Source: a virus | Direction: 5' to 3' (one strand) | IMG/VR virus record: IMGVR_UViG_3300027747_003556 | Span: 1-42,404 of that record | Length of the DNA: 42,404 bases | Part shown: piece by piece, positions 1 through 42,404 of the stretch | Numbering within the stretch: the first letter of the stretch is position 1 | Layout of the letters: every line of letters begins with the position of its first letter | Notes under the pieces: model-generated | The model's input: only the letters and a program-made list of their open reading frames with translations | What the model was told of the DNA's origin: nothing | Database searches by the model: none | Program-made: the position numbers and the translations under genes

Positions 1-965
1 TCCGAATCGAATGAAGAATGCTGGCCCGCGGCCGAGGTGGCGCAGTCGCCCGACCGCGTCTTGATGCTGTACTGCCCATTCGCCCCCGGCACCGGGTTTC
101 GCAGCGCTTTCGACCCGCGCAGTGGCAACGCGATCGGCCCGCTGCGCGACTGCCGCTTTGGCAACCACGCCACCAGCGCGTATGGCGGCACCACGGGCGG
201 CCCGCTGGGCCAGCACCTGACCAGCTGGCCCTATTTGCTGGACGCGGCCGACGTGGCCAGCGGCGCGGCCCTGCATCGGCGCATGTTCACCGCGCTGGGG
301 GAGGGCGGGCGCACCCTGGCCGAACTGAGCAAGGGCGGCAGCAGCACCTTTACCCAGACGGGCGTAACCACCAGCATATATGCCCGCGCGCTGGCCGTAG
401 TGCAGCGGCTGCACGATGCCTGCCGCGCGCTGCTGGGCCAGGATTACCTGATCGAGGGCTATGGCTGGCGCCAGGGCGAGGCCGAGTACAACGCCGGCAC
501 CACCCAGGCGCAGTGCCTGGCGCTGACTTCCGCGCTGTTCGCCAACAAGCGCGCGGATTTCGGCGCCATCACCGGGCAGGCGACGTTTCCGATTTTCGTG
601 GAGCAAATCGCGGGCGACGTGAAGGGCGGCGGCAACCCCGCGGCTCTGGCGCACCTGCAACTGCATGATCCCGCCAACGGGATCTACGTCATCGGCCCGA
701 GCTACGGCGAGCCGTTCAACGTCGCGGATGGCGGCACCGGCACCGCGCACCGCACCTGCTTCGGGCAGCTCGTCTGCGGCCAGCGATTCGCGCTGGCGCA
801 GCTGGAGGTAGAGGCTGGACGCGAGCCAAAATGGCTGCGCGTCGGCAGCGTGGTGCGCTACAGCGCGACCCAGGTGGATTTCATCGTCACCGGCGCCACG
901 GGTAGCCTGGTCAGCGACACCTCGCACTTCCCGGCGCCGGACAGCAACCTTGGTTGGACCGCGCA
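1..965 (+). repeat. Left copy of imperfect end-to-end repeat
   Basis: Aligns gap-free (offset 41439) with 41440-42404. I count about 58 mismatches by hand (about 94% identity). Bases 1-77 and 844-965 are identical to the other copy. Only 7 of about 322 residues differ. Confidence 0.9.
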
Positions 966-1335
966 TTCCACCAACGGCGGTAGCATCACCGGCGTGACGG
1001 TGCTGGCCGACAGGGTGCGGGTGACAACCTCGGCCGGGTTCGCCGGGGATGTGTCCTACGCCTGGCAGTTCCCCGGCACGATCGGCAGCACCACCACCAG
1101 CGTGGCCTGGACCGATGGGCAGATGGACCTGGGCTTGCCCTACGGCCTGCGCAGCGACGTGGATGCCAACGGCAACTCGGCCCCCTACACCCAGATCGTG
1201 GCCCCCCAGGCGGCGCATACGCCGGGCAGCTGGGGCACGATCCGCGACGGCTACGGCTACGCCTGCACCGGCCTGGTTGCGGGATTCACGCTGCGCAGCT
1301 GGTTGAGCGCGGGCAAGTGGACGCTGCCGGCATGA
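1..1335 (+). CDS. Tail receptor-binding protein with SGNH/sialate-O-acetylesterase domain, 3' part (variant A)
   Basis: The frame is open from base 1 with no start, so the 5' end is missing. The product is 444 residues of an esterase domain plus a beta-rich C-terminus. The block III motif WRQGE lies at 466-480, and a block V-like Asp (727) and His (748) precede a conserved FGQLVCGQRFA stretch, as in the SASA/DUF303 branch of SGNH hydrolases. The block I GQSN motif is absent here but sits just upstream of the homologous point in the gene at 40291, at 41416. If the window is circular, 40291-41439 joined to 1-1335 gives one 827-residue protein. Such esterases on phage tails typically deacetylate surface polysaccharide; that role is inferred. 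Its stop overlaps the next start (ATGA). Confidence 0.8.
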   Translation, partial: SESNEECWPAAEVAQSPDRVLMLYCPFAPGTGFRSAFDPRSGNAIGPLRDCRFGNHATSAYGGTTGGPLGQHLTSWPYLLDAADVASGAALHRRMFTALGEGGRTLAELSKGGSSTFTQTGVTTSIYARALAVVQRLHDACRALLGQDYLIEGYGWRQGEAEYNAGTTQAQCLALTSALFANKRADFGAITGQATFPIFVEQIAGDVKGGGNPAALAHLQLHDPANGIYVIGPSYGEPFNVADGGTGTAHRTCFGQLVCGQRFALAQLEVEAGREPKWLRVGSVVRYSATQVDFIVTGATGSLVSDTSHFPAPDSNLGWTAHSTNGGSITGVTVLADRVRVTTSAGFAGDVSYAWQFPGTIGSTTTSVAWTDGQMDLGLPYGLRSDVDANGNSAPYTQIVAPQAAHTPGSWGTIRDGYGYACTGLVAGFTLRSWLSAGKWTLPA

Positions 1336-1715
1336 CGGACAGTGCCACCCTGGAGAATGACATGACCGCGCAGCAATTCACCGCGGAGCACGCGGAGAAA
1401 TACGGCGACGGTGGTGCTCCGCGCCCGCCCAGACACAAACCCAACGCCGAGGCATCTGGAATGGCGCCAACCGACCGCGAGTTTGACATGCTGGTGCGGG
1501 AACTGGCCCGCATCCGCGAGCAACAAGAGTCCGAGTTTGCCCGCCTGCATCTGCGGCAGGATAAACAGGGCGAGGCTCTGGACAGCATCATGGAAACGCT
1601 CGCCGCCGCAAAGGGCGGCATGAGCGTATGGCGGTTCATCGCCGCCTTTTTCGGCGTCGGCACCCTCGGCGGCATCCTGGCGCTGTTCGCCCAAATCAGT
1701 GGGTGGCGGCACTGA
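1332..1715 (+). CDS. Small coiled-coil protein with C-terminal membrane segment
   Basis: A 127-residue protein. I chose the ATG at 1332 because it overlaps the fibre-gene stop (ATGA). The middle (about residues 45-95) is charged and helical, rich in Glu/Arg/Gln with coiled-coil spacing. A hydrophobic segment (VWRFIAAFFGVGTLGGILAL) lies near the C-terminus, followed by a short tail. This layout, coiled coil then one membrane span, resembles XhlA-type lysis accessory proteins, and the gene lies upstream of the lysis cassette. I do not recognise the sequence family, so a lysis role is an inference from topology and position. Confidence 0.65.
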   Translation: MTDSATLENDMTAQQFTAEHAEKYGDGGAPRPPRHKPNAEASGMAPTDREFDMLVRELARIREQQESEFARLHLRQDKQGEALDSIMETLAAAKGGMSVWRFIAAFFGVGTLGGILALFAQISGWRH

Positions 1716-1765
1716 CGTAGCGGCAACCGGCCGCGCCTGGCGCGGCGCAGCAGGAGCAACACCAC

Positions 1766-3136
1766 ATGGCGCCTCCGTCCCGCCCCCGCGAATTGTTGCA
1801 GAGATACCTGGAGGCCTATGAGGAGGCCAAGCGCGCCGGCCGGGCGCCGCTGGGCGCCTATGTCGGCCAGGGCAAGCCGGGCTGTGTTTCGCATGTGGCC
1901 CAGGTGATGGGCACGCCGCTGTCAAACGCCCGCATCGCGCTGCTGGCGGCCGGCGTGCCGGAAAAAGACACGCTGCCGCCCGGGGAGGCGCTGCGGCGAT
2001 TCCTGGCCCAGCCGCCCGCGCCCGCACCGGCCCCCGCCCCGCCGCCCGTGCCACCCACGCCGGAGGAGCGCGCCGACGTGGCCCGGCTGAAGCGCGAACT
2101 GGCCGCCGCCCGCACCGCGCTGGAGCATGCCGACGCTGCCATGGCGCAGGACCAGGACCGCCGCAGCTTCGCGCGCCACCTGGCCGAGAACCCCATGCCC
2201 ACGCCGGAATGGGCGGTGCGCGTGCCGGCCGGGGAAGACAGCCCCGGCGTGCCGGTGCTGCTGCTGAGCGATTGGCATATCGGCGAGACGGTGGACCCCG
2301 CGCAGTTGCACGGCGCCAACGCTTTCAATGCCGAGATCGCCGAGGCCCGGGTGCGGCGCCTGCTGGACCGCGTGCTGCACTTGGCGTTTCACCACGTCAA
2401 GCACCCGCGCTATGCCGGCATCGTCGTGGTGCTGGGCGGCGATTTCGTCTCCGGCTGGCTGCATGAGGAGCTGTTCCGCAGCGACTGGTGCGCGCCGACC
2501 ACGGCGGCAAACTGGTGCGTCTCTCGGCTGCACGCCATCCTTGCCCGCCTGGCCGCCGCGTTCGGCCGCGTGCATGTGGTGGCGGTGGATGGCAATCATG
2601 GCCGTCTGACCAAGAAGCCGCTGGTGAAGGGTGGCGCCACGGCCTGTTTCGATAACCTGATCTACGAAGCCCTGGCCGACCGGCTGCGCGAGGATGCGCG
2701 GCTGACCTGGGACATTCCGGAATCAGGCGACACTATCGTCCAGGTGGCCGGCACGCGGCTGCTGGTGATGCATGGCCATAGGTTGGGCGTGAAGGGCGGC
2801 GATGGCATCATTGGCTCTCTCGGCCCCATCACCCGCGGCGCCATCAAGACCGGCCGGGCAGAACGCAGCATCGGCCGCGATTTCGACGTGCTGGTGCTGG
2901 GGCACTATCATCAATCCATCTGGCAGCCGGGCGCCGGCATCGTCGTCAACAACAGCCTGAAGGGTTACGACGAATACGCGCGGAACGAGTTGCGCGCGCC
3001 GTTCTCCACGCCCTCGCAACTGCTGTTCTTCTGCCACCCGCGCTTCGGCCCGAACCTGCCATTCGACATTTTCCTGGAAGACCGGATGGCGCGCGACCCG
3101 GTGCGGTTTGTCGCCCTGGCGGAAGCTGGCTCATGA
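1766..3136 (+). CDS. Calcineurin-like metallophosphoesterase with N-terminal helical domain
   Basis: A 456-residue protein with a CAGGAG ribosome site before ATG 1766. The catalytic part begins near residue 160 and holds the full metallophosphoesterase metal set: DWH (169-171), GGD (224-226), GNH (276-278), HGH (336-338) and GHYH (379-382). Residues 1-75 form a helical, HTH-like region, followed by a Pro/Ala-rich linker and a coiled coil (about 95-140), suggesting a separate binding module. Members of this superfamily cut phosphomonoesters, phosphodiesters or nucleic acid; the substrate here is unknown. Its place between the tail fibre and lysis genes is unusual for a nuclease-type enzyme. 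It overlaps the next gene by ATGA. Confidence 0.8.
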   Translation: MAPPSRPRELLQRYLEAYEEAKRAGRAPLGAYVGQGKPGCVSHVAQVMGTPLSNARIALLAAGVPEKDTLPPGEALRRFLAQPPAPAPAPAPPPVPPTPEERADVARLKRELAAARTALEHADAAMAQDQDRRSFARHLAENPMPTPEWAVRVPAGEDSPGVPVLLLSDWHIGETVDPAQLHGANAFNAEIAEARVRRLLDRVLHLAFHHVKHPRYAGIVVVLGGDFVSGWLHEELFRSDWCAPTTAANWCVSRLHAILARLAAAFGRVHVVAVDGNHGRLTKKPLVKGGATACFDNLIYEALADRLREDARLTWDIPESGDTIVQVAGTRLLVMHGHRLGVKGGDGIIGSLGPITRGAIKTGRAERSIGRDFDVLVLGHYHQSIWQPGAGIVVNNSLKGYDEYARNELRAPFSTPSQLLFFCHPRFGPNLPFDIFLEDRMARDPVRFVALAEAGS

Positions 3137-3357
3137 GCAACGTGACCCCGCTGCCGGGCTGCGAGGTGCCGGCCGAGGCCGGGTGTCCCTGGCACGCTGC
3201 CGTGGCCGCTGCGCTGGCCGATGGCGCCCGCCGCGGCGTCATCCTCTACGAGACCGACGCCGGAGACATGCCGGGCCGCCAGCCTGTCCAAGCCGGGCGC
3301 AGCACCATCCGCGGGCTGTGCCTGGATACGCTTGACGATCTTGCCCCGGGCGAATGA
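3133..3357 (+). CDS. Hypothetical protein, 74 aa
   Basis: A small ORF whose ATG overlaps the phosphoesterase stop (ATGA), which supports translation by coupling. The product has no signal peptide or membrane span, two Cys near the N-terminus (GCEVPAEAGCPWHAA) and one in the C-terminal third. No family is recognised. It sits in a co-oriented run ending in the lysis genes, so it is presumably expressed late. Confidence 0.6.
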   Translation: MSNVTPLPGCEVPAEAGCPWHAAVAAALADGARRGVILYETDAGDMPGRQPVQAGRSTIRGLCLDTLDDLAPGE

Positions 3358-3381
3358 CCGCACCAACCGAAGGAGACACCC

Positions 3382-3615
3382 ATGCGTGACATTCTTGCGG
3401 CCGTGCAGGCACGCGTGTTCGGCAACCCGCGGTCCTCGCTGCTGGGCCTGCTGGTGCTGGCCCTGCTGGCGCTGCTGTGGCTGGGCGCCGATGCCATCGC
3501 GGCCCTTACCGCCGAGGTAGCGGCGTTGTCCGGCCTGGGCGATGCGCTGGGCCATGCGTGGGTGCCGCTGGCGCCCGTGGTGGTGTGGCTGCTGGGCCGG
3601 AGGGACAGGGCATGA
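3382..3615 (+). CDS. Candidate holin, 77 aa
   Basis: AAGGAG lies 8 bases before ATG 3382. The 77-residue product has a strong hydrophobic helix (about residues 20-45, rich in Leu/Ala), a short polar turn, a second hydrophobic stretch (about 55-72, WVPLAPVVVWLLG) and a basic tail (GRRDRA). Two spans with a positively charged C-terminus fit a small class II-like holin. The endolysin start overlaps its stop (ATGA), the usual holin-endolysin order. Holins are too diverse for sequence identification alone, so the call rests on topology and position. Confidence 0.65.
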   Translation: MRDILAAVQARVFGNPRSSLLGLLVLALLALLWLGADAIAALTAEVAALSGLGDALGHAWVPLAPVVVWLLGRRDRA

Positions 3616-4331
3616 TCCCGCTGGTTGCCGAGATCAAGGCGGCGTTGGGCATCGGCGAGGTTTCCGCCCCGGCGCCGCCAGCCGCTCCGTTGGTGACCCC
3701 GGATCTGCTGCTGCACCTCGGCTGGTTGGACCCGGAGAAATGGGCTTTCGACCTGTGGCCGGCATGCCAGCGCCACGGCATCACCACGCCCGCCCGGGTG
3801 GCGATGGCACTGTCCAACTTCACCCATGAAACCGGCGGCGGCGTGAAGTTGGCCGAAAGCCTGAACTACACGCCCGAGGCGCTGTTGAAGCAATGGCCGA
3901 AGCACTTCACGCCCGAGGCCGCGCAGCAGCTGGGCCGCACGCCCGGCAAGGCGGCCGACCAGCGCGGCATCGCCAACGCAGCCTATGGCGGGCGTATGGG
4001 CAACCTGCTGCCGGGTGATGGCTGGACGTATCGCGGCGCCGGCCTGATTCAGGCTACCGGGCGCACCTGGTTCACCCAGCTGGCGAAGGTGACGAAGCGG
4101 CCGATTGAGACGCTGCCCGAGTGGCTGCAAACCCGTAGCGGCGCGGCAGAGAGCGGTTGCGCGCTATGGGAATGGATTGGCTGCAACAAGCTGGCCGATG
4201 CCGGCGACCTGGTGCAATGCCGCGCCATGGTCAATGTTGGCCACTGGCCGGTGAAGGAAGAGGACATCATCGGCCTGGATGACGTGCGGAAGCTATGGCT
4301 GCGCGCCAAAGCTGCGCTGGGGGTGGCGTGA
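3612..4331 (+). CDS. GH19 (chitinase-type) endolysin
   Basis: A 239-residue protein starting at ATG 3612, which overlaps the holin stop. It shows GH19 phage-lysozyme signatures: THETGGG with the likely catalytic Glu at residue 73, a second acid in AESLNYT (Glu82), and the conserved block GRTPGKAADQRGIANAAYGG followed by GDGWTYRGAGLIQATGR. It should cut the glycan strands of peptidoglycan. There is no signal peptide, so release to the periplasm would need the upstream holin. The first 30 residues are a Pro/Ala-rich lead-in. A longer in-frame start upstream exists but would run through the holin gene and is rejected. Confidence 0.9.
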   Translation: MIPLVAEIKAALGIGEVSAPAPPAAPLVTPDLLLHLGWLDPEKWAFDLWPACQRHGITTPARVAMALSNFTHETGGGVKLAESLNYTPEALLKQWPKHFTPEAAQQLGRTPGKAADQRGIANAAYGGRMGNLLPGDGWTYRGAGLIQATGRTWFTQLAKVTKRPIETLPEWLQTRSGAAESGCALWEWIGCNKLADAGDLVQCRAMVNVGHWPVKEEDIIGLDDVRKLWLRAKAALGVA

Positions 4332-4585
4332 TGCCCTTCCTCCCCCTGCTGCTGGCCGCCGCCCGCTGGTTGGTCACGTCCTGGCCCGGCCGCGCGCTGC
4401 TGGCGCTGCTGGCCCTGGGCGCCTTTGCCGCCTGGGAACGTCACCAGGGCGCCACCCACGCAACCGCCACCATCCGCGCCGCCGAGGCGCTACAGGTCAA
4501 GGAAGCCACCGATGCGGGCAATGCCGCTGCTGCTGCCGCTGCTGCTGATGACCCTGCTGAGCGCCTGCGACGCGGGGACTGGTAG
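4331..4585 (+). CDS. Inner-membrane spanin (Rz-like)
   Basis: An 84-residue protein; its ATG overlaps the endolysin stop in TGATG. It has a hydrophobic N-terminus with one clear span (about residues 20-36, RALLALLALGAFAAW), then a hydrophilic, Ala-rich helical periplasmic stretch with Glu/Lys/Asp, as expected for an i-spanin. Position after the endolysin and the lipoprotein gene overlapping its 3' end make the Rz/Rz1 assignment likely. It is shorter than most i-spanins (often over 100 aa). Confidence 0.7.
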   Translation: MPFLPLLLAAARWLVTSWPGRALLALLALGAFAAWERHQGATHATATIRAAEALQVKEATDAGNAAAAAAAADDPAERLRRGDW

Positions 4586-4739
4586 GCTGTACTGCCCGCC
4601 GATCACGGCATTCCCCGCCGCGCTGGAGCGCGCAGCCGGCGACGAGCTGGCCGCGCCGCCGGCCAAGCCCGCACTGCGGGCGCTGTTGCTCGGCGTGCAG
4701 GAAGATCGGGCACGGCATCGGGCCGCGTGCCCGGAGTAG
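4512..4739 (+). CDS. Outer-membrane lipoprotein spanin (Rz1-like), overlapping the i-spanin gene
   Basis: A 75-residue protein that starts inside the i-spanin gene in another frame (4512-4585 shared) and continues past it. The N-terminus is a lipoprotein signal (MRAMPLLLPLLLMTLLSAC) with lipobox LSAC and the lipidated Cys at residue 19. Overlapping i-/o-spanin pairs of this kind are a classic lambda-like lysis arrangement. The remaining part carries two more Cys and several Pro. A longer start at 4425 would place a basic, Pro-rich lead before the signal peptide and is less likely. A second in-frame ATG lies at 4521. Confidence 0.75.
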   Translation: MRAMPLLLPLLLMTLLSACDAGTGRLYCPPITAFPAALERAAGDELAAPPAKPALRALLLGVQEDRARHRAACPE

Positions 4740-4758
4740 CTGCGCTGCGCTGACACGA

Positions 4759-4794
4759 CAAAGCCGCCGCTGGGGAGACCCGGCGGCGGCTTTG
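4759..4794. terminator. Hairpin terminator between converging lysis and integrase operons
   Basis: A perfect 12-bp inverted repeat (4759-4770 with 4783-4794, arms CAAAGCCGCCGC / GCGGCGGCTTTG) with a 12-base loop lies 20 bases after the o-spanin stop. It is flanked by short A and T runs on the stem, so it could act in both directions. It sits between the rightward lysis genes and the leftward genes ending at 4825. Confidence 0.7.
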
Positions 4795-4824
4795 GCAATT
4801 CTGGGGCGGCGGTAGACCGGGGGT

Positions 4825-4995
4825 TCAGGACAGATCGGCAGGATTGCACGCCGGGCACATCGGATCAGGCCACATCGGCGCTTTCCAGCGGTGCCCGCAG
4901 ACGCATTCGCACTGCACGACCGAGGCGGAACACGGCACGAACAACGGCGCGGCAAAAGTTGATAGGTATCGGCCATCGTTGGTGCGGTTTGCCAA
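4825..4995 (-). CDS. Putative zinc-ribbon mini-protein, 56 aa (TTG start)
   Basis: A minus-strand frame open from a TGA at 5011-5013 down to 4825. The product ends in a Cys-rich block with CECVCGHRW followed by CPAC, giving two Cys pairs about 15 residues apart, the spacing of a small zinc ribbon. The N-terminal half (GRYLSTFAAPLFVPC) looks like real protein rather than GC-rich shadow. No ATG is available; TTG at 4995 is the best upstream start and GTG inside the ORF is the alternative. No good ribosome site is seen. It lies downstream of integrase on the same strand. Confidence 0.4.
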   Translation of the reverse strand: MANRTNDGRYLSTFAAPLFVPCSASVVQCECVCGHRWKAPMWPDPMCPACNPADLS

Positions 4996-5065
4996 AAATG
5001 TCTCACGATTTCAAAGGGGGTAGTATCTGGTACCGGGAAGTTCAACTCGGCATACGACGTTGAGA
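4996..5065. other. Non-coding stretch after integrase; candidate location of attP
   Basis: This is the short, less GC-rich interval immediately downstream of the integrase gene, a common place for a phage attachment site. A segment near 5025-5055 (GGGAAGTTCAACTCGGCA) loosely recalls a tRNA T-loop/3' end, but no full tRNA end can be read. No core repeat can be identified without the host attB, so this is a location guess only. Confidence 0.2.
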
Positions 5066-6190
5066 TTACTCCGCTTTTCTCCGCCGTTTGCCAGTGTTTG
5101 CCAGGCCATTTGCCGGGCGTGGTTTCAGCTTCGCCACGGCGTTTTCCGCCAGGCTCTTTTGATCGGCGCCGCGGGTGTATTCTTCCTGGCTGGATAGCGT
5201 CTCCCAGCCCATCGCGGCGTTGATCTCCTTCCCCGTCGCGCCGCGCTCCGCCAGCATGGTGGCGCGCAGCTTGCGCAGGCCGTGCAGGTTCAGCCCGGGG
5301 CGCAGCTTCAGCCGGGCCACCTCGGCGCCGATGCGCAGGTTCAGGTATTCGCGCGACCATGGCAGCCCCCGGGCCGAGGTCAGGATCGTCGCGGCCGGCG
5401 TTTCCCGCAGCTTGTTTTCGGCGCGCCAGGCCTCCAGCTCCGCCCGCAGCGCGGTGCTGACCGGCAGGCGCAGCGGCGCCAGGCCCTTCGCCTCTCGCCG
5501 GCGCTTGGTCTTTTCAGGTTGCAGCCAAATGGCGGCGCCGTCGAACGCGCCCCAGGTCATCGTCACCAGGTCGCCGCGGCGCTGGCCGATGTGATACGCC
5601 AGCACAATCGCGCGCCGCGCCGGCTCGGCAAAGTCGCGCATGGCCAGTTCAGCCTCGGCTTCGGTCCAGGCCAGGAAATGCCCACCCGGCAGCGCCTTGG
5701 CGCGGGCCAGGCAACTGTACTCCAGGTGCCCGCGCTCCACGGCCCAACTGAGCACCGCCGACAAGCCAACCTGGAACATATTGGCCGCGCCCGGCCCGTG
5801 CTGGCCGGCGATGGCGTCGCGCAGGTCCAGCAGCTCCGCGCGCTTCAGCCCGGCGGCCTGGCGGCAGCCCCAGGCGGGCACCTCCACAGCGCGCAGGTAG
5901 CGGTCGCGCGCGGCCTTGGTGCGGGGTGCCAGGGCGGCATAGGCGGTAGAGGCGCGCCAGCGGTCCATCAGCCAGCCCAGCGTGCCTTCGGCATACCTGG
6001 CGGCGGCGGTGTTGCGGGCGGCGGCCAGGGCGGCGGCAAAGCCCGGCTCGGTCGGGTCCGGCAGCCGGGTGTTGGTCTGCCGGCAGTACCAGTAGGTAGC
6101 CTGGCTACCGTCCGCCAGCCGGGCGCGTACGGGGCGCACGCCCTTGGGCCTTGCGACCGAGGGCGGCCAGAGCGTCGGCGATTGCGGCAT
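5066..6190 (-). CDS. int: Tyrosine-family integrase
   Basis: A 374-residue site-specific recombinase. The catalytic set is visible: Arg204 in GQRRGDL, Lys in PEKTKR (227-229), HxxR in HGLRKLR (His303, Arg306) and the nucleophile Tyr338 in SSQEEYTRG. The N-terminal part has an arm-binding/SAM-like region (about residues 60-160). I chose ATG 6190 because GGAGG precedes it by 8 bases; an in-frame ATG at 6268 would lie deep inside the upstream Xis-like gene. The first 85 bases overlap that gene. It should integrate and, with Xis, excise the prophage. Confidence 0.92.
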   Translation of the reverse strand: MPQSPTLWPPSVARPKGVRPVRARLADGSQATYWYCRQTNTRLPDPTEPGFAAALAAARNTAAARYAEGTLGWLMDRWRASTAYAALAPRTKAARDRYLRAVEVPAWGCRQAAGLKRAELLDLRDAIAGQHGPGAANMFQVGLSAVLSWAVERGHLEYSCLARAKALPGGHFLAWTEAEAELAMRDFAEPARRAIVLAYHIGQRRGDLVTMTWGAFDGAAIWLQPEKTKRRREAKGLAPLRLPVSTALRAELEAWRAENKLRETPAATILTSARGLPWSREYLNLRIGAEVARLKLRPGLNLHGLRKLRATMLAERGATGKEINAAMGWETLSSQEEYTRGADQKSLAENAVAKLKPRPANGLANTGKRRRKAE

Positions 6191-6443
6191 CTGAGGAGCC
6201 TCCGGCGCCAGCTTCGGCCGCGGGCTGGGCCTGGTCAACGGCGACGGCGCCGGGCCTGCGGGATTCAACCCAGGCGTCCAGGTCTTCCCGCACCCAGCCG
6301 ACGCGGCCGGCAGTCAAGCGGATCGGCGCCACCACGGGCCGCACCTCGGCCCGGAACGTGCTGGGCGACAAGCCGAGGTAGTAGGCTGCGGCCCGTTCGG
6401 GCAGCACGCGCGGCGGCCAGGCAAAGGTGGCGCCGTCTGGCAT
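6105..6443 (-). CDS. AlpA/excisionase-like winged-helix protein
   Basis: A 112-residue protein with an MerR/AlpA-type fold in residues 14-62: RVLPERAAAYYLGLSPSTF then a basic wing and GWVREDLDAWVESRR, the usual end of excisionase-like domains. The C-terminal 45 residues are low-complexity Ala/Arg-rich and lie over the integrase start. Location directly upstream of and overlapping int supports a role as the recombination directionality factor. A transcriptional regulator is the alternative. Confidence 0.75.
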   Translation of the reverse strand: MPDGATFAWPPRVLPERAAAYYLGLSPSTFRAEVRPVVAPIRLTAGRVGWVREDLDAWVESRRPGAVAVDQAQPAAEAGAGGSSDAAIADALAALGRKAQGRAPRTRPAGGR

Positions 6444-6446
6444 GGG

Positions 6447-6824
6447 TCAGGCGGGCTCACAGCGCAGCGGCGCGTTGGCCAGTTCCAGCAGCACATCCGC
6501 GTGGCAGGCCAAGCCTGGCGGGCACCAGCAGGCAAGGGGCTTGCCGCGCAACCGCGCGAACATGAGTTCGGCCGCCTGGGGGTCGGCCTCGCAAAGGCCG
6601 CGTATCCATCGGGAATAGAGCGAGACGGCCAACGCATGGGCGTCGGCCCTGTCTCGGGCCTGAAACCGGTCAAGCTGGCTGTCGGTCACCGCCCAGCCGC
6701 CCTGTTCCTGAATGACGCGGTAAAAGTTTCCATCCGGGCCGGGCCGCGCGACGGAAACCGCGCCGGCCGGCAGGCGCCAGCCCTTGGCGCGGCTAAGCTG
6801 GATGCGCTGGGGAAGGTCAACCAT
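6447..6824 (-). CDS. DUF4326-domain protein
   Basis: A 125-residue protein; ATG 6824 follows the upstream stop by one base, which favours it over longer starts. It begins with PQRIQLSRAKGWRLP and ends with LRGKPLACWCPPGLACHADVLLELAN, the two hallmark blocks of DUF4326, including a CxC-type Cys pair plus Cys/His that may bind metal. DUF4326 proteins are common in phages and their biochemical role is not established. It belongs to the leftward early operon, with xis starting three bases after its stop. Confidence 0.75.
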   Translation of the reverse strand: MVDLPQRIQLSRAKGWRLPAGAVSVARPGPDGNFYRVIQEQGGWAVTDSQLDRFQARDRADAHALAVSLYSRWIRGLCEADPQAAELMFARLRGKPLACWCPPGLACHADVLLELANAPLRCEPA

Positions 6825-6825
6825 G

Positions 6826-7053
6826 TCAGCCAACCTCGACTGGAATGCCGACGCGCTGAGTGGCAAGCACCACCACAGCGGCCAACGCGGCGTCGGACAG
6901 CACAATGGTGGTCTCGTGACCGGCCTTCGTGAAAACCAATAGATTGCGTTTCAGCCCGGCATCCCGCACCAGCTGCACCTTGCGGCCATCCTCAAGCAGC
7001 ACGGCCCAGCCTGGCAATTTGTCATCTGCGTCTGGCTTCGTAGTGTTGTTCAT
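6826..7053 (-). CDS. Hypothetical protein, 75 aa
   Basis: I chose ATG 7053 because it overlaps the stop of the upstream 54-aa gene (ATGA) and has a GGGGGG run about 8 bases before it. The product is hydrophilic at its N-terminus and then strand-rich (GWAVLLEDGRKVQLVRD; LVFTKAGHETTIVLSD), ending in a hydrophobic helix. It looks like a small beta-alpha domain. No family recognised. Confidence 0.6.
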   Translation of the reverse strand: MNNTTKPDADDKLPGWAVLLEDGRKVQLVRDAGLKRNLLVFTKAGHETTIVLSDAALAAVVVLATQRVGIPVEVG

Positions 7054-7214
7054 GTATCGCCCCCCAGCCGAGCAACCAACGCAAAGCATGCCGCGGCGCC
7101 AGCTTCCAAGCATGCGGCTAGCGCATGCAGGGCGTTGCCCGTTTGGTGCAGATTCACGGCGCTGACCAACGCCGCGACGGCAAGCGGCGCGGCGGGGATG
7201 TAGAAAGCGCGCAT
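7050..7214 (-). CDS. Small hydrophobic protein, 54 aa
   Basis: ATG 7214 is in a TGATG overlap with the upstream gene, and its stop is in an ATGA overlap with the downstream gene, so coupling supports translation. The product (MRAFYIPAAPLAVAALVSAV... with a second Ala/Leu-rich helix) is mostly apolar with two possible membrane helices. No family recognised. Confidence 0.55.
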   Translation of the reverse strand: MRAFYIPAAPLAVAALVSAVNLHQTGNALHALAACLEAGAAACFALVARLGGDT

Positions 7215-7615
7215 CACGCCGCCCTCCCTTGCCGCGCCGGCAGGTCCAGCGGCGCCAGCAGCGCGCGCATGCGGGTTGCGGCGCCGGGCAGGGCAGGGAT
7301 GCGGCCCATCAGGTGCCGCGCCACCTTGGCGGCGGCTTCCTCAGCCGTCGCGCCGCGGTAGTGGTCTGGCGGCGAACCGCCGCCGCAGGGCACGCCGTCT
7401 GGCACCCCTGAAAGATCGTAGCTGAAGCTGGCAAACCAGCATGTGTGGTCCGGCGCCTGCACCACGGAAACTCGCAACTTGCGGCCGGCTCCGCGGTCGT
7501 AGGCGACCACCGGCCGGGCGTCCGCTATCAACTGCGCGCGCATCCAGTCCGGCAGCAGGTGCGGCCAGCGCCCACCGCCCGAGGTGCTGAACAGGGAAGG
7601 GTGGGCGTCAGGCAT
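7214..7615 (-). CDS. Hypothetical protein, 133 aa
   Basis: A 133-residue soluble protein. The central part is strand-rich (RPVVAYDRGAGRKLRVSVV; CWFASFSYDL). The C-terminal half has an Ala-rich helix (TAEEAAAKVARHLMG) and a basic tail. No motif allows a functional call. Its stop overlaps the start of the 54-aa gene (TGATG), and it lies 24 bases after the cupin stop in the same leftward operon. Confidence 0.6.
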   Translation of the reverse strand: MPDAHPSLFSTSGGGRWPHLLPDWMRAQLIADARPVVAYDRGAGRKLRVSVVQAPDHTCWFASFSYDLSGVPDGVPCGGGSPPDHYRGATAEEAAAKVARHLMGRIPALPGAATRMRALLAPLDLPARQGRAA

Positions 7616-7639
7616 GGGGCACCTCGGTTGGGTTTCTCA

Positions 7640-8131
7640 TCACCCGCACCCCACGCCAACGCCGCCCTTGTCGCGGCTGTCCACAAACTCCTGCCAGGGC
7701 CGCCAGCCCTGCGGGCAGTGGAAGCCCCAGTCCCGCACCCGCGGGCCGCACAGGAACATGGTGGTAACCGGCTGCAGCCCGGTTGGCGCGGGCAGTAGCT
7801 CCACGCGGTGCGGCGTCTCCGCGTCGCGGCTGATCGTCTCGCCCTGGCAGCGCATCAGCGCCACGCCGCCCGGCAGGTGTTCCAGGTAGCTGCCATCCAA
7901 CAGAATGGACGTGCTGGCATAGGGGTGGTCGTGCAGCGCGCGGTCGTCGTCGCTGCGCAGGAAGTGGTGCACGTAGATCCCGGGTCCGTCGCCGCGCGGG
8001 GTCAGGTGCCAGCGCAGCAGATACGGGTTGTCGGTGCCGCCGATGATGAAATCCGGCGGCGCCAGCATGGCCAGGTGCGCCAGGTGCAGCATGTTGCGGC
8101 GCTGCGGTTCGGCAATCAAGTTGCTCATCAT
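7640..8131 (-). CDS. Single-domain cupin-like protein
   Basis: A 163-residue protein with a cupin metal site: HDHP (His67, His69), a Glu about 15 residues on (Glu84, in SYLEH) and a later His108 in the second cupin block (ETPHRVEL). The start sits in an ATGATG run overlapping the upstream stop. Cupins bind Fe or Mn and may act as dioxygenases or small-molecule binders; nothing in the sequence fixes the substrate. A cupin in a temperate phage early operon suggests a host-interaction or anti-defence role, which is inference. Confidence 0.7.
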   Translation of the reverse strand: MMSNLIAEPQRRNMLHLAHLAMLAPPDFIIGGTDNPYLLRWHLTPRGDGPGIYVHHFLRSDDDRALHDHPYASTSILLDGSYLEHLPGGVALMRCQGETISRDAETPHRVELLPAPTGLQPVTTMFLCGPRVRDWGFHCPQGWRPWQEFVDSRDKGGVGVGCG

Positions 8132-8418
8132 TCCCCCTTCGCGCTGTCGCGCAGGTGTTGCAGCCGGCGGTCCCCGGCCAGGGTGCGGCGGGCGCGCAGC
8201 ACGCGGCGCCCGGGGTTGTCCACGCTGAGGCGCGCGGGCAGGTGCAGGATGGTGCCGCCCTCGGCCTGGCCGAGTTCCAGCACCTGCCGCGCCAACCAGA
8301 AGTCCTGCATGGTCGGCAGCAGCAGGTCGGCGCCGGCGGGTATCGGCCAGCCTTCCAGGCGGGGCAGCGGCGCGGCGTAGAAGCCGGGCAGGGCGGCCAG
8401 CAATTCCAGTTCAGTCAT
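8128..8418 (-). CDS. Hypothetical protein, 96 aa
   Basis: ATG 8418 overlaps the upstream stop (ATGA) and its own stop overlaps the cupin start. The frame stays open upstream to 9279, but that extension is a shadow of the upstream gene. The product is a mixed alpha/beta protein with a basic C-terminus (RRVLRARRTLAGDRRLQHLR). No family recognised; the basic tail would suit nucleic-acid contact. Confidence 0.55.
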   Translation of the reverse strand: MTELELLAALPGFYAAPLPRLEGWPIPAGADLLLPTMQDFWLARQVLELGQAEGGTILHLPARLSVDNPGRRVLRARRTLAGDRRLQHLRDSAKGE

Positions 8419-9380
8419 GCTGCGTGCCTCTCGCGCAGCGTCTCGCGCCGCAGCCGTTCCACCTCTCTCGCGGGCATGCGGAACTGTGTGGCCATGCGCA
8501 GAATGTCCGGCGTGACCTTGGCCTGCGTCGCCTCGCGCAATGCCGCCCGCACCTGGTCGGCGCGCTGGGCCAGCCGGGCGTCCACCTCCTCCGGCGGCAG
8601 GACTGCCGGCGGGGCAAGGGCGGCGGCTGGCTCGGCTGCCCGCGCCGGCGGCAACGCCCGGCTGGGCCGGCGCTTGCGCGGCTTGGCCGCCGGTGCCGGG
8701 CGTGGCTTCGGTGGGGTGGAGGCGGCGCGCTGGGCGTTGCGTGCCTGCCGCAGGGCCAGCAGGCGTTCCGGGCTGGCGGGCGCCAGCAGGCCCAAGGTGC
8801 GGGCCTTCAGGTGCACCGCGTGGCCAGACATCACCGGCAAGCCCTGCAGCGCGTTCACCGCGGCGTGCAGCGCGCCCCAGTCGTTCAGCCCGGTGCGGGA
8901 AACGCGGGCGCGCAGCAGGCTCAAACGCGCCGCCGACCACTTGGCCAAATGCTGCGCGTTGCCGCTGGCCGCGATGGCGTCCTCTGGCGGCCCCGGCAGC
9001 TTCAGCGTGCGTGCCCAGGCCTTCACCTCCTCCAGCTTGCTGAAGGGGCGGCCGGGCAGGGCATTCAGCGTGGCCAAAACCTGCCGAAAACTCAGCCCTG
9101 CGGCGCGGCCTTCGCGCAATGCCGCTTCGCGGTCGGCGGTGCGGCAGACGCTGTTGGGGCTGCGGGCGCCGCCGCTGCGCGGGCGCCGCAACCCCAGCGC
9201 GGTCGCGCGGTTTTGCAGCCCAACAACGGAAAAAATGGGCTTCTTGGCCGGCAGCCTGTTCGCCTCGGCCAGCAGCCAAACCAGGTCGGCGGTGGTGTAA
9301 TGCTGGGCCAGCAGCGCATCCCGCGCCGCGGTCCAGGTACCGGGCTTGTAGCTGCGGGGGGCGGCGGCGAGCTCAGTCAT
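8415..9380 (-). CDS. Multi-module SANT/GcrA-like DNA-binding protein, 321 aa
   Basis: The N-terminal 200 residues look like three tandem copies of one small helical module: one opening WTAARDALLAQHYT and closing ALGLRRP, a second closing TLKLPGP, and a third opening WSAARLSLLRARV and closing TLGLLAP. The pattern of Trp, a long helix, a middle helix and a basic end resembles SANT/Myb and GcrA-type helical DNA-binding domains. A Pro/Ala/Lys linker (about 215-260) joins a C-terminal helical part. It is the largest unknown of the leftward operon. A transcriptional or nucleoid role is inferred from the repeated fold. Confidence 0.65.
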   Translation of the reverse strand: MTELAAAPRSYKPGTWTAARDALLAQHYTTADLVWLLAEANRLPAKKPIFSVVGLQNRATALGLRRPRSGGARSPNSVCRTADREAALREGRAAGLSFRQVLATLNALPGRPFSKLEEVKAWARTLKLPGPPEDAIAASGNAQHLAKWSAARLSLLRARVSRTGLNDWGALHAAVNALQGLPVMSGHAVHLKARTLGLLAPASPERLLALRQARNAQRAASTPPKPRPAPAAKPRKRRPSRALPPARAAEPAAALAPPAVLPPEEVDARLAQRADQVRAALREATQAKVTPDILRMATQFRMPAREVERLRRETLRERHAA

Positions 9381-9486
9381 GGAACACCTGCGCCGCCAGC
9401 AGCATCGCGGCGCCCAGGCCGGTGCCGGCCGCCAGCAAAGCCAGCCGATCGACCCAACTGGCGGGGTGGAATGCGCGCGGGGTCAT
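9373..9486 (-). CDS. Tiny membrane protein, 37 aa
   Basis: The product is MTPRAFHPASWVDRLALLAA... with one Ala/Leu/Gly-rich helix long enough to span a membrane. ATG 9486 overlaps the upstream stop (ATGA), and its stop lies inside the start of the 321-aa gene. Support is only the tight coupling and topology. Confidence 0.45.
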   Translation of the reverse strand: MTPRAFHPASWVDRLALLAAGTGLGAAMLLAAQVFHD

Positions 9487-9812
9487 GCCGGCGTCACCAC
9501 CGCGCGCAGCGGCGCCAGCTGGGCCGCCTGGCGGATGGCCTGCTGCAAGCCGCGCTTCAGATCCTTCGCCAGAAGCATGGCCTCCGGCAGGTCCAGCAGC
9601 GTCTCCACCTCCATCGGCCCGGTATTCAGCCGCAGCCGCACCCAGGGCCGGTTCTGCAGCACCTGCGATTCCAGTTCATCGGCCAGGGCGGCCAGCCCTT
9701 GGCCGTCCAGCTGCACCATGAAGGACAGCCACCCGCAGAAGGCGTGCAGGTTGACGAAGGGCTTGCCATTGGCCGCCACCTCGGCATCCACCGTGAAGGC
9801 CAGCTTGCTCAC
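9483..9812 (-). CDS. Hypothetical protein, 109 aa (GTG start)
   Basis: I chose GTG 9812 because it forms a GTGA overlap with the upstream stop; the open frame continues to 10265 only as a shadow. The product starts with strands (KLAFTVDAEVAANGKPFVNL), continues with a mixed region and ends in an amphipathic helix (AMLLAKDLKRGLQQAIRQAA). Not recognised. Confidence 0.55.
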   Translation of the reverse strand: MSKLAFTVDAEVAANGKPFVNLHAFCGWLSFMVQLDGQGLAALADELESQVLQNRPWVRLRLNTGPMEVETLLDLPEAMLLAKDLKRGLQQAIRQAAQLAPLRAVVTPA

Positions 9813-10366
9813 GCGAAGCACTCCACGGCGCCGTCCAGCAGGCGCAGCACGGCATCTGTGCGAATGCGGTTGGCCAGCGGGCCATGCCGCAGGCTTTCCG
9901 CCAGGGCGCGAAGGTGCCGGTCGTCGTACCCGCAGTTGGTCGCGGCCAAGGCAACCTCGGCCGGGGTCAGGGCGCGCCATTCCTCCCCGCGGCAGCAGGC
10001 CAGCAGCGCGGTGCGGATGTAATCGGCCTCGATGCCGTATTGCCGCAGCAGGGGGCGGAATGCCGCGGGCTGGTCGAGGACCCAGCGGAAGTCGATGCGG
10101 CGGGCGTGCGGCGGCGCGGTCGGCTCCGGCGGCGTGGCGGCGGGCGGGGCGGCGAAGCGCTCGGCGGCGGCGCGCAGCGTTTCCGCCAGCGCCACCAGGC
10201 GCATGCGGCCGTGGCCGGAGGCCAGCAGCGCGCTGTCGGCGGCCAGCGTGTCCAGCGCGGCGCAATGGGCGCGCATCACCTCGGTAACGCTGGCGCTGGC
10301 GCCGGCCAGGTGCAGCGCGGTGACGTAGCAGGCCGCGCGGGTGGGGGCTTCGGTCTGGGCGTTCAT
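9809..10366 (-). CDS. Hypothetical helical protein, 185 aa
   Basis: Mostly alpha-helical by composition, with a Pro-rich break near residues 72-88. The C-terminal half contains CCRGEEWRALTPAEVALAAT and a Cys near the end. ATG 10366 overlaps the upstream stop (ATGA). No family recognised. It is the second gene of the leftward early transcript. Confidence 0.6.
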   Translation of the reverse strand: MNAQTEAPTRAACYVTALHLAGASASVTEVMRAHCAALDTLAADSALLASGHGRMRLVALAETLRAAAERFAAPPAATPPEPTAPPHARRIDFRWVLDQPAAFRPLLRQYGIEADYIRTALLACCRGEEWRALTPAEVALAATNCGYDDRHLRALAESLRHGPLANRIRTDAVLRLLDGAVECFA

Positions 10367-10695
10367 GGCGCGTTCACCACCAGGTTGCCCGGCAGGCGCA
10401 CGCTGACGCGCAACACCACGGCGTCGGTCACGTCGCGTTCCAGCGCGTCCTGGGCGTCGTGCAGGTCCATGGGGGTGCTGTTGCTGGCCAGCACTTCCGC
10501 CAGGTGCCCGGCAATGCCCAGCGCCAGCATGACCTCCACCGGAGTGAACATGCGGGCCAGGGCAGGGCCGGCGTCCCGCAGGGCCAGCACGGCGCGGGCA
10601 ATGGCCAGGACGTCCGCCGCTTCCTGCGTCGGGTTGGGGTCGCCTTGCGGCGGGGTGGTGAGAGGTTGAAGGGATGGCACGGGATGTTCCCCCAT
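10363..10695 (-). CDS. First gene of leftward early operon, 110 aa, unknown
   Basis: The frame opens at GTG 10719, but that codon lies between the predicted -35 and -10 of the leftward promoter. I therefore take ATG 10695 (MGEHPVPSL...), about 5-8 bases after the predicted transcript start and without a Shine-Dalgarno. The product has a Pro-rich N-terminus, an Ala/Leu helical middle (VLAIARAVLALRDAG; VEVMLALGIAGHLAEVLA) and a strand-rich end. By position it is analogous to immediate-early left-arm genes. Function unknown. Confidence 0.6.
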   Translation of the reverse strand: MGEHPVPSLQPLTTPPQGDPNPTQEAADVLAIARAVLALRDAGPALARMFTPVEVMLALGIAGHLAEVLASNSTPMDLHDAQDALERDVTDAVVLRVSVRLPGNLVVNAP

Positions 10696-10708
10696 CGGTT
10701 GATGGGGT

Positions 10709-10738
10709 AACGTAGCCACAGGCTACTTATTCGGTCAA
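10709..10738 (-). promoter_or_regulatory. Leftward early promoter (PL-like)
   Basis: On the minus strand, -35 TTGACC (10738-10733), an 18-base spacer and -10 TACGTT (10714-10709). Operator O1 covers the spacer and part of the -10, and O2 lies 8 bases upstream of the -35. It has the same architecture as the rightward promoter at 11245-11274. Confidence 0.65.
10712..10726. promoter_or_regulatory. Operator O1
   Basis: A perfect palindrome GTAGCC-ACA-GGCTAC overlapping the -10 and spacer of the leftward promoter. It is one of four matching sites around the repressor gene, and binding here would block RNA polymerase. Confidence 0.75.
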
Positions 10739-10746
10739 GCGAAAGT

Positions 10747-10761
10747 GTAGCTTCAGGCTAC
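10747..10761. promoter_or_regulatory. Operator O2 (overlaps repressor stop codon)
   Basis: GTAGCTTCAGGCTAC, matching O1/O4 with one imperfect arm. Read on the minus strand, its bases encode the last residues of the repressor (Val-Ala-stop). Centre-to-centre distance to O1 is 35 bp. Confidence 0.65.
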
Positions 10762-11172
10762 TTTGCGACTTTTCGCCCCACGGGTGCGCTTGGGTGGCGG
10801 GGTTTGTTCCTCCGGCATTGCCACCGCTGCGGGTGCGCTTGCCTGCAACAAGGTTAGGACCGCTTGCCTGACACCCGGCGCAGCTGAGCGCATGAGGCGG
10901 AGCACTTCCGTCTCCTCGGTGTCTTCCAGGTGGATCGCCTCATCGGCCCCTTCAGCAAGCCAGTCCAGCTTGACGCGGTAGTACATGGCCAGAGCCCTTA
11001 GACTTTCGCGCGAGGGAGCCTTCTTGCCGCTTTCCCACTCCGAAACAGTCGGACGCGAGACACCTACGGCTTCTGCTACCTCTGATTGGCCCAGCTTAGC
11101 GTGTTCCCGTAGTGTTCTCAAGCGCCCAGGTAGGCTTTTGGTCTCAAGTGGCAGTTTCGATTTTCGAGCCAT
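10753..11172 (-). CDS. CI-like XRE-family repressor without autoprotease domain
   Basis: A 139-residue protein. The HTH at residues 15-75 (LRTLREHAKLGQSEVAEAVG / VSRPTVSEWESGKKAPS) is a textbook XRE fold. The rest is a short helical region (LRLMRSAAPGVRQAVLTLL) and a basic tail. There is no S24/LexA-type domain, so RecA-driven self-cleavage is not expected. GAAGGGGA precedes ATG 11172. Four palindromic operators flank the gene, two on each side, so it most likely represses both early promoters. Its own promoter could not be identified. Confidence 0.85.
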   Translation of the reverse strand: MARKSKLPLETKSLPGRLRTLREHAKLGQSEVAEAVGVSRPTVSEWESGKKAPSRESLRALAMYYRVKLDWLAEGADEAIHLEDTEETEVLRLMRSAAPGVRQAVLTLLQASAPAAVAMPEEQTPPPKRTRGAKSRKVA

Positions 11173-11220
11173 CGTGCAAGTCCCCTTCGGGCCAACATGG
11201 CAGGGGCAAAAATCCCATGT

Positions 11221-11235
11221 GTCGCCTGAGGCTAC
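11221..11235. promoter_or_regulatory. Operator O3
   Basis: GTCGCCTGAGGCTAC, one mismatch from the palindrome consensus. It lies 9 bases upstream of the rightward -35, mirroring O2 relative to the leftward promoter, and 48 bases upstream of the repressor start, where it could also affect repressor transcription. Confidence 0.65.
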
Positions 11236-11244
11236 TTTCTGGGC

Positions 11245-11274
11245 TTGCACCGCAACGTAGCTACAGGCTACGTT
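11245..11274 (+). promoter_or_regulatory. Rightward early promoter (PR-like)
   Basis: -35 TTGCAC (11245-11250), 18-base spacer, -10 TACGTT (11269-11274). O4 covers the spacer and -10. The expected transcript start, 7 bases after the -10, falls on the A of ATG 11281, so the message would be leaderless. Confidence 0.65.
11257..11271. promoter_or_regulatory. Operator O4
   Basis: GTAGCTACAGGCTAC; with flanks the symmetry extends to AACGTAGC...GCTACGTT. It overlaps the rightward -10. Centre-to-centre distance to O3 is 36 bp, almost the same as O1-O2. Confidence 0.75.
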
Positions 11275-11280
11275 TCCGTG

Positions 11281-11496
11281 ATGAGCGACATTGTTCAACG
11301 TGCGATTGATAGCGCCGGCGGCGTGGCCAAGCTGGCGAAGGCCGTGGGTGTCAAGCACACCTCGGTGATCGGCTGGCGTGCCCGGGGCGCGATTCCGGCC
11401 GAGCGGGTCAAGCTGGTTGCTGAAGTCACGGGGATCGCGCCGCATCTACTGCGGCCCGATGTGTTCGAGGTGCCGCCAGCCGAGGCGGCAGCGTGA
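11281..11496 (+). CDS. Cro/YdaS-like HTH regulator (leaderless)
   Basis: A 71-residue protein. AIDSAGGVAKLAKAVGVKHT followed by SVIGWRARGAIPAERV is the YdaS/Cro-type HTH signature, with a short Pro/Ala tail. ATG 11281 coincides with the predicted transcript start of the rightward promoter and has no Shine-Dalgarno. By position, divergent from and next to the repressor, it should play the Cro role, competing for the same operators. YdaS family members are sometimes called antitoxins, but no toxin partner is adjacent. Confidence 0.8.
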   Translation: MSDIVQRAIDSAGGVAKLAKAVGVKHTSVIGWRARGAIPAERVKLVAEVTGIAPHLLRPDVFEVPPAEAAA

Positions 11497-11504
11497 TGCG
11501 GCGC

Positions 11505-12053
11505 TCAGTTCACCGGGCGGATGGCCGTGAAGCGGAACAGGAAGTCCGGGTCCTGCATTGCGCCGGCGAAGGTCATGCTGATTTCTCGCAGGCAGTCGTC
11601 CCGATGGGGGCGGAACTCGCCGTCGAAGCTGATGGTTTGGCCGCGCCGCAAGCCCGCGGCCACCGGAAACAGCGGGCTGCCGTGCGGGATCAGGGTGCGG
11701 TCCTGGGTGTCGATGAACTCCACGTTCCAGGTTTGCAGCGTCACCAAGGGGGAAATCCGCACGATCAGGATGCCGTTGCCCGCGCTGGTGCTGTCCAGCC
11801 GTTCCACGGTGCCGACCCAGCCCCGCACGACGCCGCGGGCCGCGTTCATCGTCTCGCAGATTTCGCGCGCCCGCGCGGGCCGCAGCGCACCGCCGGCCAT
11901 GTCGTTCGGCCTGTCGCGGTAGCGGGCCGCGTAGCTTTCCACAATCTGCACCAGGCGCTGTTCCTGCGGCGGCGCGGCCGGTTGAGCTGCCGCGCCAAAG
12001 CCTATTGCAACCAGCAGCAGGGCGGTCCCAACCGCGCGTTGTCCGATACTCAT
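11505..12053 (-). CDS. Secreted/periplasmic protein, moron candidate
   Basis: A 182-residue protein with GGAGGG 7 bases before ATG 12053. The N-terminus is a Sec signal peptide (basic start, then ALLLVAIGFGAAAQ with a likely cut after AAA). The mature part is strand-rich (GWVGTVERLD; GILIVRISPLVTLQTWNVEF) and ends FLFRFTAIRP, possibly an OB-like barrel; family not recognised. It lies on the opposite strand between the Cro-like and CII-like genes, interrupting the right-arm operon. That is typical of a lysogenic-conversion or superinfection-exclusion gene with its own promoter; this role is inferred. Confidence 0.65.
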   Translation of the reverse strand: MSIGQRAVGTALLLVAIGFGAAAQPAAPPQEQRLVQIVESYAARYRDRPNDMAGGALRPARAREICETMNAARGVVRGWVGTVERLDSTSAGNGILIVRISPLVTLQTWNVEFIDTQDRTLIPHGSPLFPVAAGLRRGQTISFDGEFRPHRDDCLREISMTFAGAMQDPDFLFRFTAIRPVN

Positions 12054-12172
12054 CCCGCATCCCTCCATTCCGCCCGCGCATCCTCGCCCCTCCGTGGCTT
12101 CGCTGTCCACCTTGGGTTGAAAGCCGCCGCCCGGCACGAAATTGCCGTTCTCGCAACACTTAGGGCGTGCGC

Positions 12173-12643
12173 ATGACCGCCGGCTCGGCCCTGCCGGAGG
12201 TTGATGCCCGGGCGCTGCGGGTGCAGTGCAAGCTGGCCGTGGCCGGCGTGGGCGGGCCGTACAGCGCCAGCGTGGCGCTGGGCTATGCCAGCCAGGGCAA
12301 CATATCCGCGGCCACCGACCCCAACGACTGGGCCCGCTGGATGCGCGTGGACCACGCGGTGGTGCTGGACAGCCTGGCGCCGCATCCTTTCATCACCGCC
12401 TGCATGGCGCGGCTGCTGGGCTACCAGCTGGTGCGGCTGCCCGCGCCGGCCGCGTGCAGCGTGCGGGCGGTGGGGGAAATGCTGGGCAGCCTGGCGCCGG
12501 TGCTGGCCGCCGCGGCCGTGGCGCTGACCGACCACCGGATCTCGGAAGCCGAGCGCGCCGCCATGCTGCCGCAGCTGGAAGCGGCCATGGCCAGCATCGG
12601 CACCGCGCACGCCACCCTTTCCCAAGCCTGCCTGGAGGACTGA
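12173..12643 (+). CDS. CII-like (CP76-type) phage regulatory protein
   Basis: A 156-residue protein. The layout KLAVAGVGGPYSASVALGY, then SQGNISAATDPNDWARWMRV, a V-D-x-x-x-x-L segment and ITACMARLLGYQLVRLP follows the pattern of the CII/CP76 regulatory family in proteobacterial temperate phages. The rest is a long Ala-rich helix with ISEAERAAMLPQLEAA. ATG 12173 is preferred over GTG 12167; no strong ribosome site is seen. It likely helps set the lysis-lysogeny decision. Confidence 0.6.
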   Translation: MTAGSALPEVDARALRVQCKLAVAGVGGPYSASVALGYASQGNISAATDPNDWARWMRVDHAVVLDSLAPHPFITACMARLLGYQLVRLPAPAACSVRAVGEMLGSLAPVLAAAAVALTDHRISEAERAAMLPQLEAAMASIGTAHATLSQACLED

Positions 12644-12645
12644 CC

Positions 12646-13224
12646 ATGGCCCCGCCCATGCCCGTTGCCGTGCCCGGCGTCTCAACCCCAGGTGGACAAG
12701 CCCCCGCGCTGTTGACGCTGCTGGAGCGGCGCTTCCGTGGCGTTCGGGTGGACCTGCACGGCTGGACGCCCGATGCGGTGCAGGCGCTGCGGGACATGTG
12801 GGCGGAAGGCGTGCCCACCCGCGCGATCGGCCGCGTGCTGGGGTGTGGCAACAACGCCGTGGTGGGCAAGGCGCATCGGCTGAAGCTGGAAGGCCGGGTC
12901 AACCCGGTGACGCAGCTGGCCGCGGCCCGCCCGCCGCGCGGCACCAAGCGCCTGAGCTACGCGGCGCCGGCCCAGGCTCGCCCAGCCCAGCCCCGCCCCG
13001 CCGTCGCGCCGGCTGCGCTGACCACCACCCCCGCCGAGCCGCCCGAGCCGGCCACGCAGTTCCGCCGGCGCGAAGCAGGCGAATGCTGCTGGCCCCTGTG
13101 GGGCATGCAGGAACGCGGCACGCCCGGCTATGGCCGGTTCTGCTGCGCCCCGGCGCCGGGTGGCCAGGCCTATTGCCCGGAACATCGGGCCATCGGCACC
13201 GTGCGCCGGCAGGTGGCGGCATGA
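12646..13224 (+). CDS. gcrA: GcrA-family cell-cycle regulator
   Basis: A 192-residue protein, slightly longer than cellular GcrA (about 173 aa). The N-terminal DNA-binding part (about residues 38-88) reads GWTPDAVQALRDMWAEGVP, IGRVLGCGNNAVVGKAHRLK and EGRVNP, as in GcrA. The C-terminal part has ECCWPLWG and FCC...YCPEH, matching the conserved Cys/Trp-rich sigma-interacting region. GcrA acts with sigma70 RNA polymerase at promoters carrying CcrM-methylated GANTC sites in Alphaproteobacteria. A phage copy could redirect host transcription or drive its own early or late promoters. It starts 2 bases after the CII-like stop. Confidence 0.88.
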   Translation: MAPPMPVAVPGVSTPGGQAPALLTLLERRFRGVRVDLHGWTPDAVQALRDMWAEGVPTRAIGRVLGCGNNAVVGKAHRLKLEGRVNPVTQLAAARPPRGTKRLSYAAPAQARPAQPRPAVAPAALTTTPAEPPEPATQFRRREAGECCWPLWGMQERGTPGYGRFCCAPAPGGQAYCPEHRAIGTVRRQVAA

Positions 13225-13430
13225 GCGTGCGTCACATGCTGGCCGCGGTGCTGGTTGCGCCGCCGCCCCCGGACCAGACGGGCAACCATTCGGACTTCGC
13301 CACGGCCGCCGCGGTTATTCAGGACGTGGCCACCCTGCCGCCGGAGCCTCGCCGCCGCCTGGTGCTGGCCCTGGTCCGGCGCGAGTTCGGCGACGGCGTG
13401 GCGGCCGCGCTGGAAGGGCGGCGGCCGTGA
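13221..13430 (+). CDS. Hypothetical protein, 69 aa
   Basis: ATG 13221 overlaps the gcrA stop (ATGA) and its stop overlaps the helicase GTG. The product is Pro-rich near residues 14-20, then helical (FATAAAVIQDVATLPPEPRR), ending in a basic Arg-rich segment. Position just before the helicase raises the idea of a helicase-associated factor, but there is no sequence evidence. Confidence 0.5.
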   Translation: MSVRHMLAAVLVAPPPPDQTGNHSDFATAAAVIQDVATLPPEPRRRLVLALVRREFGDGVAAALEGRRP

Positions 13431-14983
13431 ACGTGCCCGGCGCCCCCGGCTTCCCCGCCGCGCGCTTCCCCGCGCATGCCTCGCGCCATGGCGAAGGCGT
13501 GGCCGGCATCATCGCGCTGCGCCAGCCGCCGGCCGCGCTGCCGGCCGAACAAGCCCTGCTGGGCGCCCTGCTGGCCAACAACCGCGCGCTGGACCGCGTG
13601 GGCGAGTTTCTCCGCGCGGAGCATTTCGCGGACCCGGTGCATGCGCGGATCTTCACCGCCATCGTCCGCCGGGCCGAGGCCGGGCAGATCGCGGACGTGG
13701 TGACGCTGCGGCCGGAGTTCGAGAATAGCGGCGAGTTGGACCCGGTGGGCGGCCCGGCCTACCTGGCGCAGCTGCTGGGCGCCATGGTCGGCATTATCAA
13801 CGCCGGGCAATACGGCCGGCTGATCCTGGACACCTGGCAGCGCCGCGAGTTGATCGCGCTGGGCGAAGACCTGGTCAACGACGCCTTTTCCCCGGCCGAA
13901 GGCGAGGCCGCCGCCGCCATCATCGAACGCGCCGACGCCGGGCTGATGCTGCTGGGGGAAGGCCAGGCCGAAGCGGCGCTGCTCTCGGCCCCGGCGGTCG
14001 CCAGCCAGGTGCTGGCGGGCATGGAACGCGCCCTGGCCAGCAAGGGCGGCATCACCGGCGTTACCACCGGCTATGCCGGGCTGAACCGCATGACGGCGGG
14101 CCTGCAGGAAGGCCAGCTTATCGTCGCCGCCGGGCGGCCCAGCATGGGGAAGACGGCGCTGGCCCTGGGCGTGGCACTGCGCGCCGCCGCGGCCGGTGAA
14201 TCCGTGCTGTTCGCCAGCGCGGAGATGAAGGCGCGCGGCGTGCTGGCGCGCGGCATCGGCGCCCTGGCCGGCGTGCCGGTGCAGGGCGTGCTGTCCGGCC
14301 GGGTGCCCACGGATGACCCGGAGCGCACCCGCCGGCTGGGCCAGCCCGAGATTGACCGCGTGGTCGCCGCCGCCGGCCTGATGGACAAGCTGCCGCTGGT
14401 CTTCGACGAAAGCGCCGGCCTGACCGTGGAGGCACTGCGCGCCCGCGCCCGCCGCATGAAGCGCACCCAGGGCCTGCGCCTGATCGTGGTGGACTACCTG
14501 GGCAAGATGCGCGGCGGCGACGAGCTGGAGCGCAGCGGCAACCTGTACCTGAAGACCACGCAGATCATCAGCGGGTTGCAGCGCCTGGCGATGGAACTCA
14601 GCGTGCCGGTGCTGTGCCTCTCGCAGTTGAACCGCAGCCTGGAAAGCCGCGACGACCCGCGCCCGCGCATGAGCGACCTGCGCGATTCCGGCGCCATCGA
14701 ACAGGACGCGGACGGCATTTGGTTTTTGTATCGGGAACACTACTACCTCAGCCGCGCCATCCCGAAGCGCCGCGACAAGGAGAAGGGCGAGGATTTCGAG
14801 GCGCGCTATGCCGCCTGGGAAATCGCGCTGGCGAACAGCATCGGTCGCGCGGAAGTGGACGTGGCCAAGCAGCGCCAGGGGCCTATTGGGCCGGTGCGCA
14901 TGCGCTTCCGCGATGAACTGACCTGGTTCTTCGACGACGCCGAAGGCGATGGCGGGCCGGCAGTGCCGGGGCTGTTCGCGTGA
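13427..14983 (+). CDS. dnaB: Replicative DNA helicase, DnaB family
   Basis: A 518-residue protein starting at GTG 13427, inside the previous stop (GTGA). The N-terminal DnaB domain (about 34-140; PPAALPAEQALLGALL) is followed by the RecA-like motor with Walker A GRPSMGKT (236-243), Walker B LIVVDYLG (about 360), LCLSQLNRSLE and MSDLRDSGAIEQDAD, all standard DnaB motifs. It should unwind DNA 5' to 3' at the phage fork. Carrying its own helicase means the phage may not need to capture host DnaB, and the O-like initiator at 15533 could be its loader. Confidence 0.95.
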   Translation: MNVPGAPGFPAARFPAHASRHGEGVAGIIALRQPPAALPAEQALLGALLANNRALDRVGEFLRAEHFADPVHARIFTAIVRRAEAGQIADVVTLRPEFENSGELDPVGGPAYLAQLLGAMVGIINAGQYGRLILDTWQRRELIALGEDLVNDAFSPAEGEAAAAIIERADAGLMLLGEGQAEAALLSAPAVASQVLAGMERALASKGGITGVTTGYAGLNRMTAGLQEGQLIVAAGRPSMGKTALALGVALRAAAAGESVLFASAEMKARGVLARGIGALAGVPVQGVLSGRVPTDDPERTRRLGQPEIDRVVAAAGLMDKLPLVFDESAGLTVEALRARARRMKRTQGLRLIVVDYLGKMRGGDELERSGNLYLKTTQIISGLQRLAMELSVPVLCLSQLNRSLESRDDPRPRMSDLRDSGAIEQDADGIWFLYREHYYLSRAIPKRRDKEKGEDFEARYAAWEIALANSIGRAEVDVAKQRQGPIGPVRMRFRDELTWFFDDAEGDGGPAVPGLFA

Positions 14984-15213
14984 GCCGCGACGAAGCCATC
15001 GCCATGAGCGGCGCCGACCTGCGCGCGGAGCTGGCGCGCCAGGTGGAGATGGCCGGCGGGCAGGTTGCCTGGGGCCGGCTGCGCGGTGTCGCGGTTTCGC
15101 AGGTCTGCGAAACGCTGAGCGGCCGGCGCGAGCCAAGCGAAAGCATCATCAACGCCATGGGGTTCATGCGGGTCACCCGCTACGTGCCCCTGAGGGGGAA
15201 GCGCAATGCCTGA
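14980..15213 (+). CDS. Small HTH protein, 77 aa
   Basis: GTG 14980 overlaps the helicase stop (GTGA). Residues 20-55 (VEMAGGQVAWGRLRGVAVSQ then VCETLSGRREPSE) read as a compact helix-turn-helix like Cro/XRE proteins, with an Arg-rich end. A DNA-binding role at the origin or in early control is plausible. No closer family recognised. Confidence 0.6.
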   Translation: MSRDEAIAMSGADLRAELARQVEMAGGQVAWGRLRGVAVSQVCETLSGRREPSESIINAMGFMRVTRYVPLRGKRNA

Positions 15214-15487
15214 AGCCGCAACCATGGAACGCCCGGCGCAGGCCGCGCCCGAGGTGGGTGGCATTGCCGCCGACCGCCTGCGCTCCGTCATTGAACGCAT
15301 TGAGCGGCTGGAGGAGGAGCGCCGCCAGCTGGGTGAGGACATCAAGACGATCTACGCCGAGGCTAAGGGCGCCGGCCTGGACGTGAAGGTGGTTCGCCAG
15401 ATCATCGGCATTCGCCGCAAGGAACCGGCCGAGGTGGAGGCGCAGGAAACCCTGCTGGACCTGTACCGCCGCGCGCTGGGCATGTGA
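15206..15487 (+). CDS. gapR: GapR/DUF2312 nucleoid-associated protein
   Basis: A 93-residue protein. From residue 19 it matches the DUF2312 pattern: GIAADRLRSVIERIERLEEE, then EDIKTIYAEAKGAGLDVK, RQIIGIRRKEPAEVEAQE and LLDLYRRALGM. In Caulobacter GapR binds AT-rich, overtwisted DNA ahead of forks and aids topoisomerases; the family is alphaproteobacterial. A phage copy beside dnaB and the origin fits a role in replicating GC-rich phage DNA, by inference. It starts 8 bases inside the previous gene. Confidence 0.9.
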   Translation: MPEAATMERPAQAAPEVGGIAADRLRSVIERIERLEEERRQLGEDIKTIYAEAKGAGLDVKVVRQIIGIRRKEPAEVEAQETLLDLYRRALGM

Positions 15488-15512
15488 CCCGCGCCGCCGC
15501 CGTAGCCACGCC

Positions 15513-16025
15513 AGAAACCCAGGAAACCCAGCATGTCGCGCCGCTGCCTCTGCACCCGCCTGTTCACCGCCTTCCGCGCCGACCCGCGGCTGCGCTCGCT
15601 GCCCTGGGCCACCCGCGCCTTCTTCCTGCTGTTGGGGGAAGCCATGGCGGCCAGCGAAAACCCAGGAACCTTGGGTTTCGGTTCGGTTTCCCGGGTTTCG
15701 CTGTTGGTTTCCGTGCCGGAAACCGAAGTGGAAACCCAACTGGAAACCCTGCTGGCCGAGGGGTTGTTGACCCGCACGGAAGCCGGCGGCCTGGCCTGCC
15801 CGCTGCTGGTCGGCCCGCCGCCCCGGCAGTCCGCAGCCCAGGAAAACGGCCGAAAAGGCGGCCGGCCGCGCAAGGGGGAGGGGCTGGAAGCGTATCGGCT
15901 GCGCAAGGCGCAAACCTCCCTGCCGCTGCCCCTGGCCGGCGGCGCGGCGGAAACCCAGCCGAAACCCAGCCCGGAAACCCCCACTACTACTACTAACCTT
16001 AGTAATTCTCAGTCAGTGGTTAAGT
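15513..16025. repeat. Iteron cluster and AT-rich stretch: candidate replication origin
   Basis: The 9-base unit GGAAACCCA and close variants recur at 15513, 15522, 15730, 15742, 15949, 15960 and 15973. Inverted or looser copies (TGGGTTTCG, CGGGTTTCG, TGGTTTCCG) lie at 15672-15713. After the last copy comes a stretch unusually rich in A/T for this genome (about 15983-16025, with ACTACTACTACTAA). Iterons plus an AT-rich segment inside the initiator gene is the lambda ori/O arrangement. Confidence 0.65.
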
Positions 16026-16402
16026 CCTTCCCTTCCCCCCGCGCGCTGCCGCACCTGGCCCTGGGCGCGGAACTGGCCGAGCTGGCCAGCCTGGACCCGG
16101 TCCGCCAGCGCTTCGACTACGCCCCGGTGAAGGTCTGGCTGGAAGCCGGCTTCGCCCCGGCCGAAATCCGCGAGGCGGTGCGCCAGGTGGTCACCCGGCC
16201 CAGCTACAACCACGGCGCCATCCGCACCCTGGGCTACTTCGACCGCGCGATTCGGGAAGCCTGCACCGCCCCCGCCGCCGCCGCGCCCCAGGCGCCGCCG
16301 GAAGGCCCCAGCGAGTTCGAACGCGCGCTGGACGCCTGGAACTTCCACCGCGTCGGCCCGCCGCCGAAGCTGGCCGATTTCCGCCGCAACCGCGCCGCCT
16401 GA
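15533..16402 (+). CDS. O-like replication initiator
   Basis: A 289-residue protein with AGGAA 8 bases before ATG 15533. Residues 1-95 look like a winged-helix domain (RLRSLPWATRAFFLLLGEAM; SVSRVSLLVSVPETEVETQL; LLTRTEAGGLACP). A basic linker (ENGRKGGRPRKGEG) and a low-complexity Thr/Ser/Pro region follow, then a C-terminal helical domain (about 175-240) like helicase-interaction parts of phage replisome organisers. Its DNA carries the iterons it may bind. The frame at 15484-15996 is a shadow. Exact family not proven. Confidence 0.7.
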   Translation: MSRRCLCTRLFTAFRADPRLRSLPWATRAFFLLLGEAMAASENPGTLGFGSVSRVSLLVSVPETEVETQLETLLAEGLLTRTEAGGLACPLLVGPPPRQSAAQENGRKGGRPRKGEGLEAYRLRKAQTSLPLPLAGGAAETQPKPSPETPTTTTNLSNSQSVVKSFPSPRALPHLALGAELAELASLDPVRQRFDYAPVKVWLEAGFAPAEIREAVRQVVTRPSYNHGAIRTLGYFDRAIREACTAPAAAAPQAPPEGPSEFERALDAWNFHRVGPPPKLADFRRNRAA

Positions 16403-16413
16403 AGGGAACCACC

Positions 16414-17196
16414 ATGGCTTTCACGCTGCTGCTGCCATCCGGGCAGGAAATCCACTCAGGCGCCGAGCCCTACGTGATGACCGAGGCCGAGGCCCAGCGC
16501 GCCAAGCGCCGCGGCCCCGGCCAGGCCGCCAGCGCGGCGGCCGACATGGCGGAAGCGCAGCACCAGGCCAGCCTGCTGGCCAACGCCACGCCGGAGACGC
16601 TGGCCAAGGTGGCGCTGGGCGCCGGCCGGGCCAGCCTGGGGCAGATGGCCCTGGCGTGCGGCGTGCTGGGCCAGCCGGGCGCGCTGGAGCGCGTCGGCGA
16701 TGCCCTGGCGGCCCTGGGCGGGGCGGATGGCGCGGAGGGCCACCACGCGGCCCGCCCGTTGCAGCGCGACCCGCTGGTCTTCCTCCACGCCCGCGGCAGC
16801 CTGCGCCCGCAGCAGGTCCGCGCCGGGCAGGAAATCTGCCGCGTATACCTGGCCATCAGTGCCGGCGTCACCGGCCGCCAGGTGGCCAGCTACTCGGAAG
16901 CCAGCGCGAAGGGCCCAGCGCTGGAAGACTGGCCGGTGGGCCTGCGCACCGCCTACCGCGACCGCTACGCCCCCTGGACGGCATGGGCTGGGGCGCAGTC
17001 GGTGCGGCGCAAGTGCCGGCACACGCTGCACGACCTGGCGCTGCTGGTGGCGGCTGATGGGTGGGGGCATCGGCAGGTGGCGCAGGAATGGCGGATGGAC
17101 CAGCGCACCATCGTGGATGGGCTGCAGCGTGGGTTATACTGGTACGCCCGCCATGCCGGCTGGGTGGAAGACCAAGCCTGGACCGAAGCCGCGTGA
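16414..17196 (+). CDS. HTH protein at end of early operon, candidate late-gene regulator
   Basis: A 260-residue protein with GAAGGGA before ATG 16414. The N-terminal half is Ala-rich and helical. The C-terminal half contains VRAGQEICRVYLAISAGVTG and, at the end, LLVAADGWGHRQVAQEW with RMDQRTIVDGLQRGLYWYA, which resembles a sigma region 4-type HTH. It is the last gene before the late block, where lambdoid phages keep Q or a late activator. That role is an inference from position; no family match is certain. Confidence 0.6.
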   Translation: MAFTLLLPSGQEIHSGAEPYVMTEAEAQRAKRRGPGQAASAAADMAEAQHQASLLANATPETLAKVALGAGRASLGQMALACGVLGQPGALERVGDALAALGGADGAEGHHAARPLQRDPLVFLHARGSLRPQQVRAGQEICRVYLAISAGVTGRQVASYSEASAKGPALEDWPVGLRTAYRDRYAPWTAWAGAQSVRRKCRHTLHDLALLVAADGWGHRQVAQEWRMDQRTIVDGLQRGLYWYARHAGWVEDQAWTEAA

Positions 17197-17273
17197 GGCG
17201 AGCGCAAACGCAAACAGAAACCACTTGACGCGATACCACGTTTCGGACCACCTTTCAGTCATGGTTGAGAAAT

Positions 17274-17302
17274 GCGCCCGGATGGCTTTGCCGCCCGGGC
17301 GC
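17274..17302 (+). terminator. GC-rich hairpin, possible early-operon terminator or antitermination site
   Basis: An 8-bp perfect stem GCGCCCGG/CCGGGCGC with a 13-base loop, 78 bases after the stop at 17196 and 24 bases before the first late gene. There is no T-run after it, so it is not a standard intrinsic terminator. A TTGACG hexamer at 17225-17230 could be a -35, but no good -10 follows. Confidence 0.4.
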
Positions 17303-17325
17303 TTCGCGTTTCAGGAGTGCGCGCT

Positions 17326-18009
17326 GTGGCTGTCACGGTAAGCGTCCGCTCAGACCTGGATAAGTTCGCCCGGCAGCTGGACGCCATGGCGCGGGGGCAG
17401 TTGCGGTTCGCTGCCTCGCAGGCGTTGACCAAGCTGGCGCGCGAGGTGGAGACCGACACCCGCACCAAGTTCATGCCGGCGCAGTTCGACAAGCCGGTGC
17501 CGTTCACCCAGCGCGCCTTCCGCGTGCTGCCCGCCAGCAAGGCGGCGCTGCGCAGCGAGGTTCGGTTGAAGGACCAGCAGCAGCAGGCCGGGTATGGCAA
17601 GCTGCTGGCGCTGGAAGAAGAGGGCGGCACGCGTAACCCGGGCTCGCCACGGTTCGGCAAGGGCAAGGGCAGGGCGCTGGTCACGCCGAACGCGGTGAAG
17701 CGGAACGCCTACGGTAATATGCCGTTCCGCGCGGTGCAGAACCTGCTGGGGCAGCGCGGCGTGTTCCTGGCCAAGCCGGGCGATGTTGTCCACAAAGGCG
17801 GCGCCAAGCTGAAGTGGGGCGGCATCTACAAGCGGGTGGGGCGTGGCGACAAGGCGCACCTCAAGCTGATGGCAAGTTTCTTCGGCCGGGTGCAGTACAA
17901 GCCGCGCTTCCCCTGGCATGCGCATGTGTTGGGCATGGCAGCGGTGCGCTTCCCGGTGCTGCTGCGCGATGCGATGGCGCTGGCCATGGCCACGGCGCGC
18001 CGGCGGTAG
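17326..18009 (+). CDS. Phage structural protein candidate (gp10/tail-completion-like), 227 aa
   Basis: I chose GTG 17326 because GGAG precedes it by about 9 bases; the frame opens at 17272. The product reads VSVRSDLDKFARQLDAMARG then AASQALTKLAREVETDTR and PVPFTQRAFRVLPASKAAL, a pattern seen in neck or tail-completion proteins of myo- and siphophages. The middle has a Lys/Gly-rich patch and the C-terminus is basic. Such a gene normally lies after the capsid gene, so its place before terminase is odd. Family assignment is tentative. Confidence 0.5.
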   Translation: MAVTVSVRSDLDKFARQLDAMARGQLRFAASQALTKLAREVETDTRTKFMPAQFDKPVPFTQRAFRVLPASKAALRSEVRLKDQQQQAGYGKLLALEEEGGTRNPGSPRFGKGKGRALVTPNAVKRNAYGNMPFRAVQNLLGQRGVFLAKPGDVVHKGGAKLKWGGIYKRVGRGDKAHLKLMASFFGRVQYKPRFPWHAHVLGMAAVRFPVLLRDAMALAMATARRR

Positions 18010-18151
18010 GCCTGCGGCGTTTCACGGGTCCCTCCCGGCAGTTCCGACGACCGGGGGCATTTCGCACCCCGACATTCCCCCGAATTTTTCAACAAAAACA
18101 ACGCCTTCTGTTGACATCGCTGTTTACATCCGCCGCGCGGAGCCGCCATCC
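18010..18151. other. Non-coding, locally AT-rich region before terminase (candidate cos/pac or late promoter)
   Basis: A 142-base gap upstream of the small terminase gene. Bases 18081-18130 are far more A/T-rich than the rest and contain near-direct repeats TGTTGACA / TGTTTACA (18110-18127). TTGACA could be a -35, but the base run 17 downstream is GC-rich. In lambda-type phages the cos site lies just before Nu1, so packaging-site function is plausible. Confidence 0.35.
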
Positions 18152-18712
18152 ATGCCCGTCAACCTCGATGAGATGGCCGCCCTCCTCAGATGCAGCCTGC
18201 CCACCATGCGCAAGCTGGCAAAGCTGGAAGCCTTCCCCGTCATCGCCCGTGGCTCCCACGGCGTCCCCTGGCAACTAGACCCCGAGGCCGTTACCGCCTT
18301 CCTCCAAGCCCGCCGCGAAGCCGAAGCTGCCGCCGGCGCCGCCCGCGACGAAGCCCTGGCCCAGCTTTCCCTCCCTGAATCCATCCTCTCCGGCGACGAA
18401 GCCACGGCCTCCGCCGCCGAGCGCCTGAAGACCGCCCAAGCCATCCGCGCCGAAATCCTGAACGCCAGGGAAGCGGGCTTCCTGGTCCCCACCACCGACA
18501 TGCGCGCCCGCCTGGCCAGCGCCTGGCCCCCGCTCATGCAGTCCATCCTGGCCATGCCCCAGCAGCTCGGCCGCCGCCACAACTTGCCGGATGCCGTCGT
18601 CCGCGACGCCCGCCGCTACCTTGAGGAGCAACTGCGCGAAACCGTCCGCCTCCTGCAGGACCTCCTGCCGGACGACGCCGCGCCCGACGAACCCCATGGC
18701 GCGCCCCCCTGA
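18152..18712 (+). CDS. Terminase small subunit, Nu1/DUF1441-like
   Basis: A 186-residue protein. The N-terminal winged helix (LDEMAALLRCSLPTMRKLAK, then VPWQLDPEAVTAFLQARR) matches Nu1-type DNA-recognition domains. The long helical middle (DEATASAAERLKTAQAIRAE) and C-terminal helical region fit DUF1441-type small terminases. It should recognise the packaging site and recruit the large subunit, whose gene overlaps its end by 17 bases. Confidence 0.82.
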   Translation: MPVNLDEMAALLRCSLPTMRKLAKLEAFPVIARGSHGVPWQLDPEAVTAFLQARREAEAAAGAARDEALAQLSLPESILSGDEATASAAERLKTAQAIRAEILNAREAGFLVPTTDMRARLASAWPPLMQSILAMPQQLGRRHNLPDAVVRDARRYLEEQLRETVRLLQDLLPDDAAPDEPHGAPP

Positions 18713-20885
18713 ACGCCCCCGCTTCGCGCCTGCCGCCCGAATCCTGCGGGAAAGCCTGGCCGCGCTGTTGCCGCCGCAGCGCATCACGGTGGCCGACCAC
18801 GCCGCCCGCTATCGCTGGCTTCCTTCCGTCTCCGGCGGCCACCTGGTCCACTGGGATCACACCGTCGCCCCCTACCTGACCGAACCCATGGAGGCCCTGT
18901 CGGACGACGCGCACGACACGGTCGCCATCATCGGCCCCGCGGCCTCCGGCAAGACCATGGTGGCCGAGAACTGGGCGCTGCATAACGTGCACGCGGACCC
19001 GGCCGACATGCTCTGGTACCTGCACACCGACCCGGCAATTGAAACCTACGTCAAGGGCCGCATCGAACCGATGCTGGAGGCCCATGACAAGCTGATCGCC
19101 GACCGCCGCCACGGCCGCGACAGCGTCAACTTCAAGCGCTTCCACGGCGGCCGGTTCGAGTTCCTGTCGTTCACCCGGTCCAACCTCATCAACAAGCACG
19201 TCCGCAAGATTGTCGCGGACGAATACGACAACTACGACGCCAACCTGGGCAACCCGATGGCGCTGCTGAACCCGCGCCGCCAGGCCGCCAGCGCCGCCGG
19301 TGCGGACAGCAAAGTCCTGCTCATCAGCCATGCCGACCGCGCCGCCCCCATCGGCGCGAAAATCGAGGAACAAGCCGGCATCATGGCGGTCTATCTGGCC
19401 GGGGACCGCCGCACCTGGTGGTGGGCCTGCCCGCATTGCGGCGGCTTCAGCAGCCCCAACCCCGGCACGCCGCGCCACATGGCGCTGTGCTACCCGGAAG
19501 ACGCGCCGCTGGAGGAAATCGAGGCCAAGGCGCACCTGCTCTGCCCGGTTTCCGGCTGCATCATCGAGGAAAAAGACCGGATCGGCATGCTCGCCAGCGG
19601 CCGATGGGTCGGCCGGGGCGAGGAATGCGACGAAACCGGCCGCATCCTGGGTGAACGCGACCGGATGCGCATCGCCGGCTTCTGGATTGTCGGGACCATG
19701 TCGCCCTTCGTCATGGGTGGCATCGGCGCCCTAGCCCGGGCCCGCGAATCAGCCCGCCGCAGCGCCCTCATCAGCGGCGACGAACGCCCGCTGCGCGAAG
19801 TGATGGTGAAATCCTGGGGCGTGCCCTATGCGCCGCCCAAGCAGGTCGGCAGCATCGAGGCCGCCGAGCTCGCCGACCGCGCCCGGCCCGACCTGGCGCT
19901 GGGTATGGTGCCGGAAGGCTGCCGCGTGCTGCACACCAGCGTGGATACCCAGGCCAACCGCTTCGAACTGGTCACCCGCGGCTTCGGCCAGGGCCTCGAA
20001 AGCTGGATCATCGAAGCCCGCCACATCCCGGCCGCCCCGGCCACCAACCCGGCCGACTGGGATGACCTGATGCGCACCCTCGCGGCGCTGGAATACCCCC
20101 TGGCAGACGGCTCCGGCCGCGCCATGCGGGTCCGCGGCGCCATGTTCGACGCCATGGGCGAACCGGGCGTGACCGAACAGGCCTATGCCGCCTGGCGCCG
20201 TGCAAAAAAGGCCCGCCTGGTCCGCTACCTCGGCCGCATCAATGGCCGAGAGGTTCACAACATCATGCCATCAAAGGGCGCCGCCACGCCGCAGCACCCG
20301 GCGCTGGTGGTGGCCTTCGGCGATGGTGAACGCAAGGACCGCAAAGCCAGCGCCGGCCGTGGCGACGTGCCCCTGGCGCTGTTCAACCCCAACACCGCCA
20401 AGGACGCCCTGGCCGCCCAGTTGGCCATCGCCGAGCCCGGCCCCGGCGCGGTCAACTTCCCGCACGGCCTCCGCGCCGAACAGGGCGAGGCGCATCCCTG
20501 GTTCGAACAACTCGCCGCCGAGATCCGCGACAACCGCCGCGGCACCTGGGCCAAGAAGGCCGCGCACCTGCGAAACGAAGCCTGGGACCTGTTGGTCCTG
20601 GCCGGCGTCACGGCCCGGCTGCACGGCCTGCACCGCCTGGACTGGTCCCGCCCGCCAGGCTGGGCGGCAGAATGGCCCAACAACACCCAGATCGCGGCGC
20701 CATCGGTCCCGGGCGTCGCGTCCACCGCCGCCGGGGTGGTTACTCCTCCGCCAACCCCGGCGGCGGCCCCCATCGGCCGCCCCGCAACGGCGCCGGCACA
20801 CATCACGCCCGACCGGGCGCCGGCTGGCGTGGTCATCGCTGCCGCCAACGCGCCCCGCGCCACCCTGGCGCGGCGCCTGGCCTGA
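18696..20885 (+). CDS. Terminase large subunit, lambda GpA family
   Basis: A 729-residue protein. It shows the GpA-family order: Walker A GPAASGKT (80-87), KIVADEYDNYD (Walker B-like), a Cys-rich insert (CPHCGG near residue 245 and CPVSGC near 283), and a C-terminal nuclease part (VLHTSVDTQANRFE; RGAMFDAMGEPG). It should power packaging and cut concatemers. ATG 18696 is the first start consistent with the small-subunit overlap. The last 70 residues are a Pro/Ala-rich tail. Confidence 0.93.
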   Translation: MARPPERPRFAPAARILRESLAALLPPQRITVADHAARYRWLPSVSGGHLVHWDHTVAPYLTEPMEALSDDAHDTVAIIGPAASGKTMVAENWALHNVHADPADMLWYLHTDPAIETYVKGRIEPMLEAHDKLIADRRHGRDSVNFKRFHGGRFEFLSFTRSNLINKHVRKIVADEYDNYDANLGNPMALLNPRRQAASAAGADSKVLLISHADRAAPIGAKIEEQAGIMAVYLAGDRRTWWWACPHCGGFSSPNPGTPRHMALCYPEDAPLEEIEAKAHLLCPVSGCIIEEKDRIGMLASGRWVGRGEECDETGRILGERDRMRIAGFWIVGTMSPFVMGGIGALARARESARRSALISGDERPLREVMVKSWGVPYAPPKQVGSIEAAELADRARPDLALGMVPEGCRVLHTSVDTQANRFELVTRGFGQGLESWIIEARHIPAAPATNPADWDDLMRTLAALEYPLADGSGRAMRVRGAMFDAMGEPGVTEQAYAAWRRAKKARLVRYLGRINGREVHNIMPSKGAATPQHPALVVAFGDGERKDRKASAGRGDVPLALFNPNTAKDALAAQLAIAEPGPGAVNFPHGLRAEQGEAHPWFEQLAAEIRDNRRGTWAKKAAHLRNEAWDLLVLAGVTARLHGLHRLDWSRPPGWAAEWPNNTQIAAPSVPGVASTAAGVVTPPPTPAAAPIGRPATAPAHITPDRAPAGVVIAAANAPRATLARRLA

Positions 20886-21024
20886 ACAAGTTTCGGCGCC
20901 GCAAAGCCGAGTCCTTGCGGCCCCTCTGCGTGGAGTGAAGGCGGCCTAATCGACCCGCCGGGCCATGGCCACAAGCCGCAGCGAAGCCGGGTGATCCGGC
21001 GCCGGAAGCATCAAGGAAGCCCGC

Positions 21025-21279
21025 ATGTCCTACACCTCCGGCGTCTTCGCCGGCCTCAGCCAGGATGCCCTGCGCGCCAACCTGGCCCAGGCCCAGGCCG
21101 CGTTGCATAGCCTCTCCATCGGCAACCGCGTGGCGTCGGCCGAGTTCGCCATGGGCGATGGCAGCCGCAAGGTCATGTACAGCGCCACCACCGTGCCCGC
21201 CCTGCGCGGCTACATCGGCGAGCTGCAGAAGCTGCTCGGCATGACCACGCCGCGCCGCGCTGTCGGCATCCGGTTCTGA
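21025..21279 (+). CDS. gpW-like head-tail joining protein
   Basis: An 84-residue protein with AAGGA 9 bases before ATG 21025. It matches the gpW pattern: ALRANLAQAQAALHSLSIGN, a beta hairpin (ASAEFAMGDGSRKVMYSATT) and a terminal helix (LRGYIGELQKLLG). In lambda, W sits between A and B exactly as here and joins the packaged head to the tail. Confidence 0.85.
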   Translation: MSYTSGVFAGLSQDALRANLAQAQAALHSLSIGNRVASAEFAMGDGSRKVMYSATTVPALRGYIGELQKLLGMTTPRRAVGIRF

Positions 21280-21281
21280 CC

Positions 21282-21476
21282 GTGGCGCTGACCCGCACGC
21301 CGCTGCTGGCGCCGAAGGAACTGCCGGCCGCCGAGAAAGCCGCCTACTTCGACGGCCTGGCCGCCGGCAGCCGTGGCGTTGACGTGGCGCTGCGCTTCCT
21401 CAAGGGCGGCTTTACCGACCACGCTCAGCGCACCCTGGAAGACCTGCTGAAGACCATGGAGGACGCCGCGAAGTGA
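21282..21476 (+). CDS. Hypothetical protein, 64 aa
   Basis: GTG 21282 lies 2 bases after the gpW stop, and its stop overlaps the portal GTG. The product is helical (AAEKAAYFDGLAAGSRGVD; AQRTLEDLLKTMEDAAK). No family recognised; presumably a head accessory by position. Confidence 0.55.
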   Translation: MALTRTPLLAPKELPAAEKAAYFDGLAAGSRGVDVALRFLKGGFTDHAQRTLEDLLKTMEDAAK

Positions 21477-23137
21477 CCGCCTCCAGCCCCGTCAGCATCC
21501 TTGGGCCGGATGGCCTCGCCCTGCCGCCCAGCCGCCCCACCAAGGCGCGCGCGCTGTCCGGCAACAACTCCTCCATGCCGTGGGACGCCGCCGACCAGGA
21601 AAGCGCGGAGACCGCCAACTGGTTGCCCTTCCTGAACTCGGCGGATGGCGAAACCAACATCTGGCGGGACCGCATCGTCTCGCGCGTCCGCGACCTGGTC
21701 CGCAACGACGGTTGGGCCGCCGGTGGCATCACCCGCATCACGGATGCCGTGGTCGGCGCCGACCTGCGCCTGGCCAGCACGCCGGATTACCGCGCCCTGG
21801 CCCGCGCCTACGGCCCGGCCTTCGACGCCACCTGGGCCAAGGAGTTCAGCTCGGCCGCCGAAGCCGCCTGGCGCACCTGGGCCTATGACCGCGTCGGCCG
21901 CTGGTGCGATGCCAGCCGCCGCCACACCTTCCCCGAAATCGCCCGGCTGGCCTTCCGCCACCTGATCGTGGACGGCGACGCCCTGGCCGTGCCGCTGTGG
22001 CGCCCCAACCGCGTCGGCACCGGGCGCGCCCGGTACTCGACCACGCTGCAACTCATCGACCCCGACCGCCTGAGCAACCCGCAGAACCGCATGGACACGC
22101 TGTTCCTGCGCGGCGGCTGCGAGGTGGATGAAGACGGCGCGACCATCGCCTACCACATCCGCCGCGCCCACATGGGCGACTGGTTCGCCGCCGCCCAGGC
22201 GGTGCAGTGGGAACGGGTGGACCGCGAATCGGACTGGGGCCGCCCCTCCTGCATCCACTGGTTTGAAGCCGACCGCGCCGGCCAGCACCGCGGCAATGGC
22301 GGCGTGCTGCGCCCGGTCCTGGCCCGCGCGAAAATGCTGGCCCGCTACGACCAGACGGAACTGCAAGCCGCCGTCGTCAACGCCACCTTCGCCGCCTTCA
22401 TCGAAAGCCCAAACGACCCGGAGCTGGTGCAGGACGCGCTGGACCCCAACGCCGGCCTGCCCGCCTACCAGCAGATGCGCAGCGAGTTCCACGCCGACAA
22501 GCGCCTGCAGCTGAACGGCGTCCGCATGCCCACCCTGTTCCCGGGGGAAAAGATCAACACGGTGGCCGCGGCCCGCCCCTCCGGCAACTTCCCGGCCTTT
22601 CAGTCGGCCATGCTGCGCAACCTCGCCAGCGCCGCCGGCCTGTCCTACGAACAGCTTACCCAGGACTGGTCGCAGACCAACTACAGCAGCGCCCGCGCCG
22701 CCCTGCTGGAGACGTGGAAGACCCTGTCCCGCCGCCGCACCCAGTTTGCCCACGGCTTCTGCACGCCGGTCTGGACCTGCTTGCTTGAGGAAGCCTTCGA
22801 CCTCGGCGAACTGCCCCTGCCGCGCCGCGCGCCGGACTTCATGGAAGCCCGCCAGGAATACAGCGCCTGCCGCTGGACCGGCCCGGGCCGTGGCTGGGTT
22901 GACCCGGTGAAGGAAGCCGAAGGCGCCCTGATGCGCGTGGCCGGCGGCCTTTCCACCCTGGAAGACGAGGCGGCCGAAAACACCGGCAAGGATATCGAAG
23001 AGATCCTCGACCAGCGCCAGGCCGAGGTGGCGATGTTCCGCGAACGCGGCCTGCCGCTGCCGGAAAGCCTGACCGGCGCGCCCAAGCCCGCCGCCGCGCG
23101 CCCGCAGCCGCAGCCGCAGGACGCCGCGGATGGCTGA
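21473..23137 (+). CDS. Portal protein, lambda family
   Basis: A 554-residue protein starting at GTG 21473 (GTGA overlap). Lambda-portal landmarks: an N-terminal block with RDLVRNDGWAAGGITRITDA, then LIVDGDALAVPLW, TLQLIDPDRLSNPQN, GDWFAAAQAVQWERV and NLASAAGLSYEQLTQDWSQTNYSSAR split over residues 380-410. It forms the packaging channel and head vertex. The last 40 residues are Pro/Ala-rich and overlap the next gene by 8 bases. Confidence 0.93.
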   Translation: MTASSPVSILGPDGLALPPSRPTKARALSGNNSSMPWDAADQESAETANWLPFLNSADGETNIWRDRIVSRVRDLVRNDGWAAGGITRITDAVVGADLRLASTPDYRALARAYGPAFDATWAKEFSSAAEAAWRTWAYDRVGRWCDASRRHTFPEIARLAFRHLIVDGDALAVPLWRPNRVGTGRARYSTTLQLIDPDRLSNPQNRMDTLFLRGGCEVDEDGATIAYHIRRAHMGDWFAAAQAVQWERVDRESDWGRPSCIHWFEADRAGQHRGNGGVLRPVLARAKMLARYDQTELQAAVVNATFAAFIESPNDPELVQDALDPNAGLPAYQQMRSEFHADKRLQLNGVRMPTLFPGEKINTVAAARPSGNFPAFQSAMLRNLASAAGLSYEQLTQDWSQTNYSSARAALLETWKTLSRRRTQFAHGFCTPVWTCLLEEAFDLGELPLPRRAPDFMEARQEYSACRWTGPGRGWVDPVKEAEGALMRVAGGLSTLEDEAAENTGKDIEEILDQRQAEVAMFRERGLPLPESLTGAPKPAAARPQPQPQDAADG

Positions 23138-23678
23138 GGCGCCCCCCTTTGTGGTCCTGGGCAGCTACCGTGGCCCCGAAAGCCAGGCCCACCCCTACGG
23201 CGCCCGCTACTGGACCCGCGCGGTGGATGGCCATGCGGTCTACTTCCCCACCGCCGATGCCTCCCTGGGCGATGAACACCTGCCCGCCATCCGCGCCGCC
23301 ATCGCCGGCGTCAACCGCTGGGCCACGCCGGCGGAAGACCCCATCGTCGCCGGCGTTTGCGCCGACCTTCAGGCCCGCAGCGGCGTCGGCCTGGCCAAGT
23401 ACGGCACCACCCTGGCCCGCACCGACCTGCCGCCCGCCGCCTGGCGCCGGCATATGTACGAGGAACTGCTGGACGCCGCGCTGTACCTGAAGCGCCAGGA
23501 CCAGCCGCACACCGTCGCGGAGGCCCTGCGCGCCGCCCGCGACGCCCTGCTGCGCGCCGCCCAGGTGCTGGACGCCGCCGGCACCGCCCCGGCCGGTTAC
23601 GCCGCTGACCTGCGCGGCACCGCCGGCGTCATCGCCCACGACTGGCTGCCCACGCTGGAACAGGAACCGCCCGCATGA
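23130..23678 (+). CDS. MazG-like nucleotide pyrophosphohydrolase domain protein
   Basis: A 182-residue protein. The centre has the all-alpha NTP-pyrophosphatase pattern seen in phage dATP/dGTP-type enzymes: LAKYGTTLARTDL followed by WRRHMYEELLDAALYLKRQ, with the EE...D residues expected to bind Mg. The N-terminus is strand-rich and the C-terminus Ala-rich and helical. It may hydrolyse a (d)NTP to the monophosphate; the substrate is unknown. Its place between portal and capsid protease genes, where lambda has nothing, marks it as an inserted metabolic gene. Confidence 0.65.
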   Translation: MAEAPPFVVLGSYRGPESQAHPYGARYWTRAVDGHAVYFPTADASLGDEHLPAIRAAIAGVNRWATPAEDPIVAGVCADLQARSGVGLAKYGTTLARTDLPPAAWRRHMYEELLDAALYLKRQDQPHTVAEALRAARDALLRAAQVLDAAGTAPAGYAADLRGTAGVIAHDWLPTLEQEPPA

Positions 23679-23872
23679 TCAGCGCCCAGCACGTCGCAGA
23701 GGCGGAACTGCCTCGCCAGCTGCGCCCGCAAGCCAGCGAGACGCGGGCCCCGCTGCCTTCCATGCGCATCGGCCGCAACGCCCTGGCCATCACCGCCAAG
23801 CTGGGGGCCGAAATCGCCTTCGCCGGCCTGCCGCCGCCGGCCGGCTGGCACACCCTGGAAAACGTGCGATGA
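23675..23872 (+). CDS. Hypothetical protein, 65 aa
   Basis: ATG 23675 overlaps the upstream stop (ATGA) and its stop overlaps the protease ATG. The product has a Pro/Arg-rich first half and a short helical second half (NALAITAKLGAEIAFAGL). Nothing recognised. Confidence 0.5.
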   Translation: MISAQHVAEAELPRQLRPQASETRAPLPSMRIGRNALAITAKLGAEIAFAGLPPPAGWHTLENVR

Positions 23873-24750
23873 ACAGCCGCTTCCCGCACCTGGCGCAGCG
23901 CCTGTTCAACCGCCCCGTCGCCATCCACCCCGACAAGGCGGAAGTCATCGTCGCCGCCCTGGCCGACCGGCTGGGCGTGGCGCACCTGTTCAACGCCGCG
24001 CACGGCCTGCGCCCGGCGGCGGAAGTCATCGTCGCCGCCGGCCCCGGCATGCTTGAATCCGGCAGCACCCCGCGCCCCGGCTATCACAACATGGGCGGCG
24101 TTGCGGTCATCGAGGTGGAAGGCACCCTGGTGCAGAAAACCGGCTGCCTCACGCCCTACAGCGGCATGACCGGCTACGACGGCATTCGCGCCAACCTGAA
24201 CCTGGCGCTGGACGACCCGGCGGTGCGCGCCATCGCGCTGGATATCGACAGCCCCGGCGGCGAGGTGGCCGGCTGCTTCGACCTGGCCGACTTCGTCGCC
24301 GAATGCGCGCGGGAAAAGCCCATCTGGGCCATCCTGGATGAAATGGCCTGCAGCGCCGCCTACGCCCTGGCCAGCGCCTGCACCCGAATCACCATCCCGC
24401 GCACCGGCATTGCCGGCAGCATCGGCGTCATCGCCATGCACGCGGATTTTTCCCGCGCGCTGGACAAGCAGGGCGTGACGGTCACCGTCATCAAGCACGG
24501 CGCCCGCAAGGCCGATGGCAACCCGTACCAGCCGCTGGAAGGCGACCCGCTGGCCCGCATCCAGGCCGATATCGACACCTTGGGCACCATGTTCGCCGAA
24601 ACCGTCGCCCGCAACCGTCGCACCAGCCCGGCCGCCATCCTGGCCATGGAAGCCGGCACTTGCCTGGGCGCCGAGGCCGTCACCGCCGGCCTGGCGGACG
24701 CGGTCATGCCGCCGGACGCCGCGCTGCGCGCGCTGCTCGCCACCCTCTAG
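23869..24750 (+). CDS. Capsid maturation protease, S49 (lambda gpC-like)
   Basis: A 293-residue protein of the SppA/S49 fold: AVIEVEGTLV, IALDIDSPGGEVAG, the nucleophile Ser162 in ACSAAYALASAC, then GIAGSIGVIAMHADFS and the likely catalytic Lys214 in KHGARKADGNPY. It should cleave scaffold and itself during prohead maturation. In lambda the scaffold Nu3 is the in-frame 3' end of C; here the protease ends at 24750 and the scaffold is a separate downstream gene. Confidence 0.9.
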   Translation: MNSRFPHLAQRLFNRPVAIHPDKAEVIVAALADRLGVAHLFNAAHGLRPAAEVIVAAGPGMLESGSTPRPGYHNMGGVAVIEVEGTLVQKTGCLTPYSGMTGYDGIRANLNLALDDPAVRAIALDIDSPGGEVAGCFDLADFVAECAREKPIWAILDEMACSAAYALASACTRITIPRTGIAGSIGVIAMHADFSRALDKQGVTVTVIKHGARKADGNPYQPLEGDPLARIQADIDTLGTMFAETVARNRRTSPAAILAMEAGTCLGAEAVTAGLADAVMPPDAALRALLATL

Positions 24751-24776
24751 CCCATCCACACCTGAAGGATACCGCC

Positions 24777-25322
24777 ATGTCCCTGTTGAACGGGCCGCGG
24801 GCAACCGCGCGCGCCGGCCTGGCCCACTTGCTCGGCCGCACCCCCACCGCCACGGCCGCACCCGCCGCCGACACCGCCGAGGGCGCGGAGGACGCGGAGG
24901 AAGCGGCCGAGGAAGAGGAAGCCGAAGGCGAGCCGAAGCCGGAAGCGGCCGACGACGACACCTCCACCGAAACCACTGCAACCGAGGAAGAGGACGAAGC
25001 CGACATGAAGGCCGCCGCCCAGGCCGAGCGCACGCGCATCGGCGCCATCCTGAACCACCCGGACGCCGCCGCGAACCTGCCGGCGGCGCTGGAACTGGCG
25101 CTGAACACCGACATGCCGGCGGCCCAGGCCACCGCGCTGCTGGGCAAGATCGGCGCCGGCAAGCCCGCCCTGGCCAACCGCATGGCTGGCCAGCGCAACC
25201 CCGCCCTGGGCGATGCCCCGGGCCAGGCCACCACCGAGACCACCGACCCCGTCGCCGCCGCCCGTTCCCAGGCGGAAGACAACCACCGCGTCGTCCGCCG
25301 CCTCCGCGGCGAAACCGCCTGA
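24777..25322 (+). CDS. Capsid scaffold protein candidate (Nu3-like)
   Basis: A 181-residue protein with GAAGGA before ATG 24777. Residues 35-75 are extremely acidic (Glu/Asp/Ala runs), then a helical part (KAAAQAERTRIGAILNHPDA; LELALNTDMPAAQATALLG) and a basic C-terminus (NHRVVRRLRG). Acidic, helical, with a basic capsid-binding tail and placed between protease and decoration protein, it fits a scaffold. It is a free-standing gene rather than nested in the protease. Confidence 0.75.
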   Translation: MSLLNGPRATARAGLAHLLGRTPTATAAPAADTAEGAEDAEEAAEEEEAEGEPKPEAADDDTSTETTATEEEDEADMKAAAQAERTRIGAILNHPDAAANLPAALELALNTDMPAAQATALLGKIGAGKPALANRMAGQRNPALGDAPGQATTETTDPVAAARSQAEDNHRVVRRLRGETA

Positions 25323-25336
25323 CAGGAGAGCGCAAC

Positions 25337-26023
25337 ATGGTTGCCCAGAACGTCCAGTATTCGTCCGACACCTTCGCGCCCGACCGCCTGTTGGCCGGCA
25401 ACACGATTGGTCCGGTTTCCCGCACCGCCACGCTGTTGAGCGGCGTTGGTGCCATCACCCGCGGCACCCTGCTCGGCGCCGTCACCATGGGCGCGGCCAC
25501 TGCGGCGGCCAAATCCGGTGGCAATACCGGCAACGGCACCTGCACCATGGACGCCACCACGCCCGTGCTGGTGAACGGCATTCCTGGGGTCTACCAGGTG
25601 CGCTTCGTGGTTGCCGCCACCAACAACGGCACCTTCAACGTCACCGACCCGCGCGGCGTCTTCCTCGGCCAGGTCATCATGGCCGCCGGCGCCGGTGCCT
25701 TCAGCAACCGCATCAAGTTCGCCATCGCGGATGGCGCAACCGACTTCGCGGTGGGTGATGGCTTCGACATCACTGTCGCCGCCGGCACCGGCAAGCTGAA
25801 GAAGTGCGTGAAGACCGCGAATGACGGCAGCGCCGTGCCCTTCGCCATCGCCGCCGACACGTCCGACAGCACCAGCGCGGATGCGGTGCTGGGCGTCTAC
25901 ATCGCCGGCGAGTTCAACCTCACCGCCATGACGGTGGATGCCAGCTTCGACCTGACCACCGAAGCCGACCTGGCGCTGCTCCGCGCCCAGCAGCTCTACG
26001 TCAAGACCTCCATCCCGGCCTGA
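25337..26023 (+). CDS. Head decoration protein, gpD-like with large insertion
   Basis: A 228-residue protein, about twice lambda gpD (110 aa). The start (FAPDRLLAG, SRTATLLSGVGAITRGTLLG) and end (AVLGVYIAGEFNLTAMTVD, LRAQQLYVKTSIPA) match gpD. An extra domain of about 90 residues (GNGTCTMDATTPVLVNGIPG through FAVGDGFDITVAAG) is inserted between them and may project from the capsid surface. CAGGAG precedes ATG 25337. Confidence 0.85.
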   Translation: MVAQNVQYSSDTFAPDRLLAGNTIGPVSRTATLLSGVGAITRGTLLGAVTMGAATAAAKSGGNTGNGTCTMDATTPVLVNGIPGVYQVRFVVAATNNGTFNVTDPRGVFLGQVIMAAGAGAFSNRIKFAIADGATDFAVGDGFDITVAAGTGKLKKCVKTANDGSAVPFAIAADTSDSTSADAVLGVYIAGEFNLTAMTVDASFDLTTEADLALLRAQQLYVKTSIPA

Positions 26024-26049
26024 TGGCCTGAACGAAAGGAACTTCGGCC

Positions 26050-27084
26050 ATGGCCGTGAACGCCTCGCTCTACGACACCCGCGCCCTGGTGGCGAATATC
26101 GAACTGATGAAGCCGCCCAGCAGCTTCCTGATCGACACGTTCTTCCCGAATGTGCAGTACAGCGACACCGAGTTCGTCAGCATCGACATTTTCGTTGGCA
26201 AGCGGCGCCTGGCGCCGTTCTGCTCGCCGCTGGTGGAAGGCAAGATCGTGGAAAGCCTCGGCTACACCACAAACGACTTCAAACCCGCCTACATCAAGCA
26301 GAAGACCAAGCTGGACCCGCTGCGCCCGGTGCGCCGCATGCGTGGCGAGCGCATCGGCGGCAGCATCCCGCCGGGCGAGCGCGAGCAGGCCAACCTGATC
26401 TTCGAGCAGGAACAGCATATCCAGATGATCCAGCGCCGGCTGGAATGGATGGCGGCTTCCGCGCTCAGCGCCGGCACCCTGACCGTCTCGGGTGAAGGCA
26501 TCCCCACCACCACCATCAACTTCGGCCGTGACAGCGGGCAGACCCTGACCCTGACCGGCGGCAGCCGGTGGGAACAGTCCGGCGTCAGCGCGGTGGACAA
26601 CATCGACAACTGGTGCGCGACCGTGCTGCAGAACAGCGGCCTGGTGGTCACCGACCTGGTGTTCACCCTGGGTGCCTGGCAGTCCTTCCGCAAGGACGCG
26701 ACCCTGGCGCAGGTCATCCTGTCCCCGGCGAATGGCGACATCGGCCTGAACGTGCAGGGCGCCAAGCCGATGGTTGGCGGCATGCACATGGGCAAGTGGG
26801 GTGGCCGCGACCTCTGGCTTTACAACGACTGGTACATCGACCCGGCCGACAACACGGAAAAGCCGCTGCTGGCGGCCAATACCGTGCTGCTGGTCAGCCG
26901 CGGCATGGAAGGCACCCAGGCCTTCGGCAGCGTCATGGACCCGGAGTTCAGCTACCAGGCGCTGCCCTACGCGCCGAAGTCCTGGGTCGAGAAGGACCCG
27001 GCGGTGCGCTACCTGATGACGCAGTCGTCCCCGCTGGTCATCCCCAGCGCGGTCAACGGCGCCATGGCCGTGGTGGTGAAGTAA
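26050..27084 (+). CDS. Major capsid protein, lambda gpE family
   Basis: A 344-residue protein, the usual gpE length. Landmarks: SSFLIDTFFPNVQYSDTEFV, APFCSPLVEGKIVESLGY, FKPAYIKQKTKLDPLRPV, then LVSRGMEGTQAFGSVMDPEF and the C-terminal SYQALPYAPKSWVEKDPAVR. AAAGGAA precedes ATG 26050. It forms the HK97-fold shell decorated by the upstream gpD-like protein. Confidence 0.95.
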   Translation: MAVNASLYDTRALVANIELMKPPSSFLIDTFFPNVQYSDTEFVSIDIFVGKRRLAPFCSPLVEGKIVESLGYTTNDFKPAYIKQKTKLDPLRPVRRMRGERIGGSIPPGEREQANLIFEQEQHIQMIQRRLEWMAASALSAGTLTVSGEGIPTTTINFGRDSGQTLTLTGGSRWEQSGVSAVDNIDNWCATVLQNSGLVVTDLVFTLGAWQSFRKDATLAQVILSPANGDIGLNVQGAKPMVGGMHMGKWGGRDLWLYNDWYIDPADNTEKPLLAANTVLLVSRGMEGTQAFGSVMDPEFSYQALPYAPKSWVEKDPAVRYLMTQSSPLVIPSAVNGAMAVVVK

Positions 27085-27329
27085 TGGCCGCCTCGGCCAA
27101 GGTGCTGCGCATCGTCTCGCGCAGCACCATCGTCACCGGCGCGCCCGACGCCCCGGTGATGACCCCGCCGGGCACGCCGGTGGAGCTGGACGCCGATGAG
27201 GCCGCAGCGCTGATCGCCCGCGGCATCGCCACCCGCGCCGACGTTCCGCCGGTGGAAGCCGTGTCGGCGCTGGGCATCACCACCGACGCCCCTGCCGGCG
27301 GCGGTGCGACCTTGACGCAGGGGGGGTGA
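27084..27329 (+). CDS. Small head protein, 81 aa, possibly FI-like
   Basis: ATG 27084 overlaps the capsid stop (TAATG). The product has strands followed by DADEAAALIARGIATRADV, a short helix that recurs in the next small gene as well (DLAEALAEQLIVLGAAEAV). The position after E matches lambda FI, but the similarity is structural guesswork. Confidence 0.55.
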   Translation: MAASAKVLRIVSRSTIVTGAPDAPVMTPPGTPVELDADEAAALIARGIATRADVPPVEAVSALGITTDAPAGGGATLTQGG

Positions 27330-27333
27330 CCGC

Positions 27334-27501
27334 ATGCGCGTCCGCACCCTGCAACTGGTCGGACTGCCTGGGCAGTCCGACCCCATCCCCGCCGGCCAGG
27401 AAATCGACCTCGCTGAAGCCCTGGCAGAGCAGCTTATCGTCCTGGGCGCAGCCGAAGCCGTCACCGCCGGCCCGGCTGCCGCGCCGCCCAGCGAAGGCTG
27501 A
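27334..27501 (+). CDS. Hypothetical protein, 55 aa
   Basis: ATG 27334 with GGGGGG upstream. The product (MRVRTLQLVGLPGQSD, then AEALAEQLIVLGAAEAV) has the same strand-then-helix plan as the 81-aa protein before it, so the two may be diverged duplicates that act at the head or neck. No function assigned. Confidence 0.55.
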   Translation: MRVRTLQLVGLPGQSDPIPAGQEIDLAEALAEQLIVLGAAEAVTAGPAAAPPSEG

Positions 27502-27507
27502 GCCGCG

Positions 27508-27870
27508 ATGGTGGATTTCGCCGCGCTGGTCACCGCGCCGTTGATGGCCATCTTCGGCGATCCCTACGCGGTCACCTTCACCCCGCGCGGCGCGTCCACC
27601 GGCTTCACCGTGGCCGGCGTGTTCGACGAACAGGGCCAGAATGTCACCCTGTCCGGAGACGCGCCGGTCACGCTGTCCGAAGTGCGGCTGGCGGTGCAGT
27701 CCGCCGACTTCGTGGGTTACCCGAATGAACCGCAGATTGGCGCCCGGGTCAGCATCGGCCGGCGCGACGCCTCCGGCGCCATCGTCAGCACCTCCGCCTG
27801 GGTGGTGAAGGACGTGCAGCCGGACGGCATCGGCGGCGCCAAGCTGGTCCTGGCCAGCCGCGCCGCATGA
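27508..27870 (+). CDS. Head-tail connector, FII-like
   Basis: A 120-residue beta-rich protein: VTFTPRGASTGFTVAGVFDE, VTLSEVRLAVQSADF, GARVSIGRRDASG and STSAWVVKDVQPDG. This pattern (a small barrel with a central loop) matches gpFII-type attachment proteins that cap the filled head. It overlaps the next gene by ATGA. Confidence 0.65.
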   Translation: MVDFAALVTAPLMAIFGDPYAVTFTPRGASTGFTVAGVFDEQGQNVTLSGDAPVTLSEVRLAVQSADFVGYPNEPQIGARVSIGRRDASGAIVSTSAWVVKDVQPDGIGGAKLVLASRAA

Positions 27871-28442
27871 GCGGCCCAGACCTGACCCACGGCCGCGCCA
27901 GCGTGCGCGATGCCGTGGTGCTGCTGCTGCGCCAGGCGGTGCCGCAAGTGCAGAACCAGGTGTTCAACGCCCGCAACTGGCCCACTTCGCTGGAAGCGCT
28001 GCCGGCCATCCTGGTCTATGGCTACCGCGAAAGCGCGCAACTGCTGTCGGAAGCCGGCGGCGCCCCGGCCTTCCGCGTCTCCGCCACCATCGAGATCATG
28101 TGCCGCGACGAAGCCCGCGACGTGCAGGACGCGGAAGATCCCGAAACGCGGCTGGAGCCGGCGCTGGAAGCCCTGGAGCTGGCGGTCAAGAACGCCATCC
28201 TCGCCACGCCCGGCTTTTTTGCCCAAGCGGGGATCGAGCGCTGCACCAGCATGGAAACACAGGTGCAGATCGACAGCAGCGGAGACCGCAGCGTCGGTGA
28301 CGCGCACCTGACCTTCAGCCTGCAATGGCAGGAAAACTGGCCACCAACCGCGCCCGCCGGCGTCGGCGGCGTGACCCTGGCCAAGACCAATCCAAATGGC
28401 GAACCGCAGATCGGCGCCACCATCACCTTTCCCAGCCCCTGA
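27867..28442 (+). CDS. Tail terminator/completion protein
   Basis: A 191-residue protein with VRDAVVLLLRQAVPQVQNQV at the start, strands (ALPAILVYGYRESAQLL; RVSATIEIMCRDEA) and LEALELAVKNAILATPGFFA in the middle. This plan matches tail terminator proteins that cap the tube at the head end. It is the last gene before the sheath. A C-terminal 40-residue Pro/Gly-rich extension is present. Confidence 0.65.
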   Translation: MSGPDLTHGRASVRDAVVLLLRQAVPQVQNQVFNARNWPTSLEALPAILVYGYRESAQLLSEAGGAPAFRVSATIEIMCRDEARDVQDAEDPETRLEPALEALELAVKNAILATPGFFAQAGIERCTSMETQVQIDSSGDRSVGDAHLTFSLQWQENWPPTAPAGVGGVTLAKTNPNGEPQIGATITFPSP

Positions 28443-28460
28443 CCCACCGGAGGCGCCACC

Positions 28461-29957
28461 ATGGCGAGCATCACCTTCCCGAACATCCCCGCCGGGCCTG
28501 GCGTGCTGGTGCCGGGGTTCTATGCGGACTTCGACCCCAGCCGCGCCGGCTACGGCACCAACACGCTGCGCGGTCTGGTCATCGGCAACACCGTCACCAG
28601 CGTGGCGGCGGTGCCGCAGTACATCAGCAACGCCGACGCGGCGGATGCGCTGTTCGGCGCCACCTCCGTCGTCGCCCGCATGGCGCGCAACTGGCGCGCG
28701 GTGGACAGCTTTGGGGAGCTGTGGGCGCTTGGCCTGGCCGATAATGGCAGCGGCGTTGCAGCCACCGGCAGCATCGCTTTCACCGGCCCGGCCACCGCCG
28801 CCGGCACGCTGGCGCTTTACCTCGCCGGCCAGTCCATCCCGGTCGCCGTCACCAGCGGCATGACCGCGGCGCAGTTGGCCACGGCCGTGGTCGCCGCCAT
28901 CGCCGCCTACACCACCTTGCCCGTCACCGCCGTGGTGGATGGGTCCATTGCCAGCAAGGTGAACTTCACCGCGGTGAACAAGGGCACCACCGGCAACGAC
29001 ATCGACATCCGCGTCAACTACCAGGGCGTAAAGGGCGGCGAGTTCACCCCCGCCGGCATCGGCTACACCGTCACCGCCATGGCCAGCGGCGCGACCGACC
29101 CGTCGCTGTCCACCCTCGGCACCATCCTCGGTGACGAGCTGTACGATTTCATCGCCATCCCCTGGAACACCACCACGCAGCTGGACCTGGTGAAGGCCCT
29201 GATGGCGACCACGAATGGCCGCTGGTCCTGGACGCGCGGCGTCTTCGGCCATGTCTATGCTTGGAAGCGCGACACCAGCGCCAACCTGCTGACCTTCGGC
29301 GCCGGCCGCAACGACGAACACGTCACGGTGGCAGGCCTGTACGACAGCCCGACGCCGCCCTGGGAAGCCGCGGCCAGCCTCGCCGCCGTTGCCGCCGTCT
29401 CCGCCCGCGCCCACCCCGCGCGGCAGCTGACCACGCTGGCGCTGCCCGGCGTCAAGGGGCCGCCGCCGGCCAGCCGGTTCAGCATCAGTACGCGGGAAAG
29501 CTTGCTGGAAAAAGGCGTCGCCACCACGGTGACGGACGCGGATGGCACGGTTCGCATCGACCGCGCCATCACCACCTATCAGACCAATGCCTCGGGCAAC
29601 GTGGACCGCTCCTACCTGGACAGCGAGTCCATGCACCTGCTGGCCGCCATCGTGCGGCGGCTGCGCAACAGCACGTCGCAGCGCTTCGCCCGCAGCATGC
29701 TGGCCAATGACGGCACGGCTGTGGGTGCTGGGCAGCCGGTCATCACGCCGCAGCTCTACAAGGGCTACATGGTGGCCGAATACGCCGCCATGGAACTGGA
29801 CGCCTGGGTGCAAGCCGGCTCCAGCCAGTCCTTCGCCGACGCCACGGTGGTGCAGCGCGATGCCAACGACCCGAACCGGCTGAACGTGCTGTTCGCGCCC
29901 ACCCTCATGTCCAACCTGCGGGTGCTGGCGCTGCTCACGCAGTTCCGCCTCCAGTAA
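28461..29957 (+). CDS. Contractile tail sheath protein, Mu gpL family
   Basis: A 498-residue protein with GGAGG before ATG 28461. It shows the Mu-type sheath plan: N-terminal FPNIPAGPGVLVPGFYADFD, LRGLVIGNTV, a middle variable domain, YDFIAIPWNTTTQLD, and the conserved C-terminal TTYQTNASGNVDRSYLD with RNSTSQRFARSMLANDGT. Its presence shows the phage is a myovirus. Confidence 0.93.
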   Translation: MASITFPNIPAGPGVLVPGFYADFDPSRAGYGTNTLRGLVIGNTVTSVAAVPQYISNADAADALFGATSVVARMARNWRAVDSFGELWALGLADNGSGVAATGSIAFTGPATAAGTLALYLAGQSIPVAVTSGMTAAQLATAVVAAIAAYTTLPVTAVVDGSIASKVNFTAVNKGTTGNDIDIRVNYQGVKGGEFTPAGIGYTVTAMASGATDPSLSTLGTILGDELYDFIAIPWNTTTQLDLVKALMATTNGRWSWTRGVFGHVYAWKRDTSANLLTFGAGRNDEHVTVAGLYDSPTPPWEAAASLAAVAAVSARAHPARQLTTLALPGVKGPPPASRFSISTRESLLEKGVATTVTDADGTVRIDRAITTYQTNASGNVDRSYLDSESMHLLAAIVRRLRNSTSQRFARSMLANDGTAVGAGQPVITPQLYKGYMVAEYAAMELDAWVQAGSSQSFADATVVQRDANDPNRLNVLFAPTLMSNLRVLALLTQFRLQ

Positions 29958-29974
29958 GCAAGGAAGCCTGAACC

Positions 29975-30334
29975 ATGGCCGCACCGCAACGCGTCGCCGG
30001 GACGCTGTTCCTCTCGGTGGATGGGGTCAACCGCGCGCCGCGCGGCTCCCTCGAAATCCAGCCGATGAGCGTGAAGCGCACCAGCATCACCAACCTGGAT
30101 GGCAGTGTTTCCTTCAAGGAGGAACCCATCGCGCCCTATATCAAGGCTGAGCTGGAAGTGAACTTCAACCCGCGCACCCTGCAGAACATGCAGGGCGCCA
30201 CGGTGGTGGCGCAGACCGCCGCGGGGCAGACCTACATCCTCAGCGGCGCCTTCCTGGAAGGCGACGTGACTTATGACCCGGTGGAGGGCAAGGCGTCCTT
30301 CCAGTTCACCGGCAACGCCATGACGGTGGCCTGA
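29975..30334 (+). CDS. Tail tube protein, Mu gpM family
   Basis: A 119-residue protein, the normal length of Mu-type tube proteins. RVAGTLFLSVDGVNRAPRGS, then QPMSVKRTSITNLDG, IKAELEVNFNPRTLQNMQGA and a terminal strand set. AAGGAAG precedes ATG 29975. It stacks as rings inside the sheath. Confidence 0.88.
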   Translation: MAAPQRVAGTLFLSVDGVNRAPRGSLEIQPMSVKRTSITNLDGSVSFKEEPIAPYIKAELEVNFNPRTLQNMQGATVVAQTAAGQTYILSGAFLEGDVTYDPVEGKASFQFTGNAMTVA

Positions 30335-30338
30335 CGCC

Positions 30339-30614
30339 ATGCCGAAAACCGTCAGGCTGCAAACCCCGGTGGTGTTCGGCGCCACTACCATCGCCGAACT
30401 GACCCTGCGCGACCCCACCGGCAAGGATCTGCGCACGCTGGGCATGCCGGTGGCCCTTGGTGCCATCGACACCCAGGCCATGGGCGCCTGGATCGCCCAG
30501 CTTTCCGGCCAGACCGAACCGATGGTGGACATGCTGGGCCTGACGGACTGGATGGCGGCGGCCACCGCCGTATCCGGTTTTTTCGCGCAAGCGGCGGCGG
30601 TCACGACCTCCTAG
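30339..30614 (+). CDS. Tail assembly chaperone, short (zero-frame) form
   Basis: A 91-residue protein, MPKTVRLQTPVVFGATTIAE then LRDPTGKDLRTLG, typical of Mu gp41-type chaperones between tube and tape measure. The slippery heptamer TTTTTTC at 30578-30584 lies near its end in the phase needed for -1 frameshifting. Most ribosomes should end at 30614 and give this form. Confidence 0.85.
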   Translation: MPKTVRLQTPVVFGATTIAELTLRDPTGKDLRTLGMPVALGAIDTQAMGAWIAQLSGQTEPMVDMLGLTDWMAAATAVSGFFAQAAAVTTS

Positions 30615-30745
30615 ACCGCTATTACGAGGCCGCCTGGGCCTGGCGCGGCTGCGCCGAATGGGTGTTCGACCACAGTTTTGCCGAACTCCCAGCCCTCTGG
30701 GCGCAAACGCAGCGCCTGGTGAAGCTTTCGACACCCACAATCTGA
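30339..30745 (+). CDS. Tail assembly chaperone, long form by -1 ribosomal frameshift
   Basis: After the slip at 30578-30584, reading resumes at 30584 in the -1 frame and stays open for 53 codons to TGA 30743-30745, giving about 135 residues. The extension (RYYEAAWAWRGCAEWVFDHS, then LPALWAQTQRLVKL) is Trp/Tyr-rich and helical, like the second halves of G/GT-type chaperones, and has no other way to be translated: it lacks its own start. It ends 11 bases before the tape-measure start. Confidence 0.78.
30578..30584 (+). promoter_or_regulatory. Programmed -1 frameshift site (U UUU UUC)
   Basis: The zero-frame codons are GGT TTT TTC, so the heptamer T TTT TTC sits in exact X XXY YYZ phase. Six consecutive T are rare in this GC-rich DNA. 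Both tRNA-Phe could re-pair after a one-base back-slip. Confidence 0.78.
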
Positions 30746-30755
30746 CCCGGAGGCG

Positions 30756-32522
30756 ATGATGGACGACAATTTTCGCGCCATTTTCAGCCTGGTGGATCAG
30801 GTCAGCGCGCCCATTTTGGTCATGGCGGGGCGGGTTGAAGCGGCGAACAAGTCGATCGAGGCCAGCGCGGCGCGCATGTTCGCCGCCTTCGCGCCGCTGC
30901 AAAATATCCAGGGCGCTTTCGGCGCGCTGCACACTCAAATGAGCCGCCTGGGCACGAATGTGGGGTTCGACCGCATTTCGCGCGCCGCCGGCACGCTGGG
31001 GGGGCGCCTTGGCAGCCTGACACAGCAGATCGCCGGAATGCTTGGCCCGGTCGCCGCCCTTGGCGGCCTGGCCAGCCTCGGCGGCCTGGCGGCGGCCATG
31101 CACAACGCGGTGGAAACCGGCAGCGCGCTGAACGACCTGTGGACCAAGCTGGGTGCCGCGACCGCGTCCCAGCGCGGCGTGCTGGCCGATATGCGCTACA
31201 GCGCCAGCCAAACCGGCGCCGATTCCGAACTGGTCACAACCGGCATCACCAAGTTGAACAGGGCCCTGGCCGAAGCTGCCGGCGGCGCCAACCAGGACGT
31301 GGCGAACTTGTTCCGGCGGCTGGGAATTTCCATGCGGGATTCCAATGGCCAGGTGCGCAATGGCATCGACCTGATGCCGCAGTTGGCGGCAGCCATGCAG
31401 CGCAACGAGAATGCCGCGGTGCGAACCCGCATCGCCATGGCACTGTTCGGCCGCACCGGCGCCGAGTTGATCCCGGCGCTGTTGGAGTTCGAGGAAAACG
31501 CCACGCGCCGCCGGACCTTCGGTTCCACCTTCACGCCCGAGCAGGTTTCCGCGCTGGATGCCTTTGGCGACGCCTGGGCTGACCTGAAGATGGCGGTCAA
31601 CAGCGTGTCCAATGCCATCGGCGCGCAGTTGGCGCCGGTGCTGACGCCGCTGATCGAAGACCTGGCGCACTGGATCGCTGCTAACCGCGCGTTGGTGGTC
31701 ACCGAGGTGAAAACCTTCATCAAGGGCATCGCCGACAGCCTGAAAGTCATCGACTGGACCGCCGCCTGGCAGGGGGTGCGGGACTTCGGCCGCGCGGTGA
31801 ACGACGTGGTGCAGTATTTCGGCGGCTGGCAGGTGGCCGTGGGCGCCATGGCGGCCGTCATGGCCGGGCCGCTGCTCCTGGCCATCGTCGGCATCGGCAC
31901 CGCGCTGGGTGCCCTCGGCGTTGCGGTCCTTTCCACGCCCATCGGCTTGTTCGCCACGACCCTCGCCGCCGCCGGCTACGCCATCTATGCCAACTGGGAC
32001 AAGATCACCGGCGCCTTCGACGCCGCCACGGAAGCGGTCTCGTCCTTTTTCGCACGTTTCATGGAGCGCGCCCGCCCTACGCTCGATGTCATCGGCAGCA
32101 TCGCCAGCGCCCTCGGCGCTGGGCTGCTGGCCCCCATCCGCTCGGCTTGGGATGGCATCGCCAGCCTGATCGAAGGCGCCGCCGCACGCATCATGCGCGT
32201 GCTGCAACCGGTTCTGAACGTCATCGGCAGCATCACCGGCGGCGGGCGCACCACGGCCGCGCCCGAATCCACCCGCCCGGCCGGCACGCGCCGCCGCGGT
32301 ACCATCAACGGCGCCCAGGCCATCGAAGACCTGCCGGAACCCGCCAACGACGCCGGCGCCCGCGCCGAAACCCTGCGCCAGGCTGGCACCCAGGGCGTGG
32401 TGCGGGTGCAGGTGGACTTCGCCAACATGCCGCCCGGCGCCACGGCCACCGCCGATGCCACCGGCGCCGCCGTCGCCCCGCCGCAGCTCGCGGTCGGCTA
32501 CGCCATGGGCGGCGCCCGCTGA
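30756..32522 (+). CDS. Tail tape measure protein
   Basis: A 588-residue protein with GGAGG before a double ATG (30756/30759). Long helical, Ala-rich, with a coiled coil near the N-terminus, hydrophobic segments (GMLGPVAALGGLASLGGLAA; GPLLLAIVGIGTALGALGVA) and the tape-measure block AAMQRNENAAVRTRIAMALF then GRTGAELIPALLEF. At about 1.5 angstrom per residue it predicts a tail of roughly 85-90 nm. It is short for a myovirus. Confidence 0.92.
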   Translation: MMDDNFRAIFSLVDQVSAPILVMAGRVEAANKSIEASAARMFAAFAPLQNIQGAFGALHTQMSRLGTNVGFDRISRAAGTLGGRLGSLTQQIAGMLGPVAALGGLASLGGLAAAMHNAVETGSALNDLWTKLGAATASQRGVLADMRYSASQTGADSELVTTGITKLNRALAEAAGGANQDVANLFRRLGISMRDSNGQVRNGIDLMPQLAAAMQRNENAAVRTRIAMALFGRTGAELIPALLEFEENATRRRTFGSTFTPEQVSALDAFGDAWADLKMAVNSVSNAIGAQLAPVLTPLIEDLAHWIAANRALVVTEVKTFIKGIADSLKVIDWTAAWQGVRDFGRAVNDVVQYFGGWQVAVGAMAAVMAGPLLLAIVGIGTALGALGVAVLSTPIGLFATTLAAAGYAIYANWDKITGAFDAATEAVSSFFARFMERARPTLDVIGSIASALGAGLLAPIRSAWDGIASLIEGAAARIMRVLQPVLNVIGSITGGGRTTAAPESTRPAGTRRRGTINGAQAIEDLPEPANDAGARAETLRQAGTQGVVRVQVDFANMPPGATATADATGAAVAPPQLAVGYAMGGAR

Positions 32523-33817
32523 TGGCCCTGTTCGACCTGTTCAGCCTGCCGACCTGGCGCGACTACCTGCGCCCCGCCAGCTTCCGCGGTGTGCCCTTCC
32601 ATGTCCGCGACCACCGCTTCACCGGCGGCCGGGCCGTGGGCGTGCACGTCTTCCCGCTGCGCGAGGAAATCGCCACGGAGGACCTTGGCGTCACGCCGAA
32701 GAAGTACGAGGTGACGGCCTACGTCATCGGCGACGATTACATGGTTGCCCGCAACGCGCTGGTGGACGCCTGCATCAACCAGCCCGGCGCCGGCCTGCTG
32801 GTGCACCCGTTCCTGAACCAGGTGCTGGTGCGCTGCGAGAACTGCTCCTTCACCGAAAGCCTGGCGGAAGGTGGCGTGGCGGCCTTCACCCTGGGCTTCA
32901 TCGAGGCCGGCGGGCAAAAGGCCTTCCTGCCGGAGCAGGACACCCAGGCCGCCTCCATCGCCGCGCTGCGCCAGGTGCTGCAACTGGCCCGCGCCGCCTT
33001 CGGCCTGGCCATGGGCATCCGCAACTGGTCGGCCTTCATCCGCTCGGCGTTCAAGTCGGCGGTCTCCAGCCTCGCCAGCGACCTGGCGGGCGGGTTGCTC
33101 GGCCTGCCGGGGCTGGACCCGGTCGGCATCGCCGAGAGCATTGCCGGGTTGGGCAGCGCTGACGTCAACAACCCCGAGGCGCTGTCCGCCGCCGTGGTCG
33201 CGCCGTTCCAGGCCGTGACCGATGCCGCCGCCGCGCTGCCCCTGCCGGCCGCCAGCGCCAGCGCCGCCGAGGCGGGCGCCGGCAGCAGCGCCGTCACCTC
33301 TCGCGGGGAGGAAAGCGCGCGGCAGGGCTGGGTCGGCACGGAACTGCTGCGCTGGGCCGGCTACGCCGTGCCGCCGGTGGCCAGCGCCGGCGCCGCCAGC
33401 CTGGGCACGGTGAACAGCAACAACGCCGCCCTGGCCGCCCTGGTGGCCGATGCCGCCGTGGCCAGCGCCGCCCAGGCCTTCCTGCAGGCCCGCTTCGCCG
33501 ATGCCGGCCAGGCCGAGGCCGCCTTCACCGCGCTGTCCGCTGCCATGGCGCAGCGCGGCGCGGCGGCGGCCGACCGTTTCCGCGATGACCTCTGGTCCGC
33601 CTGGCAGGTGGCCGAAGCGCTGGTGCAGCGGGACTTCAGCCAGCGCCTGCGGCAACTGCCCAGCTTGGGCAGCTACGCCCTGCCGCAGCCCATGCCCAGC
33701 CTGGTGCTGGCCCAGCGGCTGTATCAGGCACCCGCCCGGGCTGATGAACTGGTGGCGCTGAACGCCGCGCCGCACCCGATGTTCCTACCCGCCGCCGGCA
33801 AGGCCCTGAACGCATGA
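32522..33817 (+). CDS. Mu gpN-like tail/DNA-circularisation protein
   Basis: A 431-residue protein; ATG 32522 overlaps the tape-measure stop (TGATG). The N-terminus (WRDYLRPASFRGVPFHVRDH, then GRAVGVHVFPLREE, TPKKYEVTAYVIGDDY, INQPGAGLLVHP) matches the Mu gpN/DNA-circularisation family, which acts at the distal tube or baseplate hub and lies directly after the tape measure in Mu. The C-terminal part is Ala-rich and helical. Confidence 0.88.
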   Translation: MALFDLFSLPTWRDYLRPASFRGVPFHVRDHRFTGGRAVGVHVFPLREEIATEDLGVTPKKYEVTAYVIGDDYMVARNALVDACINQPGAGLLVHPFLNQVLVRCENCSFTESLAEGGVAAFTLGFIEAGGQKAFLPEQDTQAASIAALRQVLQLARAAFGLAMGIRNWSAFIRSAFKSAVSSLASDLAGGLLGLPGLDPVGIAESIAGLGSADVNNPEALSAAVVAPFQAVTDAAAALPLPAASASAAEAGAGSSAVTSRGEESARQGWVGTELLRWAGYAVPPVASAGAASLGTVNSNNAALAALVADAAVASAAQAFLQARFADAGQAEAAFTALSAAMAQRGAAAADRFRDDLWSAWQVAEALVQRDFSQRLRQLPSLGSYALPQPMPSLVLAQRLYQAPARADELVALNAAPHPMFLPAAGKALNA

Positions 33818-34956
33818 CCGAAGACGGCATCACCCTGCTGGTGAATGGCTGGAAGTACCAGGGCTGGACCGGCTTCAAGGCCGAACGCGCCCTGACCCAG
33901 GCCGCCTCCAGCTTTCACCTGGCCACCGCCCTGCCGGGTGAAGCCGACGCCAAGCGCATCTGGCCGGTGGAACCCTTCGACGCCGTGCAGATATTCCTGG
34001 GCGACGACCTGCTGCTGACCGGCCATGTGGACGTGGTGGCGCCCAGCTACGACCACGGCAGCCACACCATCCAGGTCTCCGGCCGCAGCCGCACGGCGGA
34101 CCTGGTGGATTGCCAGAGCGAAGTGCCCGGCGGCGAGTTCCGCCGCAGCACGCTGGACGCCATCGCCCGCGCCGTCTGCGCCCCCTTTGGTATCGGCGTG
34201 GTCACGCAGGCCGGCATGGGCGACCCATTCCCGATCGCGGCGCTGGAGCGCACCGAAACCGTCTGGCAGTTCCTCGAAAAACTGGCGCGCCAGCGCGGTC
34301 TGCTGCTGAGCGACGACGGCGCCGGCAACCTGCTGCTGGCCACCGTGGCTGAAACCCGGGCCAGCGGCGCGCTGGTGCAGGGCCTGAACCTGGAAGCCGC
34401 CAGCGCCACGCTGGATGTCTCCAAGCGCTTCAGCAAGTACGTGCTGCGCAGCCAAACCCCCATCGCCGCGGCCAGCGACAGCCTGGAGGACGTGCAGGGC
34501 GAAGGCCCGGCGCTGCCGGCCGGCGGCGGCGTCGGCATCGGTGTGCACGGGGAGGCGGTTGACCTCGGCGTGCCGCGCTACCGCCCGCACATCGCCAACG
34601 CCGAACATGCGCTGGACCAGGCCGGCGCGCGGGAACGTGCCCTCTGGCAGGCCAGCTACGCCATCGGCCGTGCCGCCAGCATGAAGTGCACCGTGGCCGG
34701 CTGGCGCGATGATGCCGGCGCGCTGTGGCAGGCCAACCGGCTGGTCGCGGTCAAGGCGCCCTGGCTGCGGCTTGAGCAGGATTTGCTGATCGTCGGTTGC
34801 GCCTGGAACCTGGACAGCAAGCGCGGCCGCACCACGGACCTGACGCTGGGCCCGGTGGCCGGCTACACGCCGGACCCCGGCCAGGTGAAGCGCCGCACCG
34901 CCGCCGCTGGAACCCCGGGCGCCAACACCTGGGGCGACGTGAGGGCGGCCCAATGA
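33814..34956 (+). CDS. Baseplate hub protein, Mu gpP (gp44)/late control D-like
   Basis: A 380-residue protein: ITLLVNGWKYQGWTGFKAER, DAVQIFLGDDLLLTGHVDVV, HTIQVSGRSRTADLVDCQ, then ERTETVWQFLEKLARQRGLL. This is the standard Mu gp44 plan, a T4 gp27-like hub beneath the spike. It overlaps the gpN-like stop (ATGA) and the spike gene start. Confidence 0.9.
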   Translation: MTEDGITLLVNGWKYQGWTGFKAERALTQAASSFHLATALPGEADAKRIWPVEPFDAVQIFLGDDLLLTGHVDVVAPSYDHGSHTIQVSGRSRTADLVDCQSEVPGGEFRRSTLDAIARAVCAPFGIGVVTQAGMGDPFPIAALERTETVWQFLEKLARQRGLLLSDDGAGNLLLATVAETRASGALVQGLNLEAASATLDVSKRFSKYVLRSQTPIAAASDSLEDVQGEGPALPAGGGVGIGVHGEAVDLGVPRYRPHIANAEHALDQAGARERALWQASYAIGRAASMKCTVAGWRDDAGALWQANRLVAVKAPWLRLEQDLLIVGCAWNLDSKRGRTTDLTLGPVAGYTPDPGQVKRRTAAAGTPGANTWGDVRAAQ

Positions 34957-35420
34957 GCGGCCCGATTCGCGCCAAGGTCACCGCCGTGCAGCAGGTCGGC
35001 GGGCGCGTGCTGGTGGATGTCGCCGCTGGCTACCTGGACCAACGCAGCCGCGTCGAACTGATGCTGCCGGCGGGCATGACCATTCTGCCGCAACCCGGCG
35101 CCGACGTGCTGCTGATGCCCTCGGGCTACCATGACCACATGGTCGCCCTGCTGCCGGACGACGCTTCTCTCCGCATCGCCGGCCTCGCCGCCGGGGAGAT
35201 GGGCTGGCAGGACTATGCCGGCAACCAGATCCTGTTCCAGGCCACCGGGCTGACGCTGACCGCGCCGCAGGGCCTGGTCATCAACGCCGCCGGGCCGGTC
35301 ACGGTCAATGCCGCCGGCCATGTCGTCACCGTCATTGGCAGCCCGGTCAAGATCGGCACCGGCGCCCACGCGGTGCAGCTGGCCACGGGCGTCCCCAGCA
35401 CCAACCTGTTCGCGGACTGA
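34953..35420 (+). CDS. Baseplate spike protein, Mu gp45/gpV-like
   Basis: A 155-residue protein starting at ATG 34953 (ATGA overlap). It has an OB-like N-terminus (RSRVELMLPAGMTILPQPGA, DVLLMPSGYHDHMVALLPDD) and a strand-repeat C-terminus (LTLTAPQGLVINAAGPVTVN, AAGHVVTVIGSPVKIG) typical of trimeric beta-helical spikes that pierce the outer membrane. Confidence 0.85.
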   Translation: MSGPIRAKVTAVQQVGGRVLVDVAAGYLDQRSRVELMLPAGMTILPQPGADVLLMPSGYHDHMVALLPDDASLRIAGLAAGEMGWQDYAGNQILFQATGLTLTAPQGLVINAAGPVTVNAAGHVVTVIGSPVKIGTGAHAVQLATGVPSTNLFAD

Positions 35421-35424
35421 CCCC

Positions 35425-35895
35425 ATGGACCTCGCGCTGGCTTTCGACAACGCGCAGATGCGCGGCGACCTCGCTTGGGCGGATGCCGACCTGGCCACCG
35501 ATGCCGGGCTGCGCTCCGCCGTCATCATCAGCCTGTTCACCGACGCGCCGGCCGAGGCCGCCGAACCCCTGCCGGACCCGACCGACACCGACCGCCGCGG
35601 CTGGTGGGGCAACGCCTTTGCGCTGGAAGGTGAAACCGCCGGGCCGCTCGGCAGCAAGTTGTGGCTGCGGGTGCGCGCCTTCGCCACGGAAGCCACGCGC
35701 CGGCAGATCGAGGCCGATTGCGCTGATGCCCTGGTCTGGATGGTGCGGCAGGGCGTCGTCGCGGCGGTGGATGTCGGTTCCACCTGGCTCGCGCCCGGGC
35801 AGTTGCTGGTCACCATCGCGCTGCGCCGCACTGCCGGCCAGGCGGCGGCGGAACGCATCTTTGACTTCGCCTGGCGCGCCGAAGGAGTTCTGTAA
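35425..35895 (+). CDS. Baseplate wedge protein, Mu gp46 family
   Basis: A 156-residue protein, near the usual gp46 length. ISLFTDAPAEAAEPLPDPTD, then DRRGWWGNAFALEGETAGPL and GSKLWLRVRA are family marks. It is the gp25-like wedge element that connects sheath initiation to the baseplate. Its stop overlaps the next start (TAATG). Confidence 0.88.
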   Translation: MDLALAFDNAQMRGDLAWADADLATDAGLRSAVIISLFTDAPAEAAEPLPDPTDTDRRGWWGNAFALEGETAGPLGSKLWLRVRAFATEATRRQIEADCADALVWMVRQGVVAAVDVGSTWLAPGQLLVTIALRRTAGQAAAERIFDFAWRAEGVL

Positions 35896-36998
35896 TGCCA
35901 TTTGCCCGCCCCACGTTGGGCGCCCTGGTGCAGCAGACCTGGGCAGCCATGCTGGCGCAGCGCGCCGACCTGCGCACCGCCCTGCAAGCCGCCGTGGTCC
36001 GCGTGCTGGCCCGGGTGTTCGCCGGCTGCCTGCACCAGCTGTACGGCTTCCTGGACTGGATCGCCCGCCAGGTCATGCCGGGCGCGCAAGATGAGGAATA
36101 CCTGGCCCGCTGGTGCCGCATGTTCGGCATTGCCCGCGTCGGCGCCGTGGCCGCCGCCGGCAACTTGACCATTTTCGGCACCAATGGCGCCATCCTGGCC
36201 AGCGGCAGCAGTTTCACCCGGGCTGATGGCGCGCGCTTTGCCACCACCGCCGGCGCCACCATCGCAAGCGGCACCGCAACCGTGGCTGTGCTGGCCACCA
36301 CGCCTGGCAGTGCTGGCAATACCGATGCTGGCACCACGCTGTCCCTGGTGGTCGCGGCAACGGGCATTCAGGGCACCGCCACGGTGGCCAGCGGCGGCCT
36401 GACTGGCGGCACGGACCAGCAGTCCTTGGCAGACTGGCAGGCCGCGCTGGAAGCCCGTTTGCAAACTCCGCCGCAGGGCGGTGCGCCGGCCGACTACGTC
36501 GCTTGGGCCAAGCTGGTGCCCGGCGTTACCCGTGCCTGGGTCTATCCGCGCAACCGCGGTGTTGGCACGGTTGACCTTTGTTTCGTCATGGATGGCCGCA
36601 GCAACATCATCCCGCTTTCGGCTGATGTCGCGGCGGTGCAAGCCGTGATCGACGCCCGCCGGCCGGTGACGGCGGATTGCGTCGTCTTCGCGCCCACCGG
36701 CGTCCCCCGCACCGGCACCGTGACCGGCTTGTTGCCAAACACGCTGGCGGTGAAGACCGCGGCGCAGGCCGAGTGGAACGCGCAGATATTGCGCGACGGC
36801 GTGCCGGCCGGTGCCACGCTGTTGGGCACCGGCGGCACCATCATTGGCACCAGCGCGGGAACGCTGCGCTACAGCCGGCTGGACGACGCCATCAGCCGCG
36901 CGACGGATGAGGAAAGCCACACCCTGACGACCCCGGCGGCGGACATTTCGCCAAGCGCCGGGCAAATCTACACCCCCGGCACGCTGACCTTCGTATGA
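35895..36998 (+). CDS. Baseplate J-like protein, Mu gp47 family
   Basis: A 367-residue protein with FLDWIARQVMPGAQDEEYLA and WCRMFGIARVGAVAAAGNLT at the start, a central beta domain (FTRADGARFATTAGATIASG) and GGTDQQSLADWQAALEARLQ followed by GGAPADYVAWAKLVPGVTRA, all typical of gp47/baseplate J. It overlaps the next gene by ATGA. Confidence 0.92.
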   Translation: MPFARPTLGALVQQTWAAMLAQRADLRTALQAAVVRVLARVFAGCLHQLYGFLDWIARQVMPGAQDEEYLARWCRMFGIARVGAVAAAGNLTIFGTNGAILASGSSFTRADGARFATTAGATIASGTATVAVLATTPGSAGNTDAGTTLSLVVAATGIQGTATVASGGLTGGTDQQSLADWQAALEARLQTPPQGGAPADYVAWAKLVPGVTRAWVYPRNRGVGTVDLCFVMDGRSNIIPLSADVAAVQAVIDARRPVTADCVVFAPTGVPRTGTVTGLLPNTLAVKTAAQAEWNAQILRDGVPAGATLLGTGGTIIGTSAGTLRYSRLDDAISRATDEESHTLTTPAADISPSAGQIYTPGTLTFV

Positions 36999-37597
36999 GC
37001 CGCGCTCCCGACCTCCGCGCGCCGGATTACCTGGACGGCCTGCAGCGCCTGTTGCCGCGCGGCCGGGCCTGGCCGCGCGGCCAGGATGCGGCGCTGACCG
37101 CGTTGCTGGCCGGCATCGCAGATCCCTTGGCCCAGCTGCACGCGCGCGTGCTGGCGCTGCTGGAGACCGAAGCCGACCCTGCCCAGGCCATCGAACTGCT
37201 GCCCGAATGGGAAGCCGCCTTCGGCCTGCCGGACCCCTGCGTGCCCGCGGGCAGCGAACTGACGCTGCGGCGCGCGGCGCTGCTGGCCAAGATCACCGCG
37301 CAGGGCGGCCAGGCGCGTGACTACATGGTCGCGCTTGCGGCGCAACTGGGTTTCACCATCACCATCACCGAACTGCGGCCCTATCAGGTCGGCTCACCGA
37401 TCGGCACGCCGCTCTACGACTCCAGTTGGCGCTACGTCTGGCAGGTCAATGCCCCGGGCGTGACGCTGCGGCTGTGGGCCATCGGCTCCAGCGCCGTCGG
37501 CGACCCGCTGCGCAGTTGGGACAGCACCGTCCTTGAATGCGTGCTGAACCGTGTTGCTCCCGCCGAAACCCGCCTGCTTTTTCAATATGGGAGCTAA
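36995..37597 (+). CDS. Baseplate protein, Mu gp48/DUF2313 family
   Basis: A 200-residue protein: LQRLLPRGRAWPRGQDAALT, then LLPEWEAAFGLPDPCVPAGS and RRAALLAKITAQGGQARDYM, matching gp48/DUF2313. It closes the Mu-like tail module; fibre genes follow. Confidence 0.9.
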   Translation: MSRAPDLRAPDYLDGLQRLLPRGRAWPRGQDAALTALLAGIADPLAQLHARVLALLETEADPAQAIELLPEWEAAFGLPDPCVPAGSELTLRRAALLAKITAQGGQARDYMVALAAQLGFTITITELRPYQVGSPIGTPLYDSSWRYVWQVNAPGVTLRLWAIGSSAVGDPLRSWDSTVLECVLNRVAPAETRLLFQYGS

Positions 37598-37602
37598 CCC
37601 AC

Positions 37603-38493
37603 ATGTATAAATTCGACGGCCCCAACAGCGTCGCCTCGCGCCCTGCCTATGGCGCGCCAGGCACGGAGAACTGGTTCGGCAAGGGCGATCCCTCGGCCTC
37701 GCCCCCGGTGCCGGCCAGCAACCCGGACCAGGACTTCTTCAACATGATATTGGCGGAGAATCTGAACCTTGTTGCCCTGGCCGGCCTGGCGCGCAGCAAG
37801 ACCGACGACGCGCAGATTGCCCAGGCCGTGGCGTTGCTGGCCGGCGCCAAGGCGAATACCGCCATCACCGCCACGGCCACGCTGACGCTGGCGCAGCAGG
37901 GCCGCGTCTTCGTCAACGCCGCCGGCGGGAACGTCACCCTCACGCTGCCCGCCGCCAGCGCGCTGGGCAGCGTCAGCAGCCCCTCGGGCGCCAGCACGCT
38001 GCCGAAGGTGGCGCTGAGCTACCGCATCTGCCGCACCGACACCTCCGGCAATACCGTCAGCATCGCCGCGGCGGGCAGCGACACGGTGGACGGCGGCAGC
38101 AGCATCGCGGTGCTGCCTGGCGACGACTTCGACGTGATCTCGGACGGTGTCTCGGTCTGGCGCAGCCGCGGCACGGTGTCCCGCCGGCCCACGCTGAACA
38201 TGACCGCCGGGCATTACCTGCTGCCCTTCGGCCTGCAACTGGCCTGGGGAACCTGGTCCGGCACCACGGGCGCGCTCAGCAGCGGCCAGGCCGAGGGCGG
38301 TGTCAGCCTGAGCTTCAGCCGCAGCTTCGCCAGCGCCCCGCTGGTGTTCCCCTCGGTCAACGACGTCTTTGGCGTGGCTGGCGAGGCGGTGTGGAACAAC
38401 GGCAGCACCGCCGGCGGCGTCGCGCTCCAGTTTCGCTGCCTCCTCGCCACGCAGGCGATGACGGGTGCCTATTTTGCGGTCGGCCCGGCCTAA
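37603..38493 (+). CDS. Tail fibre/collar protein with gp53-like C-terminus
   Basis: A 296-residue protein. The N-terminus (YGAPGTENWFGKGDPSASPP; NPDQDFFNMILAENLNLVAL) is a phage tail-fibre attachment pattern. A middle beta region (VFVNAAGGNVTLTLPAAS) leads to a C-terminal domain starting HYLLPFGLQLAWGTW and ending in strands, similar to the gp53-like fibre domain. It probably links the adhesins to the baseplate. Confidence 0.75.
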   Translation: MYKFDGPNSVASRPAYGAPGTENWFGKGDPSASPPVPASNPDQDFFNMILAENLNLVALAGLARSKTDDAQIAQAVALLAGAKANTAITATATLTLAQQGRVFVNAAGGNVTLTLPAASALGSVSSPSGASTLPKVALSYRICRTDTSGNTVSIAAAGSDTVDGGSSIAVLPGDDFDVISDGVSVWRSRGTVSRRPTLNMTAGHYLLPFGLQLAWGTWSGTTGALSSGQAEGGVSLSFSRSFASAPLVFPSVNDVFGVAGEAVWNNGSTAGGVALQFRCLLATQAMTGAYFAVGPA

Positions 38494-38499
38494 GCCCGC

Positions 38500-39879
38500 A
38501 TGACCGATCTGCGCCTCGCCCTCACCTTCGGCGACAGCTACGCCCCCTATCCGCCGTCGCTGGTCATCGGCGCCACGCTGGCGGTGCGGATGGACGCGCT
38601 GGACGCCGCAGGGCGCAGCTATGCCGCCGCGGGCGCGCGCATCATCGTCCGCCGCCCCGATGGCATCGGGCTGGTCTTCACCGGCGGCACCCTTACAACG
38701 CTCGGCGCCGGCGCTTGGTCGGCGGCGGTAGGCTTCGACCAGGCCGGCACCTGGTACATCCGGGCCGAGACGGATTCGCCCCAGGCCGAAGCCACCGAAA
38801 TCGCCGTGCCGGTGCGGGCCTCCCTCGCAGTGCAGGCCGGCGCCGCCTCGCCCATCCTGACCACGCAGGACCTGAGCCCGGTTGTCACGCAAGACGGCAA
38901 GCTGGTGACGGTGCAACGCATTCCGTCGCTCCCCGCCGCTGCCACGCTGGACGGCACCGAAACGGTGTTGGCGGTGCAGGCAGGTGCGGCCAAGCAGCTG
39001 CCCGTTGCTTCCCTGACCGGCCTTGCTGGCACTGCCGGCGCCACTGCCGGCGCCCCTGCCGGTGCCGTGGCCGGCGCGACAGCTGGCGCCAGTTCGGGCG
39101 CGACGGCCGGCACCGCCGCCGTTGCCGCCGCCCTCGCCCCCGCCCAGTACCTGCTGCGCGACCCCGCGGCCACGGATGACGACGCGCACGGACAGCGCGC
39201 CCTGTCGGTCATCCTCAACCAGCCCACCGGCGGGATATGGGATTGCCTGGACCCCGCGACCGGCGCGGCTATCTGGGTGCAGCGCAGCCCCAAGGTGGCG
39301 CTGGCGCGGCAGGCCGGGAAATCCTTCTGGTACATCGCCAAGGGCCGACAGATCACCACCGTGGCGCCCTCGGCTGGCAAGCTCTACCTGCGCAAGTACA
39401 GCATCACCGAACGCGGCCAACTCATGAGCATCGCGGTAAAAACCGCGGTCTCGCTCAACACCGCGCCGAACACCGGCATGAAGGCTTGCGTGTTCCGCGA
39501 CGTGGCCGGCCGGCCACGCGACCTGCTGAGCCAGGACACGGTTGGTGCCAGCCTCGGGACCACGCTGGCGGTCTGGTATTCGCCGCAGCTGCTGGCGGTG
39601 GTGCCGGGGCCGATCTGGATCGGCATGGAGTTCACCACGCAGTTCGATGCCGGCCAGTCCGCGAACTCGCTGCCTGCCATGAAGGGCGCGGACGGCGCCG
39701 ATGGCGAAGCGGAAAGCGAGATCGGCGTCGCCGACATCAACAACAACCTGGCGCTGCAAGGCTTCCAGGTGACGAAGACCTGGTCGGCCAGCCTGCCGAC
39801 CTTCAGCAGCAGCACCGATTGGACCGCGCTGGAGCTGCGCGGCAACGGCATGCCGCTGCCCCATGTCCAGTTTGCATAA
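38500..39879 (+). CDS. Tail-associated protein with collagen-like Gly/Ala linker, 459 aa
   Basis: The N-terminal domain (residues 1-115) is an immunoglobulin-like beta sandwich by pattern (LALTFGDSYAPYPPSLVIGA; GTWYIRAETDSPQAE). A middle segment (about 168-205) is almost pure Gly/Ala/Thr repeats, resembling a collagen-like or fibre linker. The C-terminal 230 residues are strand-rich and likely a head or receptor domain. No family recognised with certainty; a side fibre is inferred. Confidence 0.65.
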   Translation: MTDLRLALTFGDSYAPYPPSLVIGATLAVRMDALDAAGRSYAAAGARIIVRRPDGIGLVFTGGTLTTLGAGAWSAAVGFDQAGTWYIRAETDSPQAEATEIAVPVRASLAVQAGAASPILTTQDLSPVVTQDGKLVTVQRIPSLPAAATLDGTETVLAVQAGAAKQLPVASLTGLAGTAGATAGAPAGAVAGATAGASSGATAGTAAVAAALAPAQYLLRDPAATDDDAHGQRALSVILNQPTGGIWDCLDPATGAAIWVQRSPKVALARQAGKSFWYIAKGRQITTVAPSAGKLYLRKYSITERGQLMSIAVKTAVSLNTAPNTGMKACVFRDVAGRPRDLLSQDTVGASLGTTLAVWYSPQLLAVVPGPIWIGMEFTTQFDAGQSANSLPAMKGADGADGEAESEIGVADINNNLALQGFQVTKTWSASLPTFSSSTDWTALELRGNGMPLPHVQFA

Positions 39880-39890
39880 AGGGAAGCCTC

Positions 39891-40283
39891 ATGGCCTGGC
39901 AATTCAGCACTTCCGCCCGCAACGGCATGATGGACGCCGTCGAGACCGCGACCGGCACCACCGCGAAACTCCAACTGTGGACCGGGTCCATTCCGGCCAA
40001 CTGCGGCACCGCCAGCAGCGGCACCAAGCTGGCGGAAATCACCATGGCCAGCGACTGGTGGGCCAATGCCAGCGCTGGCGCGAAAACGCTGAACAGCCTG
40101 CCGCTGAGCACCACCGCGCTGGCGGCCGGCACCATCGGCTATCTGCGCATCGTGGATAACGCCGGCACCACGTGCCACCTGCAAGGCGCGCTCACCACCG
40201 ACTTCACCGTGGACAATTCCACCGTCGTGGTCGGCCAAACCATCAACGTCACCGGCTTCACGCTGACCGCCCCGGGCGCCTGA
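39891..40283 (+). CDS. Small tail-adhesin-associated protein, 130 aa
   Basis: GGGAAG precedes ATG 39891. The N-terminal helix (ARNGMMDAVETATGTTAKLQ) and following strands (LWTGSIPANCGTASSG; KLAEITMASDWWAN) match a recurrent small protein found next to tail fibres in proteobacterial prophages. Function unknown; probably a virion component. Confidence 0.6.
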   Translation: MAWQFSTSARNGMMDAVETATGTTAKLQLWTGSIPANCGTASSGTKLAEITMASDWWANASAGAKTLNSLPLSTTALAAGTIGYLRIVDNAGTTCHLQGALTTDFTVDNSTVVVGQTINVTGFTLTAPGA

Positions 40284-40290
40284 TACCCGC

Positions 40291-42404
40291 ATGCCCAATG
40301 TCGTCGTCCAGATACTGACCGGCGCCGGCAACTGGGTTGCGCCGGCTGGCATCCTCAACGGGTCGGTGCTGGTCGAGGGCTGGGGGCCGGGCGGCGGCGG
40401 CGCCAGGGCAGGGCGCGCGGGCGGTGGTGCTGGCGGCGCCTATGCGGCCAAGACCGTCACCGTGGTAGCCGGCACCTCCTACCCCTATTCGGTGGGCACC
40501 GGCGGCGCGGCGCGCACCAACAACGGCCTGGGCAACCCCGGCTCGGCCGATACCACCTGGGGCAGCCCGGTGGTCATGCGGGCCGCGCTGGGCAATGGCG
40601 GCAGCCAGACGGCCGGCTCCCCGGCCCTGGGCGGCCTGGCCAGCGCCAGCCTGGGCGACACGGTCTTCAGCGGCGGCAATGCCGGCGACATCGCCGGCAC
40701 TGGCGGCAGCGGCGGCGGCGGCGCGGCAACCCCGGCCGGCGCCGGCAGCAACGGCGCCACGGCCAGCAGCATCGCTTCGGCTGGCGGTGCCAGCGGCGCC
40801 ACGGCGGGGGGTGCGGCCAATACTGCCGGCGGCAGCAACGCCGCGGGCGGCTCGGGCGGCGGCGGCAGCATCACCAGCACGGCGGCCGGCAATGGCGGTG
40901 CACCTGGTGGCGGCGGCGGCGGCAACGGCAACAGCCTGGGCACCACCGGCGCGGGCGCCGATGGGCAAATCCGCCTCACCTACACGCTGCAAAGCAATCT
41001 CGGCGTCTCGGCCACGCTGGGCGCCGTCACGGGTGCGCCCAGCCTGACCGCGCCGGCCGCGCTCGCGGTCTCCGCCACGCTGGGGCCGGTGACGGGCGCG
41101 CCCGCGCTGGGCGCGGTGGCCACGCTGGGTGTGGCGGCCACGTTGGGGCCGGTGACCGGCAACGTGACGTTGACAGCCCCGGTCGGGGTCAGCCGCAACC
41201 TGGCGGTCTCTGCCACGCTGGGGCCAGTTACTGGCGCGCCCAGCCTGACCGCGCCAGCGTCGGTGGGCGTGGCGGCCACGCTGGGGCCGGTGCTGGGCTA
41301 CGTGCCCCTCATCACCCGCGCACCCGCGGTCAGCGTGCCGCCCTACGCCTCTCCCAGCCCCTACCAGCCGGACTGGGCCAACCCCAACCGGGCCATCTGG
41401 GGCTATCTGCTGGACGGCCAGAGCAACGCCGCCGGCAACTCCGAATCGAATGAAGAATGCTGGCCCGCGGCCGAGGTGGCGCAGTCGCCCGACCGCGTCT
41501 TGATGCTGTACTGCCCCTTCGCGCCCGGCACCGGGTTCCGCAGCAGCTTCGACCCGCGCAGCGGCAACGCCATTGGCCCCCTGCGGGACTGCCGCTTCGG
41601 CAACCACGCCACCAGCGCGTATGGCGGCACCACGGGCGGCCCGCTGGGCCAGCACCTGACCACCTGGCCCTATCTGCTGGACGCGGCCGACGTGGCCAGC
41701 GGCGCGGCCCTGCATCGGCGCATGTTCACCGCGTTGGGCGAGGGCGGGCGCACCCTGGCCGAACTGAGCAAGGGCGGCAGCAGCACGTTCCCCCAGACGG
41801 GCGTGACCACCAGTATCTATGCCCGCGCGCTGGCGGTGGTGCAGCGGCTGCACGATGCCTGCCGCGCGCTGCTGGGGCAGGACTACCTGATCCAGGGCTA
41901 TGGCTGGCGCCAGGGCGAGGCCGAGTACAACGCCGGCACCACCCAGGCGCAATGCCTGACGCTGACCTCCGCGTTGTTTGCCAACAAGCGCGCGGATTTC
42001 GGCGCCATCACCGGGCAGGCGACCTTCCCCATTTTCGTCGAACAGATCGCGGGCGACGTGAAGGGCGGCGGCAACCCCGCGGCTCTGGCGCACCTGCAAC
42101 TGCATGACCCCGCGAATGGCATCTACGTGATCGGGCCGAGCTACGGCGAGCCGTTCAACGTCAGCGATGGCGGCACCGGCACCGCGCACCGCACGTGCTT
42201 TGGGCAGCTTGTCTGCGGCCAGCGATTCGCGCTGGCGCAGCTGGAGGTTGCCGCCGGGCGCGAGCCGAAATGGCTGCGGGTGGGCAGCGTGGTGCGCTAC
42301 AGCGCGACCCAGGTGGATTTCATCGTCACCGGCGCCACGGGTAGCCTGGTCAGCGACACCTCGCACTTCCCGGCGCCGGACAGCAACCTTGGTTGGACCG
42401 CGCA
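40291..42404 (+). CDS. Tail receptor-binding protein with Gly-rich domain, repeats and SGNH esterase (5' part, variant B; runs off window)
   Basis: Open from ATG 40291 to the last base (704 codons, no stop). Residues 1-230 form a glycine-rich adhesin domain (GAGNWVAPAGILNGSVLVEG, then long Gly/Ala runs). Residues 235-345 hold five ATLG-x-V-x-G repeats. The SGNH domain starts with DGQSNAAG (GQSN at 41416-41427, Ser about residue 378), and WRQGE recurs further on. The end is homologous to 1-965. Joined to 1-1335 it would make a complete 827-residue adhesin. Confidence 0.85.
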   Translation, partial: MPNVVVQILTGAGNWVAPAGILNGSVLVEGWGPGGGGARAGRAGGGAGGAYAAKTVTVVAGTSYPYSVGTGGAARTNNGLGNPGSADTTWGSPVVMRAALGNGGSQTAGSPALGGLASASLGDTVFSGGNAGDIAGTGGSGGGGAATPAGAGSNGATASSIASAGGASGATAGGAANTAGGSNAAGGSGGGGSITSTAAGNGGAPGGGGGGNGNSLGTTGAGADGQIRLTYTLQSNLGVSATLGAVTGAPSLTAPAALAVSATLGPVTGAPALGAVATLGVAATLGPVTGNVTLTAPVGVSRNLAVSATLGPVTGAPSLTAPASVGVAATLGPVLGYVPLITRAPAVSVPPYASPSPYQPDWANPNRAIWGYLLDGQSNAAGNSESNEECWPAAEVAQSPDRVLMLYCPFAPGTGFRSSFDPRSGNAIGPLRDCRFGNHATSAYGGTTGGPLGQHLTTWPYLLDAADVASGAALHRRMFTALGEGGRTLAELSKGGSSTFPQTGVTTSIYARALAVVQRLHDACRALLGQDYLIQGYGWRQGEAEYNAGTTQAQCLTLTSALFANKRADFGAITGQATFPIFVEQIAGDVKGGGNPAALAHLQLHDPANGIYVIGPSYGEPFNVSDGGTGTAHRTCFGQLVCGQRFALAQLEVAAGREPKWLRVGSVVRYSATQVDFIVTGATGSLVSDTSHFPAPDSNLGWTA
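41011..41298 (+). repeat. Five in-frame repeats encoding ATLGxVxG
   Basis: Repeat copies start at 41011, 41074, 41137, 41212 and 41275, a period of 63 bases (21 residues) with one 75-base spacing. They link the Gly-rich domain to the esterase. Length variation here would change fibre reach. Confidence 0.75.
41440..42404 (+). repeat. Right copy of imperfect end-to-end repeat
   Basis: The partner of 1-965. It begins inside the esterase domain just after GQSN-AAG and ends at the window edge at the base equivalent to 965. Confidence 0.9.

Follow-up and report, generated by a model that had tools for sequence, protein, structure and literature searches.

A predicted lambda-like early operon joins a GcrA-type repeat protein, a cupin, and a DUF4326 protein to phage excision genes

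Introduction

In phage lambda, the P_L operon is repressed by CI at paired operators, is directed away from cI, contains many small accessory genes, and ends with xis and int. Here, we analyze an arrangement of this kind in IMG/VR virus record IMGVR_UViG_3300027747_003556, the whole 42,404-nucleotide stretch of which is called the window. The likeness to P_L lies in predicted paired operators, a direction away from cI, an xis-int end, and many small accessory genes. The differences are that no N (by family scans), recombination genes, or cIII are recognized in the window operon; that a GcrA-type HTH repeat protein, a cupin, and a DUF4326 protein are present instead; and that the 139-aa repressor frame has no recognized peptidase part.

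Described relatives exist for these three proteins. Phage GcrA homologs, for example phiCbK gp222 as presented in PMC3556154, resemble the repeat protein, g5, in being phage-borne and located in an early region. For DUF4326, PMC9503650 sets out a predicted role in an NAD/ADP-ribose conflict network, and membership of the rhodanese-phosphatase superfamily is proposed in PMC9503650 and PMC7824862. A cysteine dioxygenase auxiliary metabolic gene has been suggested for phage IPK (PMC12446147) and likewise for Mycobacterium abscessus prophages (PMC8092301).

With a probability of about 0.68, we read the block as a P_L-type early operon belonging to a temperate, lambda-like phage whose host is probably an alphaproteobacterium, with a recurrent core of g5, g7, and g11 and fast-changing cargo. 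The block now offers testable points: a single operon switch, three proteins that recur and merit biochemistry, and an orphan shortlist for anti-defense screening.

Organization of the operon

The genes and sites of the region are as follows.

5066-6190, minus: tyrosine integrase (PF00589 6.2e-13); start uncertain, longest frame reaches 6268
6105-6443, minus: xis-like gene (phrog_66 E 9.5e-7)
6447-6824, minus: g11, DUF4326 (PF14216 E 2.5e-15)
6826-7053, minus: g10, 75 aa, orphan
7050-7217, minus: g9, 55 aa, possible membrane protein
7214-7615, minus: g8, orphan
7640-8131, minus: g7, phage cupin of phrog_4786; three-His metal-site pattern H67, H69, H108
8128-8418, minus: g6, 96 aa; related locus L003 has a distant counterpart in this position
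8415-9380, minus: g5, three GcrA-like HTH modules, Pro/Ala linker, further C-terminal segment
9373-9486, minus: g4, 37 aa, possible single membrane helix
9483-9812, minus: g3, orphan
9809-10366, minus: g2, orphan, Ala-rich
10363-10719, minus: g1, from its first GTG; orphan, no significant family
10712-10726: operator-like site (repeat family D1) between the TTGACC -35-like hexamer (10738-10733) and g1
10747-10761: operator-like site GTAGC-5-GCTAC (D1), upstream of the operon, overlapping the cI end
10753-11172, minus: CI-type repressor gene (HTH_3; PF01381 1.1e-15), upstream of the operon
11221-11235: operator-like site (D1), cI/cro side, one mismatch
11257-11271: operator-like site (D1), cI/cro side
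11281-11496, plus: Cro-like gene (YdaS family; PF15943 2.6e-11), divergent
12167-12643, plus: CII-like activator (phrog_101 1.3e-12), rightward
12646-13224, plus: phage-encoded GcrA homolog (PF07750 7.9e-18), rightward
13130-14983, plus: DnaB-type replicative helicase (PF03796 2.6e-71), rightward; start uncertain, longest frame

The leftward block comprises 11 minus-strand genes, mostly of 37-185 aa, running head to tail from 10719 or 10680 down to 6447. From g1 to g11, the junctions are overlaps of 4, 4, 4, 8, 4, and 4 bases, a gap of 24, overlaps of 4 and 4, and a gap of 1. An earlier note on this DNA had described about ten genes, nearly all coupled by overlaps of 1-8 bases. Every gene it named is present where it had placed it, and the tight leftward block stands; the count, however, is 11, and the overlaps are of 4 or 8 bases only, at 8 of the 10 junctions. 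In every g1-g11 frame, third-position G+C is 0.71-0.91 versus 0.41-0.60 at the second position, as expected in a genome of 70% G+C, so we regard the frames as real genes and exclude chance. Long antisense ORFs are also present on the plus strand opposite g1-g11.

An unbiased repeat search returned family D1, whose four copies, with spacings of 35, 474, and 36, flank cI as two pairs, one of them a candidate operator pair just upstream of g1. Allowing at most one mismatch, the operator pattern, which was defined after the repeat had been seen, occurs at 7 sites in the window versus 0.53 expected, four of them around cI. The -35-like hexamer was assigned by eye, and a scan of the region found no consensus sigma70 promoter. 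The site at 10747-10761 is also readable as a weak terminator-like hairpin. Gene g1 probably starts at GTG 10680, which has GGGGGA 7 nt upstream, rather than at the first GTG; both left operator-like sites then fall outside the gene. The block boundary first proposed, 10695, is an in-frame ATG of g1, and we favor GTG 10680 over it as the start.

Because predicted operator pairs flank cI on both sides, the Cro-like, CII-like, GcrA, and DnaB-type replication genes are divergent, and g1-g11 run on the same strand into distal xis and int, we take the block to be a lambda-type P_L early operon. The placement on the P_L side between repressor and xis-int, the operon structure, and the phage context that had been proposed are thereby borne out, and the anatomy agrees with an early, repressed character. 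The notion is that, in the prophage, repressor at the left operator pair would silence the operon, whereas upon infection or induction g1-g11, xis, and int would be read early as one message. The eight genes outside the core would be fast-changing cargo, the natural seat of host-takeover or counter-defense functions.

A GcrA-type repeat protein

The idea that g5 is built of three modules finds support. Specifically, modules 2 and 3 are related (z 5.9), modules 1 and 3 more weakly so (z 4.3; 2 of 500 shuffles as good), and modules 1 and 2 have no detectable relation (z 1.0; 82 of 500 shuffles as good). Judged by their sequences, the modules are homologs of the HTH in GcrA, a cell-cycle regulator: hhalign aligns the module profile with the GcrA HTH at a probability of 96.1% (E 3.5e-9), the g5-like protein of L003 matches Pfam GcrA at E 3.0e-5, under the Pfam cut-off, and the best PDB profile match of the modules is again GcrA, though weak (E 0.25). 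Window g5 itself has no Pfam match at E <= 1, and Pfam GcrA is found in just 2 of 15 g5-family members (best 0.0025). We do not place g5 in the full-length GcrA family (PF07750), since no whole-protein match exceeds the cut-off. The likeness to GcrA consists of the HTH module, its W-T start, and its L-G-L end; the differences are the three modules, the long Pro/Ala linker, the position below the Pfam cut-off, and that the Cys-rich C-terminal part of GcrA is not seen in g5.

Of 299 host-family genomes, 21 have relatives of g5, and in four of these 21 the relative is within about 5 kb of DUF4326. Viral contigs, scanned with g5 alone and with a two-sequence g5 profile, gave no confirmed relative, and annotated phages gave no match to the g5 proteins of the window, L003, or L294. 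Because g5 carries several GcrA-type HTH modules, it probably binds DNA; it may retune early transcription or occupy GcrA/sigma70-type promoters. We speculate, and consider it unlikely rather than likely, that g5 represents a phage family of early regulators, hitherto undescribed, in which the DNA-reading module of GcrA, an alphaproteobacterial epigenetic regulator, has been duplicated into tandem arrays. As infection begins, such a protein, beside the phage GcrA, would seize or compete for the methylation-read host promoters (CcrM/GcrA/sigma70), and the cupin and DUF4326 would be its partner enzymes. A GcrA-type repeat protein of this sort would show a new phage route into an alphaproteobacterial cell-cycle regulator. 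Avoidance of GANTC as a sign of CcrM was considered and rejected: the window has 31 sites versus 81 expected, and this depletion is not special because CANTG, TCNGA, and CTNAG are equally depleted.

The cupin and the cysteine dioxygenase label

Gene g7 matches phrog_4786, a family widespread in phages and labeled "cysteine dioxygenase," over its full length (E 7.6e-50), and it carries all invariant residues of the family alignment. If the label were right, the block would carry an auxiliary metabolic gene with a part in sulfur metabolism. In accord with the label, the top Foldseek match of the g7 model, a predicted cupin fold (AF2 pLDDT 90.9), is Bacillus subtilis cysteine dioxygenase (E 4.6e-6). 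Moreover, H67, H69, and H108, which form an HxH...H three-His pattern in sequence, are invariant in 46 sequences, and an invariant Arg lies 27 residues before the first His, which we take to be about where Arg60 lies in cysteine dioxygenase (CDO) numbering. Many cupins, however, match the structure equally well (Z 10-11.5), and none of 47 family members matches CDO_I (PF05995) at E <= 0.5. In nine cupin-bearing genomes, CDO_I matched five other genes and never the cupin. Furthermore, hhalign gives the g7 family and five CDO_I proteins a probability of 2.4%, and in that same low-probability alignment the invariant His and Tyr of CDO (S-x-H-x-Y) fall on Phe and Thr/Cys, such that the catalytic His-x-Tyr is not conserved in the cupin family. 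We conclude that g7, by its model a cupin, probably binds metal, and that genuine cysteine dioxygenase activity is improbable, with the odds heavily against a sulfur-metabolism gene. The gene that several phages are reported to carry as a "cysteine dioxygenase" auxiliary metabolic gene is, then, probably mislabeled.

Across 82 cupin loci, the neighbors differ and no conserved partner lies directly upstream of the cupin; two further loci, outside the 82, lack the upstream stretch. A sulfur-metabolism link through PAPS reductase was rejected: a profile from L084 placed that enzyme near the cupin in 0 of 160 loci, a count that may miss distant PAPS reductases as the query was a 211-aa piece. MT-A70 and GapR occur somewhat more often near cupins, in 22 and 31 of 160 loci, than near DUF4326, in 3 and 5 of 80.

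The DUF4326 protein

Gene g11 scores 57.3 bits against DUF4326 (PF14216; cut-off 25), holds every invariant residue of the family, and is a stand-alone domain, as in many phages. Following the published prediction, it is probably an enzyme acting on a nucleotide or ADP-ribose derivative. Its confident model has no PDB match at E <= 0.001; the best VIA result is HicB (Z 3.1), and a viral structure library returned DUF4326 proteins. Rhodanese and protein phosphatase rows are absent from its PDB fold list, an absence that excludes nothing.

Related loci

The order in L003 is g5-like, g6-like, ParB-like, cupin, DUF4326, xis, and int. In L056, a g5-like gene of weak resemblance (E 0.013) overlaps the cupin by 4 bases and is followed by a small hydrophobic protein and xis, with DnaB, GcrA, and Cro divergent. 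Two loci found in host-family genomes by g5 modules alone have cI, g5-like, DUF4326, xis, and int (L294) and g5-like, DUF4326, and int with DnaB, GcrA, and Cro divergent (L297). Of 16 g5-type stretches examined, 4 include DUF4326 and 1 includes the cupin; the cupin and DUF4326 occur together in 9 of 164 loci examined, several of them near-copies. Four pairs of g5-type (22) and DUF4326 (25) sites lie within 5.1 kb and one pair 28.6 kb apart, the count of 22 excluding three additional modules, which lie at G223 and G238; 0.4-1.8 pairs are expected, assuming 5 to 1 prophages per genome. Eight genomes have both (hypergeometric 6.8e-6), to which prophage load also contributes. Other arrangements exist. 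The cupins of L012, L168, and L237 are not part of a P_L-type operon; their neighbors are CII, GcrA, DnaB, or other genes of replication type. The early regions of L293, L295, L296, L298, and L307 each contain a g5-like gene and a GcrA gene, and in all of these but L293 the two genes are adjacent or overlap.

Alternative functions of the block

That the block may contribute to host takeover or anti-defense is plausible. A stronger form, an island in which most of g1-g11 individually block host defense systems or host proteins, draws on the position, on the small, variable, mostly orphan genes, on the NAD/ADP-ribose conflicts in which PMC9503650 predicts DUF4326 to act, and on the many phages whose early regions carry the cupin, DUF4326, or both. 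We consider it doubtful: the libraries scanned matched no gene to a known anti-defense family, g5 has the look of a regulator, and the operon is shared with xis and int. PADLOC, whose library holds defense systems and not counter-defense genes, returned nothing at E <= 1 for 10 proteins (all but g4).

Equally tentative is a regulatory or replication module, in which g5, the phage GcrA, and CII would jointly time replication or early transcription, assisted by the small proteins as accessory factors. The GcrA-type HTH modules and the five loci with g5-like genes in GcrA-bearing early regions argue for it, but it leaves the cupin, DUF4326, and the orphan proteins unexplained. A set of lysogenic conversion genes, active in the prophage and altering host behavior, would suit the accessory, variable content and the possible small membrane proteins. 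This we find quite improbable, as predicted repressor operators lie immediately ahead of the operon and as xis and int are coupled to it; steady expression of these two genes would be harmful in a lysogen. We favor an operon for excision and early regulation whose core, a regulator and enzymes, recurs and is accompanied by fast-changing cargo.

Orphan genes and small hydrophobic proteins

None of g1-g11 turned up a housekeeping or structural homolog. The earlier claim that none has an assigned role does not hold as worded: the cupin family is labeled in PHROG, DUF4326 has its published prediction, and g5 resolves into GcrA-type HTH repeats. As far as their sequences tell, g1-g4, g6, and g8-g10 are complete or near-complete orphans. 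When viral contigs were scanned with g2 or g3 alone, no confirmed relative emerged; g2, with no viral relative found, matches 7 of 299 genomes only weakly (E 1e-4 to 1e-3) and has a Pfam DAO match of 0.0014, below cut-off. Matches below cut-off to Pfam MmeI_C, DAO, and DUF5753 and to NCBIfam NF003092 were not counted as evidence. The small proteins of L292, L294, L299, and L056 gave nothing above z 3 against these eight genes. The g6 protein aligns with its L003 counterpart with a score of 60 (z 6.7; 0 of 1000 shuffles as good).

Two tiny membrane proteins had been proposed. Genes g4 and g9 do encode small, hydrophobic proteins, but the hydrophobicity is only moderate (best 19-residue Kyte-Doolittle means of 1.75 and 1.82) and g10 is similar (1.73). 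The small hydrophobic protein of L056 lies at a place like that of g9.

Organization of the leftward operon

Eleven genes, which we number g1 to g11 from the repressor side toward xis, occupy the minus strand between a CI-type repressor gene and an xis-like gene in this 42,404-base virus record. The features considered here are as follows.

6105-6443, minus strand: xis-like gene, bounding the g1-g11 block on one side, with the tyrosine integrase gene next
6447-6824, minus strand: g11, DUF4326 protein
7640-8131, minus strand: g7, cupin
8128-8418, minus strand: g6
8415-9380, minus strand: g5, three-module GcrA-like helix-turn-helix (HTH) protein
10753-11172, minus strand: CI-type repressor gene, bounding the block on the other side
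11505-12052, minus strand: orphan with a signal-peptide-like start (secreted-looking), between cro and CII and on the opposite strand
12646-13224, plus strand: phage GcrA homolog (PF07750, E 7.9e-18), between the CII-like and DnaB genes

The reading we favor, at a probability of roughly 0.68, is that the block serves chiefly as an early regulation and excision operon, its recurrent core made up of one regulator of the GcrA type, the cupin, and the DUF4326 enzyme, with orphan cargo alongside. Its anatomy is very probably that of a P_L operon, and individual cargo genes are plausible candidates for counter-defense functions. The location and descriptions given in the earlier note are upheld with small corrections: the block, said to hold about ten genes, has eleven, and the overlaps of 1-8 bases said to be nearly universal occur at eight of the ten junctions, as overlaps of 4 or 8 bases, the other two being gaps of 24 and 1. 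Third-position G+C is high in all eleven frames, as expected for genes of this genome.

Control region

With no pattern set beforehand, a search for repeats in 10600-11600 revealed a 25-base element in four copies (spacings 35, 474, and 36) that form two pairs, one on either side of cI. The core GTAGC-5-GCTAC, a pattern picked after the repeat was seen, occurs seven times in the window with at most one mismatch (0.53 expected), and four of the seven are the flanking pairs. A TTGACC hexamer (10738-10733) lies between the two left operator-like sites. A consensus scan reported no promoter, so the one at this left pair is putative. The longest frame of g1 starts at GTG 10719, within the operator-like site 10712-10726; GGGGGA lies seven bases ahead of GTG 10680, which, judged from sequence, is the likelier start. 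Rightward of the control region are Cro-like (YdaS family), CII-like, GcrA, and DnaB genes. The product of 11505-12052, which matched nothing in Pfam or PHROG, is a candidate lysogenic-conversion or exclusion protein.

g5 carries GcrA-type modules

Searched alone, g5 matches nothing in Pfam or PHROG. Its three modules were aligned with two from the g5-like protein of viral contig L003 and with those of L053, L134, L168, and L237, and this alignment matches seven GcrA HTH segments with 96.1% probability (hhalign, E 3.5e-9). Independently, Pfam GcrA matches the L003 protein, below its curated cut-off (E 3.0e-5), and GcrA is the best, weak PDB profile match of the modules (E 0.25). Counting against the assignment, along with the empty searches with g5 alone, Pfam GcrA matches only two of 15 g5 relatives (best 0.0025). 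Phage GcrA homologs of the ordinary type are described in passages of PMC3556154; the open-licence literature searched yielded no account of early phage operons that encode repeat proteins with GcrA-type HTHs.

A probable recurrent core in related phages

L003 also carries the closest viral-contig cupin to g7 among the matches listed (62% identity), in the order g5-like, g6-like, ParB-like, cupin, more small genes, DUF4326, xis, integrase. Its g6-like protein has low identity to g6, yet the match beats 1000 of 1000 shuffles. L056 has a g5-like gene (module profile E 0.013) that shares 4 bases with the cupin gene; next come a small protein of hydrophobic character and then xis, with Cro, GcrA, and DnaB divergent.

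In the family to which Roseomonas (Pararoseomonas) indoligenes belongs, a g5 module match occurs in 21 of 299 genomes, DUF4326 in 19, and the cupin in 7. We examined 16 g5-type stretches, the best 15 new ones plus the previously known L168, for integrase, xis, cI, Cro, CII, DnaB, GcrA, DUF4326, and cupin. At least one other phage-type marker is present in 13, and L301, L304, and L306 have none of those sought. The order seen in the window recurs in L294 (repressor, g5-like, DUF4326, xis, integrase) and, mirrored, in L297, and in L292 and L299 g5-like and DUF4326 genes share a strand; in L295, L296, L298, and L307, the g5-like gene instead adjoins or overlaps GcrA. In four cases a g5-type and a DUF4326 gene are no more than 5.1 kb apart; a rough calculation that scatters two phage genes among 5 to 1 prophages in each genome predicts 0.4 to 1.8 such pairs. 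The association is therefore likely, not overwhelming.

The cupin and DUF4326 proteins

Could g7 be a cysteine dioxygenase? It matches phrog_4786, which bears that label (E 7.6e-50), and Foldseek places its predicted cupin structure (pLDDT 90.9) closest to the Bacillus subtilis enzyme. In a second structural comparison, dozens of cupins tie at Z 10-11.5. The cysteine dioxygenase model CDO_I (PF05995) matches 0 of 47 family members at E <= 0.5, and in nine cupin-bearing genomes it selects five genes, all other than the cupin. When the g7 family is aligned to those five, its Phe and Thr/Cys stand opposite the enzyme's invariant His and Tyr, in an alignment that is itself insignificant (2.4%). 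Invariant in the g7 family are H67, H69, and H108, together with Y37, R40, Y53, H55, D61, D63, R64, E84, R109, R133, W135, F137, and others. Thus, g7 is a three-His cupin and probably no cysteine dioxygenase; in the passages of PMC12446147, PMC8092301, and PMC13222311 that use the name, it comes from annotation, not assay.

Viral contigs yielded 476 confirmed relatives of g7 and genome contigs 132, with 80 kept from each set, and 94 of 50,697 phage records have one; the family occupies varied early regions. In L012 (3956-8611) and L168 (7956-11155), the same cupin lies within a rightward-type operon among CII, GcrA, and DnaB genes; the cupin therefore moves between early operons. GcrA-like matches recur close to cupin loci.

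g11 matches DUF4326 (Pfam, E 2.5e-15) and carries all 14 residues invariant across 48 family sequences. Passages of PMC9503650 and PMC7824862 propose that DUF4326 proteins have a rhodanese-phosphatase fold and act on phosphates of ADP-ribose. The confident g11 model (pLDDT 93.0) matches viral DUF4326 proteins, the best of them at E 5.1e-9. Weaker matches are a DUF2493 protein (E 0.003) and one annotated NADAR with tyrosine phosphatase (E 0.05). No PDB entry matches at E <= 0.001, and the best Z in a second comparison is 3.1 (HicB). A very confident predicted fold with no clear solved match makes DUF4326 a good crystallography target.

Orphan genes

Library scans, which took in every block protein but g4 (g9 in libraries other than Pfam), gave no significant family for g1-g3, g6, and g8-g10. 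The earlier note's view that the block proteins lack assigned roles does not hold as written for g7 (phrog_4786), g11 (DUF4326), and the g5 modules (GcrA HTH). Neither g2 nor g3 found a relative when viral contigs were scanned, and g2 has only weak, composition-like matches in the 299 Roseomonas-family genomes. We note that GANTC is depleted in the window (31 against 81 expected), and CANTG, TCNGA, and CTNAG are equally depleted.

Follow-up and report, generated by a model that had tools for sequence, protein, structure and literature searches.

The 42,404-bp sequence analyzed here (IMG/VR record IMGVR_UViG_3300027747_003556; hereafter, the window) begins and ends in closely similar copies of part of a tail-fiber gene. 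Do these copies represent two alleles of one gene on a circular map, or two fiber genes that lie in tandem in one genome? The original prediction favored a genome of about 41.44 kb, either circular or permuted, that was broken at a population bubble. Our analysis supports that view through the end point of an independently assembled contig, the gene order of relatives, the 827-residue gene obtained by joining the ends, and a model of the assembly graph. With a probability of roughly 90%, the ends of the window are two alleles of the tip of a single fiber gene, and the window is the circular map (~41,439 bp) of a temperate phage opened at an assembly branch.

Results

The two ends of the window are diverged copies with identical flanks

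Positions 1 to 965 and 41440 to 42404 aligned without gaps (965 versus 965 bases), with 58 mismatches (93.99% identity) that begin at position 78 and end at position 843. Each copy on the plus strand thus consists of a shared 77-mer (1 to 77 and 41440 to 41516), a divergent tip segment (78 to 843 in allele A and 41517 to 42282 in allele B), and an identical right flank of 122 bases (844 to 965 and 42283 to 42404). When 40291 to 42404 was used as a blastn query, the only end-to-end match was this one (E = 0), the others being short internal repeats of the fiber shaft; the match is therefore not due to chance. Both copies are open in one common frame and differ at seven residues (A36S, S75T, T118P, E152Q, A174T, A242S, and E271A); the figures given in the original prediction are exact. 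Codon position 3 holds 46 of the 58 mismatches, and transitions (29 of 58) are as frequent as transversions. Across the divergent part, dN was 0.017 and dS was 0.29 (NG86), a dN/dS of ~0.06 that bears out the proposed purifying selection between the alleles and on account of which both tip versions look functional. At 58 differences per 766 bases, chance alone would produce an identical stretch of 122 bases with p ~7e-5 and a 77-base stretch with p ~0.002; inside the divergent segment, the longest identical stretch is 64 bases. Because runs as long as those of the flanks are improbable by chance, the identical flanks mark real boundaries rather than an effect of sampling.

Joining the ends restores one complete fiber gene

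The tail-fiber gene at the right end (40291 to 42404, plus strand) runs from its start codon to the end of the contig, where its 3' end is lost; its 704 translated residues include the allele B tip and match phrog_4201 (tail fiber protein; 1.8e-17) and PF21722 (Gly_rich_2; 7.2e-8). The 3' part of the same gene, with the allele A tip, lies at the left end (1 to 1335, plus strand; phrog_4201, 8.6e-22), where translation is open from base 1 to a stop codon at 1333 to 1335. One fiber-gene start and one fiber-gene end are all that the window holds, and joining 40291 to 41439 with 1 to 1335 yields a single stop-free frame of 827 residues. The joined protein comprises a glycine-rich N-terminal domain (PF21722), shaft repeats, a phrog_4201-type tip, and a C-terminal part. 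Taken alone, the left copy lacks a gene start, and it also lacks the putative nucleophile, since the serine of the GQSN motif (41422 to 41424, plus strand, by translation) sits upstream of the repeated part.

The gene product had been described as a receptor-binding esterase. Its identity as a fiber is upheld by phrog_4201, while assignment of the tip to the SGNH/SASA-type esterases is tentative: the match to PF03629 (SASA) that spans the joint is below the cut-off (E 0.0016; 18.6 bits versus 24.8), and the GQSN, WRQGE, and DGGTGTAH motifs of the putative domain were picked by eye. A single-sequence AlphaFold model of the fiber had a pLDDT of 31 and was unusable. The full fiber protein had no match among named phages at E 1e-5, and the tip alone gave only matches of 27 to 30% identity. 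Over the tip domain, the protein resembles phrog_4201 tail fibers and the tail fibers of Vibrio phage VvAW1 and Klebsiella phage TSK1, with an identity of only ~27% over about half of the queried part. A phmmer search against the PDB returned only chance matches to immunoglobulins, and a search for the fiber tip in 385 alphaproteobacterial genomes found no match.

Relatives carry the two ends of the window in continuous order

Within the window, the baseplate and fiber genes and the exonuclease gene sit at opposite ends. We used the J-like baseplate wedge gene (35895 to 36998, plus strand; phrog_6, 6e-57) as an anchor of gene order. Once the ends are joined, the first gene past the fiber gene encodes an exonuclease/metallophosphoesterase (1766 to 3136, plus strand; phrog_284, 3.3e-43), in an order conserved in relatives. 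Relatives of this exonuclease were found in 21 contigs, two of which also carry a baseplate J homologue, at 54 to 56% identity: 3300032265_003138 (42.8 kb) and 3300019776_000836 (44.7 kb). In both of these IMG/VR relatives, hub and wedge genes come first, a fiber region next, and homologues of the endolysin and exonuclease last, on one strand of one contig. This continuous order places window position 42404 before window position 1, which makes the window a permutation of a closed map. The same gene order speaks against unrelated host sequence beyond the two ends. The fibers of the two relatives are unlike that of the window. Their fiber regions contain no paralogous tandem fiber genes, which argues against two complete fiber genes (B, then A) in tandem in the present genome.

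An independent assembly stops at the same branch

A contig from another IMG/VR assembly, IMGVR_UViG_3300010334_000288 (23,461 bp), is the one other record in the collection that contains the shared 77-mer. It equals window positions 18056 to 41516 except for one single-nucleotide variant (SNV) at 33609 (T in the window and C in the contig), which is a difference between two assemblies and not diversity within one sample. The contig terminates on the final base of the shared 77-mer, and the independent assembly therefore breaks at the same branch. At a branch, the contigs of a de Bruijn assembler share an overlap of exactly k bases, and k = 77 is a standard setting of SPAdes. Run with k = 77 on a mixture of both versions, such an assembler stops at the shared 77-mer. 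Variation is also markedly uneven, with 1 SNV per 23,461 bases between the two records versus 58 differences per 766 bases between the two tips, and it is therefore localized to the tip.

A graph model accounts for the left edge and favors alleles over tandem genes

We built a compacted de Bruijn graph with k = 77 from real sequence pieces. When two alleles were placed on one circle, the model gave two 920-base edges that start at window position 1 and one long edge that ends at position 77. A plain bubble predicts k bases after the last difference, whereas the observed right edge is 122 bases, not 77. When a silent change at position 966 was assumed in the second allele, the model returned a 122-base edge (844 to 965) ending where the window ends; the contig in fact stops one base short of position 966, the third position of a His codon (CAT). 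In the model, a right edge of this length needs such a further branch, which is an assumption. The contig would then follow allele A, the 122-base edge, the long edge, allele B, and the 122-base edge once more. An assembler path halts on meeting an edge that it has already used.

A genome with two complete fiber genes in tandem, that is, a duplicated adhesin locus that could switch by recombination, behaved differently in the graph. With the whole gene duplicated, the 5' part of the fiber gene (a 1,226-base edge) became the sole predecessor of allele A. Because this predecessor is unique, a contig from a tandem locus should begin upstream of the shared 77-mer, in contrast to the observed start exactly on it. 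The tandem arrangement accommodates the common frame of the two copies and the apparent purifying selection on both, and the contig by itself leaves the sequence after 42404 and before base 1 unseen. A resolvase-type invertase and a reverse transcriptase were looked for, however, and neither was found; together with the graph and the relatives, this makes tandem genes very unlikely. The more specific proposal, in which both tips reside in one genome as a tandem pair under purifying selection and recombination switches or blends the tip, is marginally less credible again.

Least likely of all is that allele B comes from a second, co-occurring phage with only part of the fiber gene in common and was wrongly chained on by the assembler. 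Mosaic fiber genes are common (PMC7468147), and allele B is tied to the common genome solely by the path of the contig across the shared 77-mer. Nevertheless, upstream of the 77-mer the path is unbroken in two assemblies, and the 122 bases that follow allele B are identical to this genome, so any donor would need matching sequence on either side; a search of the collection for the shared 77-mer found no second phage.

Two further mechanisms were rejected. For a diversity-generating retroelement, there was no reverse transcriptase (PF00078 was without a match), and the differences, instead of being adenine-directed as such an element would make them, fall across all bases, mostly in codon position 3. 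For invertase or shufflon switching, no resolvase was found, and inverted repeats near and around the gene amount to no more than GC-rich matches of 70 to 90%.

A probable cos site lies next to the terminase genes

The first base of 3300010334_000288, window position 18056, opens a probable cos terminus (18056 to 18068, plus strand; GGCATTTCGCACC), and a homologous motif begins two other contigs. Contig 3300043414_001351, from a phage with a 60% identical large terminase subunit (TerL), begins at the base homologous to 18056. A scan for GCATTTCGCACCSCG returned 62 places; in three contigs, each from a different metagenome, the motif starts one base in from the end. With respect to [G/A]GCATTTCGCACC, all three contigs have the same first base, exactly one base before GCATTTCGCACC, a coincidence with a chance p of ~5e-9, and two of the three continue into terminase genes. 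The window has a terminase small subunit frame whose start codon is uncertain (17918 to 18712; phrog_57, 3.7e-17) and a gene for a large subunit of the lambda gpA type (18591 to 20885; PF05876, PF20454, and phrog_15), both on the plus strand. Because the small-subunit frame opens before the terminus, the true start is probably downstream of 18056. Position 18056 is a defined terminus beside the terminase genes, as expected for cos-type packaging, and most likely the cos site.

A conserved element, in which GGGTCC(C/T)(T)CC is followed after ~25 bases by GGGCATTTCGCACC, lies just upstream of the terminase genes. Its sites are window positions 18020 to 18100, L096 (1 to 60), the end of L099, and L121 (3725 to 3815), as well as L040 (3690 to 3780) and L049 (about 3030) on the reverse strand. 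Similar elements occur in a prophage with 49% TerL identity, between a minor-tail-like gene and TerL (GGGTCC...GGGCATT), and in contig 3300047494_000192 (GGGTCC...GGGTATTTCGCACC). The element is probably a cos site common to a group of alphaproteobacterial phages. The terminus motif GCATTTCGCACCCCG was also seen near position 1048 in L102 (3300042350_002167) and near position 486 in L065 (3300042881_002187), in both cases not far from an imperfect inverted partner, GCATTTCGCCCGG.

Terminal redundancy, or direct terminal repeats, was rejected as an explanation of the similar ends: one would not expect repeats within one virion to differ, and the genome probably has its terminus elsewhere, at 18056.

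The phage is temperate and probably has an alphaproteobacterial host

The window encodes a tyrosine integrase on the minus strand (5066 to 6268; PF00589 at 5159 to 5623, 51.6 bits, above the cut-off) and a cI-like repressor. On the basis of these two genes the phage is considered temperate, the circle being its cos-joined form. Neither the terminus at 18056 nor the integrase was anticipated in the original prediction. A phage-encoded GcrA-like cell-cycle regulator is also present (12226 to 13224; PF07750, 2.4e-17). This regulator and the prophage relatives, which were found in Alphaproteobacteria, point to an alphaproteobacterial host.

Discussion

The ends of the window are most likely two alleles of one fiber tip, and the favored account is as follows. 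A cos-packaged, temperate, contractile-tailed phage with a genome of ~41,439 bp was assembled as a circle or as a cos-joined concatemer, and the assembler opened the circle inside the fiber gene because the sampled population carries two tip versions. These versions would reside in different genomes as alleles, rather than in one genome as paralogues. The tip segment was probably exchanged with a related phage by homologous recombination, since the identical flanks fit a recombined patch of this kind. The tip would bind a surface polysaccharide and might also de-esterify it; the two alleles would then serve slightly different or differently decorated hosts, with purifying selection keeping both tips functional.

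Comparable variation has been described. Bellas et al. (2020; PMC7468147) reported metagenomic islands in which near-identical phage genomes have co-existing homologous gene variants. In their Cryophage, a single large ORF has tail-fiber and GDSL-lipase domains, both of which are variable, and the variants are co-present in one metagenome. According to these authors, assembly halts in regions of this kind, and a break there seemed to explain many of their incomplete contigs. The phage described here likewise combines a near-identical core with co-present fiber-gene variants. It differs in degree, with 6% of bases and 7 residues distinguishing the alleles here versus <90% identity between the variants of Bellas et al., and in evidence, which comes from contig ends here and from read recruitment there. 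Mizuno et al. (2014; PMC3909814) described metaviromic islands of marine phages, in which genes for host recognition, and recognition regions inside genes, carry most of the variation. Our phage resembles these in having its variation in a host-recognition region, whereas their evidence was under-recruitment of reads and concerned different phages and a different habitat. With regard to the fiber itself, Possum gp66, a polysaccharide-deacetylating SGNH fiber (PMC9569702), likewise has an SGNH/SASA-type domain (putative in our case) followed by a C-terminal domain; its activity was measured, whereas the domain call made here is below threshold and drawn from sequence. G7C gp63.1 is cited in PMC9569702 as an SGNH polysaccharide-deacetylating tail fiber.

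Collectively, these data indicate that the window represents a complete, closed phage map that was cut artefactually, and that it contains the entire genome together with 965 bases in a second version. Its duplicated ends should be interpreted neither as terminal repeats nor as a pair of adhesin genes. We suggest as a rule that an approximate terminal repeat that has an exact edge of k-mer length and lies in a fiber gene points to a circular genome with co-existing receptor-binding alleles. The variation between the tip alleles is real but ordinary phage variation, a phenomenon already published (Bellas et al. 2020), and it adds a further case in which variation is concentrated in the host-recognition tip of a phage that is otherwise near-identical.
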